NCBI RefSeq assembly: GCF_020096995.1
Contig: NZ_CP083692.1
Location: forward strand, 2,976,001 to 3,040,000
Length of the DNA stretch: 64,000 bases
Source of the DNA: Leucobacter sp. Psy1
GTDB lineage: Bacteria > Actinomycetota > Actinomycetes > Actinomycetales > Microbacteriaceae
Direction: 5' to 3'
The notes below the pieces were generated by a model. It saw only the letters and a program-made list of their open reading frames with translations, was not told the DNA's origin and did not search any database. Each line of letters begins with the position of its first letter. Within the stretch, counting starts at the first letter, position 1. Both the position numbers and the translations under genes were made by a program. Below, piece after piece: positions 1-64,000 of the stretch.

Positions 1-639
1 CTCCCCGATCGGGGCGTCGGCGACGACCTTGCCGCGGCCGAGCACAATGACGTGGTCGGCGGTCTGCGCCATCTCGCTCATGAGGTGGCTGGAGAGGAGT
101 ACCGTGCGACCCTCGGCGGCCAGCTGCCGCACCAGGCGTCGCACCCAGTAGACCCCGTCGGGGTCGAGCCCGTTGACCGGTTCGTCGAGCAGCAGCACCT
201 GCGGATCCCCGAGGAGCGCCGCAGCGATGCCGAGCCGCTGCCCCATGCCCAGCGAGAAGCCACCGACGCGCTTGCCCGCAACGCCCGTCAGCCCGGTCAT
301 CTCGAGGACCTCGTCGACGCGGCCCGTCGGGATCCGGTGCGTGGCCGCGAGCGCGCGGAGGTGGCTCCGGGCGGATCGGCCGGGGTGCACGCCCTTCGCA
401 TCGAGCAGTGCCCCGAGCACGTGCAGGGGTGCCGGGTGGTCGGCGTACGACTTGCCCAGCACCGTGACGGTGCCTGAGGTGGGGCGATCCAGACCGAGGA
501 TCAGCCGCATGGTGGTCGACTTGCCCGCCCCGTTCGGCCCGAGGAACCCCGTGACCTGCCCCGGACGGACCGTGAACGACACGTCGTCGACGGCGGTCTT
601 CCGCCCATACTGCTTGGTGAGTCCGTGTGTCTCGATCAT
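1..639 (-). CDS. ABC transporter ATP-binding protein (C-terminus outside the window)
   Basis: This is the cytoplasmic ATPase subunit of an ABC transporter; the first 213 residues are visible and the rest lies left of base 1. The sequence shows a Walker A GPNGAGKS at residues 34-41, a signature-like FSLGMGQR, a Walker B LLLDEP and a switch segment SSHLMSE. The signature deviates from LSGGQ in the manner of the bacitracin/antibiotic exporter ATPases (CcmA/BcrA type), which pair with ABC-2 permeases. GAGGAG lies 5 nt before the ATG and fixes the start. No permease is visible; it would be expected beyond the window. Export of a peptide or drug is inference. Confidence 0.9.
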   Translation of the reverse strand, partial: MIETHGLTKQYGRKTAVDDVSFTVRPGQVTGFLGPNGAGKSTTMRLILGLDRPTSGTVTVLGKSYADHPAPLHVLGALLDAKGVHPGRSARSHLRALAATHRIPTGRVDEVLEMTGLTGVAGKRVGGFSLGMGQRLGIAAALLGDPQVLLLDEPVNGLDPDGVYWVRRLVRQLAAEGRTVLLSSHLMSEMAQTADHVIVLGRGKVVADAPIGE

Positions 640-905
640 GATGCTCCTCGGATCGGGGTCGGTGTCGCCGGTGCCGACGATGACTCCCAACCTACGAATC
701 GGGAGGGAGCTGCCGGATCCCCTGGAGGTACCGACATCCGCGGCGGACCTCGTACCCAGGTACCACGTTTCCGCGGAACGGCGTCCGGGGCGCGACAGAC
801 CGAAGACCACGACTTTCACCCGACCTCGCCATGGGGTTAGGCTGAGCGCAACCGGTTCAGTCCGACACCGCGTCGGGGCCGGAACTCCGCTCAGGGAGGT
901 GGGGC

Positions 906-1187
906 ATGGACCAGACGCACATCACTGAAGACGAGCTGCACGCCGCGCTCGACAGCTACCGGTGGGCGCTCGCAGACGCGCGCACCGAGCTCGGAGCGGA
1001 CGCCTCGCGAGCCGACGTCATCGCCCGGGGTCGCAAGATGCTCGGCGACGACGAACCCGATCATCATGCTCTCCTACTGCGCCTCGCCGAGAGCGACAGC
1101 GGGGATCCCATCTGGAATCTCGAGGAAGAGGTCGTCGACGACGAGCTCTCGGGCGACATCGCTTCCGAGAAGTCGGAGTCAGACTGA
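906..1187 (+). CDS. Small acidic hypothetical protein, 93 aa
   Basis: I do not recognise this protein. It is soluble and acidic, with a predicted helical N-terminal half (residues 5-45) and an Asp/Glu-rich tail. GGGAGG lies 5 nt before the ATG, so the start is firm. It runs directly into the ROK regulator: its stop codon overlaps the most plausible start of that gene, so the two are probably co-transcribed. No domain or function can be assigned. Confidence 0.7.
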   Translation: MDQTHITEDELHAALDSYRWALADARTELGADASRADVIARGRKMLGDDEPDHHALLLRLAESDSGDPIWNLEEEVVDDELSGDIASEKSESD

Positions 1188-2356
1188 GCGCACGAGAGCA
1201 GTCGCACAGCATCTCGGCGGTCCTCGCTTCCGTCATGGAACGAGGGACATCGACCCGAGGCGAGATCGTCGACGACACCGGCTTGAGCAAGGCTTCGGTA
1301 GCTCGGTTGGTCGATGAACTGCTGCGCTCGGGCTTTCTGTCAATAGCTGCGCAGTCGACAGCCGTATCGCAGGGTGCTTCCGAGCTCTCGACGGGCGACG
1401 TGCGTGGCAGGCCCCCCGAACGGCTCACGGTGCCCTTGAGCCTGGGGCACGTCATCGGCGTGAGTTTCGGCCTGCAGCGCACCGTCGTCGTGGCGGCGGA
1501 TCTCACTGGAGCCGAACGCTACGCCGTTGCAGAACCCACGCCGGAGTACGATGAGCCGGCAAAACTCGTGAGGTGGCTTGCCTCGCGCGTGGAGACCGCG
1601 CGGAGCAACACGGATGGCCCCCTCCACCGCGTCACCGTCGCCCTGCCGGTCCGGGTGGCCGACGGGCGGACGGTGCAGCATCCACCGGAGCGATGGCGCT
1701 CGCTCGACGGTCTCGACCTCGCCGCGGAGATCGAACGCGCGGTGGGCGTTGACGTGACGATCTCGAGCGACGCGAACTCCGCGCATGCCGGTCTCGTGGA
1801 CGAGGGCTTCGTCGCCCGAGACGAAGCCTCCATCCTCCTCAGCATGAGCACGGTGCTCACCGTTGATCAGCGGGATGCGTCTGGCAGAACCGTGCTCGGA
1901 CGCTCAGACGCATTCGGCGATCTGTCTCTCCTCCCCGTGTTCGGAGCAAGCGGTTCGCGCGCATCCCTGCTCAGCACGACCGGAGTGCAGCAACGCTGCC
2001 GGGAAGCGGGCGTGCGCTTCGAGCGCCTCTCCGAGCTGTGGAAGATCTCTTCAACGGACGTCGCGGCGAGGAACGTGCGCGCCGACTTCACCGACGCACT
2101 GGAGACCGTGCTCCGCATGATCTCAGTCTGGACAGAAGCATCCACCGTGGTACTGCTCGGCCGTCTGGCACCGCTCGTGGAGCTGGTGCTCCCGGATGTG
2201 CAGGCAGCGCTCACACCGCACATCGCCCCGCTCCCCCGCGTCGCGGTGGTCGGAGTCGAAGGAACGAGCAACGTGACCGCCCGAGGCGCAGCGCGCACCG
2301 CCCTGGTAGCCGCGCAGTCTCACGTGCGCGAGCAACTCACACGACGTCCGCGCTAG
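1184..2356 (+). CDS. ROK-family transcriptional regulator (winged-helix N-terminus)
   Basis: The N-terminus reads as the winged helix typical of ROK repressors (GEIVDDTGLSKASVARLVDE), followed by an actin-like ATPase-fold domain (VVVAADLTG, then a SSDANSAHAG stretch). The usual ROK zinc-binding Cys/His cluster and a clear glucokinase DGxG loop are not visible, so it is probably a regulator and not a sugar kinase. The start is uncertain. The first in-frame ATG (1235) would cut into helix 1 of the HTH. No ATG or GTG lies in frame between there and 1184, so I place the start at a CTG at 1184, which overlaps the upstream stop as CTGA with a GGAG about 6 nt before it. A catabolic regulatory role is suggested by the gene cluster that follows. 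Confidence 0.75.
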   Translation: MSAREQSHSISAVLASVMERGTSTRGEIVDDTGLSKASVARLVDELLRSGFLSIAAQSTAVSQGASELSTGDVRGRPPERLTVPLSLGHVIGVSFGLQRTVVVAADLTGAERYAVAEPTPEYDEPAKLVRWLASRVETARSNTDGPLHRVTVALPVRVADGRTVQHPPERWRSLDGLDLAAEIERAVGVDVTISSDANSAHAGLVDEGFVARDEASILLSMSTVLTVDQRDASGRTVLGRSDAFGDLSLLPVFGASGSRASLLSTTGVQQRCREAGVRFERLSELWKISSTDVAARNVRADFTDALETVLRMISVWTEASTVVLLGRLAPLVELVLPDVQAALTPHIAPLPRVAVVGVEGTSNVTARGAARTALVAAQSHVREQLTRRPR

Positions 2357-3693
2357 AGATGAACGCCGGCGACCTCTGCGAAGCTCTCGAGGAACCGCGA
2401 GACATCGGACTCGGTGAGGGCAAGCGGCGGCCGGATCTTCAGCACGTGGGCCTCGGGACCGGCGGCGCTGATGAGCACCCGCCGCTCGCGCAACCCGTCG
2501 ATCACCCGCATTGCTCGCTGTTTGTCAGGAGTCGGAGTCGCCGCGTCGGTCACGATCTCGACACCCGCGAGCAGTCCCGACCCCCGGACCTCGGCGACAT
2601 GCGCGGAGCCCGCGGTGATCGAGCGGAGACCGGCGCGCAGCTGCTCGCCGACCCCCGCGGCGCGCACCGCAACATTCTCCTGCTCGAAGACGTCGAGCAC
2701 TGCGGCGCCCGCGGCAATGGGCACCGATGAGCCGCCGAATGTATTGAAGTAGCGCACCTGCTCGCCGAACTCGCGAGCGACCTCAGGGCGAAAGACCACC
2801 CCTGACAGCGGGATGCCGTTCCCCATCGGCTTCCCCAACGTGACCATGTCCGGCACGACATTGTGAGATGCGAACCCCCACATCTGCGCCCCGGTACGAC
2901 CGAACCCGGACTGCACCTCATCCGCGATGAAGACGCCGCCGGCGCCGTGCACCTCGTCGACCATTCCCGCGAGGTAGTCACGCTGTTCGGGGAAGATTCC
3001 GTCGCTCATGTGCGAGAGGTCGAGCACGAGAGCCGCCGTACCGAACCCGTGCCTGCGGAGGTCGGCGATCGCTCGGCGCACCTCCTCGCGCATGTGTTCG
3101 GCGAGACTCACACCGTCCGGAAGTAGAGAGGGGTTCGGTGGGTCGATCTCGCGGACGCCTGCACCGAGCGACGACCCCTCGCCCAGTGCCGGTGAAATCT
3201 CGGCGATCTGACTCGTGATGCCGTGATAGGCCCATCGCGTGACGATGACGCCCTGGTGCCCCGTGTAGTGCTTGGCCACACGGAGTGCCAGGTCATTGGC
3301 CTCGGACCCGGAACAGGCGAACGTGACTCGGCTGAGTTCATCGGGGAAGTAGGAGACGAGACGCTCGGCGTAGTCGACTAGCCCCTCCTGCGCATAGCGC
3401 GTGTTGGTGTTGAGCGTCGCCACCTGCCGGTTCACGGCCTCGACGACGTGGGGGTGGCAGTGCCCGACCACGGGGACGTTGTTGTATGCGTCGAGAAAGT
3501 CGTGACCTTCCGCATCGAAGAGATGGGCGCCGCTCCCTCGCACGAACGCCACCGGGTCGTTGTACACGAGCAGGTAGCCCGGCCCGAGGATCTCAAGTCG
3601 GCGCTCGATGTTCGCGCGGACCGCGGGGGAAACCGCGTCGAGGTTTGCCGGATCAAATCGGCTCGGATAGCGCGATGCGCCGAGTGACACCAT
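2353..3693 (-). CDS. Class III PLP-dependent aminotransferase / phospho-lyase-like protein
   Basis: The protein is a fold-type I PLP enzyme of aminotransferase class III, 446 aa, normal for the family. It has the phosphate-binding SGSEAN (128-133), the cofactor Asp in IADEVQ (Asp258), and the Schiff-base lysine in TLGKPMGNG (Lys288). The adjacent APH-fold kinase is the partner seen with the AGXT2L-type phospho-lyases (ethanolamine-phosphate and 5-phosphohydroxylysine phospho-lyases). A kinase plus phospho-lyase pair is therefore as likely as a plain transaminase; the exact substrate is inference. AGGAG lies 6 nt before the ATG. It follows the kinase gene on the same strand, about 66 nt away, and its end overlaps the end of the ROK gene by 4 bp. 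Confidence 0.85.
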   Translation of the reverse strand: MVSLGASRYPSRFDPANLDAVSPAVRANIERRLEILGPGYLLVYNDPVAFVRGSGAHLFDAEGHDFLDAYNNVPVVGHCHPHVVEAVNRQVATLNTNTRYAQEGLVDYAERLVSYFPDELSRVTFACSGSEANDLALRVAKHYTGHQGVIVTRWAYHGITSQIAEISPALGEGSSLGAGVREIDPPNPSLLPDGVSLAEHMREEVRRAIADLRRHGFGTAALVLDLSHMSDGIFPEQRDYLAGMVDEVHGAGGVFIADEVQSGFGRTGAQMWGFASHNVVPDMVTLGKPMGNGIPLSGVVFRPEVAREFGEQVRYFNTFGGSSVPIAAGAAVLDVFEQENVAVRAAGVGEQLRAGLRSITAGSAHVAEVRGSGLLAGVEIVTDAATPTPDKQRAMRVIDGLRERRVLISAAGPEAHVLKIRPPLALTESDVSRFLESFAEVAGVHL

Positions 3694-3759
3694 GGTGATC
3701 TCCTGAGCTGGGTCCGGAGCGAGCCGGGACGGATGCGGGTCGAGGGTGGCGTGAACGCT

Positions 3760-4830
3760 CTAGGTATGGGGACTCGCGTCGTGCAGTGCACGGCGCGCTG
3801 CGGAAATCCCGGCGTGCAAGGCGCGCTCGAGGCGGTCCCAGTCGTCGCGCGCGTGCTGCATGATGTACTCGCCGCGCTCGGTGCCTCGATCCAAGCGCCA
3901 GGATGCGACGAGCGCGCGGAGGGTGATTCTCGCGAGACTGGCGAGCGCAACGAGTTCGATCTCCGACTCGTCGAGGGGGAATATCGTCCGGTATCCGCGG
4001 AGCAGCGCACGCGACGACGCCCAGGGGTCTGGCGCCGCAGGGTCCAGATGATTTCCGCACATCACTGCAGGGTCGAAGACGACAGGAACCCGCATGATGT
4101 CACCGAAATCGATCACACCGATGACGAAGTCGGGCGCCTCCGGGTCGACGACCACGTTGTACGGGCTGAAGTCTCCATGGATGACCTGGCTCCGGGCAGC
4201 GTCCACCGAGGGGTCCACGCCCTGACTGAATGCGGCGAACACGGTGCGCGCAAGCGCTCGACGGTGCGGGTCGCGTTCGAGGTCGATGAGCGACGCGAAC
4301 TCGGTGAAGCGAGTGAGATTCCAGACGAACTGACGCTCAGTTCCCACGTGCACAAAATCCTGGAGGGCGACATCCACGCGGCCGAGCATGGCGCCCACGG
4401 CCTGGAGCTGATCGAGCGTGGGCGTCGCATCGACGAGCAGAGTTCCCGGAATGAATTCATGCACCCGGATCACTCCCTGGCTATCACCCCCTGCCCCCGC
4501 GAGTGCCGTCCAGAGACTCCCCGCTCGAGTTCTTCGAACGCGCTGCACCGGAATACGCGGGTCCTTCGCCGCGATGTGTTCCACCGCCTCGGCCTGGCAG
4601 TGCACGATATCGATCGGTTCGCTCGGATGCGAGACCTTCACCAGGTACTCGCGGTCCCCGCCCAGCTCACGACACCGAAATGTCGCGTCCATCTCCGTCG
4701 CGACACGAGTCAGCTCGCCCGCAAGGTCGTAGTGCTCGAGCAGAGTGCGCGCGACAAGTTCCTCAGGAACAGAGTGGGAGGTGGTTCCCAGGCCGCCGTC
4801 TTCAAGAACTCTCGATACCGCGTTCACCAT
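3760..4830 (-). CDS. APH-fold phosphotransferase (hydroxylysine-kinase-like)
   Basis: This is a 356-aa kinase of the aminoglycoside phosphotransferase / choline kinase fold. It shows the catalytic Brenner motif HGDFSPYN (Asp220, Asn225), the magnesium-binding IDFGD (Asp241), and an N-lobe lysine in YLVKVSHP (Lys65). In animals and many bacteria this subfamily (AGPHD1/HYKK-like) phosphorylates a small hydroxylated amine and is genetically linked to a class III PLP phospho-lyase, the arrangement seen here. I chose the ATG at 4830: GAGGAGGA sits 4 nt before it, too close to serve the GTG at 4833, and a GTG at 4827 is the alternative. A drug-resistance role is unlikely given the context. Confidence 0.82.
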   Translation of the reverse strand: MVNAVSRVLEDGGLGTTSHSVPEELVARTLLEHYDLAGELTRVATEMDATFRCRELGGDREYLVKVSHPSEPIDIVHCQAEAVEHIAAKDPRIPVQRVRRTRAGSLWTALAGAGGDSQGVIRVHEFIPGTLLVDATPTLDQLQAVGAMLGRVDVALQDFVHVGTERQFVWNLTRFTEFASLIDLERDPHRRALARTVFAAFSQGVDPSVDAARSQVIHGDFSPYNVVVDPEAPDFVIGVIDFGDIMRVPVVFDPAVMCGNHLDPAAPDPWASSRALLRGYRTIFPLDESEIELVALASLARITLRALVASWRLDRGTERGEYIMQHARDDWDRLERALHAGISAARRALHDASPHT

Positions 4831-4860
4831 CACATCCTCCTCTCGACTCGATGTGGGCCA

Positions 4861-4889
4861 CTGTAACCTTTTGTCTCACAGTAAGTCAA
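4861..4889 (-). promoter_or_regulatory. Promoter of the kinase/aminotransferase pair, with inverted repeat
   Basis: On the minus strand TTGACT (4889-4884) is followed after 17 bp by TTACAG (4866-4861), a fair sigma-A-type promoter for the gene starting at 4830. The arms ACTGT and ACAGT lie across the spacer as a short inverted repeat, a possible operator. This is pattern evidence only. Confidence 0.45.
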
Positions 4890-4932
4890 TATAGAAACCC
4901 TGCCCCTCGGACTCGCCGTTCCCTCATTGTAA

Positions 4933-4966
4933 ATTGTTGACAATCTTCCTGCGGAGCTTCTAGTCT
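4933..4966 (+). promoter_or_regulatory. Promoter with GntR-like operator before the HAD/oxidase pair
   Basis: TTGACA (4937-4942) and TAGTCT (4961-4966) are separated by 18 bp. The -35 is embedded in a perfect palindrome, ATTGTTGACAAT (4933-4944), the TTGTNNACAA shape bound by GntR regulators of the FadR subfamily. No GntR gene lies in the immediate cluster; one is at 56245. The regulator is therefore unknown. Confidence 0.55.
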
Positions 4967-5050
4967 CGAACTGCGACGAGCATTCGCACCCCGCAACGAT
5001 GCGACGGTCTCCCGCACACGACGCCAAAATTTTTCGAGATTGGATCCCAG

Positions 5051-5725
5051 GTGACCCTGCAGCTCCCCCGCCCGAAGTACATTTCCTTCGACGTAATCGG
5101 CACGCTGATCTCGTTCGAGATGCGCAAGACCGTCGAGCCGATCGTGAGCGACCGCCTGCATGGGGAGACGCTCGAAGAGTTCTTCCGCCAGTTCAGCTTC
5201 ATCCGATACGACGAAATCATGGAGTACCGCCCGTACGACGAGGTACTCGAACGCTCATACCGCCGAGTCTGCGCGCGCTTCGGCATCGAGGTCGGGGACG
5301 ACGACGTTGCCGCGATCCTGCGCGACTTCGCGGAGTGGGGACCGCACGCCGACGTCCCCGCGCCGCTCGCGAAGATGGCAGAGCACTTCCCGCTCGTCGC
5401 GCTCTCGAACACCGACGACCGCTACCTCAACGCTTTCATCGAGCGTCTCGGCGCACCGTTCCACGCCGTGCTCACCGCTGAGCAGGCCGGCGCTTACAAG
5501 CCGCGCATCCAGGCCTTCGACTACATGCTCGACACCCTCGACGCGGCGCCCACGGACTTCCTCCACATCGCGTCGCACCAGTTCTACGACCACATTCCGA
5601 TGAGCAAGCTCGGCTTCACCAACAAGGTGTTCCTCGACCGCGGCTACGACCCCGACCTGCCCCAGTACGGGGCGGCCAGCGTCACATCGCTCGACGAGGT
5701 CAACCGCGCGCTCGGCATCGCCTGA
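5051..5725 (+). CDS. HAD-superfamily hydrolase, haloacid dehalogenase type II-like
   Basis: This 224-aa cytoplasmic protein has the HAD core: nucleophile Asp14 in FDVIGTL, motif II ALSNTDD, the motif III lysine in AYKPRIQAF, and a motif IV region HIASHQFYDHIPM. It resembles L-2-haloacid dehalogenases, but the usual aromatic residue two positions after the nucleophile is Ile. Phosphatase or dehalogenase activity cannot be told apart. The start is GTG; no ATG lies upstream of the conserved strand 1, and the Shine-Dalgarno is weak. It is followed after 19 nt by the flavin oxidase and shares its promoter at 4933. Confidence 0.83.
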   Translation: MTLQLPRPKYISFDVIGTLISFEMRKTVEPIVSDRLHGETLEEFFRQFSFIRYDEIMEYRPYDEVLERSYRRVCARFGIEVGDDDVAAILRDFAEWGPHADVPAPLAKMAEHFPLVALSNTDDRYLNAFIERLGAPFHAVLTAEQAGAYKPRIQAFDYMLDTLDAAPTDFLHIASHQFYDHIPMSKLGFTNKVFLDRGYDPDLPQYGAASVTSLDEVNRALGIA

Positions 5726-5744
5726 CACGATCACGAGAGCGGAG

Positions 5745-6923
5745 ATGAGCATGCACGCCGATGTCATCGTTGTCGGGGCCGGTTCGGTCGGCACTATGGC
5801 CGCCTGGCAGCTCGCGAAACAGGGTCACCGGGTCATCGCGGTGGATCGCTCGACGATCCCCGGCCCGTTCTCGGCGTACGCCGGCGAGTCCAGACTCTTT
5901 CGAACGATCTACCGCGAAGGCAGCCACTATCGCGGCATCCTCTCGCGAGCCGTATCGCTCTGGCGCGAACTCGAGGAGGAGAGCAGCACGGACCTGCTCC
6001 GCATCTGCGGCGGCGTGACGATCGGACGTCGGGGCGTGCCCTCGTTCGAGCGACTCCTGGAGTCCGCGCAGGATCAGGACTCCGAGTTCGACCTCCTCTC
6101 CGGCGATGAGGCGGCCGCGAGACTCCCGCTCCACCGCCTCGACGAGGGCTCGCTCGCGCTGTTCGACCCGCAGAGCGGGTACCTGAAGAGCGAGCGGGCG
6201 GTATTGAGCGCTGTGCAGGCGGCGCAACGGCACGGCGCGACGTTCCTCGAGCAGCGAGAGGTGAACGAGATCGTCAGGGACGGGAATGCCTGGAGCGTGC
6301 ACACCGGTCAGGAGACACTCACGGCACCGCGGGTCATCGTCTCCACTGGCACCGGTGCCAGGCAGTTCAGTCGAGCCCTCGGGGCGAGCACCGAGATCCG
6401 CCCGCAGGTGCTCACCTGGTTCCCGCTTCGCGACCCGGCCGCGTACGCCTCGGCCGACGAGCAGACGATCTTCCTCCGCAACGAGCCCGACGGGAGTTTC
6501 TACGGATTCCCGTCGAGCGATGGCTGGACGATCAAGGTTGCCGGCAGCGTCTACCTGCCGCCGGTCGACACCTACGACCACCCGATGGCGGTGCACCCCG
6601 AGTACCTCGACACCGTCACCCGCTACGTGCGGGACTACCTGCCAGGCGTCGAGCCGAGGGCCGTGCGCGTCAGCCCCTGCGCCGACGCCTACACGAGCGA
6701 CGAGACCGCACTGCTCGGCGAGATCGACGGACTCGACGGCATTATCGCGGCAGTCGGTCTCTCGGGGCACGGATTCAAGATGGCCCCAGCACTCGGAGCA
6801 GCGGCAGCCGATCTCGCCACCGGGGTTCCCGTGGCGGAGGACATCGCATTCATGGACCCGAACCGCTTCGGGTCGCCGACTGGATCGACCGATCGCCTCG
6901 TGCTCTCGGGCGCACCCGAATAG
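5745..6923 (+). CDS. FAD-dependent amine oxidase, monomeric sarcosine oxidase / N-methyltryptophan oxidase-like
   Basis: This is a 392-aa flavoenzyme. The Rossmann motif VGAGSVG (10-16) binds FAD. Cys312 in SPCADAYTSDE matches the position of the cysteine that binds FAD covalently in monomeric sarcosine oxidase, and the following GLSGHGFKMAPALG is the conserved C-terminal loop. The family oxidises N-methyl or secondary amines to imines and makes H2O2. The N-terminal GESRLFR stands where the family has its substrate-side Arg loop. GGAG directly abuts the ATG at 5745 and lies 6 nt before a second ATG at 5751, which may be the real start. It is an operon partner of the HAD gene. The substrate is unknown; an N-methylated or phosphorylated amine fits the neighbours. 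Confidence 0.85.
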   Translation: MSMHADVIVVGAGSVGTMAAWQLAKQGHRVIAVDRSTIPGPFSAYAGESRLFRTIYREGSHYRGILSRAVSLWRELEEESSTDLLRICGGVTIGRRGVPSFERLLESAQDQDSEFDLLSGDEAAARLPLHRLDEGSLALFDPQSGYLKSERAVLSAVQAAQRHGATFLEQREVNEIVRDGNAWSVHTGQETLTAPRVIVSTGTGARQFSRALGASTEIRPQVLTWFPLRDPAAYASADEQTIFLRNEPDGSFYGFPSSDGWTIKVAGSVYLPPVDTYDHPMAVHPEYLDTVTRYVRDYLPGVEPRAVRVSPCADAYTSDETALLGEIDGLDGIIAAVGLSGHGFKMAPALGAAAADLATGVPVAEDIAFMDPNRFGSPTGSTDRLVLSGAPE

Positions 6924-6928
6924 CGGAA

Positions 6929-7234
6929 CTACTCGGTCGCCGCCTCGTCGGCGATCCGCGTGTGGTGCTGGATCACTTCGGCGACGACGAAGTTGAACCA
7001 CTTCTCCGCGAACTCGGGATCGAGGTGCGCCGCCTCGGCGAGCTCGCGGAGGCGCTGGATCTGGCGCGCTTCGCGCGCCGGATCCGACGCGGGCATCCGA
7101 TGCTCCGCCTTCAGTTCGCCCACCAGCTGCGTCGCCTTGAACCGCTCGGCGAGCATGTGGACGAGCGCGGCGTCGATGTTGTCGATGCTCGAGCGCAAGC
7201 GCTCCAACTGCTCCTGGGGTGTGCGATCCGACAC
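6929..7234 (-). CDS. Chorismate mutase, AroQ class
   Basis: This 101-aa all-helical protein converts chorismate to prephenate for Phe and Tyr synthesis. The pattern LRSSIDNIDAALVHMLAERF, then VGELK, and SDPAREARQ matches the AroQ helix 1 Arg, the Lys and the DxxRE segment. It starts with GTG, 9 nt after the purA stop, and so is the last gene of a DUF3151-purA-chorismate mutase operon. Its end lies 5 nt from the convergent oxidase gene, with no clear terminator between them. Confidence 0.9.
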   Translation of the reverse strand: MSDRTPQEQLERLRSSIDNIDAALVHMLAERFKATQLVGELKAEHRMPASDPAREARQIQRLRELAEAAHLDPEFAEKWFNFVVAEVIQHHTRIADEAATE

Positions 7235-7243
7235 GGTCGCCGC

Positions 7244-8530
7244 CTAGTCCAGCAGATCGTGGCGAACCACGACCTGCTCACGCTCCGGACCGACACCGAT
7301 CGCGGAGATGCGGGAGCCGCTCATCCTCTCCAGCGCGAGGATGTAGTCCTGCGCGTTCTGCGGCAGATCCTCGAAGCGACGCGCACCCGAGATGTCCTCG
7401 GTCCAGCCGGGGAACTCCTCGTAGATCGGCTTCGCATGATGGAAATCGGTCTGGTTGACCGGCACCTCGTCGTGACGCACCCCGTTGACGTCGTAGGCGA
7501 CGCACACCGGAATCGTCTCAAGGCCCGAGAGCACGTCGAGCTTCGTCAGCACGAAGTCGGTGACCCCGTTGATGCGGGCGGCGTAGCGGGCGATCGGCGC
7601 GTCGTACCAGCCGCAGCGACGCGGGCGACCCGTGGTCGTGCCGAACTCGTGACCGACCTGCGCGAGGTGCTCGCCGTACTCGTCGAAGAGCTCCGTCGGG
7701 AACGGGCCGGCCCCAACGCGCGTGGTGTAGGCCTTGACGACCGAGATGACGCGGTCGATGCTGTGCGGCGGCAGGCCCGAGCCCGTGCTCGCCCCGCCGG
7801 CCGTCGCGTTCGACGATGTCACGAACGGGTACGTGCCGTGGTCGATGTCGAGCATCGTCGCCTGCCCGGCCTCGAAGAGCACGTTCTTGCCCGCCTGCAT
7901 GGCCTCGTGCAGCATCAGACCGGTGTCGCAGACCATCGGCTCGAGCATCTCGCGGTACTGAAGCAGGTCGTTGATGACCTCGTCGGCCTCGATCGCCCGA
8001 CGGTTGTAGATCTTCACCAGGATCTGGTTCTTGAAGTCGAGCGCGGCCTCGACCTTCTGGCGCAGGATGTTCTCGTCGAAGAGATCCTGCACTCGAATGC
8101 CGACGCGATTGATCTTGTCGGCGTAGGCCGGGCCGATCCCGCGGCCCGTCGTGCCGATCTGACGCTTGCCCAGGAACCGCTCGGTCACCTTGTCGAGCGT
8201 GCGGTGGTAGGCCGTGATGACGTGCGCGTTCGCGCTGAGCTTCAGCTTCGACACATCGACGCCGCGCGCCGAGAGCCCGTCGAGCTCCTCCTTCAGCACG
8301 TCGAGATCGACGACGACGCCGTTCGAGATGATCGGCGTCACGCCCGGCGTCAGAATGCCGGAGGGGAGGAGGTGAAGCGCATACTTCTCCTCGCCGACCA
8401 CGACGGTGTGGCCCGCGTTGTTGCCCCCGTTGAACTTGACGACGTAGTCGACGCGGCTTCCGAGCAGATCGGTCGCGCGCCCCTTCCCCTCGTCGCCCCA
8501 CTGGGCACCGGTGATCAGGACAGCTGGCAT
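7244..8530 (-). CDS. purA: Adenylosuccinate synthetase
   Basis: This 428-aa enzyme joins IMP and aspartate using GTP in AMP synthesis, in the cytoplasm. The P-loop-like [12 protein letters not shown] near the N-terminus, NNAGHTVVV (IMP and Mg site), [13 protein letters not shown] and [13 protein letters not shown] are all intact. Length and start are standard; AGAGG lies 5 nt before the ATG. It follows the DUF3151 gene with 1 nt between stop and start, so it is translationally coupled to it. Confidence 0.98.
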
Positions 8531-8531
8531 G

Positions 8532-8975
8532 TCAGCCTCTTTCTGCTTCTGCTTCTGCTTGTGCGCGCGCTTCGATGCGCTCGATCGCGGTCGGGTCGGC
8601 TCCCTGCAGGAACTCGGTCAGGCGCTCGACCTCGGTTTCTTCACCGATACGGCCGGCGGCCCGCCGCAGCGCGTACAGCGCGCGGAGCACACCCCGGTTC
8701 GGCTCGTGATCCCACGGGATCGGCCCGGCACCGCGCCACCCCGACTTGCGCAGGGCGTCGAGACCGCGGTGATACCCGACACGGGCATAGGCGTACGCCT
8801 CGACCTCACGACCCCCGGCGTCGGCGAGATCCGCGAGCTCCGCCCAGACGAGCGGTGACTCCGGGTGCTCCCGCACCAGTCCATGCGGATCGGCGCCGTC
8901 GTGCAGCGCCTCGGTCACAGTGGGCTCGGCTGCGAGCCGGGTGGGCTCGGGGCCGAGGAGGTTTTCGCCGATCAC
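8532..8975 (-). CDS. DUF3151 domain protein
   Basis: This 147-aa soluble protein belongs to a conserved actinobacterial family (DUF3151) of unknown function, commonly found beside purA. Recognisable stretches are [15 protein letters not shown] and [24 protein letters not shown]. It starts at GTG. On the minus strand TAGACT (8987-8982) lies exactly 6 nt before that GTG and no Shine-Dalgarno is seen, so the mRNA is probably leaderless. It is the first gene of the purA operon. Confidence 0.9.
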
Positions 8976-9060
8976 CAGATCAGTCTACCCGGGATGGCCG
9001 CACGGGCCGTCGTCGGGGAGCCCGCGGCCGGGGTCCGGCCCCTGGTCTGTCGATCGACGC

Positions 9061-9549
9061 TCAGCGGAAGTTGACGAACTGCAGGGCCACGTCGACGTCG
9101 GCACCCTTGAGCAGCGCGATCGTGTCCTGCAGGTCGTCGCGGCTCTTCGAGCTCACGCGAAGCTCGTCGCCCTGGATCTGGCTCTTCACCGTCTTCGGCG
9201 CCTCGTCGCGGATCAGCTTGTTCAGCTTCTTCGCGGTGGGCTGGTCGATGCCCTCCTTGAGCTTCGACTCGACGCGGTACTCCTTGCCGCTCGGGAACGG
9301 CTCACCGGTGTCGAGCGCCTTGAGCGACAGCCCGCGCTTGATGAACTTCGACTGGAGCACGTCGAGGACGGCATTGGCGCGCTCCTCCGTGTTCGCCTTG
9401 ATGAGGATCGCCTCACCGCTCAGCGACACGTCGGCCCCCACACCCTTGAAGTCGTAGCGCTGCTCGATCTCCTTGCGGGCCTGGTTGACCGCGTTCTCGA
9501 CCTCCATGCTGTCGATCTTGCTCACCACGTCAAACGAAGAATCAGCCAT
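9061..9549 (-). CDS. YajQ family nucleotide-binding protein
   Basis: This 162-aa protein of the UPF0234/YajQ family has two ferredoxin-like halves. Some members bind cyclic di-GMP or nucleic acid, and the role in actinobacteria is unclear. Diagnostic stretches are [28 protein letters not shown] and [20 protein letters not shown] (9561-9556, minus strand) lies 6 nt before the ATG, so the gene looks leaderless. It is a single-gene unit. Confidence 0.95.
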
Positions 9550-9770
9550 GCCGATACTCTAGCCGCCGATGCGGCGACTGCCCACTCCGCTGGTGTGGCG
9601 GCTGGACTCGGTTCGCCCCGCGGGCTCACCCGCCGTGCCCGGAGCATATGCTCTTCGCGGCGGCACACCATGCGTACCCGGGCACACCGAGTTGCGCGAG
9701 CGAACGATGTGCTCCTACACAAAAGATGTGCCGCGGCAGGCGCCCGCCCGGCGCAGCCCTCGAGGCTCCC

Positions 9771-10766
9771 CTACCAGGCGTCCACGCGAGACGGAATCGG
9801 TACTCCGAAACTCGCGAGCCGTCGAGCGAGACGCTCCGGCGTCGCAACGTCAGTGCTGCTCCACCGCACGATACGTTTCCCGGTCACTCCGCGGATCCAG
9901 TCCTCACGCATCTTTTCTCGGTACACGCGATCTGATGCAGACTCGCCACGCAGCAACTTCGGGTCGATGCACTTCTGCTTCCCGTCGCACTCGGCCAGAA
10001 CCCCGACATCCAAGAGCTCGAAATCGACGAAGTACCACCCGCCCCTCGGCGATTTCACGGGCACCTGAGTAGCGACGGAGAATCCCAGCCTCAAGAGTTG
10101 AAGACGGCTCACGCTCTCGAGGACGGAGTCCGCCTGCGGATCGGCGATGGCCGCGATCCGACGCAGGCGCGCGGCTCCCGGACGCCCGGCAAGCAAGCGC
10201 GCCTCCTCGCGCATACGCCCGCGCCAGTGTTCGACCGCCGAGTCATCTACAACGCGTTGCTGTCGCGCGAACTGCCGAAGCGCAGCGTCGGCGGCCGCGA
10301 TGGATCGTTCGAACGATTCCGTGCGCACAACATCGCGGAGTGTGCGGTCTGGGGCGGTCATCCGCAGCCCATCGGGACCGTGGCACTCCGGACTCGCTTC
10401 ATCCGAACGATGCCGCAGCACCGACGGGGTGCTGCTCGCTCTGTTCGCGAGCCCTTGAGTCACACGCACCCGTGAATGGACGAACCCATAAATCGGCAAG
10501 CCGTGCAACACCGCCGCGGAGAGGTGCGAGAAGAGCGGACGAGACTGGGCATCCTCCTGCACAGCGATCACCTGAGCGAGGTGGCGATCCTCAGGAGTCC
10601 AGCTTGCCCACTCGCTTCCGCCCACATACCAGCCGCGAGACACACGCACGAGCGTCCCCGCGCTCACGGCCCGTGCGATCGCCCGAGAACTCATCTCTCT
10701 GGCTTCCAACCGGCTCCGGTGCTTGAGGTGTTGACGCACCGACCGGTATCGCCTCTCGACGTTCAT
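9771..10766 (-). CDS. AbiEi-like winged-helix protein with DUF559-type nuclease-fold C-terminus
   Basis: The N-terminal part (about 1-70) resembles the AbiEi antitoxin winged helix (REMSSRAIARAVSAGTLVRVSRGWYVGG). The C-terminal part has a vsr/DUF559-like core with the order VDFELLD, GVLAECDGKQK and W..GVTGKRIVRW, a PD-(D/E)xK-like pattern. Such fusions are common in actinobacteria and are annotated as type IV toxin-antitoxin antitoxin-like or DUF559 proteins. No AbiEii nucleotidyltransferase toxin is adjacent, so toxin-antitoxin function is not supported here. I chose the ATG at 10766; the frame stays open upstream to a GTG at 10877, but that extension has no family-like sequence. Neither a Shine-Dalgarno nor a good -10 is seen. 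Confidence 0.75.
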   Translation of the reverse strand: MNVERRYRSVRQHLKHRSRLEAREMSSRAIARAVSAGTLVRVSRGWYVGGSEWASWTPEDRHLAQVIAVQEDAQSRPLFSHLSAAVLHGLPIYGFVHSRVRVTQGLANRASSTPSVLRHRSDEASPECHGPDGLRMTAPDRTLRDVVRTESFERSIAAADAALRQFARQQRVVDDSAVEHWRGRMREEARLLAGRPGAARLRRIAAIADPQADSVLESVSRLQLLRLGFSVATQVPVKSPRGGWYFVDFELLDVGVLAECDGKQKCIDPKLLRGESASDRVYREKMREDWIRGVTGKRIVRWSSTDVATPERLARRLASFGVPIPSRVDAW

Positions 10767-11087
10767 ACCCGCGAGCGTTGCAGTCCCACCCGCGTGATCC
10801 GCCTGACCGAAACACTTTGTGGACACCTCGTCGGCACTCGCGAGCTGTGGACAAACTCCGAGGCGGAACCGCTGCACCTTGTCACGCCAGTGACTGGCTC
10901 ACATCTGCACGAAGGCACACCCAACTCGCGACAACACATCGTTCGTGCTGCAGCCAAGATGTCGCACTGCACGGAGAGTGTGCGGCGGCGGGCCCGGCGG
11001 ATGCGGGTCCCTGGGGCGGGGCACCGAGCCGGGGGCAGGCGGCACAAAGCAGCGCGGCCTCGGGACAGGGCTGGGCGACACACGCGA
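10767..11087. other. No gene seen
   Basis: This stretch lies between the start of the AbiEi-like gene and the Dps terminator. Short open frames exist on both strands but none has a plausible start with a Shine-Dalgarno or a family-like sequence. The promoter of the gene starting at 10766 should lie in its left part; I could not pick one with confidence. Confidence 0.4.
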
Positions 11088-11129
11088 ACGGCCCCCGCCG
11101 CACCAGCGAAAGGGTGCGGCGGGGGCCGT
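11088..11129 (-). terminator. Strong hairpin terminator of dps
   Basis: A perfect 17-bp stem (11088-11104 with 11113-11129, arms beginning ACGGCCCCCGCC and ending GGGGGCCGT) with an 8-nt loop lies 14 nt past the dps stop. There is no long U-tract, as is usual in high-GC actinobacteria. Confidence 0.85.
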
Positions 11130-11143
11130 TGCAGCGAGTGGAA

Positions 11144-11632
11144 CTACTCGGCGATGTGGGAGAAGAGGAACCAGCGATCCTTGTCGAGCTGCTGGGCCAC
11201 CGCGATCACGATGTCCTGGCTCACCGGATCGAGCTCTTCCAGGCCACGGACTGCCTCGAGCACCGTCTCGGATGTCGCGTCGATCTGCGCCACGATCTCG
11301 CGGATCGTGACGTCCGACTTCTGGAAGCCGTCCGACAGCGTCGGAGTGGTGGTCTTCTTCGCAACGGTCTCGATGCGGGCGTCGACGGGGAGCCCCAGTG
11401 CGACGATCCGCTCGGCAACCGTGTCGGCTGCGTCCTGAGCGTGAGCCACGACCTCGTCGAGGAACTCGTGCACGCCGATGAAGTTCTGGCCGCGCACGTG
11501 CCAGTGCGCCTGCTTGCCGTTCACGTGCAGTGCAACGAGATCCTGCACCACCGGGGTGAGGTACTGCGCGACACCCGAGGGGCGGTTGAACCCGTTGTCA
11601 CCGGTCTTCGACTGTGCCTGTTCGGTCTTCAT
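11144..11632 (-). CDS. dps: Dps family DNA-binding ferritin-like protein
   Basis: This 162-aa protein forms a dodecameric mini-ferritin that oxidises and stores iron and protects DNA. The ferroxidase ligands are visible in the KQAHWHVRGQNFIGVHEFLD segment and in AHAQDAADTVAERI. The N-terminal tail carries Lys residues that may contact DNA. AAGGAGG sits 6 nt before the ATG. It is monocistronic, with its own terminator and a candidate IdeR/DtxR box just upstream of the -35, which suggests activation by iron-loaded regulator. Confidence 0.95.
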   Translation of the reverse strand: MKTEQAQSKTGDNGFNRPSGVAQYLTPVVQDLVALHVNGKQAHWHVRGQNFIGVHEFLDEVVAHAQDAADTVAERIVALGLPVDARIETVAKKTTTPTLSDGFQKSDVTIREIVAQIDATSETVLEAVRGLEELDPVSQDIVIAVAQQLDKDRWFLFSHIAE

Positions 11633-11673
11633 ATCTGCCTCCTTCTTCGGGCCTCGTGCCCGCTACTGACTCA

Positions 11674-11721
11674 AGAATACGCTTCTGAACAGGATCCGCA
11701 AGCAAGGCTAGGCTGACCTAA
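11674..11721 (-). promoter_or_regulatory. dps promoter with upstream IdeR/DtxR-like box
   Basis: On the minus strand TTGCGG (11701-11696) and TATTCT (11679-11674) are spaced by 16 bp. Immediately upstream, 11703-11721 matches the palindromic IdeR/DtxR consensus (TTAGGTTAGCCTAACCTAA) at about 14-15 of 19 positions. A box just above the -35 is where an activator would bind. Iron-dependent activation of ferritin genes by IdeR/DtxR is established in mycobacteria and corynebacteria; here it is inference. Confidence 0.6.
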
Positions 11722-11759
11722 AGCGTCTCAAAAATGCAGATGAGAGCGAGAAAGTGAGG

Positions 11760-11778
11760 TTTGGCGAGCCTAACCTCA
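11760..11778 (+). promoter_or_regulatory. Second IdeR/DtxR-like box
   Basis: The 19 bp from TTTGGCGAG to CCTAACCTCA match the IdeR/DtxR consensus at about 15 of 19 positions and lie in a wider inverted repeat TGAGGTT/AACCTCA. It is 36 bp upstream of the TAGGCT -10 (11814-11819) of the DUF1361 gene and about 59 bp above the dps -35, so it could serve either gene. Confidence 0.55.
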
Positions 11779-11826
11779 CACCACCCGGGCGACGACGCGC
11801 ACGGCTCAGTCGCTAGGCTGCTCGCC

Positions 11827-12540
11827 ATGGTCTTCGTACTCGTGGGCGCCGCGCTCCTGAACGCGTACGCGACCGTACTCGTGCTGGCTCGGGCCGTGGT
11901 CTACCGCACGCAGCTGTATCGACCGATGCTGCTGAACATCGGGCTCTCCATCGCACCGATCGCCCTGCTGCTGCTCGCGAGCGCCAGCGCGGTGCTGCTG
12001 CCCTTTAACCGCACCGTCGGAACGGTGGCAGTCATCGTCCTCGGTCTGCTCTGGCTGCTCATGCTGCCGAACGCGAGCTATCTGATCACCGAGCTGAATC
12101 AGTCGCATCGCAGCGAGGATGACCCGGTACCGATGTGGTTCGACATCATCCTCGTGATCACTCTGGCGATGTCAGGCGTGATCAACACCGTGGTGAACGT
12201 CTTCCTCGCGCACCTCATCTTCGTCGCCCTGGTGCTGGGCGACGAGGCCGTGCTGTTCGCCCACCCGAGCGCGATACTGGTCGTGAGCGGGGTCCTGCTC
12301 CTCGTCGGATTGGGCATGTATCTCGGTCGCTACCTCCGCGTGAACAGCTGGGATGTGCGGCATCCGAGCGCGCTCTTCGCCAAGGTGCGAGATCACTTCT
12401 CTCAACCGGGAACCAAGCTCGCCTGCGCCGGGTTCTCGCTGACCTACGCGGTCTTCCTCGGACTGATGTACCTCATCGTCGTCGGCCCGCTCGTGTGGGG
12501 ACTGCACCTCGCCGAGACCGCTTCCCTGCTCGACGGCTGA
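11827..12540 (+). CDS. DUF1361 integral membrane protein
   Basis: This 237-aa protein has about six predicted transmembrane helices. The DUF1361 hallmarks are present: MLPNASYLITELNQ followed by WFDIILV, and GRYLRVNSWDV. The function of the family is unknown. I chose the ATG at 11827 because TAGGCT ends 7 nt before it (leaderless pattern); the frame continues upstream to a TTG at 11761, but that would put the iron box inside the coding sequence. If the box at 11760 is real, the protein may be iron-regulated. Confidence 0.85.
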   Translation: MVFVLVGAALLNAYATVLVLARAVVYRTQLYRPMLLNIGLSIAPIALLLLASASAVLLPFNRTVGTVAVIVLGLLWLLMLPNASYLITELNQSHRSEDDPVPMWFDIILVITLAMSGVINTVVNVFLAHLIFVALVLGDEAVLFAHPSAILVVSGVLLLVGLGMYLGRYLRVNSWDVRHPSALFAKVRDHFSQPGTKLACAGFSLTYAVFLGLMYLIVVGPLVWGLHLAETASLLDG

Positions 12541-12573
12541 ACTACGCGAGACAGCCGAACGCGGCCCGCCCTG

Positions 12574-12741
12574 CTACTCGTCGAGGATGACGTCGCTGAT
12601 GCGCAGGGCGCGCTGCTCGGCCTCGTCGAGTTCGAGTGCGGTGCCGTCTGAGCCGAGCCAGTACCAGTTGTGGAGGTCGTTCTCCGGGGCGTCTCGGCGC
12701 GTGAGCGTGTAGGTCACGTCGTCGACGGTCTTCGTTTCCAT
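12574..12741 (-). CDS. Small hypothetical protein, 55 aa
   Basis: An intact 55-codon frame begins METKTVDDVTYTLTRRD and ends RALRISDVILDE, with a hydrophobic-aromatic middle (LHNWYWLGSDG). The composition and codon use look coding: third positions are strongly G/C and the sequence is acidic and balanced. I do not recognise a family. GGAG lies a few nt before the ATG. It stands alone between DUF1361 (convergent) and the response regulator. Confidence 0.6.
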   Translation of the reverse strand: METKTVDDVTYTLTRRDAPENDLHNWYWLGSDGTALELDEAEQRALRISDVILDE

Positions 12742-12797
12742 GCTCCGAGAATAGGCGATGGGGCCTGGATGCGGTACGTGAATAACGGGGGTTGCGC

Positions 12798-13442
12798 TCA
12801 GTCGAGAATCCCCTCGTGCAGCGCGCGGAGCACGGCTTTCGTGCGATCCCGAGCCCCGAGTTTCAGGAGGATCCCGGAAACCCGGTTCTTCACGGTCCCC
12901 TCCGCGAGGAAGAGCGCCTCGGCGATCTCACGGTTCCCGTACCCCTCGGCCATGAGGCGCAGCACTTCGAGTTCGCGCTCGGTGAGCGATTCGAGCGGCG
13001 CCTCCGGAGACCCGAGCGGCGGCGGCGTGGAGCGGATGGTCCGTAAGAGCCGCTCGGTGATGGTCGGGGCGATGAGCGTGCCCCCGTCCGCGAGCACCTC
13101 TACGGCGCGCGTCAGACGCTCGAGCGTAACGTCCTTCAGGAGGTATCCGCGCGCGCCGGCGTGCAGGGCTTCGAGCACGAGCGCGTCGTCGTCGAACGTG
13201 GTGAGGACGAGTACGGGCACCTCGCTCCCTCGTTCACGCAGCTGCTGCAGTGCCCAGATGCCATCCCGCCCGGGCATGCGCAGGTCGAGGAGCACGACCT
13301 CGGGTTCGCACGCGTCGATCACGTCGAGCGCCTCAGCCCCGTCGGCGGCCTCGCCCACGACCTCGACGCCGGCGAGTTCGAGGAGCGTACCGATCCCCTG
13401 GCGGACGAGCGCCTGGTCGTCGACCACGACCACGCGGGTCAT
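12798..13442 (-). CDS. NarL/LuxR-family response regulator
   Basis: This 214-aa regulator has a receiver domain (phospho-acceptor Asp53 in VVLLDLRMPGRDG, acidic pair DD at 8-9, LLKD lysine) and a C-terminal LuxR-type HTH (LTERELEVLRLMAEGYGNREIAEALFL...VKNRV). Its ATG overlaps the stop of the kinase gene as ATGA, so the kinase and regulator are coupled. It is divergent from an ABC exporter that it probably controls through the palindrome at 14616-14653. Confidence 0.95.
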   Translation of the reverse strand: MTRVVVVDDQALVRQGIGTLLELAGVEVVGEAADGAEALDVIDACEPEVVLLDLRMPGRDGIWALQQLRERGSEVPVLVLTTFDDDALVLEALHAGARGYLLKDVTLERLTRAVEVLADGGTLIAPTITERLLRTIRSTPPPLGSPEAPLESLTERELEVLRLMAEGYGNREIAEALFLAEGTVKNRVSGILLKLGARDRTKAVLRALHEGILD

Positions 13443-14578
13443 CGTTCCGCCCTCGCGACCACGCTGAACCCGCGCGATCCGTCGAATGCCGCGGTACCAC
13501 CGAACGCTTCGAAGCGCTCGCGCAGCCCGCGCAGTCCGTTGCCGAGCTCGATATCGCCGGCACCCCACCCGTCGTCTTGGGCCCGCAGCTCGACACCCGT
13601 GGGGGTCGCACTCACCTCGATGCGCAACGTGCGGGCCTGGGCGTGCCTGATCGTGTTCGTCACGATCTCCTGCACGGAGCGTACGAGCAGCTGGGTGCGA
13701 TCCTCATCGAGCTCGAGGTCGGGCCCGATGTCGAATTCGACGAGGGGTTCCCGCAGATCCTGCACGATGCTCCGGAGGGTCGCGGTGAGGTCGGCGCTCT
13801 CCGCACGCAGCTCGCCCACGGTCTCCCGCACGTTCGAGAGCAGCTCGCGGGCGACGCCGTCCGCCCGGTCCACGTGCTCGGCGACCACGGCACCCGTGCT
13901 GCTGCCAGACGCGAGTCGGTGCTTCGCAGCCTCCAGTTCGAGGGTGAGTACCGTGAGCTGGTGCCCGATCAGATCGTGAAGGTCGCGCGAGATGCGCAGC
14001 CGCTCGTTCGTGCGCGCTGACTCGGCGAGCAGTACCGACGCCGCCTGGAGCTCCACGTGCGCCTCCGCAAGTTCGCGACGCGAGCGCTGTTCTCGGAGCA
14101 TCGCGACCGAGCTGAGCAGCGACGCCGCCTGAATCATGACGTAGAACCCGAGCCCCACCGCGAGCTCGCCCCACCCGCCGGCACCGCCGCCGGAGCCTCC
14201 CGGCAGATTCAGGAGCGCGATGGCCAGCACCATCGAGTTCGCCGCGACAAGGGCGATGCCGGCCCACACCGGGACGAGGTAGGGGCTGAGCGCGACCGCA
14301 ACGACGAAGAGGACGGGCAGCAGGCCGGTGTGCGTCGCCGTGAGCACGAGCGCCCAGCTGGTGGCGACCACGATCCCGAACGAAATGCGGGGCCACCACC
14401 GGTCACCGACGCCCCAGAACGCACCGATGATGGCGAGCACCATGACGACGTAGATGGCGATCCAGGCCGGGCGGGGTATCTCGAGGGGCAGAGCGCCGAA
14501 GACGACAGGGGCCACCGGAACCAGGGTCACCGCGAGCATGAAGCCCCCGGCCCAGATCTCGGGATCGAAACGTCGCAT
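13439..14578 (-). CDS. Sensor histidine kinase (HisKA_3 / NarX-like)
   Basis: This 379-aa membrane kinase has about five or six N-terminal transmembrane helices (residues 10-160) with little extracellular sequence, then a coiled linker, the dimerisation/phospho-acceptor box RISRDLHDLIGHQLT (His201) and an HATPase domain (VTNTIRHAQA, DDGWGA, GNGLRGLRER). Intramembrane-sensing kinases of this type often detect cell-envelope stress or peptides together with an adjacent ABC exporter. TACGCT (14590-14585, minus) lies 6 nt before the ATG, so it appears leaderless. Confidence 0.93.
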   Translation of the reverse strand: MRRFDPEIWAGGFMLAVTLVPVAPVVFGALPLEIPRPAWIAIYVVMVLAIIGAFWGVGDRWWPRISFGIVVATSWALVLTATHTGLLPVLFVVAVALSPYLVPVWAGIALVAANSMVLAIALLNLPGGSGGGAGGWGELAVGLGFYVMIQAASLLSSVAMLREQRSRRELAEAHVELQAASVLLAESARTNERLRISRDLHDLIGHQLTVLTLELEAAKHRLASGSSTGAVVAEHVDRADGVARELLSNVRETVGELRAESADLTATLRSIVQDLREPLVEFDIGPDLELDEDRTQLLVRSVQEIVTNTIRHAQARTLRIEVSATPTGVELRAQDDGWGAGDIELGNGLRGLRERFEAFGGTAAFDGSRGFSVVARAER

Positions 14579-14584
14579 CTGTTC

Positions 14585-14683
14585 AGCGTAGAGGGAGGCC
14601 GCCGCCCGGGAACAGGTGCCGAAAGTCACGGTTCGATCCGTGACCGTCGGCACGCGCGAAGGCCCCGCCCGCGCTCATAGCGT
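14585..14683. promoter_or_regulatory. Divergent leaderless promoters around a 38-bp palindrome
   Basis: The minus-strand -10 TACGCT (14590-14585) serves the kinase and the plus-strand -10 TAGCGT (14678-14683) serves the ABC ATPase; each is 6 nt from its ATG. Between them 14616-14653 forms a symmetric palindrome: outer arms GTGCCG/CGGCAC and inner arms GTCACGG/CCGTGAC, both centred at 14634.5. It is the best candidate for the response-regulator binding site. Confidence 0.65.
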
Positions 14684-14689
14684 GCTGGC

Positions 14690-15469
14690 ATGGACACGCA
14701 ACACACACCGACAGGCGAGACGACGGGCCCCGCCGTGCTCGTCGAACACCTCCACAAGCGCTACCGCAAGCGGGTGGCAGTCGAGGACGTCAGCTTCCGG
14801 GCGGAGCGCGGCGAGATTCTCGGCGTACTCGGCGCGAACGGCGCAGGCAAGACGACGACGGTCGAGGTGATCGCGGGACTCAGGCGCCGACGGGCGCAGG
14901 ATCGCGGCACCGTGCGCGTCTTCGGGCTCGACCCGCAGCGAGACCGTGCTCGGGTGCGAGAGATCCTCGGTGTGCAGCTGCAGAGCGCCACGCTGCACGG
15001 TGCCCTCACCGTGCGCGAGCTCATCGACCTCTACCGCGGCTTCTATCCCCACCCGCGTTCGGCGCAGGATCTGCTCGACCTCGTCGATCTCCACGAGCAT
15101 CAACGGGTGCGCTTCGATAACCTCTCGGGCGGTCAGCAGCAGCGACTCTCGATCGCGCTGGCCCTCGCCGGGCGACCGAGCATCGTCATCCTCGATGAGC
15201 TGACCACGGGCCTCGACCCCCGCGCTCGACGGCGCATGTGGGGCACTGTCGCGCAGATCAGGGACGAGGGGTGCACCGTGATTCTCGTCAGCCACGCCAT
15301 GGACGAGGTCGAGCGCCTTTGCGACCGCGTGGTCCTGCTCGACGCCGGGCGCGTGCTCGCGACCGGCACGCCAGCGGAACTCGTGCGCGACGCGGGGGTG
15401 GGCGATCTGGAGGCAGCGTTCGTCGCGCTCACCGGCAAGGAACTCGAACTGGAGGAGGAGACCTCATGA
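14690..15469 (+). CDS. ABC-2 type exporter, ATP-binding subunit
   Basis: This 259-aa ATPase has Walker A GANGAGKTT (48-56), signature LSGGQQQR, Walker B IVILDELTTGLD and the H-loop VSHAMDE. It is coupled to the permease by an ATGA overlap. The mRNA looks leaderless (TAGCGT 6 nt before the ATG). With the neighbouring two-component system it forms a sensor-transporter module, probably for export of or resistance to an envelope-active compound; the substrate is unknown. Confidence 0.95.
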   Translation: MDTQHTPTGETTGPAVLVEHLHKRYRKRVAVEDVSFRAERGEILGVLGANGAGKTTTVEVIAGLRRRRAQDRGTVRVFGLDPQRDRARVREILGVQLQSATLHGALTVRELIDLYRGFYPHPRSAQDLLDLVDLHEHQRVRFDNLSGGQQQRLSIALALAGRPSIVILDELTTGLDPRARRRMWGTVAQIRDEGCTVILVSHAMDEVERLCDRVVLLDAGRVLATGTPAELVRDAGVGDLEAAFVALTGKELELEEETS

Positions 15470-16254
15470 CCACGATCGAACCGACGCGTGCCCTTCCCGA
15501 GCGGGCACACCGGCCGGGGTTCCGCTCTTGGGTGCGGCTCTGCGTCTGCGAAGCGAAAATGACCGCGCGCGACACCGCGGGGCTCGTGATCCCGTTCGGG
15601 CTGCCGCTCCTGATCCTGCTCATGTCGGCTTCGGGTGCCGGCACCGAGGTCGTCGTCGCCGATCGCACGGTGCTCGACCTGTACGTCCTCCCGCTCGTCT
15701 GCGTCATGATCGCGACGATGATCGGGGTGGTCAACATGCCGAGCTTCCTCGCCTACTATCGCCGATCCGGCGTGCTGAAACGCCTCGCGACGACGCCGCT
15801 CTCACCGTTCATGGTGCTCGCGGTACAAGTCGCCGTCAGCTTCGTCCAGGCGGTGATCGGGATCGGGATCGCCTACGGTGTCGCCTCCGCCGTATTCGGC
15901 GCGAACCCGCCGCACCGCATCGCTGCCGCCATCGGCGTCCTGCTCGCCACGATGCTCGCCATGTACGCCCTCGGCATGGTCGTCGCGTCGATCTCACCGA
16001 CGCCGAACTCCGCCGTCGCCATAGGCCTCATCGGGTTTCTCGGACTCGGCGCGCTGGGCGGCATGTTCGGCCCGCGCGACGCGCTCCCCGAAGCGATCAC
16101 ACGGATCGGCGACGCACTCCCCTTCGGCGCGGGAGTCGACGCGCTCGGAGCAGCGTGGGCCGGCCAGCCGATCGAGGCATCGAACCTGATGACGCTCGCG
16201 GTGACCGTGGTCATCGGCGCGGTCGTGGCGGCGCTCTGCTTCCGGTGGGAGTGA
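15466..16254 (+). CDS. ABC-2 type exporter, permease subunit
   Basis: This 262-aa membrane protein has six predicted transmembrane segments and the ABC-2 permease pattern: an N-terminal cytoplasmic stretch, YYRRSGVLKRLATTPLSP before TM3, and a C-terminal pair of helices. Its ATG overlaps the ATPase stop, so it is translated in step with it. It forms the channel of the exporter whose ATPase precedes it. Confidence 0.93.
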   Translation: MTTIEPTRALPERAHRPGFRSWVRLCVCEAKMTARDTAGLVIPFGLPLLILLMSASGAGTEVVVADRTVLDLYVLPLVCVMIATMIGVVNMPSFLAYYRRSGVLKRLATTPLSPFMVLAVQVAVSFVQAVIGIGIAYGVASAVFGANPPHRIAAAIGVLLATMLAMYALGMVVASISPTPNSAVAIGLIGFLGLGALGGMFGPRDALPEAITRIGDALPFGAGVDALGAAWAGQPIEASNLMTLAVTVVIGAVVAALCFRWE

Positions 16255-16264
16255 TGATGTTCTG

Positions 16265-16296
16265 TTGCCACTTTGGAAACTCGTGATATAGTTTCC
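16265..16296 (+). promoter_or_regulatory. Strong promoter overlapping an inverted-repeat operator
   Basis: TTGCCA (16265-16270) and TATAGT (16287-16292) are 16 bp apart, the best sigma-A promoter in this part. The inverted repeat GGAAACT (16275-16281) / AGTTTCC (16290-16296) covers the -10. The ATG is 7 nt past the -10, so the transcript is leaderless. The winged-helix protein encoded in the same operon (16751) is the likely autoregulator. Confidence 0.7.
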
Positions 16297-16299
16297 GGC

Positions 16300-16758
16300 A
16301 TGGAAACACGAGCATCGGGTGCCGCGCCCACCCCGGAAGAGGCGCGCCAGTCCCTGCACCTCGCGGAGCAGGAGGAGTCGGCAACCGTCAATCGACCGGT
16401 CCCCGGCTGGTACTTCCCCACGCTCGCCGCCCTCCTCCTGGTGATGTTCCTCCTCAACGCGCTCGGACGACCCGACCAGCCCGTCCGCGGCATCGTCGGA
16501 GGCCTCGTGATCGCGTGCGCACTCCTAGTCGCCGTACTCGTCGGCCGCGTGAGCTTCGGGCCCTCTCCGTACCGCGGTGTCCGCGTGAGGTGGACGCGGG
16601 CGCTGCCAGGCATCATCATCGCCGCGATCCTCGCGCTCCTCCCCGTACTGCTGGCCAACACCGTCGGCAGCTGGATCTGGGCCGTCTGCGGCATCGTCCT
16701 CGCCGGCCTCCTCGCGACGGCGGGCACCCGCTACTGGCAGCAGACCCGCCGTGCCTGA
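16300..16758 (+). CDS. Four-helix membrane protein of a regulator operon
   Basis: This 152-aa protein has a charged cytoplasmic N-terminus (about 40 residues) and four predicted transmembrane helices. I do not recognise the family, but small membrane proteins paired with a one-domain winged-helix regulator are common in actinobacteria. The ATG at 16300 is fixed by the promoter: an in-frame TTG at 16273 lies upstream of the -10 and would be outside the transcript. Its stop overlaps the GTG of the next gene. Confidence 0.75.
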   Translation: METRASGAAPTPEEARQSLHLAEQEESATVNRPVPGWYFPTLAALLLVMFLLNALGRPDQPVRGIVGGLVIACALLVAVLVGRVSFGPSPYRGVRVRWTRALPGIIIAAILALLPVLLANTVGSWIWAVCGIVLAGLLATAGTRYWQQTRRA

Positions 16759-17068
16759 CGCCGCCTTCAACCCGCTCATCCACGCTCCGCATCGGCTCCG
16801 CATCTGCGCCATGCTCTCCCAGGCGGACGGCGTCGAGTTCGGGGAGATCCTCGAGCGCATCGGCCTCACCAAGTCAGCACTGAGCAAGCAGATCGGTCAA
16901 CTCGCCGACGCGGGCTATGTCACGGAAGAGGCGATCGTCCGCGACCGCCGATCACGCCAACTGCTCTCGCTCACGCCGTCGGGCCGCGAAGCCTACGCGG
17001 CGCACAAGGCCGCACTCCAGCAACTCATCGAGGCTCCCGACCGCGCCCCGTCTACGATGGACGCGTGA
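16751..17068 (+). CDS. Winged-helix transcriptional regulator (MarR/ArsR-like)
   Basis: This 105-aa single-domain regulator has the helix-turn-helix FGEILERIGLTKSALSKQIGQL and a wing with DRRSRQLLSLTPSG. It resembles the stand-alone HTH_34/MarR-like family that regulates its own operon. It starts with GTG inside the end of the membrane protein gene and overlaps the following acetyltransferase gene by 4 bp. Its likely operator is the GGAAACT/AGTTTCC repeat at 16275-16296. Confidence 0.88.
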   Translation: MPDAAFNPLIHAPHRLRICAMLSQADGVEFGEILERIGLTKSALSKQIGQLADAGYVTEEAIVRDRRSRQLLSLTPSGREAYAAHKAALQQLIEAPDRAPSTMDA

Positions 17069-17595
17069 CCCGCCACACGATTCGCCCCGCCCGCCCCGAA
17101 GACGTCGCCGAGATCCTGGAGATGATCCACGAGCTCGCCGTCTACGAGCAGGAGCCCGACGCCGTCAAGACGACGGCCGCGCAGCTGCACGAGACGCTCT
17201 TCGGCGACTCGCCCGCCGTCTTCGCGCACGTCGCCGATGCCGATCCCGCTGGCGATGCCGCAACCGAGAACGGGAGTGAGCAGCGGCTCGCTGGCTTCGC
17301 GATCTGGTTCCTCACCTACTCAACCTGGGAGGGCGTGCACGGGATCCACCTCGAGGATCTGTACGTGCGGCCGTCCACGCGCGGATCGGGACTCGGCCGT
17401 CGCCTCATGGCAACCCTCGCCGCCGAATGCGACGCTCACGGTTACGCCCGACTGGAGTGGAAAGTACTCAAGTGGAACGAGCTCGCGCTCGGGCTCTACC
17501 GCAGCGTCGGCGGGCAACCGCAGGATGAGTGGGACGTCTATCGACTCGATGGTGACGCCCTGAACAGTCTTGCCGAGACAGTGTCCGCCACCTGA
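17065..17595 (+). CDS. GNAT N-acetyltransferase, diamine/thialysine type
   Basis: This 176-aa acetyltransferase has the acetyl-CoA loop VRPSTRGSGLGRRLM and the SSAT-like segments HTIRPARPEDV, DLYVRPSTRG and WKVLKWNELALGLYRSVG. Relatives acetylate polyamines or thialysine. A Gly/Asp/Glu-rich insert (about 60-75) is unusual for the family. The GTG start overlaps the regulator stop, so it belongs to the 16300-17595 operon. Confidence 0.88.
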   Translation: MTRHTIRPARPEDVAEILEMIHELAVYEQEPDAVKTTAAQLHETLFGDSPAVFAHVADADPAGDAATENGSEQRLAGFAIWFLTYSTWEGVHGIHLEDLYVRPSTRGSGLGRRLMATLAAECDAHGYARLEWKVLKWNELALGLYRSVGGQPQDEWDVYRLDGDALNSLAETVSAT

Positions 17596-17727
17596 ACCAC
17601 TGGGTCGCGTATCGCATTACCTCCTGAAAAGAAACCCTCCCCGGCGAGGGGCCTCTCTCGGGTAGAGTAAAGCCGCTCCGCAGCCGGCGGCTCTTTCCGG
17701 CTCCCGATGTGAGGACGGCCGACACCG

Positions 17728-17964
17728 ATGACCGCAGCACCCGAACCCTTCGCCTCCCCCGGCGTGCTCTGGGCGATGGTTGAGGACGGCTTTCATGTCG
17801 GCAGCCGCGACGGCGAGTTTCTCGGGTACATCGACCGGCGCAGTGACGACGAGTTTCTCGCCTGCGACATGTTCTCCCGGGAGATCGGCGTCTTCGCCGA
17901 CCTTCCGTCCGCCATGCAGGTCGTCACCGACGGCCCCTCGGCACCGCTCGAGACGGCCCAGTAG
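17728..17964 (+). CDS. Hypothetical protein upstream of a BLUF protein, 78 aa
   Basis: I do not recognise this 78-residue soluble protein. It begins with a flexible stretch and then alternates short strands (GFHVGSRDGEFLGYIDRR, FLACDMFSREIGVF), a beta-rich pattern. It ends 15 nt before the BLUF gene, so the two are probably co-transcribed. The start is an ATG with a modest GAGG 11 nt upstream. Confidence 0.65.
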   Translation: MTAAPEPFASPGVLWAMVEDGFHVGSRDGEFLGYIDRRSDDEFLACDMFSREIGVFADLPSAMQVVTDGPSAPLETAQ

Positions 17965-17979
17965 CCCCTACCGGAAGTG

Positions 17980-18456
17980 ATGACGACGTTGCAGCAGGAT
18001 CCGCTCCTCACCCTCATGTACTCCAGCACCGCGGTCGCAACGTTCGACGAGGCCGAGCTTTCCTCGCTCCTCGCGCAGAGCCGAGCGGCGAACGAGCGCA
18101 ACGGACTGACCGGGATGCTGCTGTTCCGGGAGAACCGGTTCTTCCAGACCCTCGAGGGCACGCCTGAGGCCGTGCACGAGGCGATGGACCGAATCCGGGC
18201 CGACGAGCGCCACACCGACGTGCGCGTGCTGAACGAGGAATCGATCGTCGAGCGTCGCTTCTCCGACTGGACCATGGGCTACGTCGCGCTCCCCGCACCG
18301 CGCGAGGCGCTGCCGCAGGGCTTCCGCAACTCGTTCAGCGACGTGCACGGATCGGACGACGCCGTCGCCGCTCTGCGCGCGGCGCGCGAGCTCAACCTCT
18401 GGTTCCGGGTGCGCGCGAACCGCACCTCCGGGCGACGGGTGGCGCGGGCGCGCTAG
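17980..18456 (+). CDS. BLUF-domain blue-light photoreceptor
   Basis: This 158-aa protein has a BLUF domain at residues 8-105 that should bind FAD. The photocycle residues fall at the spacing known from AppA: Tyr14, Asn38, Gln56 (FFQTLEG) and Trp97 (SDWTMG). The C-terminus (105-158) is a short helical, basic tail with no output domain, so it probably acts by protein-protein contact. The start could also be the GTG three bases earlier. It lies just downstream of a 78-aa unknown protein, which is a candidate partner. Confidence 0.93.
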   Translation: MTTLQQDPLLTLMYSSTAVATFDEAELSSLLAQSRAANERNGLTGMLLFRENRFFQTLEGTPEAVHEAMDRIRADERHTDVRVLNEESIVERRFSDWTMGYVALPAPREALPQGFRNSFSDVHGSDDAVAALRAARELNLWFRVRANRTSGRRVARAR

Positions 18457-18486
18457 TGCTCGGAGAGGCGGTTCGCCGCCTCCTCC

Positions 18487-18891
18487 TTATCGTCGCCAGA
18501 ACCGATCGGCGAGCTCCTCCCAGCCCTCACCCGGCTGGGCGCGCGGGCCGAGCACGTACACGACGTCCCCCAGGTGCACCTCCACGGTGTCAGCCGATGT
18601 GCAGCTCAGCATCGGAAGTCGAGATCCGGCGTGTACCGTGACAACGCACAGGTTCTGCGACCCGGCCTGCTGCGCCGCGTAGAACGATCCCCGTCCATCT
18701 GCAGCGAGGAAGCGCGTGGATTCGGCATCGACGCTGTCGAGAATCCCGGTTCCATCTTCCACGACGTCTCTCGAGGATTGGGCACGCTCAAAGTGCGATA
18801 AGTCCGACTCACCGGATGCGCAACCTGCGAGCACGATGGCAGCGACGGCGATCAGTGCCGCCGGCACACGAGTGCGAGTCGACGATGACAT
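18487..18891 (-). CDS. Putative secreted lipoprotein
   Basis: This 134-aa protein has a type II signal peptide: basic n-region, hydrophobic core AALIAVAAIVLAGC, and a lipobox ending in Cys24. It would be lipid-anchored outside the membrane. Two further cysteines (about residues 82 and 97) could form a disulfide. No family is recognised. TAGGGT (18903-18898, minus) lies 6 nt before the ATG, so it appears leaderless. Confidence 0.82.
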   Translation of the reverse strand: MSSSTRTRVPAALIAVAAIVLAGCASGESDLSHFERAQSSRDVVEDGTGILDSVDAESTRFLAADGRGSFYAAQQAGSQNLCVVTVHAGSRLPMLSCTSADTVEVHLGDVVYVLGPRAQPGEGWEELADRFWRR

Positions 18892-18950
18892 ATCTCGACC
18901 CTACAAGCCAGACCGGACTCGTCAACGGCATCGATCACTACGCTGGCCTC

Positions 18951-19331
18951 ATGGACCCGCTCCCTCCTCTCGTGTTCATCGCACTCGTCTCGATCGCCCT
19001 CGGGGTGATCGCCGTGCTGTGGGGCATCCGGGCCGGCGGCGGGCGACGGAGCGGATGGGTGACCGTCACCGGACGCTGGATCCGCGGGCGCGGCATCGCG
19101 GGCGACTGGCGCGTGGAGTATCCGGTGGAGGACCGCGTCCTCACGGTGCACCCGCACCGTGACACATCGCGGCTTCGAGCGAACGTGCCGGTTCAGGTCG
19201 CGTACGACCCGTCGCGACCATCCCGCGCGGTCATCGACACGTTCATGCACAACGGCGGCTTCATCAAGCTCCTGGGTGGGATCTTCGTGGCCGTCGGCCT
19301 GGTACTGCTCGCCATCTTCTTCGTCGCTTAG
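18951..19331 (+). CDS. DUF3592-like membrane protein
   Basis: This 126-aa protein has two transmembrane helices (about 7-27 and 100-122) flanking a beta domain with GRWIRGRG...WRVEYPVEDR...VPVQVAYDPSRPSRAVID, the DUF3592 pattern. Its function is unknown. The ATG at 18951 is chosen because TACGCT ends 6 nt before it; an in-frame ATG at 18885 would overlap the divergent lipoprotein start. Confidence 0.75.
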   Translation: MDPLPPLVFIALVSIALGVIAVLWGIRAGGGRRSGWVTVTGRWIRGRGIAGDWRVEYPVEDRVLTVHPHRDTSRLRANVPVQVAYDPSRPSRAVIDTFMHNGGFIKLLGGIFVAVGLVLLAIFFVA

Positions 19332-19378
19332 GCACCGGAGGCGCAGCGAGGCGGGCTGACGGCGATATTCTGGTGGGC

Positions 19379-20155
19379 ATGGAAAGTCGCGACCGCACGC
19401 ATCGGAACGGTGACGTCCAGATCGCATTCACGGACACCCCTGGCCCCGACGGCCGAGTGTTCGTCCTCGTGCACGGCATCGGCATGGGCCGGGTCGTCTT
19501 CGCCGAGTTGGGCGCAGAACTCTCCTCGTCCGGCCGGGTGCTCGCGATCGACATGCCCGGATTTGGAGACTCCCCCGAACCCGGGTCCACGACGAGTATC
19601 GAGGAGACCGCTGAGAACGTCGCTCGGTTCATCCGTCAGGAGGCCCACGACCCAGTCGTTCTCGTCGGGCACTCGATGGGCACTCAGGTCGTCTCGGAGG
19701 TGGCACTCAATCACCCCGACCTGGTGGAGGCACTCGTCCTGATCGCGCCGACCGTGAACCGGCACGAGCGCACGGCCCGCCAGCAGAGCCTGCGCATGGT
19801 CCAGGACCTCGTGGGCGAGGGACCGAAGGTCCTGCTGCTCGGACTCTGGCAGTACGCCAAGACCAGCCCGCTGTGGTTCGTCAACAAACTCAAGTTCATG
19901 CTCAGGCACCGGCTCGAGAACATCTGCTCGAGCATCGAAGCTCCGACGCTACTGCTGCGCGGGGAGACGGATCCGGTCTGCCCGCCGGAGTGGGTCGACG
20001 AGCTCGCCGGTGCGTTCCCGAATGCCGAGTCGCGGCAGATCGACGGCAGGGGCCACGAGGCCGTCATCAAGAGCCCGCAACCGGTGGCCGGCATGATCCT
20101 CGAGTTCATCGGCACCGAGGAAGCGGCCGGGCCGAACGAGGATCACCTCGTCTGA
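19379..20155 (+). CDS. Alpha/beta hydrolase
   Basis: This 258-aa hydrolase of the alpha/beta fold has oxyanion-side VLVHGIGMG, nucleophile elbow VGHSMG (Ser99), the acid in RGETDPVCPP and a catalytic His in GRGHE. No signal peptide is seen, so it is cytoplasmic. Substrate class (ester, lactone, C-C hydrolase) cannot be told. TATTCT (19366-19371) ends 7 nt before the ATG, a leaderless pattern. A GTG 6 nt earlier is the alternative start. Confidence 0.9.
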   Translation: MESRDRTHRNGDVQIAFTDTPGPDGRVFVLVHGIGMGRVVFAELGAELSSSGRVLAIDMPGFGDSPEPGSTTSIEETAENVARFIRQEAHDPVVLVGHSMGTQVVSEVALNHPDLVEALVLIAPTVNRHERTARQQSLRMVQDLVGEGPKVLLLGLWQYAKTSPLWFVNKLKFMLRHRLENICSSIEAPTLLLRGETDPVCPPEWVDELAGAFPNAESRQIDGRGHEAVIKSPQPVAGMILEFIGTEEAAGPNEDHLV

Positions 20156-20164
20156 GACGGAGAA

Positions 20165-20200
20165 AGCCCCCGATTCGGAACGAGTACCGGATCGGGGGCT
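20165..20200. terminator. Hairpin terminator between the hydrolase gene and tRNA-Tyr
   Basis: A 14-bp stem with one G-U pair (AGCCCCCGAT... at 20165 and ...ATCGGGGGCT ending at 20200) and an 8-nt loop lies 10 nt past the hydrolase stop and 8 nt from the 3' end of the tRNA gene. It can serve both converging transcripts. Confidence 0.8.
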
Positions 20201-20207
20201 TCTACTG

Positions 20208-20289
20208 TGGCGGGTGAGGGATTCGAACCCCCGTAGGCTGTGCCGGCTGATTTACAGTCAGCTCCCTTTGGCCGCTCGGGCAACCCGCC
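20208..20289 (-). tRNA. tRNA-Tyr (anticodon GUA)
   Basis: Read on the minus strand, the acceptor GGCGGGT (from 20289) pairs with ACCCGCC before the discriminator A at 20208. The anticodon arm CTGACTGTAAATCAG gives GTA, the T-arm has GGTTCGAATC, and there is a long variable arm, as in class II bacterial tRNA-Tyr. The CCA is not fully encoded. Confidence 0.97.
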
Positions 20290-20367
20290 AATGGCCGCGT
20301 CACCGCAGCCGAGAACCAACATTACCGTTTCGCCACCGCAAACGGAAATCACGACGCGCGCTGCGCG

Positions 20368-23300
20368 CTATCGCTCGAACTCGGCCATCCATTCGTCGAG
20401 CTCGGGGGACGGTGCTCCCATGGCGTGGCGGTGCGTGCGCACCGAGATCGCCTGTTCGCGGAGCAGGCTGACGAGCTCGACCGGGCCCGCCATGGTGACG
20501 GGTTCGGCCCAGAGGGCGAGGTCGGCGCCACCGCTCATCCACTCGGCTGTGCGCACGCGATCGCCTCCGATCATGCGTACGCGGGCGACGGGCGCGCCGT
20601 CGACGGCGGGCGGCGTGACGACGACCCGTTCGAGCCAGTCGGTGTCGCTCTCGAGGGAGAGCGCGATGCCCTGCGTGCGGAGGAACGCCGTTACCGGATC
20701 AGGCAGCACGTGCCCGGTCGATACGGCGAACGGGGCACGCACGAGCAGTGCCGCCGCGATCACGCGCAGCAGCTCGGCAACGGGTTCGCCTTCGGAGAGC
20801 CGGATCTGCACGGGCACCGGCCAGTGTCTGAGGGCGTTGCGCTCGATCCCGAGTCCGACGGTGTCTCGGACGACGCCGAGCGAGGTGCGCCAGGCGAGCA
20901 CGTCGGCGAGCGCCGCGCGCCTGAGTTCGTCGAACTGCTCGTAAGAGAGCGCTTCCTGCGCGACCTCGATCAAGATCTGCACCTCCGGATCGAGCCCTCG
21001 CAGGTGCAGGGTCGAGCTGCGCGTCCCCTCGCGCACCTGCCAGGTGCCGAGCGTGAGGAGGCGTTGCGGCCCGCCCGAGAGCGCGGAGATGCCGGCGCCC
21101 GCGTCGTTCCACGCTCCACTGGGATGCCGCTCCACCCGAGCACCTGTGGTGGGCCGGTTGACGGCGAGCGCCGCAGCCTGCGCCCGGTCGAGCCAGTGGA
21201 GGATCTCGCGGGGGTCGAGCGATTGGAGCCCTGCAACCGCACCGCCGCCCGCCGACTGGGTCGCGATCGCGTCGCCGAGCGTGAAGGCGTGGGTGAGACC
21301 GAGCACGGGAAGGTCTCGCGCGTCCTCCCAGAACCGCGAACCGCTCGCGACCCCCAGACGCACGCCGGGGGCCCAGAGACGGCCGGTCTCGTCCAGCTGC
21401 CGCGGCTCCACGAGCCACTCCTCGCCCTTGTCGAGCTCGGTGAGCGCGCGGAGCCCCGCCGCGGATGGCGGAGCGGGCAGCGGCCCGATCTGGAACCCCA
21501 GGGGGTCGTTCGCACCCGGGGCCGCGGAGTCTCCGACCCGCAGGCCGCGCACGGCATCCGCCAGCCCCTCGCGGAAGCGTCGCGACCGGTGCACGGCGCC
21601 CACGAGGATGACCCGGCTGACCTCGCGCGGCCCCGGTTGACCGAAGGCCGAGGCGACGACGTCGGCGATGGCGGAGTCGATCTCGGCGGCCGGAGTGACG
21701 ATCACGCTTCCGGTCGCGGGGAACCTGCTGTCGAGCCGGAGCTCCGGCCGTCGCTGCGCGATCGCCCGCGATGCCCCTGGGCTCGCGAGCACCGTGGCAC
21801 GATCTACCGGCGTCTCGGCAGCACCCAGCGCGCGGGCGAACGCCACAGCACCGTCGGGATCCTGCTCATCACCCGGGGTGAGCGCGACGGTCGTCACGGT
21901 GTCGGCTGGCAACCCTGATCCCGCCCACTCCTCGATGAGCACGTCGGCGGCGCGGTGATGCGCGGCGGGGAGCGCCCACACCACGGCACTGCCCGCGGCG
22001 AGGAGCGCGACGACGCTCTCGACCTGATCGGCGAAGGTGGCCGATGCGCCCGCGATCACGACCCCGAGTCCGTCGGGGTGGAAGCTCGCGCCGCGCACCG
22101 CGTTCAGGTTCTCGGCGAGCTGACCCGTGTACCTGGCGACGTCGACGATGTCGGTGACGGTCGCGTCGATGACCCCGATCGGCGCGCCGACATCGGCGGC
22201 CATGGTCTCGGTGAGCCGGTCGCGCGCAGCGACGGTGGCGAGTGCAGCGCGCCGCAGGCGGGTCGCGCGCAGCGTGTGGTTCTGCGCCGCCCAGCGATCT
22301 CCGGCGGCGCGGGCGCGCTCCAGGATCCTTTCGATCTCGGGCGCTGCAGTGTCGGCTGCCGCAGTCTCCGCGGGTGCGGGTGCGGCCGCCGCGTTGCCAC
22401 GGTGCTCCGCCGCGCGCTCAAGCAGCTTCCGCGCCCACTCCCGGTTGGCTGGCACCGTCGCGTCGGTGACGGGTTCGGCGGCGAACCCGGACTGAGAGAC
22501 GACGGGGATCGCGATGGGCGAGCCCATCGCTTCGAGCTGCACCTCGCCGGTGTCCGCGCGCCCGAGCCCGAGCACTGCCGCGGTCAATCCACCCGTCTGG
22601 AACGGTGACGGATCGTCGGGCGCACGGTAGAACAGCGCACTGTCGCGCTCGCTCGGATCCCACTCCCGCGCACGCTGCTGCGTCCGTCGGACGGGCGGGA
22701 ACGGCTCTGACGCCGCTTCGAGGGCCGCGCGCAGGCGTGCATCCTCCGCGGCGAGCGCCTCAGTGTCGCCGCGCAGCACGCCGTCGAGGCGAGCAAGCGC
22801 TGAGGTCTCATCGGCTGCCTCGGCGGCGAGCCCGAGCAGCAGGTCGACGGCGCCGCCGAACTCGGCGGGGCGGACGAGGGGTTGCGCGATCCTGACTCCG
22901 GCCCGAGAGCGGGCGAGATGCTCCGCGAGATCGTCGCCGACCCCGGCGCGCAGTCGGAATCGGAGCATGCCTGCGAGGTCGCGTTCCTGCGCGATGGCTT
23001 CGACGGCGGCGATGAGGTGCGGATCATCGCTCGCGATCACGACGCGCACGACGGCGGCGTGCTCGGGGCGGAGCACCAGGTCGGCGAGCCTGAGCAGCTG
23101 CGCGTCGACCTCGGTGCGCTCGTCAAGCGCGGGGACCGCCAGGCCTGAGTGGATGGAGGCGATGCGTTCGGCACCGACGATGCCGCCGTGCTCGAGGACG
23201 ACCTCGAGCGGCGCCCCGCCCTCTGCAGCCCGGAGTCCGGCCCAGCGGAGCACCCGCTCGAGCAGCTCGCGGGAGTCGGGCAGTTCGGTCAGGATCCCCA

Positions 23301-24075
23301 CCCCCGCCCGCACTCGATCGAGTGCGGGATCCGCGAGTGCGCGGAGCATCACCTCGGGTACGAGGCGAGCAGCGCGATAGGACGAAGGTTCGAGCGTGAC
23401 GCCCACCTCGTGCGCGAGGGCGGCGCCGAGGAGCGGGCGGAGGCGCGTCACGGCATCCGAGACATCGGCCTCGAATGACCAGTCGGTCCCTCCGGGCATC
23501 ACCCGCTCGGCGTCGACGATGAGGTCGGTCACGCCGGGGAAGCCTGCAAGGGCGGTGAGTCGTTCCACCTCGCGATCCGCTGCGGCGGGGCCGTGGACGG
23601 GATCGCCGAGTAGACGCACCGAGGGTCTGAGGCCGGCAGCGGTGCGCCGCTCGAGGGCCGTCGCGAGTGCTGCCGCGCGGTTCGGGTGCTCGGGATCATT
23701 CGGCAGGCGCGCCGCGAGCACGAGGTGCTTCGCACGGTCGCGCAACCAGCGCCGCGCGATCGGCACGACCGCCCACGGAAGCCCGAGCGACGCGAGCCCA
23801 CCGGCGCGCACCGCGAGACGATCACGGACGGGAAGCGTCTGCGGCAGGTCCCTGGAGGCTTCCCTCAGCCCGAACGCCGTTGCGAAGGCGTCGTCCGACC
23901 CGGCGAGGAGGTCCATGACTCTCCGCGTGAACGCCAACCCGCTCGCATCGTGACGCGCACCACCGACCAGGTCAGGATGCTCGCGACCCGAAGTCCGGGC
24001 CTCACTGAGCGACCGCGCCCACTCGACGACTCGCGCCTCGGCGGCGTCCCCGACACCTTCCGAAAGCTCTGCCAT
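20368..24075 (-). CDS. PutA homologue with both active sites apparently lost
   Basis: This 1235-aa protein aligns end to end with actinobacterial bifunctional PutA (proline dehydrogenase then P5C/aldehyde dehydrogenase). The architecture is kept: helical N-terminus, TIM-barrel-like region (about 150-430), ALDH fold (about 540-1050) and the PutA C-terminal fold with VGLGIERNALRHWPVPV and LREQAISVRTHRHAMG. Key residues are not. The family RLVKGA motif reads VLEHGG (293-298); the C-terminal arginine pair is replaced; the ALDH GQKC motif reads GPRE (815-818), so the catalytic Cys is Glu; and the ETGGKN loop is gone. The frame is intact over 3.7 kb, which argues for a retained non-catalytic role. 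TACAGT lies 6 nt before the ATG. Confidence 0.85.
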   Translation of the reverse strand: MAELSEGVGDAAEARVVEWARSLSEARTSGREHPDLVGGARHDASGLAFTRRVMDLLAGSDDAFATAFGLREASRDLPQTLPVRDRLAVRAGGLASLGLPWAVVPIARRWLRDRAKHLVLAARLPNDPEHPNRAAALATALERRTAAGLRPSVRLLGDPVHGPAAADREVERLTALAGFPGVTDLIVDAERVMPGGTDWSFEADVSDAVTRLRPLLGAALAHEVGVTLEPSSYRAARLVPEVMLRALADPALDRVRAGVGILTELPDSRELLERVLRWAGLRAAEGGAPLEVVLEHGGIVGAERIASIHSGLAVPALDERTEVDAQLLRLADLVLRPEHAAVVRVVIASDDPHLIAAVEAIAQERDLAGMLRFRLRAGVGDDLAEHLARSRAGVRIAQPLVRPAEFGGAVDLLLGLAAEAADETSALARLDGVLRGDTEALAAEDARLRAALEAASEPFPPVRRTQQRAREWDPSERDSALFYRAPDDPSPFQTGGLTAAVLGLGRADTGEVQLEAMGSPIAIPVVSQSGFAAEPVTDATVPANREWARKLLERAAEHRGNAAAAPAPAETAAADTAAPEIERILERARAAGDRWAAQNHTLRATRLRRAALATVAARDRLTETMAADVGAPIGVIDATVTDIVDVARYTGQLAENLNAVRGASFHPDGLGVVIAGASATFADQVESVVALLAAGSAVVWALPAAHHRAADVLIEEWAGSGLPADTVTTVALTPGDEQDPDGAVAFARALGAAETPVDRATVLASPGASRAIAQRRPELRLDSRFPATGSVIVTPAAEIDSAIADVVASAFGQPGPREVSRVILVGAVHRSRRFREGLADAVRGLRVGDSAAPGANDPLGFQIGPLPAPPSAAGLRALTELDKGEEWLVEPRQLDETGRLWAPGVRLGVASGSRFWEDARDLPVLGLTHAFTLGDAIATQSAGGGAVAGLQSLDPREILHWLDRAQAAALAVNRPTTGARVERHPSGAWNDAGAGISALSGGPQRLLTLGTWQVREGTRSSTLHLRGLDPEVQILIEVAQEALSYEQFDELRRAALADVLAWRTSLGVVRDTVGLGIERNALRHWPVPVQIRLSEGEPVAELLRVIAAALLVRAPFAVSTGHVLPDPVTAFLRTQGIALSLESDTDWLERVVVTPPAVDGAPVARVRMIGGDRVRTAEWMSGGADLALWAEPVTMAGPVELVSLLREQAISVRTHRHAMGAPSPELDEWMAEFER

Positions 24076-24125
24076 AACCACACTGTAGGCGGGTCATCAG
24101 GGTTTTCCGCGGCGACGCGCAGCGG

Positions 24126-24548
24126 TCACTCGGACGGGGCGTCCTTGATGAGGTTCGTGATCCGCACGGTGCAGCAGCGGCGCCCCTCGTCGTCCTCCAC
24201 GACGATCTCGTGGACGGTGAGCGTGCGACCGAGGTGGATCGGCGTGCACACCCCTGTCACGTACCCGGACGTCGCGGAGCGCACGTGCGTTGCGTTCACG
24301 TCGATGCCGACGGCGAGACGGCCGGGCCCCGCGTGCAGGTTGGCCGCCATCGAGCCGAGCGATTCGCCGAGCACGACGTATGCTCCTCCGTGGAGGTACC
24401 CCACCGTCTGACGGTTGCCGGCGACCGGCATCCGCGCGACGGTGCGTTCCACGGTGTACTCCGTGAACTCGATACCCATGGCATCGGCGAGCTCTCCCGA
24501 GCCGTTCTGCGCGACCCAGTTGCCCGATTCGAGACCGTCACCGACCAT
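24126..24548 (-). CDS. PaaI-like hotdog thioesterase
   Basis: This 140-aa hotdog-fold protein has the PaaI-type active-site segment GYLHGGAYVVLGESLGSMAA and a C-terminal strand CTVRITNLI. It would hydrolyse an acyl- or aryl-CoA in the cytoplasm. It starts 11 bp inside the end of the crotonase gene, so it closes the paaABCDE operon. A second thioesterase is at 29333; one may relieve trapped epoxy-CoA and the other hydroxyphenylacetyl-CoA, but this is inference. Confidence 0.88.
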   Translation of the reverse strand: MVGDGLESGNWVAQNGSGELADAMGIEFTEYTVERTVARMPVAGNRQTVGYLHGGAYVVLGESLGSMAANLHAGPGRLAVGIDVNATHVRSATSGYVTGVCTPIHLGRTLTVHEIVVEDDEGRRCCTVRITNLIKDAPSE

Positions 24549-25308
24549 GGAACACCGGCTTCCGCTTCTCCTGGAACGCGGCGAACCCCTCGCGGTAGTC
24601 GTCCGTATCGCAGAGAGCCGCCTGGGCGCGGTTCTCGTCGGCCATCGACTCCCAGAGACCGATGCGCCGGTCGCGCAGGTCGCGCACGAGTTCGCGCGAC
24701 GCGAGGAAGGCGCGGGTGGCGCCTCGGGCCGCTTGCGCTGCCGCACTCCGGGTCACTTCGAGCGCGTCGTCGTCGGGGAGGACCCGCGAGAAGAGACCCG
24801 AATCCACCGCCTCCGATCCCGACATGAGTCGCCCCGTGTAGATGAGGTCGAGGGTGCGGTGCGCGCCGAGACGCTCGACGAACAGCGCGTGCCCGCCCGA
24901 GTCGAGGGTGGCACCGAGGTTCGCGAACGGACTGCCGATCTTCGCTGACTCGGCGACGTAGACCACGTCGCTCGCGATGAGCAGGCCGAGCCCGACCCCG
25001 AGGCAGGCGCCGTGCGCAACGGCGAAGGTGGGCGCGGGGAACGCCGTCATCCGCTCCATGAGTGGCTGGATGCGCCCCTCGAGATACCCGAGCACATCGT
25101 CCTCGCGCGGGTCGACGCCCGAGATGTCGCGACCGGCGCAGAACGCCCGCCCCTCGCCGCGCAGCACGAGCGCACGCACGCCGGCGTCGGCGGCCCGCGC
25201 GTAGGCACTCGAGAGCTCGTCGACGGCTGCCGCGTCGAGCGCGTTGAGCTTCTGGGGTGCGTTCAGGGTGATCTCGGCGACATCGTCGGCGATGGTGAGG
25301 TCGATCAC
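24538..25308 (-). CDS. paaG: Enoyl-CoA hydratase/isomerase, PaaG-like
   Basis: This 256-aa crotonase has the oxyanion segments RAFCAGRDISG and HGACLGVGLGLLIASD. The active-site stretch NLGATLDSGG carries an Asp where PaaG has its isomerase Asp and ordinary hydratases have Glu. That supports the ring-opening isomerase that makes the oxepin-CoA from 1,2-epoxyphenylacetyl-CoA. It lies between paaE and a thioesterase on one transcript. A plain hydratase cannot be excluded. Confidence 0.8.
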   Translation of the reverse strand: MIDLTIADDVAEITLNAPQKLNALDAAAVDELSSAYARAADAGVRALVLRGEGRAFCAGRDISGVDPREDDVLGYLEGRIQPLMERMTAFPAPTFAVAHGACLGVGLGLLIASDVVYVAESAKIGSPFANLGATLDSGGHALFVERLGAHRTLDLIYTGRLMSGSEAVDSGLFSRVLPDDDALEVTRSAAAQAARGATRAFLASRELVRDLRDRRIGLWESMADENRAQAALCDTDDYREGFAAFQEKRKPVFHGR

Positions 25309-25345
25309 GGGGCTCCTCTTCGTGGGCGGGTGTCGGGCTCGGGTG

Positions 25346-26458
25346 TCACGCGTCGTAGTCGACGAAGACGCGATCCGACGTGGGGTGCGACTGGCAGGTG
25401 AGCACGTAGCCGCGCTCGATCTCGTCGGCTTCGAGCGCGTAGTTCTCGGTCATCGAGACGGATCCCTCGACGATCTTCGCGCGGCAGGTGCCGCAGACGC
25501 CTCCGGCGCACGCGAATGGAACATCGGCGCGGACCCGCAGGGCGGCGTTGAGGATCGTCTCGTTCGCGCTCACGGGACTCGCCACAGACCCCGAGGTTCC
25601 GTCGAGTCGGAAGTCGATCGCGATGGTCTTCTCGCCCTCCTGCACCTCCACCGGACGCGCACGCGTCGGGGTCGCCTGGCCTGGCTCGCCCGTTGTGAAG
25701 AGCTCGAAGCGGATGTGCGAGGACTCGACGCCGAACTCGGCGAGCAGGTCCCGGCACAGCTGCACCAGCTCGAACGGACCGCAGAGCACCCACTCGTCGA
25801 CCATGCCGACGGGAATGAGCGTCGTGAGGATCGTGCGCAGCTTCTCCTCGTCGAGCCTGCCCGACATGATGGGCGCCGCACGCTGCTCGCGCGACAGCAC
25901 GTGGTGGAGGGCGAAGCGCTGCGGGTAGCGATCCTTCAGGTCCGCGAGCTCCTCGACGAACATGACGTCGAGCGACGATCGATTGGTGAACAGCAGGTCG
26001 AACCTGGCGCTGTCGCTCTGGCTGAGCACGCGGTGAGCCATGGTGATGACGGGCGTGATTCCCGAGCCAGCGGCGATCCCGACGACCCGCTTGCCGTCGA
26101 GCTCGTCGAGGTTCGACGTGAACGCGCCCTGCGGCGTCATGACCTGCAGCGTGTCGCCCGGCTGCAGCTGCTCATTCGCCCAGCTGGAGAACACCCCGCC
26201 GAGATCGCGCTTGATCGCGACGGAAATGCTGCCGTCAGCCGGCGGCCTGCAGATTGAATAGGAGCGGCGCACGTCCTCGCCGTCGATGGTCGTGCGGAGG
26301 GCGAGGTACTGCCCCGCGGCGTAGCGGTACTCAGCGACGAGCTCGTCGGGCACGGCGAACGTGACCTCGACGCTCGACTCGGTGAGCGGGCGCACGTCGG
26401 AGACCGTGAGGTCGTGAAATTTCGCGCGCTGAGTCCTGCCGAGATTGATGGCGGCCAT
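25346..26458 (-). CDS. paaE: 1,2-phenylacetyl-CoA epoxidase, reductase subunit
   Basis: This 370-aa reductase passes electrons from NADPH to the PaaA diiron site. The FAD domain has RRSYSICRPP and GGVFSSW, the NAD(P) domain GIAAGSGITPV, and the C-terminal plant-type 2Fe-2S domain CAGGVCGTC plus a fourth Cys in VLTCQS. The ATG at 26458 lies 17 nt after paaD with GAGAGG upstream; an open frame continues upstream through paaD in another frame and is not coding. Confidence 0.95.
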   Translation of the reverse strand: MAAINLGRTQRAKFHDLTVSDVRPLTESSVEVTFAVPDELVAEYRYAAGQYLALRTTIDGEDVRRSYSICRPPADGSISVAIKRDLGGVFSSWANEQLQPGDTLQVMTPQGAFTSNLDELDGKRVVGIAAGSGITPVITMAHRVLSQSDSARFDLLFTNRSSLDVMFVEELADLKDRYPQRFALHHVLSREQRAAPIMSGRLDEEKLRTILTTLIPVGMVDEWVLCGPFELVQLCRDLLAEFGVESSHIRFELFTTGEPGQATPTRARPVEVQEGEKTIAIDFRLDGTSGSVASPVSANETILNAALRVRADVPFACAGGVCGTCRAKIVEGSVSMTENYALEADEIERGYVLTCQSHPTSDRVFVDYDA

Positions 26459-26475
26459 GGTGATCCTCTCGCGGC

Positions 26476-26994
26476 CTAGTGGACTTTGAAGTAGTCGAAG
26501 GGTTCGAGGCAGTCGAGGCACTCGTAGAGGGCCTTGCACGACGTCGAGCCGAACCGTGCGATCTCCCGGGTGCGCAGCGACTGGCACTGCGGGCACTTCA
26601 CGGCGATCTGCACCGGGATCGGACCGCGGTGCATCGCGGAGCGGAAGTTCGGGGGCGCGATGCCGTACTCCTCGAGCTTGCGCTTGCCCTCCTCGGTCAT
26701 CCAGTCGGTGGTCCATGCGGGGCTGAGCGTCGTGTCGACCACGACATCGGTGAACCCGGCGCCGGTGAGCTTCGCGCGCACGTCGTCGCGCATCTGGTCG
26801 ATCGCCGGGCAGCCCGAGTAGGTCGGGGTCAGCACGATGCGCGCCGAGGTCCCGTCCACGTGCGCTTCGCGCAGCACCCCGAGATCCTCGATCGTGAGCG
26901 CAGGCACCTCCGGATCCAGCACCTCTGCAGCAAGGTCCCACGCCCGCGCCGCCTCGACGTCGGCGGGGCGGACGCCCGTGAGCTCCGCCGTCAC
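26476..26994 (-). CDS. paaD: 1,2-phenylacetyl-CoA epoxidase assembly subunit PaaD
   Basis: This protein has an N-terminal MIP18/DUF59 domain (VLDPEVPALTIEDLGVL, TPTYSGCPA) and a C-terminal zinc ribbon (KCPQCQS...CLDCLEPFDYFKVH). PaaD is needed for iron-sulfur or diiron maturation of the epoxidase. I prefer the GTG at 26994, which overlaps the paaC stop as GTGA; a GTG at 27027 gives a protein 11 residues longer and is also possible. Confidence 0.92.
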   Translation of the reverse strand: MTAELTGVRPADVEAARAWDLAAEVLDPEVPALTIEDLGVLREAHVDGTSARIVLTPTYSGCPAIDQMRDDVRAKLTGAGFTDVVVDTTLSPAWTTDWMTEEGKRKLEEYGIAPPNFRSAMHRGPIPVQIAVKCPQCQSLRTREIARFGSTSCKALYECLDCLEPFDYFKVH

Positions 26995-27833
26995 CACGTC
27001 GCACCCGGGTGGCGTCTCGCGAGCCACTGCATCTCGGCCAGGATGTAGCCGAGCTGGGTGCTGTGTCTTCCCTCGCGGCCGCCGGCCATGGCGGGCTTCT
27101 TCGCCGGGCGCTCGAGCTCGGCTTCGGCGAGCACGGCGTCGACCGTCGCGTCGAAGGCGGGGCGCAGCGCCGACGGCTGCGGCACGGTGCCCGCGAGGCG
27201 CTCGGTCAGCGCGTCGTCGGTGAAGAGCTCATCGATGTAGGGCCACACTTCCTCGAGCGACACGATGATCTTCCCGCGGGACTCGTCGGTGCCGCCGGCA
27301 AGGCGCAGGATCCACTGGACCGCGTGATCCAGGTGGTACCTCACCTCGCGGTCGGCCTTGCCCGCGATCGCCGCGAGCGAGGGATCGTCGCTGCGCAGCA
27401 GCTCCCGGTAGAGCTCCGCCTGGTACGCGGAGAACAGGAACTGACGCGCGATCGTGTCGCCGAAGTGCCCGTTCGGCTGCTCGACGAGCCAGCAGCTGCG
27501 GAAATCGGGCTCGTCGCGCCAGTACGCGAGGTCGTCCTCGGATCGTCCGGACGCGGTACCGGCGTAGTGGAGCAGTGCCCTGGCGTGCCCGAGCAGGTCG
27601 AGGCCGATGTTGCCGAGCGCCATGTCCTCCTCGAGCTCCGGGGCGCGGGAGATCCACCACCCCAGCTGCTGCGCGAGAATCAGGGCGTCATCGCCGAGAC
27701 GCAGCGCGTACTCGGCCACGTCGTCCGACGCGGTACCCGAGACCCCCAGCAGTTCTTCCGAGAGCTGCAGTTCATCGACGCTGACATCGCCGTGGACATC
27801 GCCGTGCACGTCATCGAGGTGGGTGTCGCTCAC
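26991..27833 (-). CDS. paaC: 1,2-phenylacetyl-CoA epoxidase structural subunit PaaC
   Basis: This 280-aa ferritin-like protein is the non-catalytic partner of PaaA. Diagnostic segments are DDALILAQQLGWWISRAPELEEDMALGN (split over helices 1-2), GHARALLHYAG and ADREVRYHLDHAVQWILRLAGGT. The N-terminus carries a short Asp/His repeat (VHGDVHGDV) coded by an 12-nt tandem repeat. The GTG start overlaps the paaB stop by 4 bp. Confidence 0.95.
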   Translation of the reverse strand: MSDTHLDDVHGDVHGDVSVDELQLSEELLGVSGTASDDVAEYALRLGDDALILAQQLGWWISRAPELEEDMALGNIGLDLLGHARALLHYAGTASGRSEDDLAYWRDEPDFRSCWLVEQPNGHFGDTIARQFLFSAYQAELYRELLRSDDPSLAAIAGKADREVRYHLDHAVQWILRLAGGTDESRGKIIVSLEEVWPYIDELFTDDALTERLAGTVPQPSALRPAFDATVDAVLAEAELERPAKKPAMAGGREGRHSTQLGYILAEMQWLARRHPGATW

Positions 27834-28135
27834 AGGTGCTTCACCCCCTCGGCGCGGGTGTAGTAGATCGCGTGGCGGTAGTTCTTGCCCGCGGGCGACT
27901 CGAAGAACACGCCCTTCGAGTCCGGGTCGCTCGTCGTGATCGCCGCAGCGGGCACGACCCAGATCGAGAGGCCCTCATTGCGCCTGGTGTACAGATCGCG
28001 GGCGTTCCGCAGCGCCATCGCCTCGTCGGGCGCGTGGAGGGACCCCACGTGCACGTGGCTGAGCCCGCGCCCTGCACGGACGAAGACCTCCCACAGGGGC
28101 CAGGTCTCGGTACCGGTCTCACCGGGTGTCGACAT
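27830..28135 (-). CDS. paaB: 1,2-phenylacetyl-CoA epoxidase subunit PaaB
   Basis: This 101-aa protein has the PaaB core WPLWEVFVRAGRGLSHVHVG, then DEAMALRNARDLYTRR and GLSIWVVPAAAI. It bridges PaaA-PaaC heterodimers in the epoxidase complex. It lies between paaA (46 nt upstream) and paaC (4-bp overlap). Confidence 0.95.
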   Translation of the reverse strand: MSTPGETGTETWPLWEVFVRAGRGLSHVHVGSLHAPDEAMALRNARDLYTRRNEGLSIWVVPAAAITTSDPDSKGVFFESPAGKNYRHAIYYTRAEGVKHL

Positions 28136-28181
28136 CGTCGTCTCCTTGGTCTGCTGTTCGTGTGCTCGGTGTGCGGCGGGC

Positions 28182-29156
28182 CTACGCCGCGAGAGGCTGC
28201 TGATCGCGCTCGCGCTGCTTCCGCGCGTACTCCGCGGCGGCCTCGCGCACCCAGGCTCCGGCCTCGTGCGCTTCGCGCCGGTGACGGATCCGCTGCGTGT
28301 TCGCGGGGCCGCGCCCGTCGAGGACGGCGTTGAACTCGTCCCAGTCGATCTCGCCGGTGATCCAGGTGCCGGTCTCCTCATCGAATCGGAGATCCTTGTC
28401 GGGGCACTCGAGACCGAGCGCCTCGAACTGCGGCACGCACATGCCGACGAACCGGTTCCGCAGTTCATCGTTCGAGAAGCGCTTGATCTTCCAGGCCATC
28501 GACTGCGCCGAGTTCGGCGAGTGCTCGTCACTCGGGCCGAACATCATGAGGGCGGGCCAGTACCAGCGGTCGACCGCGTCCTGCGCCATCTGCTTCTGCT
28601 CAGGGGTGCCATTCGAGAGCTCCATCAAGATCTCGAAGCCCTGGCGCTGGTGGAACGACTCCTCCTTGCAGATGCGCACCATCGCGCGCCCGTACGGGCC
28701 GTAGGATGCGCGACAGAGGGGCACCTGGTTGCAGATCGCCGCACCGTCGACGAGCCAGCCGATCGCGCCCATGTCGGCCCAGGTCGGCGTGTGGTAGTTG
28801 AAGATCGAGGAGTAGCGGGCCCTCCCCTCGATGAGCTGCATCGTCATCTCCTCGCGGGTGATGCCGAGCGTCTGGGCCGCCGCGTAGAGATAGAGGCCGT
28901 GCCCGGCCTCGTCCTGCACCTTCGCGGTAAGGATCGCCTTGCGCTTCAAGCTGGGAGCGCGGGTGATCCAGTTCGCCTCGGGCTGCATGCCGATGATCTC
29001 CGAGTGCGCGTGCTGCGAGATCTGGCGGATCAGCGTGCGACGGTACTTCTCGGGCATCCAGTCGCGCGGTTCGATGCGCTGATCGGCTTCGATGACCGCA
29101 TCGAAGTGTGCCTGGTCGGCCTGCTCGGCTGGTTCGGTGGTCGCCGTGATCGACAT
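28182..29156 (-). CDS. paaA: 1,2-phenylacetyl-CoA epoxidase catalytic subunit
   Basis: This 324-aa subunit holds the diiron centre that epoxidises phenylacetyl-CoA. The ferritin-like ligand motifs are [13 protein letters not shown] and [10 protein letters not shown], and [20 protein letters not shown] lies between them. GGAGG is 6 nt before the ATG at 29156. It is the first gene of paaABCDE-paaG-thioesterase, transcribed away from a palindrome shared with paaI-paaK. Confidence 0.97.
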
Positions 29157-29237
29157 CTGGTGCCTCCTTGCGTCAGACTTGCGCATCCGGTCTTGCTGTT
29201 CTTCCGTCTTTTGGTGGTAGTCTTCACGAGGGAAATT

Positions 29238-29259
29238 ACTTACCGACCATTCAGTGAGT
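29238..29259. promoter_or_regulatory. PaaR-like operator between paaA and paaI
   Basis: The imperfect 22-bp palindrome running ACTTACCGACC / ATTCAGTGAGT lies between the two divergent paa operons. It resembles two further sites at 38792 and 38872 (shared core CTGAAYGGTCGGT or its complement). A minus-strand TATACT (29262-29257) and a plus-strand TATACC overlap its right edge. It is the likely target of the TetR protein at 31289. Confidence 0.6.
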
Positions 29260-29332
29260 ATACCGCTTTTCGCTTCGGCCGCAATCGCGGACCGGAACCG
29301 ACGAGGGCCAAATGGCACGCAATGGAGCGCAC

Positions 29333-29869
29333 ATGAATTCACCGACGAATACGCAGGCAGAGGCCACCGACGCGACGCAGACCCGCGAGGGCATCGAGCA
29401 CGAAGTCGCTCTCGATCCGAGCTGGTCGGCGACCGCGATGCTGCTCACCGACAACACCAAGCGTGCGTTCGGCATCACGATCCACGAGCTCGAGCGCGGT
29501 CGGGCGGTACTCTCGATGCGCGTCCGCGACGACATGGCCAACGGTTTCGGCATCACACACGGCGGCATGGTGTTCACCCTCGCCGACACGGCATTCGCCT
29601 ACGCCTGCAACGAGGCCGACACAGCTGTCGTCGCCTCGGGCGTCGACGTCACCTTCACGCGGGCGAGCCACGCCGGCGACACCCTCACCGCCACTGCCGA
29701 GCGCCGCTGGCTCTCGGGCCGCAACGGCCTCTACGACGTGACGGTCGCCGACCAGGAGGGGCAGGTCGTCGCGGAGTTCCGCGGACGATCGCTCGCGACG
29801 AACCGCCCGATCCCGATCCCCTCGGACGCACCCACGGACGACAGCACTGCAGCGGAGGCCGGCGCATGA
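29333..29869 (+). CDS. paaI: Hydroxyphenylacetyl-CoA thioesterase PaaI
   Basis: This 178-aa hotdog thioesterase has the active-site segment [23 protein letters not shown] and [17 protein letters not shown]. PaaI clears dead-end aryl-CoA esters during phenylacetate breakdown. GGAG 6 nt before the ATG at 29333 fixes the start. Its stop overlaps the paaK start as ATGA. Confidence 0.93.
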
Positions 29870-31224
29870 GCATCATCGACATCCCCGAGACCACCACGAC
29901 GCGCAGCGGCAGAGAGGCACAGCGAACGATGACGACCACAGCCGAGGAGACGGGCTACCACCCCGAAGAGCGCCTGAGTCGCGCGGAGCTCGAGACACTG
30001 CAGCTCCAGCGACTGCAGTGGACGGTGCGTCACGCATACGAGAACGTCCCCTTCTACCGGCAGCGGTTCGACGAGGTCGGGGTGAAGCCTGAGGACATCC
30101 AGCAGCTCTCCGACATCGAGAAGCTCCCCTTCACCACCAAGAGCGACCTGCGCGAGCACTACCCCTTCGGCCTGTTCGCCGTGCCGATGGACCAGGTCCG
30201 ACGCGTGCACGCCTCTTCGGGCACCACGGGGCGCCTCACCGTCGTCGGCTACACCGAGCAGGATCTCGACAACTGGGCAGACCTCATCGCCCGGTCCCTC
30301 TACGCTTCGGGCGTCCGCCCGGGGTGGATGGTGCACAACGCATACGGGTACGGCCTCTTCACGGGCGGACTCGGTGTCCACGCGGGGATCGAGCGACTCG
30401 GCTGCACCGTGATCCCGATGTCGGGCGGGCAGACCGCGAAGCAGATCCAGCTCATCACCGACTTCCGGCCGGACGCGATCATGTGCACCCCGAGCTACCT
30501 GCTCACCCTCGCGGACGCGTTCGAACAGGCCGGCATCGACCCCCGCACGACCAGCCTCAAGGTCGCCATCTGCGGCGCGGAACCCTGGACCGACGCGATG
30601 CGCGCCGAACTCGAGGAACGCATGGACATCAAGGCCGTCGACATCTACGGCCTCTCCGAGATCATGGGGCCAGGCGTCGGCAACGAGTGCGTGGAGACGC
30701 AGGACGGCCCCCACATCTGGGAGGACCACTTCCTCCCCGAGATCATCGACGACGACCTGCGCCAGGTGCCCGACGGCACGACCGGAGAGCTCGTGTTCAC
30801 GACACTCACCAAAGAAGCGTTCCCGATGATCCGATACCGCACCCGCGACCTCACATCGCTGCACCCGGGGTCCGCTCGTCCGTCGCACCGTCGAATCGCG
30901 AAGATCACGGGGCGCAACGACGACATGATCATCCTGCGCGGGGTGAACCTCTTCCCGACGCAGATCGAAGAGATCGCGCTCGAGATCCCCGAGCTCAGCA
31001 GCCACTTCATCCTGGAACTCACGAAGAACGCCGCGATGGACCACCTCACCGTGAAGATCGAGCCCCGCGAGGACGTCGATCACGCCGAGGCTGAGGTCGC
31101 GGGCAAGCTGCTCTGCACGCTCGTGAAGGAGCGGGTCGGCACGACGCTCGGCATCGAGATCGTCGCACCGGGATCGCTGCCCCGCTCTGAGGGCAAGCTG
31201 AAGCGGCTGTACGACCTGCGGTAG
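29866..31224 (+). CDS. paaK: Phenylacetate-CoA ligase
   Basis: This 452-aa adenylate-forming enzyme activates phenylacetate with ATP and CoA. Motifs: the P-loop-like SSGTTGRLTVVGYT, VDIYGLSEIMGPGVGNEC, YRTRDLTSL, and the C-terminal hinge ITGRNDDMIILRGVNLFPTQ. GGAGG is 7 nt before the ATG. It is the first step of the pathway and lies in the paaI-paaK-tetR transcript. Confidence 0.97.
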   Translation: MSIIDIPETTTTRSGREAQRTMTTTAEETGYHPEERLSRAELETLQLQRLQWTVRHAYENVPFYRQRFDEVGVKPEDIQQLSDIEKLPFTTKSDLREHYPFGLFAVPMDQVRRVHASSGTTGRLTVVGYTEQDLDNWADLIARSLYASGVRPGWMVHNAYGYGLFTGGLGVHAGIERLGCTVIPMSGGQTAKQIQLITDFRPDAIMCTPSYLLTLADAFEQAGIDPRTTSLKVAICGAEPWTDAMRAELEERMDIKAVDIYGLSEIMGPGVGNECVETQDGPHIWEDHFLPEIIDDDLRQVPDGTTGELVFTTLTKEAFPMIRYRTRDLTSLHPGSARPSHRRIAKITGRNDDMIILRGVNLFPTQIEEIALEIPELSSHFILELTKNAAMDHLTVKIEPREDVDHAEAEVAGKLLCTLVKERVGTTLGIEIVAPGSLPRSEGKLKRLYDLR

Positions 31225-31288
31225 CTTGTACTCGGCGGAATGCTCCCCTGCCGGAACGCCCGCGCGACGCATGAGAGAGGACCCGGAC

Positions 31289-31909
31289 GTGAACGACACC
31301 ACTCCCGCCCCGCGCCGCGGCCGGCCGGGCCACGACCAGAACAGCATGCTCGCCGTCATCGTCGAGGTCTTCACCGACCACGGCTACGACGCCTCATCGC
31401 TCGAGATGATCGCCAAGCGCCTCGGCCTGTCGAAGTCCGCCGTGTACCATCACTTCTCATCCAAGGGGGAGATGCTCGAGCTCGCACTGGAGCGCGCGCT
31501 CGGCGAGCTCGAGCGCGTCTTCGATGAGGCCGAAGCTCGCGAGGGAGACGCCGTCTCGCGCATCCGCTTCATCGTGAGGGAAGCCGTGATCGTCGCGTGC
31601 GAGCGGCGCGAGTACTTGACGCTGCTCCTCCGACTGCACGGCAACTCCGATGTCGAACGGCGCTCGATGGAGCGGCGGCGCGCGCTCACCAGCCGCCTGC
31701 GCGAGACCTTCGCGCGCGCTCGCGACGAGGGATCACTGCGCGACGATCTCGACCCAGGGCTCGCAGCGCGCTTCACCTTCGGGCTCGTGAACTCGCTCGT
31801 CGAGTGGTACCGGCCCGATGGGCCCGTCACACCGGAGGCACTCGCCGACTCGGTGCTCTCCTACGTTCGCTCGGGCCTGCGGGTCAACGAGAGTCGCGAC
31901 TTCCGCTGA
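31289..31909 (+). CDS. paaR: TetR-family regulator, probable PaaR
   Basis: This 206-aa regulator has the TetR HTH (FTDHGYDASSLEMIAKRLGLSKSAVYHHFSSKGEML) at residues 20-60, quoted here in part by its ends, and an all-helical ligand domain. It follows paaK on the same strand. In other actinobacteria a TetR-type PaaR represses paa genes and is released by phenylacetyl-CoA. I prefer the GTG at 31289, with AGAGAGGA 8 nt upstream; an ATG at 31271 is the alternative. Confidence 0.85.
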   Translation: MNDTTPAPRRGRPGHDQNSMLAVIVEVFTDHGYDASSLEMIAKRLGLSKSAVYHHFSSKGEMLELALERALGELERVFDEAEAREGDAVSRIRFIVREAVIVACERREYLTLLLRLHGNSDVERRSMERRRALTSRLRETFARARDEGSLRDDLDPGLAARFTFGLVNSLVEWYRPDGPVTPEALADSVLSYVRSGLRVNESRDFR

Positions 31910-32177
31910 TCGCACCCGCCACGCGCGTCTGTTGAGCTGCGGCTGCGGTCCGCACCGCACGACGCCGGAGGCCAACCGCCACTGCGACCAGGGCGATGAG
32001 TACCGGACACGCGAGGGCCACCCACATCGCCCCGAAGCCCAGGCCGACGAGCCACTCGGAGCCGGCGAACCTCTCCCCCTCAGTGGAGAACTTAACTACC
32101 GAGATCCCCCCGAGAGCGACAAGACTGATCGTGAACAGCGTGGCGAGCACGAAAAGTACTGCACGCAAGAATCTCAT
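31884..32177 (-). CDS. Small two-helix membrane protein
   Basis: This 97-aa protein has two predicted transmembrane helices (about 5-28 and 48-72), the second followed by a basic tail, with no recognised family. Its 3' end overlaps the end of the TetR gene by 26 bp in convergent orientation. TACTCT (32189-32184, minus) lies 6 nt before the ATG, a leaderless pattern, so the gene is probably real. Confidence 0.7.
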   Translation of the reverse strand: MRFLRAVLFVLATLFTISLVALGGISVVKFSTEGERFAGSEWLVGLGFGAMWVALACPVLIALVAVAVGLRRRAVRTAAAAQQTRVAGAISGSRDSR

Positions 32178-32189
32178 GCTCTGAGAGTA

Positions 32190-32457
32190 CTTCGTAGGCA
32201 CGCGTTTGGGGCGACGCCTGTGATGACGCCTCGTTCAGATCCGAGGGTTTCGCTCAAGACCGGGAAGAAATGAACCTCGGCCGTCACACATCAGTGCGCT
32301 GCGCCGGGGTTGCTCACGAGTGTAGGCGTGAGATTTCCACCCGGCGAAGCCCGTCACCTGCTTCGTCATCGCCATTGCGGGGGTCCGCGGGGCCGAATGC
32401 AGACGCAGAGCCGTGAGGCGTATCTGCCGAGTGAACGGAGTTTGTTCCAGATCGGAC
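32190..32457. other. No gene seen left of the IS30 element
   Basis: The segment holds the upstream region of the small membrane protein and about 200 bp of flank before the IS. Short open frames are present but lack start signals and family-like sequence. It may contain the end of a gene cut by older rearrangement, but I cannot show that. Confidence 0.4.
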
Positions 32458-32485
32458 GGCGGTTTCAGGGGGCTAGTGCAACACC
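32458..32485 (+). repeat. IS30 left inverted repeat
   Basis: The 28 bp beginning GGCGGTTTCAGGGGGCTAG are the exact reverse complement of the right end. The target duplication GAC is directly outside. Confidence 0.95.
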
Positions 32486-32504
32486 TTCATTGATGGAGGT
32501 GTGT

Positions 32505-33758
32505 ATGGCAAGGGTGCCGAGGAACTACTCGGACGAGGCATGGTCCGCTGTCTTGAACGAGGTGGTGCGCGTCGGGTCGATTGAAGCGGTCGCTGCTGGG
32601 CGAGGTATGAGCCGGAACACGGTGACGAAATGGGCCAGGCTAGCGGGCATGGACACCTCACGCAGGTATGCACGCCGGGCAGACCTTACTGATGCGGAAC
32701 GTTCCCCGGGGCGCGCTTACCATCGTCTGGGGTTGGAAGAGCGGGTGTTCATCGAGACCGCGCTCGGCATGGAACCTGCCTGGTCATATCGCCGGATTGC
32801 CCGGCATCTCGGAGTGAACGTATCGACAGTGTCTCGGGAGGTGAGGCGTCATCCAGTGACCCGCCCTCCCCTGCCGAACGGGAACGCTGGGAGCGGGGGT
32901 TCTAGGTATCACGCTGTGACGAGCCAGTATCGGACGATGCTGCTGCGCAGATCTCCCCGAACAAGAAAGCTCGACGATACGTTCCTGCGAGCATTGGTGG
33001 CCGATAGGTTGAATGCGAAGTGTTCGCCGCAGCAGGTCGCTGGCAGGTTGCGGGTCGAGTTCCCCGATAGTCCGGAGTTGTGGGTGTCGCACGAAACGAT
33101 CTATCAAGCCCTGTACGTGCAAGGCGCCGGTGCCCTGCGGCACGAACTCACTGTCGAGAAAGCGCTCCGTTCGGGACGGACCGGGCGCATCCCTCAGTCC
33201 AAGCTGCCGGCGCGGACGAGGCGTCCGTGGTTGGACGGGGCGCACTTATTGGATCGTCCTGCCGAGGTTGCTGATCGTGCAGTTCCTGGGCACTGGGAAG
33301 GGGATCTCGTGGTCGGTCCGGGGAACTCTGGACTGGTGACGCTGGTGGAGCGGCAGACTCGGTTCGCGTTGATCGGCAGGCTTCCCGGGGTGCGGGACTC
33401 GGCCACGGTGGTTCAGGTGATGCAAGAGATGGTCGAGGGGTTGCCCGGGGAGTTACGCAAGACGGTGACGTGGGATCAGGGGGTCGAGATGGCTCGGCAT
33501 GCTGAGTTCACGGTCGCGACGGGGTGTCGGGTGTTTTTCTGTGATCCGCACTCGCCCTGGCAGCGGGGGTCGAACGAGAACCTCAATGGGTTGATCCGTG
33601 ATTTTTATCCCAAGGGAACCAATTTCAATGGTGTCAGTGACGGGGAGATCGCCCAGGTGCAGGAGCTCTTGAACGGTCGCCCGCGTCAGACGTTGGGGTT
33701 TTACACGCCGCGTGAGAGGCTGGACGAGTTGATCAGCGGTGTTGCACTAGCCCCCTGA
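32505..33758 (+). CDS. IS30-family transposase
   Basis: This 417-aa transposase has two N-terminal HTH segments (SIEAVAAGRGMSRNTVTKW and SYRRIARHLGVNVSTVSREV) and the DDE catalytic core: Asp in GHWEGDLVVG, Asp in VTWDQGVEMA, and Glu in QRGSNENLNGLIR, followed by the IS30 signature FYPKGTNF. GGAGG lies 6 nt before the ATG. Its last 7 codons lie within the right inverted repeat. Confidence 0.97.
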   Translation: MARVPRNYSDEAWSAVLNEVVRVGSIEAVAAGRGMSRNTVTKWARLAGMDTSRRYARRADLTDAERSPGRAYHRLGLEERVFIETALGMEPAWSYRRIARHLGVNVSTVSREVRRHPVTRPPLPNGNAGSGGSRYHAVTSQYRTMLLRRSPRTRKLDDTFLRALVADRLNAKCSPQQVAGRLRVEFPDSPELWVSHETIYQALYVQGAGALRHELTVEKALRSGRTGRIPQSKLPARTRRPWLDGAHLLDRPAEVADRAVPGHWEGDLVVGPGNSGLVTLVERQTRFALIGRLPGVRDSATVVQVMQEMVEGLPGELRKTVTWDQGVEMARHAEFTVATGCRVFFCDPHSPWQRGSNENLNGLIRDFYPKGTNFNGVSDGEIAQVQELLNGRPRQTLGFYTPRERLDELISGVALAP

Positions 33759-33765
33759 AACCGCC
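33738..33765 (-). repeat. IS30 right inverted repeat
   Basis: The exact reverse complement of 32458-32485, with GAC directly outside. It overlaps the transposase stop codon. Confidence 0.95.
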
Positions 33766-33838
33766 GACTCCTTCAGAACCAACTGTGTTCACTCGCGGGG
33801 TGTGCATGGGGCTCGAGCCCGAGCTCAGGCGACCCCGC

Positions 33839-35878
33839 CTACTCCGCCGGAATCTCCGGCGTCTTCGACACGAGCGTCAGCACGTCGTACGTCGCGACCG
33901 TCTCGCCCTCCTGGTTGGTGAGCACGGCGTCCCAGTGCACCTCGCCGTAGTCGTGCGTCTCGCGGGGAATGATCTCCTTCGCGGTCAGTGCGACGCGGAT
34001 CCGGTCCCCCGGCGAGACCGGGGTCATGAACCGCAGCGACTCGAGGCCGTAGTTCGCGAGGACTGGTCCGGGCGCGGGCGAGACGAAGAGGCCAGCCGCG
34101 AAGGAGAGCAGCAGGTAGCCGTGCGCGACGCGACCGGGGAAGAACGGATTCGCCGCCGCCGCTTCCTCGTCGGTGTGCGCGTAAAACGTGTCGCCGGTGA
34201 ACTCGGCGAAGTGCGCAATGTCGTCGAGGGTGACCTCGCGCTCCTCGGAGACGACCTGATCGCCGATCCGGAGATCCTGAAGGGACTTGCGGAACGGGTG
34301 CTGATCGTCGCGCGTCCCAGCACCGGCATGCCACACGCCCGTGATCGCGGTGAGCATCTCGGGGCTGCCCTGGATCGCGGTGCGCTGCATGTAGTGGAAC
34401 ACGCTGCGCACCCCGCCGAGCTCTTCGCCGCCGCCGGCGCGACCCGGGCCGCCGTGAACGAGCATAGGGAGGGGTGAGCCGTGGCCCGTCGAGCTCCGCG
34501 CGTCCACACGGTCGAGCACGAGGATACGCCCGTTGGCCGAAGCAGTACGGCGGGTGAGGTCGGCGACGAACTGCGCGTCTGCCGAAGCGACGCTGGTGAC
34601 GAGCGATCCGCCGCCGCGCACGACGAGGTCGGCGGCCTGCTCCGGAGTCTCGTACGCGATCACCGACGAGACCGGTCCGAACGCCTCGGTGTCGTGCACG
34701 CGCGGCGACTCGGGGTCGTCGAAGCGGAGCAGCATCGGCTCGGCGAATGCGCCCTCCGCGGCAGGATCCTGGCCCTCTCCGACCACGATGCGCCCCCCGC
34801 CCTCCACGAGCCGCTGCACCTGGCGGAAGACCTCGGCACGCTGTTCCGCAGACGCGAGCGCCCCCATGGTGACGCCCTCCGCACGCGGGTCACCGACCAC
34901 AATCTTCTCGGCGAGACGCGCCTCGACGGCCGCGACGAGGGCGTCCGCCGACTCGGCCGGAACGATCGCGCGTCGGATCGCGGTGCACTTCTGGCCCGCC
35001 TTCGACGTCATCTCGGAGACGAGCTGGCGCACGTACGCGTCGAACTCGGGCGTTCCCTCGACGGCGTCAGGACCGAGCACAGAGGCGTTGATCGAGTCGG
35101 TCTCAGCGTTGAAGAGGACGCCGCCCGTCTGCACGGCGTCGTGACGGCGGAGCTGATCCGCCGTGGACGCTGAGCCGGTGAACGAGACGATGTCACCGAG
35201 ACGCGCGTGGTCGAAGACGTCGCGGACCGATCCCGATACCAGCTGGAGCGATCCCGCCGGAAGCAGCCCCGACTCGACCATGATCCTCACCATGTGCTCG
35301 GCGAGGTAGGCCCCCGGCGTCGCGGGCTTCACGATCGTGGGCATGCCGGCGAGGAACGTCGGCGCGAACTTCTCGAGCGCACCCCACACCGGGAAGTTGA
35401 ACGCGTTGATCTGCACGGCCACGCCCGGCAGCGTCGTGCGAATATGCCGCCCGAGGAATGAACCGTCCTTCGCCAGCACCTCGACGGGTCCGTCGAGCTG
35501 CACACGGGAGTTCGGCAGTTCGCGACGGCCCTTGCCCGAGTAGGTGAACAGCACTCCGATGCCGCCATCGACGTCGACCCATGAGTCGGCTTTCGTGGCG
35601 CCCGTGCGGCTGGAGAGCTCGTACAGCTCCCGCTTCCGCTCGGTCAGTGCCAGCGCGAGCTGCTTGAGGATCACCGCGCGCTGGTGGAAGGTCAGCTCCC
35701 CCAGGCTCGCCTGCCCCGTGGTGCGGGCGAATTCCATCGCCGCGCCGAGGTCCAGACCCGCGCTCGAGACGCGTGCGACGACCTCGCCCGTCGAAGCGTC
35801 CCGCACCTCGGTGCCCTCGGCATCATCGGCGGGACTCCACCAGGAGTCGTGAACATAGCTTTGCAGCGTGCGCGTCAT
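33839..35878 (-). CDS. paaZ: Bifunctional oxepin-CoA hydrolase / 3-oxo-5,6-dehydrosuberyl-CoA semialdehyde dehydrogenase
   Basis: This 679-aa enzyme opens the oxepin ring and oxidises the aldehyde formed. The N-terminal ALDH has Glu259 (FNAETDS) and Cys298 (SKAGQKCTA), matching Glu256 and Cys295 of E. coli PaaZ. The C-terminal MaoC-like hydratase (about 530-679) has the Asp/His pair in TDEEAAAANPFFPGRVAHGY. GGAGGAAT precedes the ATG. It is the last gene of the paaJ-paaF-paaH-paaZ operon, and the IS30 lies 73 bp past its stop. Confidence 0.96.
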   Translation of the reverse strand: MTRTLQSYVHDSWWSPADDAEGTEVRDASTGEVVARVSSAGLDLGAAMEFARTTGQASLGELTFHQRAVILKQLALALTERKRELYELSSRTGATKADSWVDVDGGIGVLFTYSGKGRRELPNSRVQLDGPVEVLAKDGSFLGRHIRTTLPGVAVQINAFNFPVWGALEKFAPTFLAGMPTIVKPATPGAYLAEHMVRIMVESGLLPAGSLQLVSGSVRDVFDHARLGDIVSFTGSASTADQLRRHDAVQTGGVLFNAETDSINASVLGPDAVEGTPEFDAYVRQLVSEMTSKAGQKCTAIRRAIVPAESADALVAAVEARLAEKIVVGDPRAEGVTMGALASAEQRAEVFRQVQRLVEGGGRIVVGEGQDPAAEGAFAEPMLLRFDDPESPRVHDTEAFGPVSSVIAYETPEQAADLVVRGGGSLVTSVASADAQFVADLTRRTASANGRILVLDRVDARSSTGHGSPLPMLVHGGPGRAGGGEELGGVRSVFHYMQRTAIQGSPEMLTAITGVWHAGAGTRDDQHPFRKSLQDLRIGDQVVSEEREVTLDDIAHFAEFTGDTFYAHTDEEAAAANPFFPGRVAHGYLLLSFAAGLFVSPAPGPVLANYGLESLRFMTPVSPGDRIRVALTAKEIIPRETHDYGEVHWDAVLTNQEGETVATYDVLTLVSKTPEIPAE

Positions 35879-35933
35879 CGGGATTCCTCCAGTCGTGCGG
35901 CTCCGCCGCGTTCGGGATGCGGTGTCACCGCGG

Positions 35934-36791
35934 TCATGCGTCGTTCCAGTCGTAGAAGCCCCGGCCGCTCTTCCGGCCGAGCTTTCCCTCTGCGACCATG
36001 TCGCGGAGGATCTGCGGGGGTGCGAAGCCCGCGCCGAGCTCGCGCTCGAGCTGCTCGGCGATGCCGAGTCGCACGTCGAGCCCGACGATGTCGGTCGTGC
36101 GGAGGGGGCCGGTCGGGTGGCGATAGCCGAGCTCCATGGCGAGGTCGATGTCGTGGGCGCTGGCCACGCCCTGCTCCACCATGCGCATGGCCTCGAGGGC
36201 GAGGGCGACGCCGAGCCGGCTCGAGGCGAAGCCAGGCGCGTCGGCGACCGTGATCGGCGTCTTGCCGAGCGCCTCCACCCAGGTGCGGGCCCGGTCGGGC
36301 AAGCCGGAGTGGGTGTGCTCACTGACGACGATCTCGACGAGCGCGGAGGCGGGGACGGGGTTGAAGAAGTGGAGACCGATGAACTGCTCGGGACGCTCGA
36401 GCGCGTCCGCGAGGCGCCCGAGCGGAATCGACGAGGTGTTCGAGGCGAGCACGGCGTCCTGCGGCAGTTGACGCTCGATCTCGCGCAACGCTTCGAGCTT
36501 CAGTTCGAGCGACTCGGGCACCGCCTCGATCACGAGCCGGCACGCGCCGAATGCACCCTGGTCGGTCGCCACGGTCAGCGCCTGCTTCAGCTGCGGCGCA
36601 CTGCCGTCGAAGCCTCGGGCGATCGACGCGTCGATGCTCTTCTCGATGCGCTCGCGGGCCGCCTCAGCCGCAGCCACGTCGCGTTCGACCACGACAACGT
36701 ATGCGCCGGCCAGCAGGAACGCGTGCGCGATACCAGCGCCCATACGGCCGCCGCCGAGCACGCCGACGCGTGAGGGTACGGTCTCGGTCAT
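35934..36791 (-). CDS. paaH: 3-hydroxyacyl-CoA dehydrogenase PaaH
   Basis: This 285-aa NAD-dependent dehydrogenase has the Rossmann motif GVLGGGRMGAGIAHAFL, the Ser/His/Glu centre in SNTSSIPLGR and GLHFFNPVP, and a C-terminal domain with GYRHPTGPLRTTDIVGLDVRL. It converts 3-hydroxyadipyl-CoA to 3-oxoadipyl-CoA. Its start overlaps the end of the paaF-like gene by 4 bp. Confidence 0.94.
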   Translation of the reverse strand: MTETVPSRVGVLGGGRMGAGIAHAFLLAGAYVVVVERDVAAAEAARERIEKSIDASIARGFDGSAPQLKQALTVATDQGAFGACRLVIEAVPESLELKLEALREIERQLPQDAVLASNTSSIPLGRLADALERPEQFIGLHFFNPVPASALVEIVVSEHTHSGLPDRARTWVEALGKTPITVADAPGFASSRLGVALALEAMRMVEQGVASAHDIDLAMELGYRHPTGPLRTTDIVGLDVRLGIAEQLERELGAGFAPPQILRDMVAEGKLGRKSGRGFYDWNDA

Positions 36792-37546
36792 CGCTGTTCC
36801 TGCTTCCGCTCGAGAAATTCGGTCATGCGTCGCTCCTTCTCGGGGCTCTCGAACAGGATCGCCTGCTCGGCGAGGTCGATCTCGGGGTGCGCGACCCGCG
36901 GTGCGGCAAGCACGCGCTTGGTGGCCTGCACGGCCGCCGCGTCGAGCTTCGCGATCCGCGCGGCGGTCCGCTCGGCCGCCTCGAGCGCGGCGCTACCGTC
37001 GTCGGCGAGACGGGTCACGAGACCCGCGGCGAGCGCGGCGTCGGCGTCGAGAACCCGGCCGGCGAGCAGGATCTCCGCCGCCAGCGGTTCCCCCACGAGT
37101 TCGCGGAGCCGCCACGAGGCACCTGCCGCGGCGATGATGCCGAGGCCGGTCTCGGGGTTGCCGATCTTGAGGGTCGGCGTGCCGATCCTGATGTCTGCGG
37201 CATAGGCGAGTTCGGCGCCGCCGCCCAGCGCGTATCCGTCGAGCACCGCGATCACGGGCATGGGGAGTGCGTGGACGCGCATGAAGGCCCGGGTGTTGAT
37301 GCCTTCCCTGGCCTCGGGGGCGCGGCGTTCGCGCAGCTGCGCGATATCGGCCCCGGCCGCGAAGTCGCCACCCGCTCCGCGGATGATGAGGGTGCGCGGC
37401 GCGGCCTCCAGGTCGGCGCAGAGCTCGTGGAGGGCGTCGATGAGGTCCTGATCGATCGCGTTGCGCTTCTCGGGGCGGTTCAGCGTCGCGAGGATGTGCG
37501 TGCCGCGATCCTCGATGCGCAGCGGTCCGGTCTGTTCCGTCGTCAT
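36788..37546 (-). CDS. paaF: Enoyl-CoA hydratase PaaF-like
   Basis: This 252-aa crotonase has GDFAAGADIAQL for the first oxyanion loop, DGYALGGGAELAYAADIRIG for the second, and the hydratase Glu in NPETGLG. It probably hydrates 2,3-dehydroadipyl-CoA. The ATG at 37546 lies 5 nt after the thiolase stop; a longer frame upstream overlaps the thiolase and is rejected. Confidence 0.9.
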   Translation of the reverse strand: MTTEQTGPLRIEDRGTHILATLNRPEKRNAIDQDLIDALHELCADLEAAPRTLIIRGAGGDFAAGADIAQLRERRAPEAREGINTRAFMRVHALPMPVIAVLDGYALGGGAELAYAADIRIGTPTLKIGNPETGLGIIAAAGASWRLRELVGEPLAAEILLAGRVLDADAALAAGLVTRLADDGSAALEAAERTAARIAKLDAAAVQATKRVLAAPRVAHPEIDLAEQAILFESPEKERRMTEFLERKQEQR

Positions 37547-37551
37547 TCCGA

Positions 37552-38751
37552 TCACACCCGTTCCAGGATCGTCGCGGTGCCCTGACCGACACCCACGCAC
37601 ATCGTCGCGAGCCCGTAGCGGGATCCCTCGCGCTCCATACGTCCGAGCAGCGTCACGAGCAGGCGCGACCCCGAGGATCCGAGTGGATGGCCGAGCGCGA
37701 TCGCTCCGCCGTCGGCGTTCACGCGTGCCGGGTCGAGCCCGAGTCGACGGATCGAGGCGAGCGACTGGGTCGCGAACGCTTCGTTGATCTCGACGGATCC
37801 GATGTCGTCGATGCCGAGCCCGGCGCGCTCGAGCGCCCGCTCCGTCGCGGGAACGGGACCGAGACCCATGATCTCCGGCGCGAGAGCCGCCGAGACACTG
37901 GTGACGATGCGCGCCCGCGGGGTGAGCCCGTGCCGCTCGATGGCCTGCTCACTCGCGACGAGCACGGCGCTGGCCCCGTCGTTCAATGATGAAGAGTTGC
38001 CCGCCGTGACGACGCTGCCGCCCGCCACCACGGGTCGCAGCCCCGCCAGCACCTCGGCGGTCGTCCCCGGGCGAGGCCCCTCGTCCGTGTCGACGGTCAC
38101 CGTCTTGCCGCGCCCGGCCGGGGCCTCCACCGCGACGATCTCGTCGGCGAATCGACCGGCCTCGATGGCGGCGAGCGCGCGCCGATGACTCTCTGCGGCG
38201 AAGGCGTCCGCGTCTTCACGGCTGATGCCGTCGACGCGCGCCACTTCCTCCGCCGTCTCGGGCATGGAGAATGTCGCCTTCTCGCGCCGAAGGAACTCGG
38301 GGTTCGTGAAGCGCCATCCGATGGAGGTGTCGAACTGGTCTCCCGGCTTCGCCCAGGCCTTGCCGGGTTTCGCCTGCACCCACGGCGCCCGGGTCATCGA
38401 TTCGACGCCGCCCGCGAGAATGAGGTCGGCGTCTCCGGCCCGGATCGCCTGGCCCGCGTTCGCAACCGCCGTCATGCCCGAGGCGCAGAGGCGGTTGACG
38501 GTGTAGCCGGGAAGGGTGTCCGGGAAGCCGCCGAGCAGGGCGGCCATCCGCGCTACGTTACGGTTGTCCTCGCCAGCCTGGTTCGCGGCCCCGAGGATCA
38601 CCTCGTCGAAGGCGTCTCTCGGAGCACCTGCGCGGTCTGCCGCTGCGGCGATGACGATCGCTGCGAGGTCGTCGGGTCGTACGCCCGCCAGGGCGCCGCC
38701 GTAGCGGCCGACGGCCGTACGGGCGCCGCCCACGAGATACGCTTCGGTCAT
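37552..38751 (-). CDS. paaJ: 3-oxoadipyl-CoA thiolase PaaJ
   Basis: This 399-aa thiolase releases acetyl-CoA and succinyl-CoA at the end of the pathway and acts on the dehydrosuberyl intermediate. Motifs: nucleophile Cys in NRLCASGM, GGAIALGHPLGSSG, and acid/base Cys in MCVGVGQG. The protein has normal length. GGGAGG lies upstream of the ATG. It is the first gene of the paaJFHZ operon. Confidence 0.95.
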   Translation of the reverse strand: MTEAYLVGGARTAVGRYGGALAGVRPDDLAAIVIAAAADRAGAPRDAFDEVILGAANQAGEDNRNVARMAALLGGFPDTLPGYTVNRLCASGMTAVANAGQAIRAGDADLILAGGVESMTRAPWVQAKPGKAWAKPGDQFDTSIGWRFTNPEFLRREKATFSMPETAEEVARVDGISREDADAFAAESHRRALAAIEAGRFADEIVAVEAPAGRGKTVTVDTDEGPRPGTTAEVLAGLRPVVAGGSVVTAGNSSSLNDGASAVLVASEQAIERHGLTPRARIVTSVSAALAPEIMGLGPVPATERALERAGLGIDDIGSVEINEAFATQSLASIRRLGLDPARVNADGGAIALGHPLGSSGSRLLVTLLGRMEREGSRYGLATMCVGVGQGTATILERV

Positions 38752-38786
38752 GGGTTGAGACCTCCCTGTCGCACCCGATCAGCGCT

Positions 38787-38814
38787 GATTTAGTGACTGA
38801 ACGTTCGGTAACAA
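38787..38814 (-). promoter_or_regulatory. paaJ operon promoter with PaaR-like operator in the spacer
   Basis: On the minus strand TTGTTA (38814-38809) and TAAATC (38792-38787) are 16 bp apart. The spacer is occupied by the palindrome GACTGAACGTTCGGT (within 38792-38813), which matches the paaA/paaI site at about 16 of 22 positions. A protein bound there would block polymerase. Confidence 0.65.
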
Positions 38815-38837
38815 TATCACGATAGCCGCGGTGCCAT

Positions 38838-38893
38838 TGTGGCGCAACGGCTCCTGCCTGTACAGTACTTTACTGTCCGAACGGTCGGTCGGC
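38838..38893 (+). promoter_or_regulatory. MHS transporter promoter with PaaR-like operator
   Basis: TTGTGG (38838-38843) and TACAGT (38861-38866) are 17 bp apart. Just downstream, 38872-38893 carries CCGAACGGTCGGT, the same core as the other two paa sites, placed over the expected transcription start. Confidence 0.5.
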
Positions 38894-38934
38894 ACAGGGT
38901 CGCCGGCACTGGTTTCACGAACGACGGAGTTCAC

Positions 38935-40269
38935 ATGTCAGACACCGCAGTCCGCCAGCGCGAGGAGCGCAGGGTCCTCGCCGGCACCCTCGTCGGCACC
39001 TCGATCGAGTGGTACGACTTCTTCATCTACGCACAGGCCGCGGGCGCCGTCTTCGCGACGCTCTACTTCGCGCCGGCGGGCGAGACGGTCGGTCAGATCG
39101 TCGCGTGGGCATCTCTCGGCATCTCGTTCCTCTTCCGCCCGCTCGGCGCTGTCGTCGCCGGCCACCTCGGCGACCGGATCGGCCGCAAGCGCATGCTGGT
39201 GCTCACGCTCATCATGATGGGCCTCGCCACGGCACTCATCGGCGTGCTGCCGACCTACGCTCAGATCGGTGTCGCCGCACCGGTGCTGCTCGTGCTGCTG
39301 CGCGTGCTGCAGGGCTTCTCCGCCGGAGGCGAGTGGGGCGGCGCCGCACTCATGTCGGTCGAGCACGCCCCGAAGGGCAAGCGCGGGCTCTTCGGCGCGT
39401 ACCCCCAGATCGGCGTTCCGGTCGGCATGATCCTCGCCACCGCCACCATGTGGGTCATCACGACCGCCATGACGGAGGAGCAGTTCCTCGCATGGGGATG
39501 GCGCATCCCGTTCCTGTTCTCCATCGTGCTCATCGCCGTCGGCTACCTGATCCGCCGCGCGGTCGAGGAGTCGCCGATCTTCAAGGAGCTGCAGCAGCGC
39601 AAGGGCGAGTCGGCCGCGCCGCTCAAGACGCTATTCTCCAAGCACGCCAAGGAAGTCATCCTCGCCGCACTCATCTTCATCGCGAACAACGCGGCCGGCT
39701 ACCTGCTCATCGCGTTCTTCTCGGCGTACGCGACGCGCCCCGAAGCGGACGGCGGCCTCGGCCTCGCCCGCCCGCCGGTGCTGCTCGCCACCACGCTCGC
39801 CTCGTTCGGCTGGTTGATCTTCACGCTCTTCGGCGGCATCATCTCCGACCGTCTCGGGCGCGTGCGCACCTTCCAGATCGGCTACGTGCTGCTCGGCATC
39901 TGGGCGATCCCGATGTGGTTCCTCATCGACACCGGCAACATCGTCATGTACTTCCTCGCACTGTTCCTCATGACGGTGGGCCTCGGACTCTCGTATGGAC
40001 CGCAGGCCGCGCTGTACGCCGAGATGTTCCCCGCCGACATCCGTTACTCGGGCGTCTCGATCGGCTACGCCATCGGCGCGATCTTCGGCGGCGCCTTCGC
40101 TCCGCTGATCGCCGACCTCGTCTTCAGTGCGACCGGTCAGTCGTGGACCATCGGCCTCTACATCCTGGGCGTCACGATCATCTCGCTCATCGCCGTCTCC
40201 CTCGTGAAGGAACCGAAGGGCGTGGCACTGAACACCCGCTCCAACGAGGTGATGGGCGTGGTGCAGTAG
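38935..40269 (+). CDS. MHS-family (MFS) proton symporter, probable phenylacetate/aromatic acid uptake
   Basis: This 444-aa transporter has twelve predicted transmembrane helices and the metabolite:H+ symporter signature (GDRIGRKRML after TM2, LQGFSAGGEWGGAALMSVEH, RRAVEESPIFKEL). It is divergent from paaJ and shares an operator-like site with the paa genes, which is the basis for the substrate guess. GGAG is 6 nt before the ATG at 38935. An upstream in-frame ATG at 38839 would lie before the promoter. Confidence 0.9.
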   Translation: MSDTAVRQREERRVLAGTLVGTSIEWYDFFIYAQAAGAVFATLYFAPAGETVGQIVAWASLGISFLFRPLGAVVAGHLGDRIGRKRMLVLTLIMMGLATALIGVLPTYAQIGVAAPVLLVLLRVLQGFSAGGEWGGAALMSVEHAPKGKRGLFGAYPQIGVPVGMILATATMWVITTAMTEEQFLAWGWRIPFLFSIVLIAVGYLIRRAVEESPIFKELQQRKGESAAPLKTLFSKHAKEVILAALIFIANNAAGYLLIAFFSAYATRPEADGGLGLARPPVLLATTLASFGWLIFTLFGGIISDRLGRVRTFQIGYVLLGIWAIPMWFLIDTGNIVMYFLALFLMTVGLGLSYGPQAALYAEMFPADIRYSGVSIGYAIGAIFGGAFAPLIADLVFSATGQSWTIGLYILGVTIISLIAVSLVKEPKGVALNTRSNEVMGVVQ

Positions 40270-40288
40270 GCACCTGATTCACGTTCTC

Positions 40289-40352
40289 CTCGAAATCGAC
40301 GATGCGCTCGTCCCGAACCACGGTTCCGGGCGAGCGCATCGTCGTTTTCGAG
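40289..40352 (+). terminator. Long hairpin terminator after the MHS transporter gene
   Basis: The arms CGACGATGCGCTCG (40297-40310) and CGAGCGCATCGTCG (40331-40344) pair perfectly and extend outwards with one mismatch (CTCGAAAT/TTTTCGAG). The 20-nt loop can fold again. A TTTT follows the stem, 20 nt past the stop codon. Confidence 0.88.
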
Positions 40353-40444
40353 CGCACCGTGAAGGTCGAGCCCGCAATCCCTGACCACCGACGATCAGCA
40401 GGTGAAGCTCGAGTGAGCGAACCAGCTCCAGAGATACTGGACTC

Positions 40445-41080
40445 ATGCCCGAGACCGATGCTCCACCCGATGCACTGCTCGATCGCGTCACCTGGCCAGT
40501 GCACACCGAGCGGTTGACCCTCCGCCGCGCCGACCTCTCCGATGCAGCGGCTGTCTGGGCCTACCGTCGACTCGCAGACGTCGGACGCTGGACCTCCTGG
40601 CACCCCGCGGATCGCGCCGACTGGGATGCGAACTTCGCCACCCGCCACGGCAATCACCTGATCATCGCACGCGAGGATCGCGTGATCGGCGACATCATGG
40701 TGCGCATCGAGGATGGCTGGGCTCAACGAGAGGTCTCCACCCAGGCGACTCTGGTGCAGGCGGAGCTCGGCTGGACTCTGCACCCCGACTGGTCGGGACG
40801 GGGGTACGCAGCCGAGGCACTCCGCGAAACGATCCGACTGTGTTTCACCGACCTCGGGCTCCGCCGCGTCACCGCGAACATGTTCGCGGCGAACGCCCCG
40901 TCACGCCGGCTCGCGGAACGCCTCGGGATGCGGCTCGAGCTCCACACTGTGAGCGAGTCCCTGCATCGCGACCTCGGGTGGGTCGACGGACTGGGATACG
41001 CGCTCCTCGCCGAGGAGTGGCGGGCAGCGCAAGGGAGTGACGCCGCTCCCCTGCAGCCCTCCCCTCACACGCGCGAGTAG
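40445..41080 (+). CDS. GNAT N-acetyltransferase, RimJ/RimL type
   Basis: This 211-aa acetyltransferase has TERLTLRRADLSDAAAVWAYR at the N-terminus, quoted in part, the acetyl-CoA loop SGRGYAAEALRE and the C-terminal NAPSRRLAERLGM. Such proteins modify ribosomal proteins, peptides or small amines. It converges on the E2 gene and overlaps its 3' end by 16 bp. No Shine-Dalgarno is obvious. Confidence 0.88.
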   Translation: MPETDAPPDALLDRVTWPVHTERLTLRRADLSDAAAVWAYRRLADVGRWTSWHPADRADWDANFATRHGNHLIIAREDRVIGDIMVRIEDGWAQREVSTQATLVQAELGWTLHPDWSGRGYAAEALRETIRLCFTDLGLRRVTANMFAANAPSRRLAERLGMRLELHTVSESLHRDLGWVDGLGYALLAEEWRAAQGSDAAPLQPSPHTRE

Positions 41081-42456
41081 GCGCTCAGCGGCTGCTCGAG
41101 CAGGTCGACGACACTCCGGAGGAAGCCGGCGGCGTAGCCTCCGTCGCAGACGCGGTGGTCGAAGACCAGTGAGAGCTGCACGATGCGGCGGGGCACGATT
41201 TCGCCGCCGACCACCCACGGGCGCTCGATCGCGCGGCCTGCGCCGAGGATCGCGACCTCCGGGTGGTTGATTATCGCGGCGGACCCGTCCACGCCGAGGC
41301 TCCCGTAGTTGTTCACGGTGAAGGTGGATCCGTTGAGGCGTTCGGGCGGGATCCTGCCCGACCTTGCATCGGCTCCCAGTGTGCGCAGTTCAGCGTCGAG
41401 ACGCGCGAGCGGCATCGTGTCTGCTCGGGGGATCACCGGGACGAGCAGGCCCCGCGCGGTGTCGGCGGCGATCCCGAGATTGACCCCGTCGAACACGATC
41501 AGCTCATCGCCTCGTTCGCCGACTCGGGAGGCGAGCAGCGGAAAGCGTTCGAGCGCGAGGAGCGTGAACCGCGCGAGGAGCGCGGTGAACGACGGCGGAC
41601 GCTCGTCCTCGCCACTCGCCATTCTGCCCCGCAGTTTCCAGAGCTCGGTGATGTCGGCATCGACCCAGACGGTGGCTTCGGGAATCTCCGAGCGGCTGCG
41701 GCTGAGTTTCGCGCTGACCGCCTTTCTGAGCGGGGAGAACTTCTCCGTCCGCAGGACGCCCAGCGGACCGTGCGGCGCCGTCGACCCTCCGGGGTTCGGG
41801 ATCTCGGCGCGACCGGCGGTCTCCGCCCCTGTGTGCGCCTCTGCAGCGCGCAGCACGTCGGCCCGCGTCACGGCTCCGTCCGCTCCCGTGGGGTCGACAT
41901 CGCGGGGGTCGATCCCGAGCTCGCGCGCGAGCCGGCGCACGATCGGCGAGCGTACAGCCACGGTGCGGGGGCGATCCTCAACGGTCTCAACGGCCGCAGC
42001 GACGGGTGCCGCCGAGCTCGTCGGGGTGGCGGCGGCCGGAAGCCCCGCCCCTGACCCACCTCGCCGCCTGCGGCGCCCCTTCGCCGGTCCCGCGCCCGTG
42101 CCGTATCCGATGAGCACGTTGCCGGATCCGGCGCGCTCCTCCTCGCGGTACACCTCGTGCTCCGCGGGTGCCGACGGGTCAGCGTGCGAGCCTCGCGCAC
42201 TGTCGTCCGCGGCCTGCCCGCCGACCTCGAGTACGGGTGCCCCCGTGTTGATCGTGTCGCCCTCAGCGCCGTGCAACGCCGTGACGACGCCGCCGAACGG
42301 CGACGGGAGCTCGACCACGCTCTTCGCCGTCTCGACCTCGGCGATCGGGGCGTCGACAGCGATTTCGTCGCCCACCGCGACCAGCCAGCGCATGAGCGTG
42401 GCCTCGGTCAGGCCCTCGCCGAGGTCGGGAAGGTGGAAGATCTGTGCGGCGCTCAT
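41065..42456 (-). CDS. bkdB: Branched-chain 2-oxoacid dehydrogenase E2 (dihydrolipoamide acyltransferase)
   Basis: This 463-aa E2 has one lipoyl domain (lipoyl Lys in VETAKSVVEL, about residue 45), a linker, a peripheral-subunit-binding domain (SPIVRRLARELGIDPRDVDP) and the catalytic domain ending in FDHRVCDGGYAAGF, where HRxxDG holds the catalytic His and Asp. A basic KGRRRRRGG linker is notable. Its ATG overlaps the E1beta stop. No E3 gene lies nearby, so the complex must use an E3 from elsewhere. The naming as branched-chain over pyruvate type rests on the separate E1alpha/E1beta and the Lrp neighbour. Confidence 0.92.
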   Translation of the reverse strand: MSAAQIFHLPDLGEGLTEATLMRWLVAVGDEIAVDAPIAEVETAKSVVELPSPFGGVVTALHGAEGDTINTGAPVLEVGGQAADDSARGSHADPSAPAEHEVYREEERAGSGNVLIGYGTGAGPAKGRRRRRGGSGAGLPAAATPTSSAAPVAAAVETVEDRPRTVAVRSPIVRRLARELGIDPRDVDPTGADGAVTRADVLRAAEAHTGAETAGRAEIPNPGGSTAPHGPLGVLRTEKFSPLRKAVSAKLSRSRSEIPEATVWVDADITELWKLRGRMASGEDERPPSFTALLARFTLLALERFPLLASRVGERGDELIVFDGVNLGIAADTARGLLVPVIPRADTMPLARLDAELRTLGADARSGRIPPERLNGSTFTVNNYGSLGVDGSAAIINHPEVAILGAGRAIERPWVVGGEIVPRRIVQLSLVFDHRVCDGGYAAGFLRSVVDLLEQPLSAYSRV

Positions 42457-43442
42457 GCGGTGACCTCCTCGAAGTGGAGGGAGTCGACGGCGTCGAGGAC
42501 ACGATCGACGTCGGGGAGGTACCAGTGCTCGAACTTCGGGGACGCGAACGGCGTATCGAACCCGGTGACGCGCCGGACCGGCGCCTCCAGGTACTCGAAG
42601 CACTGCTCGAAGACGCGCGCTTGGATCTCCGACGCGACGCTGGCGAACCCGGGCGCCTCGGCGATGACCACGGCGCGCCCGGTGCCCCTGACCGCTCCGG
42701 TCACCGTCGCGTCGTCGAAGGGCGTGAGCGTGCGGACGTCGACGACCTGCGCACTGCGTCCCTCCTCCGCGAGCGCCTCGGCCGCCTCGAGCGCGATCGG
42801 AACCGACGGGCCGTACGCAATGAGGGTGACGTCGGTGCCCTCGCGCACGACGGCAGCACGCCGCAGGTCGGCCGTGACCGACGTGTCGACTGGACCCTTC
42901 GACCAGTACAGCTTCTTCGGCTCCATGAAGACCACCGGGTCAGGTGATGCGATGGCGGCGCGCAACAGCGAATAGGCATCCTGCGGTGTCGCGGGCGAAA
43001 CGACCGTGAGACCGGGCGTGTGGGCGTAGTAGGCCTCGGAGGAGTCGCAGTGGTGCTCGACCCCACCGATCCCGCCACCGAAGGGGATCCGGATCACCAT
43101 CGGCAGCCGGGTCGCACCGCGAGTCCGGTTGCCCAGCTTGGCGACGTGGCTCACGATCTGCTCGAACGCGGGCAGGGCGAACGCGTCGAACTGCATCTCG
43201 ACGATCGGCACCATGCCGTTCATCGCCATGCCGACGGCGGTGCCGACGATCCCCGATTCGGCGAGCGGAGTATCGAAGCACCTGGTCTCGCCGAAGCGCT
43301 CCGTCAGTCCGTCCGTCACCCGGAACACTCCGCCGAGCGCCCCGACGTCCTCACCGAAGACGAGGACACGATCGTCCGCCTCGATGGCATCAGCGAGGGC
43401 ACGGTTCAGTGCCGCGGCCATCGTCATCGTCTCGACGCTCAT
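42453..43442 (-). CDS. bkdA2: 2-oxoacid dehydrogenase E1 component, beta subunit
   Basis: This 329-aa subunit completes the ThDP site with E1alpha. Family stretches: LVFGEDVGALGGVFRVTDGL, CFDTPLAESGIVGTAVGMA and GGVEHHCDSSEAYYAHTPGL. It overlaps both neighbours by ATGA, so E1alpha, E1beta and E2 are made in step. Confidence 0.95.
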   Translation of the reverse strand: MSVETMTMAAALNRALADAIEADDRVLVFGEDVGALGGVFRVTDGLTERFGETRCFDTPLAESGIVGTAVGMAMNGMVPIVEMQFDAFALPAFEQIVSHVAKLGNRTRGATRLPMVIRIPFGGGIGGVEHHCDSSEAYYAHTPGLTVVSPATPQDAYSLLRAAIASPDPVVFMEPKKLYWSKGPVDTSVTADLRRAAVVREGTDVTLIAYGPSVPIALEAAEALAEEGRSAQVVDVRTLTPFDDATVTGAVRGTGRAVVIAEAPGFASVASEIQARVFEQCFEYLEAPVRRVTGFDTPFASPKFEHWYLPDVDRVLDAVDSLHFEEVTA

Positions 43443-44533
43443 GATGCGGCCTCCGTGCGATCGAGTTCATCGTGGAGCTGTTCCCACTGCGCGTCGAGCT
43501 GGGCAGGGCGCTCGGTGAAGACGTGCGAGAACAGCTGTTCGGGGTCGAGGTCGGCGTCCGCGTTCATCGCGGCCCGCAACTCTCCGGCGACCTGCTCGGC
43601 CGCCTCGGCGACCTCGCTCTCGAGCGCCTCATCGAGTCGCCCCTGCTGACGCAGGTACGCGCGCACCCGCACGATCGGATCGCGCTCGACCCACGCCTCA
43701 ACCTCAGCTCGCTCGCGGTAGCGCGTGTCGTCATCGGCGTTCGTGTGGGCAAGCATGCGATAGGTGTGCGCCTCGACCAGGCTCGGCCCTTCGCCCGCAC
43801 GTGCCCGCTCCACGGCCGCGTCGAGCACCGAGAGCAGCGCGGCGACGTCATTGCCATCGACCCGCTGCCCCGGCATGCCGTACCCGATCGCCTTGTGCGC
43901 GAGAGACGGAGCCGCCGTCTGCCGCGACAGCGGCACCGAGATCGCGAACTCGTTGTTCTGCACGAAGAACACGACCGGCAGGTGGAACACGGCGGCGAAG
44001 TTCATCGCCTCGTGGAAATCGCCCTCGCTCGTGGCTCCATCGCCGCACATTGCCAGCACGACGGTGTCTTCCCCCCGCAGCTTCGCGGCGTGCGCGAACC
44101 CGACTGCGTGCAGCAGCTGCGTCGCGAGCGGTGTCGCCTGAGGGGCTACGCGGAACTCGTTCGGGTCGTACCCCGAGTGCCAGTCGCCCCGAAGCAGCAC
44201 GAGAGCACCCGCCGCGGTGACCCCGCGGGTGATGATCGCAACCGAATCACGGTAGGTCGGGAAGAGCCAGTCGTGCTCCCCCAGCGTGAGCGCCGCGGCG
44301 ACCTGGCACGCTTCCTGCCCATTCGACGATGGATACACGGCGAGACGCCCCTGGCGGACGAGAGCGTTGCACTGGTCGTTGATCCGACGGCCTGCGACGA
44401 GCGCGGCGTACGCGGCCGAGAGCCGGTCGGTCTCGGGCATGGGGTACCGGTCGTCGGCGACGGACGAACCCTCCGCGTCGATGAGCGTCACCGGGGCGCT
44501 GCGTGGAAGCATCGTCGATTCTGCGCTGAGCAC
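43439..44533 (-). CDS. bkdA1: 2-oxoacid dehydrogenase E1 component, alpha subunit
   Basis: This 364-aa subunit binds thiamine diphosphate through GDGATSEGDFHEAMNFAAVF...VQNNEFAIS. It decarboxylates branched-chain 2-oxoacids and acylates the E2 lipoyl group. I chose the GTG at 44533 because AGGAGG lies 8 nt upstream; the frame is open to an ATG at 44695, but that would run into the divergent Lrp gene. It is the first gene of the operon. Confidence 0.93.
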   Translation of the reverse strand: MLSAESTMLPRSAPVTLIDAEGSSVADDRYPMPETDRLSAAYAALVAGRRINDQCNALVRQGRLAVYPSSNGQEACQVAAALTLGEHDWLFPTYRDSVAIITRGVTAAGALVLLRGDWHSGYDPNEFRVAPQATPLATQLLHAVGFAHAAKLRGEDTVVLAMCGDGATSEGDFHEAMNFAAVFHLPVVFFVQNNEFAISVPLSRQTAAPSLAHKAIGYGMPGQRVDGNDVAALLSVLDAAVERARAGEGPSLVEAHTYRMLAHTNADDDTRYRERAEVEAWVERDPIVRVRAYLRQQGRLDEALESEVAEAAEQVAGELRAAMNADADLDPEQLFSHVFTERPAQLDAQWEQLHDELDRTEAAS

Positions 44534-44693
44534 TCGCTCCTCCTCCTTGAAGATGATGTGCTCCCATACTGCCCGCCGAGAAGCCGTCTGTTCAGCCGGA
44601 CGACTGATACTCTGTACAAATACGTACGTTGCGGCGATGATGACGAACGGATGTCCAAACTCGCCCGCAGTTGTGTTGGAGCGAAGGGGCACC

Positions 44694-45164
44694 ATGGAAC
44701 CGGATCACATCGACCTCAAGATCATCGAGGTGCTGAAGCGCGACGCCCGGGCATCGATGACGACGCTCGCGGAGTCCGTATTCATCTCGCGCGCGAGTGC
44801 GCACGCCCGGTTCAAGCGACTGGTCGCGGAGGGTGTCATCTCCGCGTTCACGGTGCGCACCGACCCCGTACTGGCGGGCAAGCACTCGTCCGCCTACGTC
44901 ACGCTCTCGGTCGACCAGGCCGACTGGCAGGACGCCCGCGATCGTCTCCTCGAGATTCCCGAAGTGGAGCACATCGCCCTCGTCGGAGGCGAGTACGACG
45001 TCATGCTGCTCGTGCGGGCGCGCGACAACCGCGACCTGCGCCGCGTGGTGCTGGAGCGGATCCAGTCCATTCCCTCGGTGCGGGGAACGAGAACCCTGCT
45101 CATCTTCGAGGACTTCCCGAACATCGCACCCCTCGAGTCCGGCTCGCAGTCCGCACAGGACTGA
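44694..45164 (+). CDS. Lrp/AsnC-family regulator (BkdR-like)
   Basis: This 156-aa regulator has an N-terminal HTH (MTTLAESVFISRASAHARFKRL) and a C-terminal RAM ligand-binding domain (HIALVGGEYDVMLLVRARDN). It is divergent from the E1alpha gene. Lrp-type activators that respond to branched-chain amino acids commonly control bkd operons. GAAGGGG is 5 nt before the ATG. Confidence 0.92.
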   Translation: MEPDHIDLKIIEVLKRDARASMTTLAESVFISRASAHARFKRLVAEGVISAFTVRTDPVLAGKHSSAYVTLSVDQADWQDARDRLLEIPEVEHIALVGGEYDVMLLVRARDNRDLRRVVLERIQSIPSVRGTRTLLIFEDFPNIAPLESGSQSAQD

Positions 45165-45173
45165 GGAAGCGCC

Positions 45174-45965
45174 CTACCCGAGCATCGCCCGGTCGTCGAG
45201 CGTCGCCCCCTTGATCTTGGCGAACTCGTCGAGCAGGCCAGACACGGTCAGCGTGCGCTTCCGCTCGGCGTCAGCCTCGAAGACGATCCGCCCCTCGTGC
45301 ATCATGATGAGACGGTTGCCGAGGGCGAGCGCCTGCTCCATGTTGTGCGTCACCATGAGCGTCGTCAAATTTCCCTGCGAGACGATGCGCTCGGTGAGCT
45401 GGGTGACGAGCGCGGCACGCTGCGGGTCGAGGGCGGCGGTGTGCTCGTCGAGGAGCAGGATCCGGGGCTTGGTGAACCCTGCCATGAGCAGCGACAGCGC
45501 CTGGCGCTGACCACCGGAGAGCAGTCCGACCTTCGCGGTCAACCGGTTCTCGAGTCCGAGCTCGAGCGTCGCCAGGTGCTCTTTGAAGCCCTCGCGCTGG
45601 CCGCGCGACAGACTTGGGCCGAGACCGCGCGACTGACCGCGACGCGAGGCGAGGGCGAGGTTCTGCTCGATCGTGAGGCTGGGTGCGGTGCCCGCCATCG
45701 GATCCTGGAACACCCGGCCGAGGAACTTCGCCCGCTGGTACTCCTTGAGCCGGTTGACGAGCTTGCCGTCGATCTCGATGCGTCCGCTGTCGACGGTGTA
45801 GCGCCCGGAGATCGCGTTCAGCAGCGTGGACTTGCCGGCACCGTTCGAGCCGATGACGGTGACGAAATCGCCCTCGTCGAGCCGGAGACCGAGTTCGACG
45901 AGCGCGCGGCGCTCGTTCACGGTGCCGGGGAAGAAGGTCTTGGAGATCTGGTCGATGGCGAGCAT
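45174..45965 (-). CDS. TrpXYZ-type ABC transporter, ATP-binding protein
   Basis: This 263-aa ATPase has Walker A GSNGAGKSTLL, signature LLSGGQRQALSL, Walker B ILLLDEHTAALDP and the H-loop VTHNMEQAL. The DEH variant at Walker B (DEHT instead of DEPT) is characteristic of this subfamily. Its ATG overlaps the permease stop by one base. It powers the uptake system encoded by 45174-48164. Confidence 0.93.
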   Translation of the reverse strand: MLAIDQISKTFFPGTVNERRALVELGLRLDEGDFVTVIGSNGAGKSTLLNAISGRYTVDSGRIEIDGKLVNRLKEYQRAKFLGRVFQDPMAGTAPSLTIEQNLALASRRGQSRGLGPSLSRGQREGFKEHLATLELGLENRLTAKVGLLSGGQRQALSLLMAGFTKPRILLLDEHTAALDPQRAALVTQLTERIVSQGNLTTLMVTHNMEQALALGNRLIMMHEGRIVFEADAERKRTLTVSGLLDEFAKIKGATLDDRAMLG

Positions 45966-47023
45966 TACTCCCCCTGGTGCTGAGTCGTGGTGCGGTGGGC
46001 GGATCCGGGGGTTCCGGCCGGTGCGGCATCGGGGCCCTCGCCCGCTTCGTCACCGATTCCGGTGACATCGGCGGCCGAGTCAGCCGCCGCGAGCGCCGGC
46101 GCAGGCTGGTCGAGGACCACTGTGCCTGCTGCTCGCCGCAGTCGGGGGACGCGTTTCAGGAACCCCCAGCGCGGCAGCAGCAGGGCTGCGACGACAAGGA
46201 CGGCGGTGACGAACTTCATGTCGTTCGGGTCGAGACCGACCTGCAGGGCGAAGAAGATGATGAGGCGGTAAAGCACGGCGCCGAGCACCGCCGCGAGGCT
46301 CGCAATCCAGATGAACTTCTGGCCGAAGACCGCCTGGCCGAGAATGACCGATGCGAGGCCGACGAGGATGAGGCCGATGCCCATGCTGATGTCGGCGAAC
46401 CCCTGGTACTGGGCGACGAGCGCGCCGCAGAGCGCGACGAGACCGTTGGAGAGCGCCAGGGTGAGGATCGTGGTGCGATCGGTGCTGACGCCGAAGCTGC
46501 GGATCATCGGGCCGTTGTCGCCCGTGGCCTGGATGGCGAGGCCTTGATTCGTCGAGAGGAACCAGTCGACCAGGAGCTTCACGATGATCACGGCGACCGC
46601 CACGATGGCGATGCTCATCCAGCTGCGCGCGATGCCGGCATCGGCGAGGGGCGTGAAGACGGTGTCGGCACGGAGGAGCGGCAGGTTCGACGTGCTCACG
46701 GCGTCCTCTTTGGTGGTGCCCATAATGCGCAGGTTCACCGACCACAGCGCGATCATGGTCAGGATCCCGGCCAGGAGCCCGTCGATCTTGCCCTTGGTGT
46801 GGAGCACACCCGTGATGATGCCGGCCACGATGCCTGCGGCTCCACCCGCCAGTGTGGCGAGCCACGGGTTCTGCCCGAGCGTGATCATGGACGCCGCCAC
46901 CGCGGCACCGGTGGTGAAGCTGCCGTCGACCGTGAGGTCGGGGAAGTTCAGCACCTTGAAGGTGAGGTAGACACCCAAGGCCATGACGCCGTAGATGATT
47001 CCGAGTTCGAGGGCGCCGATCAT
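45965..47023 (-). CDS. TrpXYZ-type ABC transporter, permease
   Basis: This 352-aa permease of the branched-chain/ribose type has about nine transmembrane helices. Typical stretches: MALGVYLTFKVLNFPDLTVDGSF (quoted in part), GKIDGLLAGILTMIALWSVNLR and VGLASVILGQAVFG. The C-terminal 70 residues form a long, poorly conserved Pro/Ala/Thr-rich cytoplasmic tail. It follows the binding-protein gene after a hairpin. Confidence 0.92.
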   Translation of the reverse strand: MIGALELGIIYGVMALGVYLTFKVLNFPDLTVDGSFTTGAAVAASMITLGQNPWLATLAGGAAGIVAGIITGVLHTKGKIDGLLAGILTMIALWSVNLRIMGTTKEDAVSTSNLPLLRADTVFTPLADAGIARSWMSIAIVAVAVIIVKLLVDWFLSTNQGLAIQATGDNGPMIRSFGVSTDRTTILTLALSNGLVALCGALVAQYQGFADISMGIGLILVGLASVILGQAVFGQKFIWIASLAAVLGAVLYRLIIFFALQVGLDPNDMKFVTAVLVVAALLLPRWGFLKRVPRLRRAAGTVVLDQPAPALAAADSAADVTGIGDEAGEGPDAAPAGTPGSAHRTTTQHQGE

Positions 47024-47073
47024 GACGTCATTTCCTTACACGCATCCTTCTGCAGTGCGACGCCTGGGCGCCG

Positions 47074-47127
47074 CTCGGCCACCGGTTCCCCGGCTCCGCG
47101 GCTCGCGGGGCCGGGGAACCGGCCGAG
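47074..47127 (-). terminator. Intra-operon hairpin after the binding-protein gene
   Basis: The arms CTCGGCCACCGGTTCCCCGGC (47074-47094, first 20 nt shown would suffice) and GCCGGGGAACCGGCCGAG (47110-47127) pair with one bulged A. It lies between the substrate-binding protein and the permease genes, so it probably works as a partial terminator or 3' stabiliser that raises binding-protein mRNA. Confidence 0.65.
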
Positions 47128-47153
47128 TACTTCAAGCGGGAGTCGCCGAGCGG

Positions 47154-48164
47154 TTACTCGACGACGTCCGCACCCTCCATGACGGAGTCGGGGATCTCGA
47201 CGCCCATGCGCTCCGCCGCAGCGGGGTTCACAGTGTTCGCGAGCGTCGCCGCCATCTCGACGGGGGTGGTGGCGGGGTCGCCGCCCTCGAGGATCGCGAT
47301 CGCCATCTCGCCGGTCTGCTTGCCGAGCGCCTCGTAGTCGATGCCCATCGTGGCGATCGCACCGCCCTCGACGGTACCGGCCTCAGCGGCGATCACGGGG
47401 ATCTGCTTCTGCTCGGCGACCTGCACGAGCGCAGCGATGCCGTTCACGACCATGTTGTCGGTCGGCACGTAGATCGCGTCGACATCGCCGAGCGCCTCGG
47501 TGGCCTGCGCGATGTCGTTCGCGGTGGTGACGGTCTGCGTCACGATCTCGAGATCGCGATCCGCCGCGACCTCCGTCGCCTGCTCGACCTGGACCTCAGA
47601 GTTGACCTCGCCCGAGGCGTAGACGATGCCGACCTTCTTCGCGTCGGGCACCATCTCGGTGATGAGGTCGAACTGGCCCTCGAGCGCCTCCGGCGGCACC
47701 GCGTCGCTGGTACCGGTGATGTTGCCGCCGGGCTCCTCGTTCGAATCGACGAGATCGGCCTCGACGGCGTCGGTCACTGCGGTGAAGAGGACGGGGTAGG
47801 TCGAGACGGAGCTCGCCAGCGCCTGCGCGGCCGGGGTCGCGATCGCGAGTGCGAGGTCCAGGTCCTCATTCGCGAACGACTCCGCGATGGTGACGGCGGT
47901 CGCCTGCTCTCCCTGAGCGTTCTGCTCGTCGAACTCGACCTCGAGACCGGCCTCTTCGAAGGCGGCCTTGAAGCCCTCGGAAGCGGCGTCGAGCGCGGGG
48001 TGCGGAGCGAACTGGCTGATGCCAATGCTGTAGCTCTCGCCCTCGCCGCCCGCGCCTTCGTCGCCGGCATCGTTGCCGTTCGCGCAGGAGGTCAGGGTGA
48101 GGGCCGCAGCTGCGGAGAGGCCGACGAGCGCGAGCGCGCGGCGGCGGAACGAGGTCTGTCGCAT
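47154..48164 (-). CDS. ABC transporter substrate-binding lipoprotein (PF04392 type)
   Basis: This 336-aa lipoprotein has a signal peptide with RRRALALVGL, lipobox TLTSC, and an acidic linker (NDAGDEGAGGEGE). The binding domain has GISQFAPHPALDAASEGFKAA (in part) and VLFTAVTDAVEADLVDS, the ABC_sub_bind (TrpX-like) family. In firmicutes such systems import tryptophan or other aromatic amino acids; here the substrate is unproven. The ATG at 48164 is followed by the basic n-region, and upstream extensions lack signal-peptide shape. Confidence 0.92.
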   Translation of the reverse strand: MRQTSFRRRALALVGLSAAAALTLTSCANGNDAGDEGAGGEGESYSIGISQFAPHPALDAASEGFKAAFEEAGLEVEFDEQNAQGEQATAVTIAESFANEDLDLALAIATPAAQALASSVSTYPVLFTAVTDAVEADLVDSNEEPGGNITGTSDAVPPEALEGQFDLITEMVPDAKKVGIVYASGEVNSEVQVEQATEVAADRDLEIVTQTVTTANDIAQATEALGDVDAIYVPTDNMVVNGIAALVQVAEQKQIPVIAAEAGTVEGGAIATMGIDYEALGKQTGEMAIAILEGGDPATTPVEMAATLANTVNPAAAERMGVEIPDSVMEGADVVE

Positions 48165-48433
48165 GGATGATGTCCTTCGAACATAGGGATCACCGCGGCG
48201 AGTACCACGGTGTACGAATCGAACGCGTTGTGAAACTACGTCACTCAGCATCGTAGACGCGACTAGCCTACCGGCGTTGCACCCGTCGCGTATCGTGATC
48301 GAACGGTTGCGGATCGGGGCCCAGACCGGCTCTGGCACCCCCGCTCACCGAACGATCGTCGCGTCCATGAGCCTTCTCGTGCCCGATCGTCCAGCGAACA
48401 CCGCCGGACCGACCGCGGGCATCCATCCGGGCG

Positions 48434-49300
48434 TCAGAGCTGCCCGGCCGCCTCGACCACGAACTCGGCCATCGCATCCGCCCCGAAATGATCGTGCGCC
48501 GTGAGCGTCACCACTGCGTTCCCGGCGAAGATGACGAGCTGCCCGTGAGCGCCGTGGAGCCGCCATGCGTCTCCAGGCCCGCCCCACCCCGCGAGCGCGT
48601 ACCGGTCGTACCCGGGGGACTCGCCGGCACGGACCCAGTCGCTGTGCATGGCGTCGATCCACTTCGCTGAGATCAGGCGCTCGCCACGCCAGACGCCACG
48701 ATCGCGGATGAGCAGGCCGATGCTCGCGAGTTCCGCGGTGCGGAGGTGGAGCCCGCCCCCTGCGAGGATCCACCCGTTCGGGCATCGATCCCACACGACA
48801 CCCTCAATGCCGAGCGGACCGAACAGTCGGGGCTCGAGAAACCGCACGGGGTCCCCAACCCGCTCCGCGAGCGCGCGCATCGCGGTGTAGGTGCTCGCGT
48901 TCGAGTACTGGAACACTCGACCGCGTGATCGCCGACCGCGGAACTCGACCGCCAGATCGGGCCAGTCGGTCATCATGGTCTCGGACCACGGCAAGTCGAT
49001 ACCGCTGCTCATCGAAAGCAAGCGCCGCAGCGTGACGTGCTCGACACCGGCTCCCATGCGCGCTTCCGGGAAGCACGCCGCGACGGGCTCGTCGAGGGAG
49101 ACGAGACCGGCGTCGGCCGCCATACCGGCCGCCAGGACGCACACGGCCTTCGCCGCCGAGTGGATGTCCTCGCGCACGTCGGGGGTCCACCGGTGCTCCG
49201 CCACGTCGGTGCCCACGTGCACCTGGAGGCCGTGGGCGTCGAAGCCCGTGTCGTGCACTCGCTCGACGATGCGGTCTCTGAGAACCTGCGCACGAGTCAT
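48434..49300 (-). CDS. Serine hydrolase, beta-lactamase/PBP-like (class C fold)
   Basis: This 288-aa protein has the SxxK motif SAAK (catalytic Ser near residue 48), the YxN motif as YSN, and a C-terminal HGAHGQ in the KTG/HxG position. The HLRTAELASIGLLI segment is typical of EstB/PBP4*-like hydrolases. No signal peptide is seen, so it is probably a cytoplasmic esterase or peptidase and not a resistance enzyme. The ATG at 49300 is used; a TTG at 49318 is an alternative. Confidence 0.87.
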   Translation of the reverse strand: MTRAQVLRDRIVERVHDTGFDAHGLQVHVGTDVAEHRWTPDVREDIHSAAKAVCVLAAGMAADAGLVSLDEPVAACFPEARMGAGVEHVTLRRLLSMSSGIDLPWSETMMTDWPDLAVEFRGRRSRGRVFQYSNASTYTAMRALAERVGDPVRFLEPRLFGPLGIEGVVWDRCPNGWILAGGGLHLRTAELASIGLLIRDRGVWRGERLISAKWIDAMHSDWVRAGESPGYDRYALAGWGGPGDAWRLHGAHGQLVIFAGNAVVTLTAHDHFGADAMAEFVVEAAGQL

Positions 49301-49372
49301 CCCAGCAGTCTCTCGCAATGGCCGCTGCCGTCCGCCGCGACTTCCTGAATATTGGCTGAGTTTTCGTCGGAC

Positions 49373-49394
49373 GTAGGTAAGGCTTGCCTATTAT
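49373..49394 (+). promoter_or_regulatory. IdeR/DtxR-like box overlapping a leaderless -10
   Basis: GTAGGTAAGGCTTGCCTAT (49373-49391) keeps about 13-14 of 19 consensus positions of the IdeR/DtxR box and overlaps the -10 TATTAT (49389-49394), which ends 6 nt before the GTG at 49401. This placement predicts repression when iron is plentiful. Confidence 0.65.
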
Positions 49395-49400
49395 GGAGTC

Positions 49401-49850
49401 GTGGCATTCAGTGAGCACTCGACCGGCATCTCGACGTTCGGCACCCCCGAGACCGTCGACTGTATTCTCGCAGCCGGAGACGCGAGCGACCTCGACGATA
49501 TCCGCGCCTGGTGCGCCGAGCTCCCCGCCAACAGCTACGGCACGATCTTCATCGAGGTCTTCGCCCCGATGCAGATCGAGACCATCGAGACCCCGCGCCG
49601 CGTCAGCGTGACCTGGATCTGCCGCGAAGGGCTCGCCGGCTCCTCACGACCCGGAATCGGAGTGCCCCGCGGCCAGGCGCTCGCCACGGCGGTCGACGCC
49701 TGGCTCGACGAGTGGGTCCGCGCAGAACCCGAATCGGGCCAGCACTGCATGATCTGGACCGGGGCCCGATCCAGCTCCATCATGCAGAGCTTCTGGATGC
49801 GCGTCGAGCGGGAGCTCACCGAGGCCTGGTCGGGCCACGAGCACGCCTGA
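49401..49850 (+). CDS. Stand-alone SIP (siderophore-interacting protein) C-terminal domain
   Basis: This 149-aa protein matches only the NAD(P)H-binding C-terminal half of SIP/ViuB ferric-siderophore reductases: CILAAGDASDLDDIRAWCAELP, then GTIFIEVF, RVSVTWICR, and HCMIWTGARSSSIMQSFWMRV (all quoted in part). The FAD-binding N-terminal half is absent. The GTG at 49401 follows a -10 overlapped by an iron box, so the transcript is leaderless and probably iron-repressed. It could work with a separate flavin domain or bind siderophores by itself. Confidence 0.82.
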   Translation: MAFSEHSTGISTFGTPETVDCILAAGDASDLDDIRAWCAELPANSYGTIFIEVFAPMQIETIETPRRVSVTWICREGLAGSSRPGIGVPRGQALATAVDAWLDEWVRAEPESGQHCMIWTGARSSSIMQSFWMRVERELTEAWSGHEHA

Positions 49851-49890
49851 GCCGCTGCTCGGCGGCCGCTGACCGCCTCTGCCGGCTCCA

Positions 49891-50451
49891 TCACCCTGCG
49901 GCGTCGAACGCTCCGGTCGCCACGATGATTCCGCGACCGATCACGGCGTCGCGCATCGTGAAGCCCAGCACAGCGGGAGTCGACTGCGGGTCGAGATGCA
50001 GGTGCTCGACGTTCAGCGCGTGCACCACGAACCAGTAGTGATGCACACCGGTCCCCTCCGGCGGAGCGGCACCCGTGAACGCGGGTTCGCGCAACTCGTT
50101 CGGCAGCGTGAGCGCCCCCTCGGGTAGTTGTGCCTCCGCTCCCGGCGATCCCGCCCCCGAGGGCAGCGACGTGACATCGGCGGGAATGTTCGCGACCGCC
50201 CAGTGCCAGAAGCCGGACCCGGTGGGTGCATCGGGGTCGAAGCACGTCACAGCGAAACTGCGCGTCTCAGCCGGAAACCCCGACCAGGAGAGCTGCGGAG
50301 ACCGATTCGCTCCACCCGCACCGGTCGCGTAGACCTCCGCCGGAAGCGGCTCACCATCCTCGATGTCGGTGCTCGTCAGCTCGAAGGCCGGAGCGTCGGG
50401 AACCGCGGCGAACGGATCGATCGGTCCGTGGGCTGGGTGGTCCTGCGTCAT
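49891..50451 (-). CDS. YbhB/YbcL family PEBP (Raf kinase inhibitor-like) protein
   Basis: This 186-aa phosphatidylethanolamine-binding-like protein has the pocket motif [21 protein letters not shown] and the second family motif [13 protein letters not shown]. It has no signal peptide. The biochemical role of bacterial members is unclear. GGGAGCAG lies before the ATG. Confidence 0.93.
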
Positions 50452-50792
50452 CGCTGCTCCCTCGTCGTGGCGTGACCCCAGCCTAGGGAATGGGACAGAA
50501 CAGCACCAGTGCGCCAGTCTATCCGCCAGTCGATCCTCGAGGAGTCACGCTCGGCAATGCCCGTGTCCGCCGCACTATCTCGAGATCGCCGCCGACCAGG
50601 CTGCAGAGGAGCACCTGCACGACCCCGAGCTCGCTCATCCAGGAGGGCCACCGCGACGGTCTTCCGTGACATCTCGCCGGGCACAGTGACGCGTTCCGGA
50701 TGGCTCGGCGATTCCTCCCATACTCGAAGTTCCGCGCAACTCTCCCTCATTCCCGAAACAAATGATCAGACTGGCCGCTCCAGGAAAATGGA

Positions 50793-51089
50793 TCAAGCAA
50801 GCGAGAGGAAGAGCTTCTCAAGCTCATCAGGCCCTGGAGCATCTGCAGAGTCCGGGTTCGCCAGGCACTCTTTCAGCGAGGACGAGATGACGAGGAAACC
50901 GGCCCTATCAAGGGCCTTGGAAACAGCGGCCAGTTGCTGCACCACCTCACGGCAGTCGGCATCTGACTCGATGGCTCCAATCACCGCCGCCAGCTGACCC
51001 TGCGCGCGACGAAGCCGATTCACAACCTTCCGCTTAGCCTCCGGGTCGTGCCCGTAGGTTGCGGTCTCATGCCGCTCTTCAACGCTCAT
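50793..51089 (-). CDS. CsoR/CstR-family regulator, probable persulfide sensor
   Basis: This 98-aa four-helix repressor has RLRRAQGQLAAVIGAIESDADCREVVQQLAAV, quoted in part. Cys46 and Cys75 are 29 residues apart, as in CstR and CsoR. The copper-sensing His of CsoR, four positions before the second Cys, is Ser here, so copper sensing is unlikely and persulfide sensing (CstR-like) fits the adjacent persulfide dioxygenase. GAGGAG lies 5 nt before the ATG. It is divergent from the genes it probably represses. Confidence 0.88.
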   Translation of the reverse strand: MSVEERHETATYGHDPEAKRKVVNRLRRAQGQLAAVIGAIESDADCREVVQQLAAVSKALDRAGFLVISSSLKECLANPDSADAPGPDELEKLFLSLA

Positions 51090-51116
51090 CCCGGCTCCTC
51101 TTCGCTTGGCCTGCGG

Positions 51117-51172
51117 TTGACAACCATAGTACCCCCGGGGGTATATTGTCCTCACAATACCCCCCAGGGTAT
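51117..51172 (+). promoter_or_regulatory. Promoter with two CstR/CsoR-type operators
   Basis: TTGACA (51117-51122) and TATATT (51142-51147) are separated by 19 bp. A perfect palindrome TACCCCCGGGGGTA (51130-51143) fills the spacer, and a second site ATACCCCCCAGGGTAT lies at 51157-51172. Both are the G-tract/C-tract inverted repeats bound by CsoR/CstR proteins. The divergent regulator probably also reads from here (TACTAT, 51131-51126 minus). Confidence 0.75.
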
Positions 51173-51200
51173 TTGGACACCAGGAGCGAGAGGACCCAAC

Positions 51201-51386
51201 ATGTGCCGACCCGTGAAGTGCCGCACTTGCCACAAGACCACCTGGGCGGGCTGCGGTCAGCACGTCGACATGGTGAAAGCAAGCGTTCCGTCCTCGGAAT
51301 GGTGCAACGGCAAGCACGCCGCAAGCGAAACAGCCGCCGCCGAAGCAAATCGGAGTGGCTTCTTCGCACGCCTCTTCGGCCGCTGA
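51201..51386 (+). CDS. Small conserved Cys-rich protein, 61 aa
   Basis: The protein begins MCRPVKCRTCHKTTWAGCGQ and has five cysteines (Cys2, 7, 10, 18, 35) with CxxC and HVD, a likely zinc-binding knuckle. I recall this kind of small protein as recurring in actinobacteria, but its function is unknown to me. GAGAGGA is 7 nt before the ATG. It is the first gene behind the CstR-type promoter, which suggests a role in sulfide, persulfide or thiol homeostasis. Confidence 0.75.
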   Translation: MCRPVKCRTCHKTTWAGCGQHVDMVKASVPSSEWCNGKHAASETAAAEANRSGFFARLFGR

Positions 51387-51413
51387 ACAACACACTCCGG
51401 AACGGGAGGACAC

Positions 51414-51669
51414 GGTATAACGTTCGGCAGAGTCGAGACCAAGGCGCAGGAAGAGCCACCGCTCACTTTCGCATCACCTCCATTCCGACGCTGACGGCCT
51501 CCCTCGACGACATCCTCGTCTTCGCACGGCCCGGGCCATTCCCGGCCCCGGGCCACCGCCGGATCCACACCTCGCGACGCTCATCCGGAACGTCTGCGAA
51601 CTCGACATGGACCACGTGCACAAGCAACGAGCCGAAAAGAATCTCGCGCAGCACCCTGTGCACCGAGAG
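51414..51669 (+). pseudogene. Remnant of a thioredoxin gene (C-terminal half, two frameshifts)
   Basis: Three successive frames spell the C-terminal half of an actinobacterial thioredoxin: ITFGRVETKAQEE (from about 51417), FRITSIPTL...DDILVFARPGPFPAPG (51458-51550, includes the conserved cis-Pro segment SIPTL) and LIRNVCELDMDHVHKQ (about 51580-51630). The N-terminal half with the CGPC active site is missing. It sits between the Cys-rich protein and the persulfide dioxygenase, where a working thioredoxin would fit. Confidence 0.7.
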
Positions 51670-51689
51670 AAACAAGAGGAGAACACATC

Positions 51690-53123
51690 ATGCTGTTGGA
51701 ACGCATCTATGACGAGGACCTTGCCCAGGCGAGTTACTTCATCGGTTGCCAAGCCGATGGGAAGGCGATCGTGGTTGACGCGCGTCGTGATATCGATGTG
51801 TATCTAGAACTCGCCCAGAAGAACAATATGACCATCGTCGGTGTCACCGAGACCCACGTCCATGCCGACTATCTCTCCGGCACCCGTGAGCTCGCGCACC
51901 GCACCGCAGCGCCGATCTACATCTCCGATGAGGGTGGACCCGACTGGACATATGGAACAGAGTTCGACAACGGGCCCGCGGGTGCGGCCGTACGCATGAG
52001 GCACGGTCACTTGATCCGCCTGGGCAACATCACCGTCGAGGCGGTGCACACGCCGGGGCACACCCCCGAGCATCTGTCCTTCCTCATCACAGATGGGGCG
52101 CTGACCTCAGAGCCCGGCTTCATGCTCACCGGAGACTTCGTGTTCGTCGGCGATCTCGGCCGCCCTGACCTGCTCGACGAAGCCGCTGGCGGTATCGACA
52201 CCCGGTTCCAGGGGGCGAAAGACCTGTACGCGAGCCTGCGCGACCGCTTCCTCACTCTGCCCGACTACGTACAGGTGCTTCCCGCGCACGGTTCCGGCTC
52301 GGCATGCGGCAAGGCGCTCGGCGCGGTCCCCGCCACCACGGTCGGCTACGAGCGCCATTTCTCGTGGTGGAGCAACTACCTGCAGAACGACGACGAGCCG
52401 GGCTTCATTGATGAACTACTCAGCGGTCAGCCTGACGCCCACGCATATTTCGGGCGCATGAAAACGCAGAACCAGGTCGGCCCCGCTGTTATCGGCAAGA
52501 CCCCGGCGCTTCATGAATACCGCACGGAGGAACTCGTCGAGGCCCTCGCGGAAAATGCTGTCGTCTTCGTCGACACCCGCCACAACTCCGAAGTCCATAG
52601 AGGGACTGTCGAACGTTCTCTCAACATTCCGGGCGTCGAGAAAGCCGCCAGTTTTGGGGCATGGGTCTACAACCCCGAAGTCGAGAACCGCCCACTCGTT
52701 CTGCTAGCAGCCTCCCGAGAAGAAGCGGAAGAGTTCAGTAACCACCTCGTACGCGTCGGCATCGACAGCGTACGAGGATTCATCACCTCACTCGACACAC
52801 TCGAGCTTGCAATCCCGAAGATCATCCAGCCCGAGGAACTCGATGGCTTCGACAGTGCGGTTCTACTCGACGTACGCAACAAGACCGAATACGCCGATGG
52901 GCACATTCCCGGTGCGACGCAACTGTCGGGTGGCCGCGTGATGTGGCATCTGGACCAGCTGCCACCGAAAAACGCCGGAACGATCGTTTCCTACTGCCAA
53001 AGCGGAGTCCGCAACAGCGTTGCGGCAAGTGCACTGCGCCACGCCGGGTACGACGTCGCCGAACTCAACGGCAGTTACCTTGCCTGGTCGACCGCCATAG
53101 GCAACAAGTCCGTCACGGCATAG
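51690..53123 (+). CDS. Persulfide dioxygenase-rhodanese fusion (CstB/ETHE1-like)
   Basis: This 477-aa protein has an ETHE1-type metallo-beta-lactamase domain (1-240; HVHADYLSG at 56-64, HTPGHTPEH, GDFVFVGDLGRPDL), a central rhodanese fold without catalytic Cys (about 265-360), and a C-terminal rhodanese with Cys in VSYCQSGVRN. This is the CstB arrangement that oxidises persulfide and moves sulfur to thiosulfate. AAGAGGAG lies about 8 nt before the ATG. It is on the same strand as and downstream of the CstR-controlled promoter. Confidence 0.93.
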   Translation: MLLERIYDEDLAQASYFIGCQADGKAIVVDARRDIDVYLELAQKNNMTIVGVTETHVHADYLSGTRELAHRTAAPIYISDEGGPDWTYGTEFDNGPAGAAVRMRHGHLIRLGNITVEAVHTPGHTPEHLSFLITDGALTSEPGFMLTGDFVFVGDLGRPDLLDEAAGGIDTRFQGAKDLYASLRDRFLTLPDYVQVLPAHGSGSACGKALGAVPATTVGYERHFSWWSNYLQNDDEPGFIDELLSGQPDAHAYFGRMKTQNQVGPAVIGKTPALHEYRTEELVEALAENAVVFVDTRHNSEVHRGTVERSLNIPGVEKAASFGAWVYNPEVENRPLVLLAASREEAEEFSNHLVRVGIDSVRGFITSLDTLELAIPKIIQPEELDGFDSAVLLDVRNKTEYADGHIPGATQLSGGRVMWHLDQLPPKNAGTIVSYCQSGVRNSVAASALRHAGYDVAELNGSYLAWSTAIGNKSVTA

Positions 53124-53343
53124 GAGCGCGGCGTCTGATGCCCTCCCTGAGCAACCGGAAACGATACGGGCCAGGTTTCGGGTCATATGGGTTTCGGTTG
53201 ACACTTTCGGTGGGTCGAGATCCGCGACATTTCGGGGTGTCGCTCGCGCCCTCATAAGTGCACCGAAAACGTTCGTTTCCGGCGCGCTCTCCGGCGCGGT
53301 CACTCGTGACATTGCTCAACTCAATCCGAGTAGATCTTGAGAG
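53124..53343. other. No gene seen; lower-GC spacer with repeated CCGGAAACGA
   Basis: The 220 bp between the fusion gene and the SnoaL-like gene have no supported coding frame. CCGGAAACGA occurs at 53155-53164 and inverted at 53273-53282, and again at 55219-55228 past the MerR operon. A TTGACA-like sequence (around 53198) is present without a clear -10. It may be the edge of an acquired segment. Confidence 0.35.
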
Positions 53344-53727
53344 TCAGGCAGGGCTCTCGAGAATGTACGATCGAGCCTGCTTAATCCTGGCGGTTTTCGA
53401 CGTGCTTGCGAACCTGAACACATGGCTGAAGTGGACCCGTCGTGAGCCAGCATTCATGAAGCCATCGCAGGAGGCAAGTCGTCCGTGTGTGATGATCGAA
53501 GTGACTTCGAGATAGTCGGGCAGGTGATCCAAAACGAAGGGGATAACTGAGTCCTCTTCGGTGGCGTCACCCCGTCCGACGACGTTCCACTCGGCGTCGG
53601 TAGCTAACCATTCATGCATCGCCTCGGTATCGCGTTTGGCCCAGCTGGTGACGAATTCACCGACGATGGTGATCCGTGGGGCATTTCCGCAGTCTGCGGG
53701 AAGGGCAGTCTTCATGAGCTTGGTCAT
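53344..53727 (-). CDS. SnoaL-like / NTF2-fold protein
   Basis: This 127-aa small alpha+beta protein has ITIVGEFVTSWAKRDTEAMHEWLATDAEWNVVG (in part) and a C-terminal HFSHVFRFASTSKTARIKQARSYIL, the SnoaL/NTF2 pattern of a cone-shaped ligand pocket. Family members are cyclases, isomerases or ligand binders. Its ATG overlaps the MerR stop as ATGA, so it belongs to the MerR operon. Confidence 0.82.
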   Translation of the reverse strand: MTKLMKTALPADCGNAPRITIVGEFVTSWAKRDTEAMHEWLATDAEWNVVGRGDATEEDSVIPFVLDHLPDYLEVTSIITHGRLASCDGFMNAGSRRVHFSHVFRFASTSKTARIKQARSYILESPA

Positions 53728-54545
53728 CTCTCGTCAGTGGTGACCGGCAACGCGACCTCGCACCGTGGCACCGAATTTCGATTGTCTGGTGTGTAGATCT
53801 CTCGTGGCGGTCCAGCGGGTAAGAGACCGAGTTGGCGTGTACGTGCTTGGACCGCCTCGAATGCGGTGAGGATCCTCGGGAACTGAACGTCCTCCGAGAG
53901 CACTTGCGTGAACAGCTGTAGGTGTTCAGTCTCGACTCGGTGGGCGCGCGTTGCGTCGTGCAGCGGCACGCAGACCTCGATGGGTCCGTCGGACTCCCAG
54001 CCAACTTGTCCGTGGTAGATCACGAAGGGTCCACCGCTCGCGCCGCCACGTCCCTCAGCGAGTTGGAAGAGTCGAGCCGCGCTAGAACGAATGACATCAG
54101 GTAGGTCCCGGGCGGAAGTGTGCCGGGTTGATGCGAGGACTGGGCACTCCGGCACGGTTCGCAACGACACCTCGAATCGTGAAGCTCCGAGCTGGCCGTC
54201 TCCGGCTAGAGACCCTTGTGTGACCGCATGCTCCACGAACCGAGCCAGAGATTGGCGCCGTGCGTGCTGTTCAGCTTCAGCCTCACGATAACGCGCCACA
54301 AAACTGGCGCGTTCGTCTTCCGCCAAGCTCAGCAGGACCCGGATCTGCTCGAGCGGCATTTCGATCCGCCGGAGCATGGTCACCAAACGTGCGACCTCGA
54401 TCTGTGCGGGACTGTACTTGCGGTAGCCGTTGGAAGGATCGACGGTGTCCGGGGAGAGGAGCCCGTTCTGGTCATAGAGCCTGAGAGCTTTCGGCGACAA
54501 CCATGTTGACGCTGCAAACTCTCCAATCGTCATCAGGTCGCTCAT
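53724..54545 (-). CDS. MerR-family regulator with GyrI-like effector domain
   Basis: This 273-aa regulator has an N-terminal MerR domain (MTIGEFAASTWLSPKALRLYD, NGYRKYSPAQIEVARLV), a coiled-coil (about 85-125) and a C-terminal GyrI-like effector-binding domain (BmrR/TipA type). GAGGAGG lies 5 nt before the ATG. It follows a separate GyrI-like protein gene and precedes the SnoaL-like gene. It probably activates the promoter at 55148-55178 when a small hydrophobic ligand binds. Confidence 0.88.
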   Translation of the reverse strand: MSDLMTIGEFAASTWLSPKALRLYDQNGLLSPDTVDPSNGYRKYSPAQIEVARLVTMLRRIEMPLEQIRVLLSLAEDERASFVARYREAEAEQHARRQSLARFVEHAVTQGSLAGDGQLGASRFEVSLRTVPECPVLASTRHTSARDLPDVIRSSAARLFQLAEGRGGASGGPFVIYHGQVGWESDGPIEVCVPLHDATRAHRVETEHLQLFTQVLSEDVQFPRILTAFEAVQARTRQLGLLPAGPPREIYTPDNRNSVPRCEVALPVTTDER

Positions 54546-54585
54546 GCCCCTCCTCGTGGCACAGCCTATCGAGGGATCAGAACGT

Positions 54586-55089
54586 TCAGACTGTCTTGAA
54601 AAGCAGATCGGTGACCCACTTGGTGGGGTCCGGTTCCTGCGAGGGATCGGTGAGGAAGTGCTCGGCGTAACCGGTCCACAGTGTCCCGTTGTCATCCTCT
54701 CGGCAATCGAGGCGATGCCCATGCTCTTCGGCCCACTTCTTCATCTCCTCGTGCGCTCCAGGTATGGCGTCGGGCGCGCCAACGTGATGACCGATGACAT
54801 AGGTGCCTGCCGGGAGCTCACCGAGGACAAGACCATCGGTGGGCTTTACTGGGGCAGCGATCGGAACTGCGACGGTGAGATCCACGATGTCATCGGAACT
54901 CCCGACGTGCCGATGGACGTAGAGCGGGCCCCCGAGCGGCGCGATACCGTGCTCTTCCAGCCACTGATAGACCTTTGGGATCGCATCGTTCGGGCCGTCA
55001 GGAGCTCCGAACTCCGAGGGGCGAGCGCTGAAAGTAGCGCCGATGTACTGGACTGCCTGTCGATCTTCGATCGCGATATCGAGCGTCAT
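54586..55089 (-). CDS. GyrI-like small-molecule-binding protein
   Basis: This 167-aa protein consists of one GyrI-like domain: QAVQYIGATFSARPSEF at the start, VDLTVAVPIAAPVKPTDG in the middle, and LPAGTYVIGHHVGAPDAIP. Stand-alone members bind or hydrolyse small toxic compounds. It is the first gene of the operon gyrI-like/merR/snoaL-like. The role as drug sequestering protein is inference. Confidence 0.85.
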   Translation of the reverse strand: MTLDIAIEDRQAVQYIGATFSARPSEFGAPDGPNDAIPKVYQWLEEHGIAPLGGPLYVHRHVGSSDDIVDLTVAVPIAAPVKPTDGLVLGELPAGTYVIGHHVGAPDAIPGAHEEMKKWAEEHGHRLDCREDDNGTLWTGYAEHFLTDPSQEPDPTKWVTDLLFKTV

Positions 55090-55147
55090 GTGGGATCACG
55101 TCCTTCTTTCGGTGTGCTTTTGAGGGATCTTGGTCACACTCACACCC

Positions 55148-55178
55148 AGTGAACGCCTTCCCTCAAGGGGAAGGTCAA
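55148..55178 (-). promoter_or_regulatory. MerR-type promoter with 19-bp spacer
   Basis: On the minus strand TTGACC (55178-55173) and TTCACT (55153-55148) are 19 bp apart, and the spacer starts with the dyad of CCTTCCCTCAAGGGGAAGG (55156-55174, plus-strand reading). Over-long spacing with a central dyad is the hallmark of MerR-activated promoters. It stands 60 bp before the gyrI-like gene. Confidence 0.75.
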
Positions 55179-55396
55179 GCGCTCTCCTCATTCGGATCAA
55201 CTGACTCCGCTGCATGGACCGGAAACGATCGCTTTCGATGGGTGCTGGGTTCGTACCTCATCCTGGCGCTGCTGCGTCAGGGACGCCCACGGACTTGACC
55301 GCCCATGCCTCAGGAAGCGAAATCGCTCGATCGACTTCGGCGACGAGTAGCGCTTGCGCTACCGTGGGCTCATCGTTGAGCTGCGCGCATGTCCGT
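55179..55396. other. No supported gene
   Basis: The segment between the MerR-type promoter and the Pr6Pr gene has an open minus-strand frame from about 55473 to 55258 with AQALLVAEVDRAISLPEAWA, which looks protein-like but overlaps the end of the Pr6Pr gene and lacks a start signal. It may be a gene remnant. A third copy of CCGGAAACGA lies at 55219-55228. Confidence 0.35.
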
Positions 55397-56134
55397 TCAC
55401 ACTGATGGTGTGCCGCTGCGATCGGACGGTACCGACGGAACTGCGGCCCCTGTCTGCGCGTCGTGAAGCGCACTCGGCGTCTTCGAGTCGATGAGGCGGT
55501 AGATCAGTGCAAGCACAGCAGCGACCGCGAGGACGAGCGCAGCGTTCAGTAGCGCCGTTCCCAGGCCGATCTTGGTGACGTCAAGGAATGGGTACGGATA
55601 CCAATCGGTGAACGCTCCCTGGGTGAAGATGTAGACCAGCCACGCGATCGGGAGGACGAACGCGCCGGCGACGGTCGACCAGCGAAAGCGTCGGCGTGGC
55701 CCGAAGATCAGCCATCCGGCCACGGTCGCCCATGGCGAGATGTAGTGAAACCCGATGGACGCCGCGAGCGCCCAGCCGGAAAGTTGGAGTTGCGGCGCAA
55801 GGATGACAGCGTAGACGATGCCGGTGATCGTGATCGCGAGCAGCGCGTTCAATCGGGCTATTTCCCACCAGATCCCGCGACGCATCGGGTGAGCGACGAT
55901 CAGCAGACACACGACCAGCACGGCAATATTGCTTTCAATGGTGAAGAAGCTGAACAAGCGCCACAGCCGTACCGGGATACTCACTGCTGTACCGCTCTCC
56001 CCGGAGTTGGCGTCCGCTCCACCGGAGAAAACTAGGACCAGCTGGATCACCAGGGCAGCCAGGATGACGGCCGCGATCGCGCTATGCCACCATCGGGATG
56101 CCACGAACCAACCCCTGCTCGACTGACTGCACAT
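55397..56134 (-). CDS. Pr6Pr-family membrane protein
   Basis: This 245-aa protein has six predicted transmembrane helices and the Pr6Pr pattern: FFTIESNIAVLVVCLLIV, then GIVYAVILAPQLQLSG, GFHYISPWATVAGWLIFGPRR and YPYPFLDVTKIG. The function is unknown. I chose the ATG at 56134; a GTG 18 nt upstream is the alternative. The promoter should lie in the 100 bp shared with the GntR gene. Confidence 0.85.
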   Translation of the reverse strand: MCSQSSRGWFVASRWWHSAIAAVILAALVIQLVLVFSGGADANSGESGTAVSIPVRLWRLFSFFTIESNIAVLVVCLLIVAHPMRRGIWWEIARLNALLAITITGIVYAVILAPQLQLSGWALAASIGFHYISPWATVAGWLIFGPRRRFRWSTVAGAFVLPIAWLVYIFTQGAFTDWYPYPFLDVTKIGLGTALLNAALVLAVAAVLALIYRLIDSKTPSALHDAQTGAAVPSVPSDRSGTPSV

Positions 56135-56244
56135 TCCGCCATTGTGACGCACCTGCTTTCCTGAGCGCGATACTGCAACCCCAGGAGCAGTGTCGGGAGC
56201 GCGACCTATACTGGGGGTTCGGCGACGAGCAGCGGGAGGCGTTG

Positions 56245-57033
56245 ATGGCCATCACCACGGGATCTGAGCGGGCACGCGCCACTCTGGCGTTCCTCCGACG
56301 GAAGATCACGACGGGCGAGTGGGCGGTCGGTGAGCGCATCCCGATCGAACCCGAGCTGGCCGAGCAGACCGGAGTCGGCCGCTCGACGGTGCGCGAGGCC
56401 GTGCGATCGCTCGCGAGCATCGGCATGCTCGAGACGCTCCCGGGCCGCGGCACGTTCGTGCGCTCGTCCGCACCGACGAGCACCCTGCTCAACGAGTACC
56501 TCGCCGACTTCACGCTCGAGGAGATCCTGAGCTACCGGCGAGCTCTCGAGGTCGAGGCAGCACAGCAGGCCGCACTCCACCGCACCGATGAAGACATCGC
56601 CGCACTCGAGCAGGCGGCGGCCACCGAGCTCGGCTGCACCCGGTGCCCGGTGCTCGGACTCGTGAACGAGGACGCCGACACGGCGTTCAGCAGCCGATTC
56701 CACCGTCTCATCTTCGACGCGGCCAAGAACCGACTCCTCGCCTCTCTCTACTCGGGCATCAACGATCAGCTGCGCGCCCCCGAGCACCGAGGTCGGCTCG
56801 CGAACGTCGCCACGGGCACCGAAATGGAGCGGGATCACGCCCTCATTCTCGACGCCATCAAGAGCGGCGACTTCATCGATGCCGTCCACGCGATGGTCAA
56901 CCACGTCGACCACGACGTCGTCATCGTCACCGCTGAACACGAAGTGGTGCCCCCGCTCGCCCGGACCCCCGAGCAGCAGCAGCGCATCGCGAACGCCTCC
57001 GAGCACACGGCGAACGCGCTGAGTGACGCCTGA
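56245..57033 (+). CDS. GntR-family regulator, FadR (FCD) subfamily
   Basis: This 262-aa regulator has an N-terminal winged helix (IPIEPELAEQTGVGRSTVREAVRSL) and an FCD effector domain with metal-ligand-type residues in FSSRFHRLIF and MERDHALILDAI, and HAMVNHVDHD. An unusual CTRC motif interrupts helix 4 of the effector domain (about residue 131). GGGAGG lies 6 nt before the ATG at 56245. The target is unknown; operators of this class are at 4933 and 62737. Confidence 0.88.
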   Translation: MAITTGSERARATLAFLRRKITTGEWAVGERIPIEPELAEQTGVGRSTVREAVRSLASIGMLETLPGRGTFVRSSAPTSTLLNEYLADFTLEEILSYRRALEVEAAQQAALHRTDEDIAALEQAAATELGCTRCPVLGLVNEDADTAFSSRFHRLIFDAAKNRLLASLYSGINDQLRAPEHRGRLANVATGTEMERDHALILDAIKSGDFIDAVHAMVNHVDHDVVIVTAEHEVVPPLARTPEQQQRIANASEHTANALSDA

Positions 57034-57111
57034 CCCGTCGGCGACTGACCCGTCGACGTCACGGCCGGGGAGCCGGAGCAAGTGCCGAGGCAGGGCGAAT
57101 ACCATTGACGG

Positions 57112-58098
57112 GTGAGCGAGTCGAAGATCCTGCTGTACTACGTGTTCGCACCGGTGGCAGACCCGGAGGCGGTGCGGCTGTGGCAGCGTGAGCTCTGCGA
57201 GTCGCTGGGGCTCCGGGGCCGCATCATCATCTCGCCCCACGGCATCAATGGCACCGTAGGCGGCGAGCTCGACGCGTGCAAGCTCTACGCAAGACGCACC
57301 CGCGAGTACGGCCCCTTCTCGGGGATCGAGTTCAAGTGGAGCGACGGCACCGGGTTCGCCGACGACACCGCTGAGCCGCTCCACGGCGTCGACCGACGCG
57401 CCCCCTGGCGCCGCTCGCGGGACTTCCCTCGACTCAGCGTGAAGGTGCGCGATGAGTTGGTGGCGTTCGGTCTCGCCGATGAAACCCGGGTGGACGCGAA
57501 CGGCGTGGTGGGCGGCGGCACGCACCTCAGCCCGCAGGCGGTGAACGACCTCGTCGCGCAGCGGGGTGACGACGTCGTGTTCTTCGACGGACGCAACGCG
57601 TACGAAGCCGCCGTTGGTCGTTTCGAGAACGCGGTCGTTCCCGCCGTCAGCAGCACGCACGGGTTCATCGAGGAGATCGACAGCGGTGCGTTCGACGATT
57701 TGAAAGGGCGTCCGGTCGTCACCTACTGCACCGGGGGTATCCGCTGCGAGATCCTCTCCGCCGCGATGGTCGAGCGCGGCTTCACCGAGGTGTACCAGCT
57801 GGACGGCGGCATCGTCCGCTACGGCGAAGCGTTCGGCAACGAGGGGCTGTGGCACGGGTCGCTCGCCGTGTTCGACGGCCGCGAGACCGTCGACTTCGGG
57901 GGCGAAGAGGGGGACCCCGCCGAAGTGGTCGGGCGGTGCGCGGTCTGCGGATCCGGATCGAACACCCTCGTGAACTGCGCCGATCCCTCCTGCCGGGCCC
58001 GATTCGTCGCCTGCCCTGAGCACCGGGACGAGCGCTGCACCGAGCACGGTGGCGCCGCCGACGCGAGCCCCGAGACAGCGGCCAACGCTCTGCGCTAG
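57112..58098 (+). CDS. trhO: tRNA uridine(34) hydroxylase, rhodanese-related
   Basis: This 328-aa enzyme of the YceA/UPF0176 family makes 5-hydroxyuridine at tRNA position 34. It has an N-terminal acylphosphatase-like domain ([29 protein letters not shown]), a rhodanese domain with active Cys in [10 protein letters not shown] (about 205) and a C-terminal Cys-rich zinc-like segment (CAVCG...[16 protein letters not shown]). TACCAT (57100-57105) ends 6 nt before the GTG, so the mRNA is probably leaderless. Confidence 0.95.
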
Positions 58099-58112
58099 AC
58101 TCGCCCTCAACG

Positions 58113-58186
58113 ACACGGGGTGCCGCACCAGCGGCTGAGATCACACCCGTCGAACCTGATCTCGTTGAGACGAGCGGAGGGATGTC
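58113..58186 (+). promoter_or_regulatory. TPP riboswitch (thi-box)
   Basis: The conserved elements appear in order: GGGGTGCC, GGCTGAGATCACACCC, GAACCTGATCT and GAGCGGAGGGA. The last includes the Shine-Dalgarno of the downstream gene, so TPP binding would hide it and shut off translation. It is directly upstream of the ThiD-TenA fusion, as expected. Confidence 0.95.
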
Positions 58187-58189
58187 GCA

Positions 58190-59731
58190 GTGAGCGAACC
58201 ATACGTCGATGTTGTCAATGTGCTCTCGATTGCCGGGACCGACCCGACTGGCGGGGCCGGAATCCAGGCCGATCTGAAGGCCATCGCCGCGAACGGCGGC
58301 TACGGGATGGCGGCGGTGACCGCCCTCGTCGCCCAGAACACCTGCGGGGTGCGGGAGGTGCATGTTCCTCCCGTCGCATTTCTGACGGCGCAGCTCGACG
58401 CGGTCTCCGATGACGTGCGCATCGACGCGGTGAAGGTCGGCATGCTCGGTACTCCCGAGGTGATCACAGCAGTCGCCGACTGGCTGGAGCGCACCCGCCC
58501 GCCGGTCGTCGTCATCGACCCGGTCATGGTGGCGGCCAGCGGCGATCGCTTGCTCGGCACCGAAGCGGAGGACGCGCTCCAGCGAATCCTCCCTCTCGCC
58601 GACCTCATCACCCCGAACCTCCCCGAACTCGCGGTCATCGCCGGCGGCCCCGTCGCCGAGTCCTGGGACGCCATGCTGGAGCAGGCCGGTGCCGTCGCCG
58701 CTCTGCACGGAGTCCGGGTGCTCGCGAAGGGCGGTCATCTCGCAGGATCGGCGTCGCCCGATGCACTGGTCGACCCCGCGGGCGAGGTCGTGGCGTTCGA
58801 GGGAACGCGGATCCGCACCCGCAACTCCCACGGCACCGGCTGCTCCCTCTCCTCCGCCGTCGCAACTCGGATCGCCCGCGGTGACGACTGGGCGGCGGCC
58901 ATCGGGGAGGCTCGCATCTGGCTCCGTGAGAGCCTCGCTGCATCGGACACCCTCGACGTCGGGCGCGGCAGCGGTCCGCTTCACCACTTCGCCGGTCTCT
59001 GGAGGCGCGGCGACGTCGACGGGGCGGCGGGAACCGCGGACGACATCCGCTCCGAGTGGTGGAACGCCATCGCCGACATTCGTGCAACGACCGACGCCCT
59101 GCCATTCATCACCCGGCTGGCTGCGGGCACCCTCCCGCGCAGCGCGTTCCTGGAGTACGTCGCGCAGGACTCCATCTATCTCGGCGAATACGCCCGGGTG
59201 CTCGCGCGGCTCTCGACCCTCGCTCCGGATCCCGCCGCGCAGCGATTCTGGCTACACGCGGCGCAGGGGGCCCTCATCGGTGAGCTCGAACTGCACCGGG
59301 ACCGTCTCGGCGGGGCTCCGATCGGAGCCGCATCCGCAATCACGACGGGGTACACGAATCACCTCGTGGCATCCTGCGAGGACGGGTACGCCGTCGCCGC
59401 GGCGGCAGCGCTCCCCTGCTTCTGGATGTACAGCGACATCGGCACCCGGCTCTTCCGCGGCGAGCTCGGGGCGTTCGCGCGCGACCCCGAACACCCCTAC
59501 GCCGAGTGGATCGCCACCTACGACGACCAGGCCTTCGCCGCGGACACCGAGTCCGCCATCGCACTCGTGACGACGCTCGCGTCAGAGGCCCGGCCGGCTC
59601 TTCGGGGGCGCATGTGGCAGGCGTTCCTCGCATCCGCCAGGTGGGAGCACGACTTCTTCGGGCAGGTGGGGATCGCCGCGGGGCCCTCGGACGTCACACC
59701 AGATCAATCACGCCTGCTCCCCGCACGGTAG
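58190..59731 (+). CDS. thiD: HMP/HMP-P kinase (ThiD) - TenA fusion
   Basis: This 513-aa protein joins ThiD (1-265; SIAGTDPTGGAGIQADLKA, GMLGTPEVI, KGGHLAG, RNSHGTGCSLSSA) to a TenA aminopyrimidine aminohydrolase (280-513; PCFWMYSDIG with the catalytic Cys, and WEHDFF with the C-terminal Glu). It makes and salvages the pyrimidine half of thiamine. The GTG start sits 4 nt past the riboswitch, with GGAGGG upstream. The fusion probably channels salvaged HMP straight to phosphorylation. Confidence 0.96.
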   Translation: MSEPYVDVVNVLSIAGTDPTGGAGIQADLKAIAANGGYGMAAVTALVAQNTCGVREVHVPPVAFLTAQLDAVSDDVRIDAVKVGMLGTPEVITAVADWLERTRPPVVVIDPVMVAASGDRLLGTEAEDALQRILPLADLITPNLPELAVIAGGPVAESWDAMLEQAGAVAALHGVRVLAKGGHLAGSASPDALVDPAGEVVAFEGTRIRTRNSHGTGCSLSSAVATRIARGDDWAAAIGEARIWLRESLAASDTLDVGRGSGPLHHFAGLWRRGDVDGAAGTADDIRSEWWNAIADIRATTDALPFITRLAAGTLPRSAFLEYVAQDSIYLGEYARVLARLSTLAPDPAAQRFWLHAAQGALIGELELHRDRLGGAPIGAASAITTGYTNHLVASCEDGYAVAAAAALPCFWMYSDIGTRLFRGELGAFARDPEHPYAEWIATYDDQAFAADTESAIALVTTLASEARPALRGRMWQAFLASARWEHDFFGQVGIAAGPSDVTPDQSRLLPAR

Positions 59732-59810
59732 GGGTGTGCGACTTTCCGCTCATCCCGGGATAATCGGGAGAGACCTGCACGACCCCCGTCGATCGAGAGG
59801 AACCCTCGAC

Positions 59811-60620
59811 ATGACCGACCCCACCATCTCCGTCGCCCAGTTCGCCGCAGGGACCGATGTGGAGGAGAACCTCGCATCCTGCCAGGAGCTCATCGCCCGA
59901 GCTGCTGCGACGAGCCACCTCGTGGTGCTGCCCGAGTACTCGATGTACGCCGACTTCGAGAAGACGCAGCCGGATCAGAACCACTCCGAGCCGCTCGATG
60001 GGCCGTTCGTCACGGCGCTGCGCGACTCGGCGCGCGAGCACGGCATCGCTGTTGTCGTGGGCATCAACGAGTCCGACCCGGACGACGATCGAGTGTCCAA
60101 CACCCTCGTGGCCCTGTCGAAGACCGGCGAGCTCACGGGCGTGTACCGAAAGATCCACCTGTACGACGCGTTCGGGTTCCGCGAGTCCGACACCGTGATC
60201 CCGGCGAACATCGAGTCACCGCTCGTCTTCGATGTGGAGGGGGTCCGTATCGGCGCTGCCACCTGCTACGACCTGCGCTTCCCCGAGATGAGCCGCTGGC
60301 TCGTCGACCAGGGGGCCGACGTGATCGTCCTCCCTGCCGCGTGGATGGCCGGGCCGCTCAAGGAGCAGCAGTGGGACACGCTCGTGCGCGCCCGCGCGAT
60401 CGAGAACACGGTATATGTCGCGGCCTGCGGGCAGACCGCACCGCGCTGCTCCGGGCAGAGCATGATCGTCGACCCGATGGGCGTGACGGTCGCCGCTGCC
60501 GGTGAGCGCGCGATGACGGTCGCGAGCGCCAGGATCGATCCTCAGCGCATCGCCGACGTGCGGAAGACCAACCCGAGCCTCGAGAACCGGCGGTTCACGG
60601 TCGTACCGCGCACCGCGTAA
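59811..60620 (+). CDS. Nitrilase-superfamily carbon-nitrogen hydrolase
   Basis: This 269-aa amidase has the catalytic triad Glu42 (LPEYSMY), Lys114 (YRKIHLYD) and Cys152 (ATCYDLRFPE). The layout is that of the omega-amidase / deaminated-glutathione amidase (Nit1) branch. GAGAGGA lies about 9 nt before the ATG. It lies 79 nt downstream of the thiD-tenA gene; a role in thiamine salvage is not established. Confidence 0.92.
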   Translation: MTDPTISVAQFAAGTDVEENLASCQELIARAAATSHLVVLPEYSMYADFEKTQPDQNHSEPLDGPFVTALRDSAREHGIAVVVGINESDPDDDRVSNTLVALSKTGELTGVYRKIHLYDAFGFRESDTVIPANIESPLVFDVEGVRIGAATCYDLRFPEMSRWLVDQGADVIVLPAAWMAGPLKEQQWDTLVRARAIENTVYVAACGQTAPRCSGQSMIVDPMGVTVAAAGERAMTVASARIDPQRIADVRKTNPSLENRRFTVVPRTA

Positions 60621-60646
60621 CCCTGCGGGTGAGTTCGGCGCGTCGT

Positions 60647-62650
60647 CTACCAGATCGAGACGCGCTCGTCAGGGTCCATCCAGAGGGCGTCACCCGGCTG
60701 CGTGCCGTAGGTCTCGTGGAACGCGTCGAGGTTCCGCACGATCTGGTTGCAGCGGAACTCGTTCGGCGAGTGCGGATCGATCGTCAGCAGCCGCACGGTC
60801 TCGGCGGGCCGCGACGCCTGCTGCCAGGCCTGGGCCCAGGAGAGGAAGAATCGCTCGGCGCCGGTGAGCCCGTCGATCACGGGTGCTTCTTCCCCATGCA
60901 GAGAGCGCTGGTACGCACGCCACGCGATTGCCATGCCGCCGAGGTCACCGATGTTCTCGCCGATCGTGAGCTCCCCGTTGACGGTCTGTCCGTCGGCGCC
61001 CTCGGGTGAGAGCGCGTTGTACTGGTCGATGAGGGACTTGGTGCGCTGCTCGAACGCGGCTCGGTCTTCCTCGGTCCACCAGTCGGTGAGCTTGCCGTCG
61101 CCGTCGTATCGCGACCCCTGGTCGTCGAAGCCGTGGCCGATCTCGTGCCCGATCACGGCACCGATCGCACCGTAGTTCGCGGCCATGTCGGCGTGCTTGT
61201 CGAAGAACGGCGGCTGCAGGATCCCCGCAGGGAACACGATCTCGTTGAACCCGGGGTTGTAGTAGGCGTTGACGGTCTGAGGCGTCATGAACCACTCGTC
61301 GCGATCGATCGGCTTACCGACCTTGTCGAGCTCGCGGCGCAGCTCGAACTCGGCGACCCGCGCCGAGTTGCCGAGCAGGTCCCCCGAGTCGACCTGCAGC
61401 GACGAGTAGTCGCGCCACTTCACCGGGTACCCGATCTTTGGCACGAACTTCTCGAGCTTCTCGAGCGCGCGCTGCTTCGTGGCGTCGCCCATCCAGTCCA
61501 GCTGGCCGATGGATTCGCGGTACGCGGCGATGAGGTACTCGACGAGTTCATCCATGGTGGCCTTCGCCGTCTCGTCGAAGTGGCGCCCGACGTAGAGGCG
61601 GCCGACGGCCTCGCCCATCGATCCCTCGACGAAGGACACGCCGCGGCGCCAGCGGGCGCGCTGCTCGGTCGCACCGGTGAGCGCGGTGCCGTAGAACTCG
61701 AAGTTCGCACGCGAGATCTCCTGCGACAGGAGTGCCGAGGCGCCACGGACGATCTGCCAGATGAGCCAGGCCTTCCACGCCTCGAGCTCCTCCTCGACGA
61801 GGAGCGAAGCGAGCCCGGTGAGCGCGTCGGGCTGACCGGCGACGACCTCCGCGAAGGCGTCCTCCGAAGCGCCGAGCGCCGTCAGGTAGCGCTTCCAGTC
61901 CAGTCCGGGGGTGAGCTCCTGGAGCTCGACGAAGGTGCGCAGGTTGTACAGCTTCTGGATGTCCCGGCTCGCGACCTTGTCCCAGTGGTGCCCGGCGATC
62001 CGCCGCTCGAGGTCGTAGGCGAGTTCGGCGAGGCGATCCGGATCGGCCGTCTCCGCGGCATCCAATCCGGTGTCGGCGGCGACGAGCTGCAGCATCCGCG
62101 CGATGTGGGCGCGGTACTGCTCGCGGATCTCGGCGAATTGGTCCTCGCGGAAGTAGGACTCGTCGGGCAGCCCGATACCGCCCTGCATGACGAAGACGAT
62201 GTAGCGGCTCGGGTCGCCGGGATCGTTGTCGACGCCCATGCCGAAGAACCCGCCGAGTCCCTCGCGCTCGAGCTCGCCGACCAGGGTCACGAACTCGTCG
62301 ACCGAGGTGACGGCGAGCGCACGTGCAATGTCGTCAGCAATGGGACGCGCACCCAGCGCATCGATCCGCTCGGTATCCATGAAGCTCGCGTAGAGCGCGG
62401 CGACCTTGTCGGCCTCGGTCTCCGCCCCGGCTCCGGGCGCGGGCGCATCCGTTCCCGTGATGATGTCGCGGACCGCCTCCTCGGCGTTCTCGGCGAGGAC
62501 CGCGAAGGACCCGTACCGCGCCTTGTCGGCGGGAATCTTCGTCCGCGCGATCCACTTCCCGTTCACGTGCCTGAACAGGTCGTCCTGCGGCCGGACGGCC
62601 GGGTCGAGTTCGGAGCTGTCGATACCTGAGGTGGGCGCTGCTGAGCTCAT
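60647..62650 (-). CDS. pepO: M13-family zinc metallopeptidase (PepO/neprilysin-like)
   Basis: This 667-aa peptidase has the zinc motif GHEIGHGFDDQGSRYD (about 502) and the third ligand with GENIGDLGG (about 565), plus the C-terminal CNQIVRNLDAFHETYG. The protein has no signal peptide, as usual for bacterial PepO-type enzymes. It cleaves peptides up to a few kDa. TAGGGT (62662-62657, minus) lies 6 nt before the ATG, a leaderless pattern. Confidence 0.95.
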   Translation of the reverse strand: MSSAAPTSGIDSSELDPAVRPQDDLFRHVNGKWIARTKIPADKARYGSFAVLAENAEEAVRDIITGTDAPAPGAGAETEADKVAALYASFMDTERIDALGARPIADDIARALAVTSVDEFVTLVGELEREGLGGFFGMGVDNDPGDPSRYIVFVMQGGIGLPDESYFREDQFAEIREQYRAHIARMLQLVAADTGLDAAETADPDRLAELAYDLERRIAGHHWDKVASRDIQKLYNLRTFVELQELTPGLDWKRYLTALGASEDAFAEVVAGQPDALTGLASLLVEEELEAWKAWLIWQIVRGASALLSQEISRANFEFYGTALTGATEQRARWRRGVSFVEGSMGEAVGRLYVGRHFDETAKATMDELVEYLIAAYRESIGQLDWMGDATKQRALEKLEKFVPKIGYPVKWRDYSSLQVDSGDLLGNSARVAEFELRRELDKVGKPIDRDEWFMTPQTVNAYYNPGFNEIVFPAGILQPPFFDKHADMAANYGAIGAVIGHEIGHGFDDQGSRYDGDGKLTDWWTEEDRAAFEQRTKSLIDQYNALSPEGADGQTVNGELTIGENIGDLGGMAIAWRAYQRSLHGEEAPVIDGLTGAERFFLSWAQAWQQASRPAETVRLLTIDPHSPNEFRCNQIVRNLDAFHETYGTQPGDALWMDPDERVSIW

Positions 62651-62717
62651 GCGAACACCCTACCGGGAGCCCCTGACCGGACGGCCGTGCGACCTGACGG
62701 GAAGCGTCAGCAAACAG

Positions 62718-62747
62718 TAGACATCACGAATACTGCTTGTATACACT
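62718..62747 (+). promoter_or_regulatory. Promoter with GntR-like operator before the second MHS transporter
   Basis: TAGACA (62718-62723) and TACACT (62742-62747) are 18 bp apart. TTGTATACAC (62737-62746) overlaps the -10 and resembles TNGTNNNACNA, the FadR-subfamily GntR site. The regulator is unknown; the GntR gene at 56245 is the nearest candidate. Confidence 0.45.
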
Positions 62748-62803
62748 ATTGGCAACAGTGCGGTATCGCTCTGGATGGAATACAGCTCGACGAGGAGATA
62801 TCT

Positions 62804-64000
62804 ATGACCACGGCTACGGCATACCCCGATCGGCCATCGAAGCAGCGAAAAACGCACAGCAACATCTTCACCGTGGCCTTCTCGAGCCTCGCGGGCACCG
62901 CGGTCGAGTGGTACGACTTCTTCCTCTACGGAACCGCGGCGGCACTCGTCTTCAGCAAGCTCTACTTCCCGACCGGCGACCCCATCGTCAGCACGATGCT
63001 CGCGCTCGGCACCTTCGCCGCCGGCTTCGTCGCACGCCCTCTCGGCGCGATCGTCCTCGGGCACATCGGCGATCGCGTTGGACGGCGGGCGACGCTCATC
63101 GCCAGCCTGCTCCTCATGGGAATCGCCACCACCCTCATCGCAGTAATCCCGCCGTTCGAGACACAGGGCGGGTGGGTCGGTATCGGCCTTTGGGCACCGA
63201 TCCTGCTCCTGCTCATGCGACTCATCCAGGGCTTCGCGCTCGGCGGCGAGTGGGGCGGAGCTGTGCTGCTCGTCAGCGAGCACGCGAACGAGTCCTCGCG
63301 TCGTGCGTTCTGGACGTCGTTCCCGAACGTCGGCCCGCCCCTCGGGAATCTGATGGCCGCGGGCGTGCTCGCGCTCCTGTCGGCGGTGATGACCGAGGAG
63401 TCGTTCCTCTCGTGGGGCTGGCGGATCGCCTTCGGCCTGTCAGCCGTGCTCGTGCTCATCGGACTGGTGCTCCGGCTCTACGTCGAGGAGACGCCACTCT
63501 TCAAGGCCTCGCAAGCGGCTAAGCAGCATGAAGCCGCCCCGAAGCGGCGACTTCCCCTCGGCGAGCTGCTTCGCGACCATTGGCGCCCCACGCTCATCGC
63601 CATCGGATCGCGCATGGGCGAGAACGCCGGCTTCTACATCTATTCTCTGTTCATCATCACCTACGTGACTGAAATCCTCGGCGAGGCGAGGGGAGAAGCA
63701 CTTGCCGGAGTGATGATCGGTCAGGGGGTCGCCGTGCTGACCATTCCGATCATGGCCATCTGGGCCGACAAGATCGGGCGGCGACCCATGCTCATCGGAG
63801 CTTCGATCGCCACCATGATCTGGGCGTTCGGCTTCTTCTACTTCCTGAACCAGGCAGAGCTCTGGGGCTTCATCGTCGCCGCCGTGGGCGGGTTGCTGAT
63901 CTTCGCGGCATACAGCTCGGTGATCGGCGCCTTCTTCTCCGAGTTGTTCCCGACCAGCGTCCGCTACAGCGGCACCTCGGTCGCCTACAACATCGCCTCG
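62804..64000 (+). CDS. MHS-family (MFS) transporter, cut by the window end
   Basis: The first 399 residues of a metabolite:H+ symporter are visible, with at least ten transmembrane helices and the signatures GDRVGRRATL, IQGFALGGEWGGAVLLVSEH and EETPLFKAS. It is related to, but clearly distinct from, the transporter at 38935 and is not near paa genes. GAGGAGA lies about 7 nt before the ATG. The substrate is unknown; dicarboxylates, proline/betaine or aromatic acids are the family range. Confidence 0.92.
   Translation, partial: MTTATAYPDRPSKQRKTHSNIFTVAFSSLAGTAVEWYDFFLYGTAAALVFSKLYFPTGDPIVSTMLALGTFAAGFVARPLGAIVLGHIGDRVGRRATLIASLLLMGIATTLIAVIPPFETQGGWVGIGLWAPILLLLMRLIQGFALGGEWGGAVLLVSEHANESSRRAFWTSFPNVGPPLGNLMAAGVLALLSAVMTEESFLSWGWRIAFGLSAVLVLIGLVLRLYVEETPLFKASQAAKQHEAAPKRRLPLGELLRDHWRPTLIAIGSRMGENAGFYIYSLFIITYVTEILGEARGEALAGVMIGQGVAVLTIPIMAIWADKIGRRPMLIGASIATMIWAFGFFYFLNQAELWGFIVAAVGGLLIFAAYSSVIGAFFSELFPTSVRYSGTSVAYNIAS

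Follow-up and report, generated by a model that had tools for sequence, protein, structure and literature searches.

A full-length homologue of PutA, encoded in the 64,000-nucleotide stretch of Leucobacter sp. Psy1 DNA analyzed here (the window), is very probably a conserved pseudoenzyme with a predicted PutA fold and both catalytic centres lost. PutA is a textbook example of an enzyme that channels between two active sites. Pseudoenzymes as such are already known; what is new, in that it was not found in the literature searched, is a PutA that has lost both centres, is conserved throughout a genus and has more than one origin. The protein and its gene are referred to as dead, and PutA copies with intact active sites as live.

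The gene lies on the minus strand, with its ATG at 24075, its last codon at 20371 and no interruption in between, which bears out the uninterrupted 3.7-kb frame reported in the first-pass annotation. The features are as follows, with the replaced residues mapped by alignment of the window protein to the working PutA of the same genome.

20371..24075 (stop 20368-20370), minus strand: dead PutA-like protein, 1235 aa, from the open reading frame, Pfam and the match to 5UX5
24082..24087, minus strand: -10-like hexamer TACAGT of a leaderless promoter, 6 nt before the ATG
22801..23655, minus strand: proline dehydrogenase (PRODH)-like barrel, residues 141-425, from Pfam and alignment; the Lys is replaced by H296, the His of GHN by D350, the Tyr of LYTP by A397 and Arg-Arg by G415/L416
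22381..22800, minus strand: linker, residues 426-565, containing the segment EWDPSERDSALFYR...TGGLTAAVLGL, which is conserved within the dead family
21052..22380, minus strand: aldehyde dehydrogenase (ALDH)-like domain, residues 566-1008, from Pfam and alignment; the Asn of PWNFP is replaced by S678, the Lys of FKPA by A701, the Glu of ETSGKN by R784 and the Cys of GQKC by P816
20428..21051, minus strand: C-terminal domain, residues 1009-1216, where conservation within the dead family is highest

Pfam detects Pro_dh (E 2.1e-11, residues 142-402) and Aldedh (E 7.6e-24, residues 574-996), and the best solved-structure match, the PutA 5UX5 (E 8.4e-93), aligns piecewise with the PRODH, the ALDH and the C-terminal part, so that the PutA architecture does extend to the C-terminus as had been proposed. 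By its domain architecture of PRODH and ALDH (and the C-terminal domain) the sequence belongs with the PutA proteins. 5UX5, which we take to be the 'class 3B' PutA of Corynebacterium freiburgense, is an actinobacterial PutA with a C-terminal domain; homology to it is full-length, covering the N-terminal part, the PRODH-like barrel, the ALDH-like domain and the C-terminal domain, but the window protein is devoid of the catalytic motif residues. Because both Pfam cut-offs are passed, a domain-based count would score the dead gene as proline catabolism, a warning for annotation. None of the curated NCBIfam cut-offs for PutA/P5CDH is reached by the window protein, whose best score is 64.5 bits relative to a cut-off of 659.65. 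Neither the N-terminal ribbon-helix-helix domain of trifunctional PutA nor another DNA-binding domain was found in the protein, in which Pfam identifies only Pro_dh and Aldedh up to an E value of 10. An orthologue in Leucobacter tardus is 86% identical to the window protein, and no relatives were found in the viral contigs scanned. AlphaFold, applied to residues 36-1219 together with one orthologue (L004), returned a mean pLDDT of 33.5, and the model was left unused.

The same genome also encodes a normal PutA, 1189 aa long and bearing the motifs RVVKGA, GQKC and ETSGKN, the presence of which the first-pass annotation had proposed to check. It is 36% identical to the window protein over residues 518-1223 and 26% over residues 9-455. 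Alignment with this live PutA confirmed that the PRODH motif given earlier as RLVKGA is lost, that the substrate arginines have become Gly and Leu and that the Glu of the loop given as ETGGKN is replaced. Loss of the ALDH Cys was likewise correctly predicted, but its placement at E818 resulted from an ungapped reading, whereas the alignment, with a two-residue gap, arrives at P816. A catalytic Cys located elsewhere in the chain is excluded, as the window protein contains no Cys at all; it has three Lys (K116, K550, K883). The residues missing from the protein comprise those of PRODH catalysis and of the FAD/proline motifs, together with the catalytic Cys, Glu and Asn and the NAD motif residues of ALDH. 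The roles of the motif residues at the tested PRODH and ALDH positions are presumably those assigned by family knowledge. A passage of PMC10650815 names the ALDH catalytic Cys, Glu and Asn, and a passage of PMC12398946 describes the C844S variant of SmPutA.

The losses are not peculiar to the window protein. In 44 dead sequences, the residue typical of the family is retained in none at eight of the ten active-site positions, and the two remaining positions, both arginines, are retained in 5/44 and 1/44. The 44 consist of 39 sequences from the 54 Leucobacter genomes and five from genera g6, g47 and g51, equivalent to the 43 dead rows of the first tree plus L149; 15 of the 54 genus genomes lie outside this residue-by-residue reading. 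A duplicate of the window protein, L089 (in two pieces) and L098 (a split gene) were dropped before the first tree. All ten positions are intact in 68 of 78 other PutA sequences; the other ten are partly eroded, PutA2-type copies that were set aside before live sequences were counted (L086, L087, L088, L090, L150, L156, L157, L158, L167, L168). Thus, homology to an enzyme is combined with the absence of catalytic residues across orthologues (44 dead and 78 other sequences). Most of the former active-site positions are now variable in the dead sequences, and no alignment column with a residue in 20 or more of the 43 dead rows contains more than 16% Cys.

An orthologue, with a best match of at least 45% identity, is present in 54/54 Leucobacter genomes examined, such that no genome of the genus lacking the dead gene was seen among them. 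The frame is open over at least 1190 codons in 49 of the 54, although despite the long frame the first ~60 residues in G017 and the last ~50 in G008 do not match. A single long frame is missing in the other five, in which the gene is cut by contig ends (G036, G045) or split (G012, G021, G032). Pairwise dN/dS values, calculated with an NG86 script, were 0.073-0.190 for the dead gene in six genome pairs and 0.025-0.176 for live PutA in the same pairs. The dead-to-live ratio was 0.9-1.3 in four pairs; in the other two the dead value was 1.8 to 2.9 times the live one (0.118 vs 0.064; 0.073 vs 0.025). Four further dead pairs yielded 0.045-0.132. The dead gene is accordingly under purifying selection. 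Because orthologues, purifying selection and lost catalytic positions coincide, the pseudoenzyme status suggested in the first-pass annotation is strongly supported, as far as sequences can tell.

The start of the gene fits the same picture of maintenance. As claimed earlier, it has its own leaderless promoter, with TACAGT 6 nt before the ATG and no ribosome-binding motif seen ahead of it. A TANNNT hexamer 6-7 nt ahead of the ATG occurs at 43/44 dead genes (the 43 dead rows of the first tree plus L098), a count that is favoured by the fact that the leaderless pattern itself helped to select the starts. In a listing of starts made independently of that pattern, the lone exception, L016, is missing its true 5' end, and most of the live PutA2 genes listed share the same leaderless start, so that the trait looks inherited.

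In a mixture-model tree, obtained by a quick search without bootstrap and containing 43 of 63 rows (the 63 drawn from 122), the dead clade (SH-aLRT 100) falls within a PutA2 lineage together with L086, L087, L150 and the g73 proteins (SH-aLRT 100), the inner order of which is not settled. Signatures in the linker and C-terminal domain, such as TLHLRGL, also place the dead clade there. By tree and signatures, live PutA2 proteins of other Microbacteriaceae (L095, L056) belong to the same lineage, but they retain all ten positions. L086 and L087 are less eroded: both still have the ALDH Cys and an intact set of PRODH positions, although L087 lacks the ALDH Glu. In L150 the ALDH site is gone, along with one arginine of PRODH. 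Within genus g17, erosion of L090 is confined to the ALDH site (Asn, Glu, Cys), whereas its sister pair L156/L157 lost both sites, independently according to this tree, and in genus g73 both sites were lost in L158, L167 and L168. A single origin of all dead PutAs was considered, since in the FastTree phylogeny the dead proteins of g73 and g17 clustered with those of Leucobacter (0.96, 0.90). However, the mixture-model tree sets the g17 dead proteins beside their congener L090 (SH-aLRT 100). Long-branch attraction is likely, and at least two origins were therefore counted: active-site loss is estimated from these trees to have arisen at least twice in Microbacteriaceae. The dead clade was found in 10 of 239 family genomes drawn, representing 4 of 85 genera (E 1e-130, two candidates scored per genome); G058 (genus g6, outside Leucobacter) had no dead-clade match at E 1e-130. 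Across 198 genomes of the order, matches outside the family reached at most 369 bits, and full-length dead genes outside the genus scored at least 784 bits. The dead gene is judged to be inherited vertically.

Live PutA (PutA1) is present in 45 of the 54 genus genomes, split in a few of them. The other nine (G001, G015, G022, G025, G035, G041, G045, G047, G052) retain the dead gene, which is itself their best match to live PutA; a Pro_dh search found nothing in five of them and the dead gene as sole match in four. Six of the nine genomes reach a completeness of 94% or more with contamination of 5% or less, whereas completeness is 72% in G041 and 76% in G045, and contamination is 7% in G035. 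Relaxation of the dead gene where live PutA is missing was considered and rejected: the median distance to the ancestor was 0.936 (n=8; the G045 gene, only a piece, lies outside the comparison) versus 0.930 (n=31) in the other genomes (p 0.64). With the gene retained, at this unchanged rate, in genomes in which neither live PutA nor a further Pro_dh match was found, the role in proline or glutamate metabolism that had been suggested is not supported. As the gene is kept even in species in which no working copy was found, the dead protein probably does another job, seemingly one carried by its tail domain.

A comparison of within-genus mean pairwise identities, based on 39 dead and 21 live PutA sequences from partly different genomes, points to that domain. 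Dead/live values were 0.52/0.77 for the N-terminal part, 0.53/0.85 for PRODH, 0.58/0.66 for the linker, 0.58/0.81 for ALDH and 0.69/0.62 for the C-terminal domain. The number of columns reaching 95% invariance (43 dead and 25 live rows) was 24/285 in dead and 181/285 in live PutA1 for PRODH, but 71/208 in dead and 59/204 in live PutA1 for the C-terminal domain. The C-terminal domain also has the lowest dN/dS of the dead protein (0.044 and 0.091 in two pairs). When dead proteins of three groups were compared with a less eroded relative in nine pairs, C-terminal identity was 0.41-0.59, relative to 0.39-0.57 in four reference pairs, whereas PRODH identity was 0.24-0.41, relative to 0.59-0.78; the less eroded relative was L087 (which itself lacks the ALDH Glu) or live L056, and one reference pair was L087 with L056. 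The linker of the dead protein is longer than that of the live PutA of the window genome, and conserved. In these alignments constraint is inverted, having moved away from the catalytic domains and towards the linker and C-terminal domain. Slow C-terminal evolution could mean fold stability rather than a partner. Since the catalytic domains are also kept, they must matter as well.

The best explanation, to which we assign an even chance, is that the pseudo-PutA is kept for a non-catalytic job, with the C-terminal domain and linker as its working surface. Its ancestor would be a second PutA copy of Microbacteriaceae that was active at one time, the PutA2 lineage; after loss of both catalytic centres, purifying selection would have kept the full-length fold for the non-catalytic role. 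The C-terminal domain and linker may hold a protein partner or the membrane, in a binding that would be permanent, without a proline or flavin switch, while the catalytic domains serve as the body. The sequence data are consistent with a binding role or with the scaffold role that the first-pass annotation had suggested among others. For the C-terminal domain of live PutA, a section of PMC5293562 proposes that it couples both catalytic domains and that it takes part in proline/redox-gated membrane binding. More tentatively, and at somewhat less than even chances, the C-terminal domain of actinobacterial PutA may have a cellular function of its own apart from proline oxidation, important enough for dead PutAs to be maintained on its account, with pseudo-PutAs forming a recurrently evolved class of bacterial scaffolds or membrane tethers.

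Among the rival readings, it is unlikely that the old pockets were rebuilt into a new enzyme for another reaction or ligand. Near-invariant replacements, of the His of GHN by Glu/Asp (43/44) and of the Glu of ETSGKN by Arg/His (36/44), and the 228 columns at least 95% conserved in the dead family would fit such an enzyme, but most old active-site positions are variable and invariant columns are much sparser in PRODH than in the C-terminal domain. A ligand sensor that binds proline, P5C or a nucleotide without turnover is rather improbable. Live trifunctional PutA does sense proline via its flavin, as stated in part of PMC5293562; however, the FAD, proline and NAD motif residues of the dead protein are lost, mostly to variable residues, which also weakens the sensing role proposed earlier, and a DNA-binding domain was not found in the window protein. 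A redox or cofactor-sensing role is unlikely because few if any dead sequences retain the catalytic and cofactor motif residues tested.

Slightly less probable still is a dead copy that acts as partner or regulator of PutA1 and tunes proline oxidation via mixed oligomers. Its co-occurrence with PutA1 in most genus genomes and the presence of live PutA in 5/5 dead-clade carriers checked in other genera (G099, G140, G172, G103, G252) would agree with this, but the nine genomes described above argue against it, as do G187 of genus g73, which shows a dead copy only, and the large distance between PutA1 and the dead gene in the window genome. That the gene is a decaying pseudogene or an annotation artefact is highly improbable: the five genomes without one long frame could be cited in its favour, but they stand against dN/dS values of about 0.045-0.190, long frames in the other 49, the leaderless start and vertical inheritance at a kept locus.

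Among the open-access literature matches listed, there was no pseudoenzyme of PutA or proline dehydrogenase, in line with the earlier remark that none is described for the family; 'PutA' also matches 'putative', and most subscription papers are outside the scope of the search. The nearest parallel is ALDH16A1, a human pseudoenzyme of the ALDH superfamily that, according to a passage of PMC10650815, is without catalytic residues and is thought to bind other proteins. The PutA case is bacterial and differs in that a single chain has been stripped of its PRODH centre as well as its ALDH centre, on more than one occasion. In a section of PMC5293562 the C-terminal domain is assessed chiefly through its influence on catalysis, channelling and membrane switching. 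Natural removal of both activities leaves precisely this domain under the strongest constraint. If the C-terminal domain does have a cellular function of its own, the natural loss of both catalytic centres throughout the genus singles that function out.

The dead gene usually lies in the order TrhO-like gene, GntR gene (opposite orientation), PEBP gene, ABC importer (PF04392/PF02653/PF00005), dead PutA and GNAT gene (opposite orientation). Two further features of the window belong to this order:

45174..48164, minus strand: ABC importer (ATPase, permease, PF04392-type binding protein), here 21 kb upstream of the dead gene
49906..50448, minus strand: PEBP-family gene, also part of the conserved gene order

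In 43 loci (one other was excluded because its flank was too short), the dead gene is directly preceded by the ABC importer in 26, by PEBP without the importer in 7, by PEBP within 1.5 kb in 4 and by neither in 6; a GNAT gene follows in 26/43. The importer was considered as a functional partner, but it does not adjoin the dead gene in 17/43 loci and the dead gene has its own leaderless start, such that it is a lead only. PEBP, GNAT and GntR were likewise set aside, as what connects them with the dead gene is gene order. Synteny names no partner for the dead protein. In the window, the order of TrhO, GntR, PEBP and ABC genes is preserved, and the stretch between importer and dead gene includes PaaC, PaaD and PaaE of phenylacetate degradation.

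At the site corresponding to residue 350 of the dead PutA-like protein P0001, Glu or Asp takes the place of the His of the GHN motif in 43 of the 44 aligned proteins of the dead clade, which is a conserved replacement at a former proline dehydrogenase motif.

Additional proteins of the PutA2 type, the second PutA lineage of the Microbacteriaceae, have lost both active sites in the genera g17 (L156 and L157) and g73 (L158, L167 and L168), and one group among them apparently had a separate origin. In G187, a g73 genome, a live PutA was likewise not found. The ALDH site is lost in the PutA copies L150 (G071) and L090 (G069) and both sites are eroded in L088 (G142); live PutA1, the ordinary PutA, is present elsewhere alongside these three copies.

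Several genera carry a 4HBT_2 thioesterase-like gene upstream of PutA2, whether the PutA2 is working or dead:
L086, 6656-7258
L087, 5096-5668
L169, 8850-9434
L171, 4418-5140

Within Leucobacter, the live PutA of G002 (G002:C1:910737-914315) is a match with one internal TAA, possibly reflecting gene loss in progress or a sequencing error. Three genomes of the genus encode additional proteins resembling Pro_dh, their reading frames 389-409 codons long:
G042:C4:371530
G033:C11:251309
G016:C6:81975

In the window, 21 kb separate the dead PutA gene from the ABC importer genes, and the importer adjoins the dead PutA in most relatives. The intervening stretch, 24126-45174, includes:
the phenylacetate degradation genes PaaC, PaaD and PaaE
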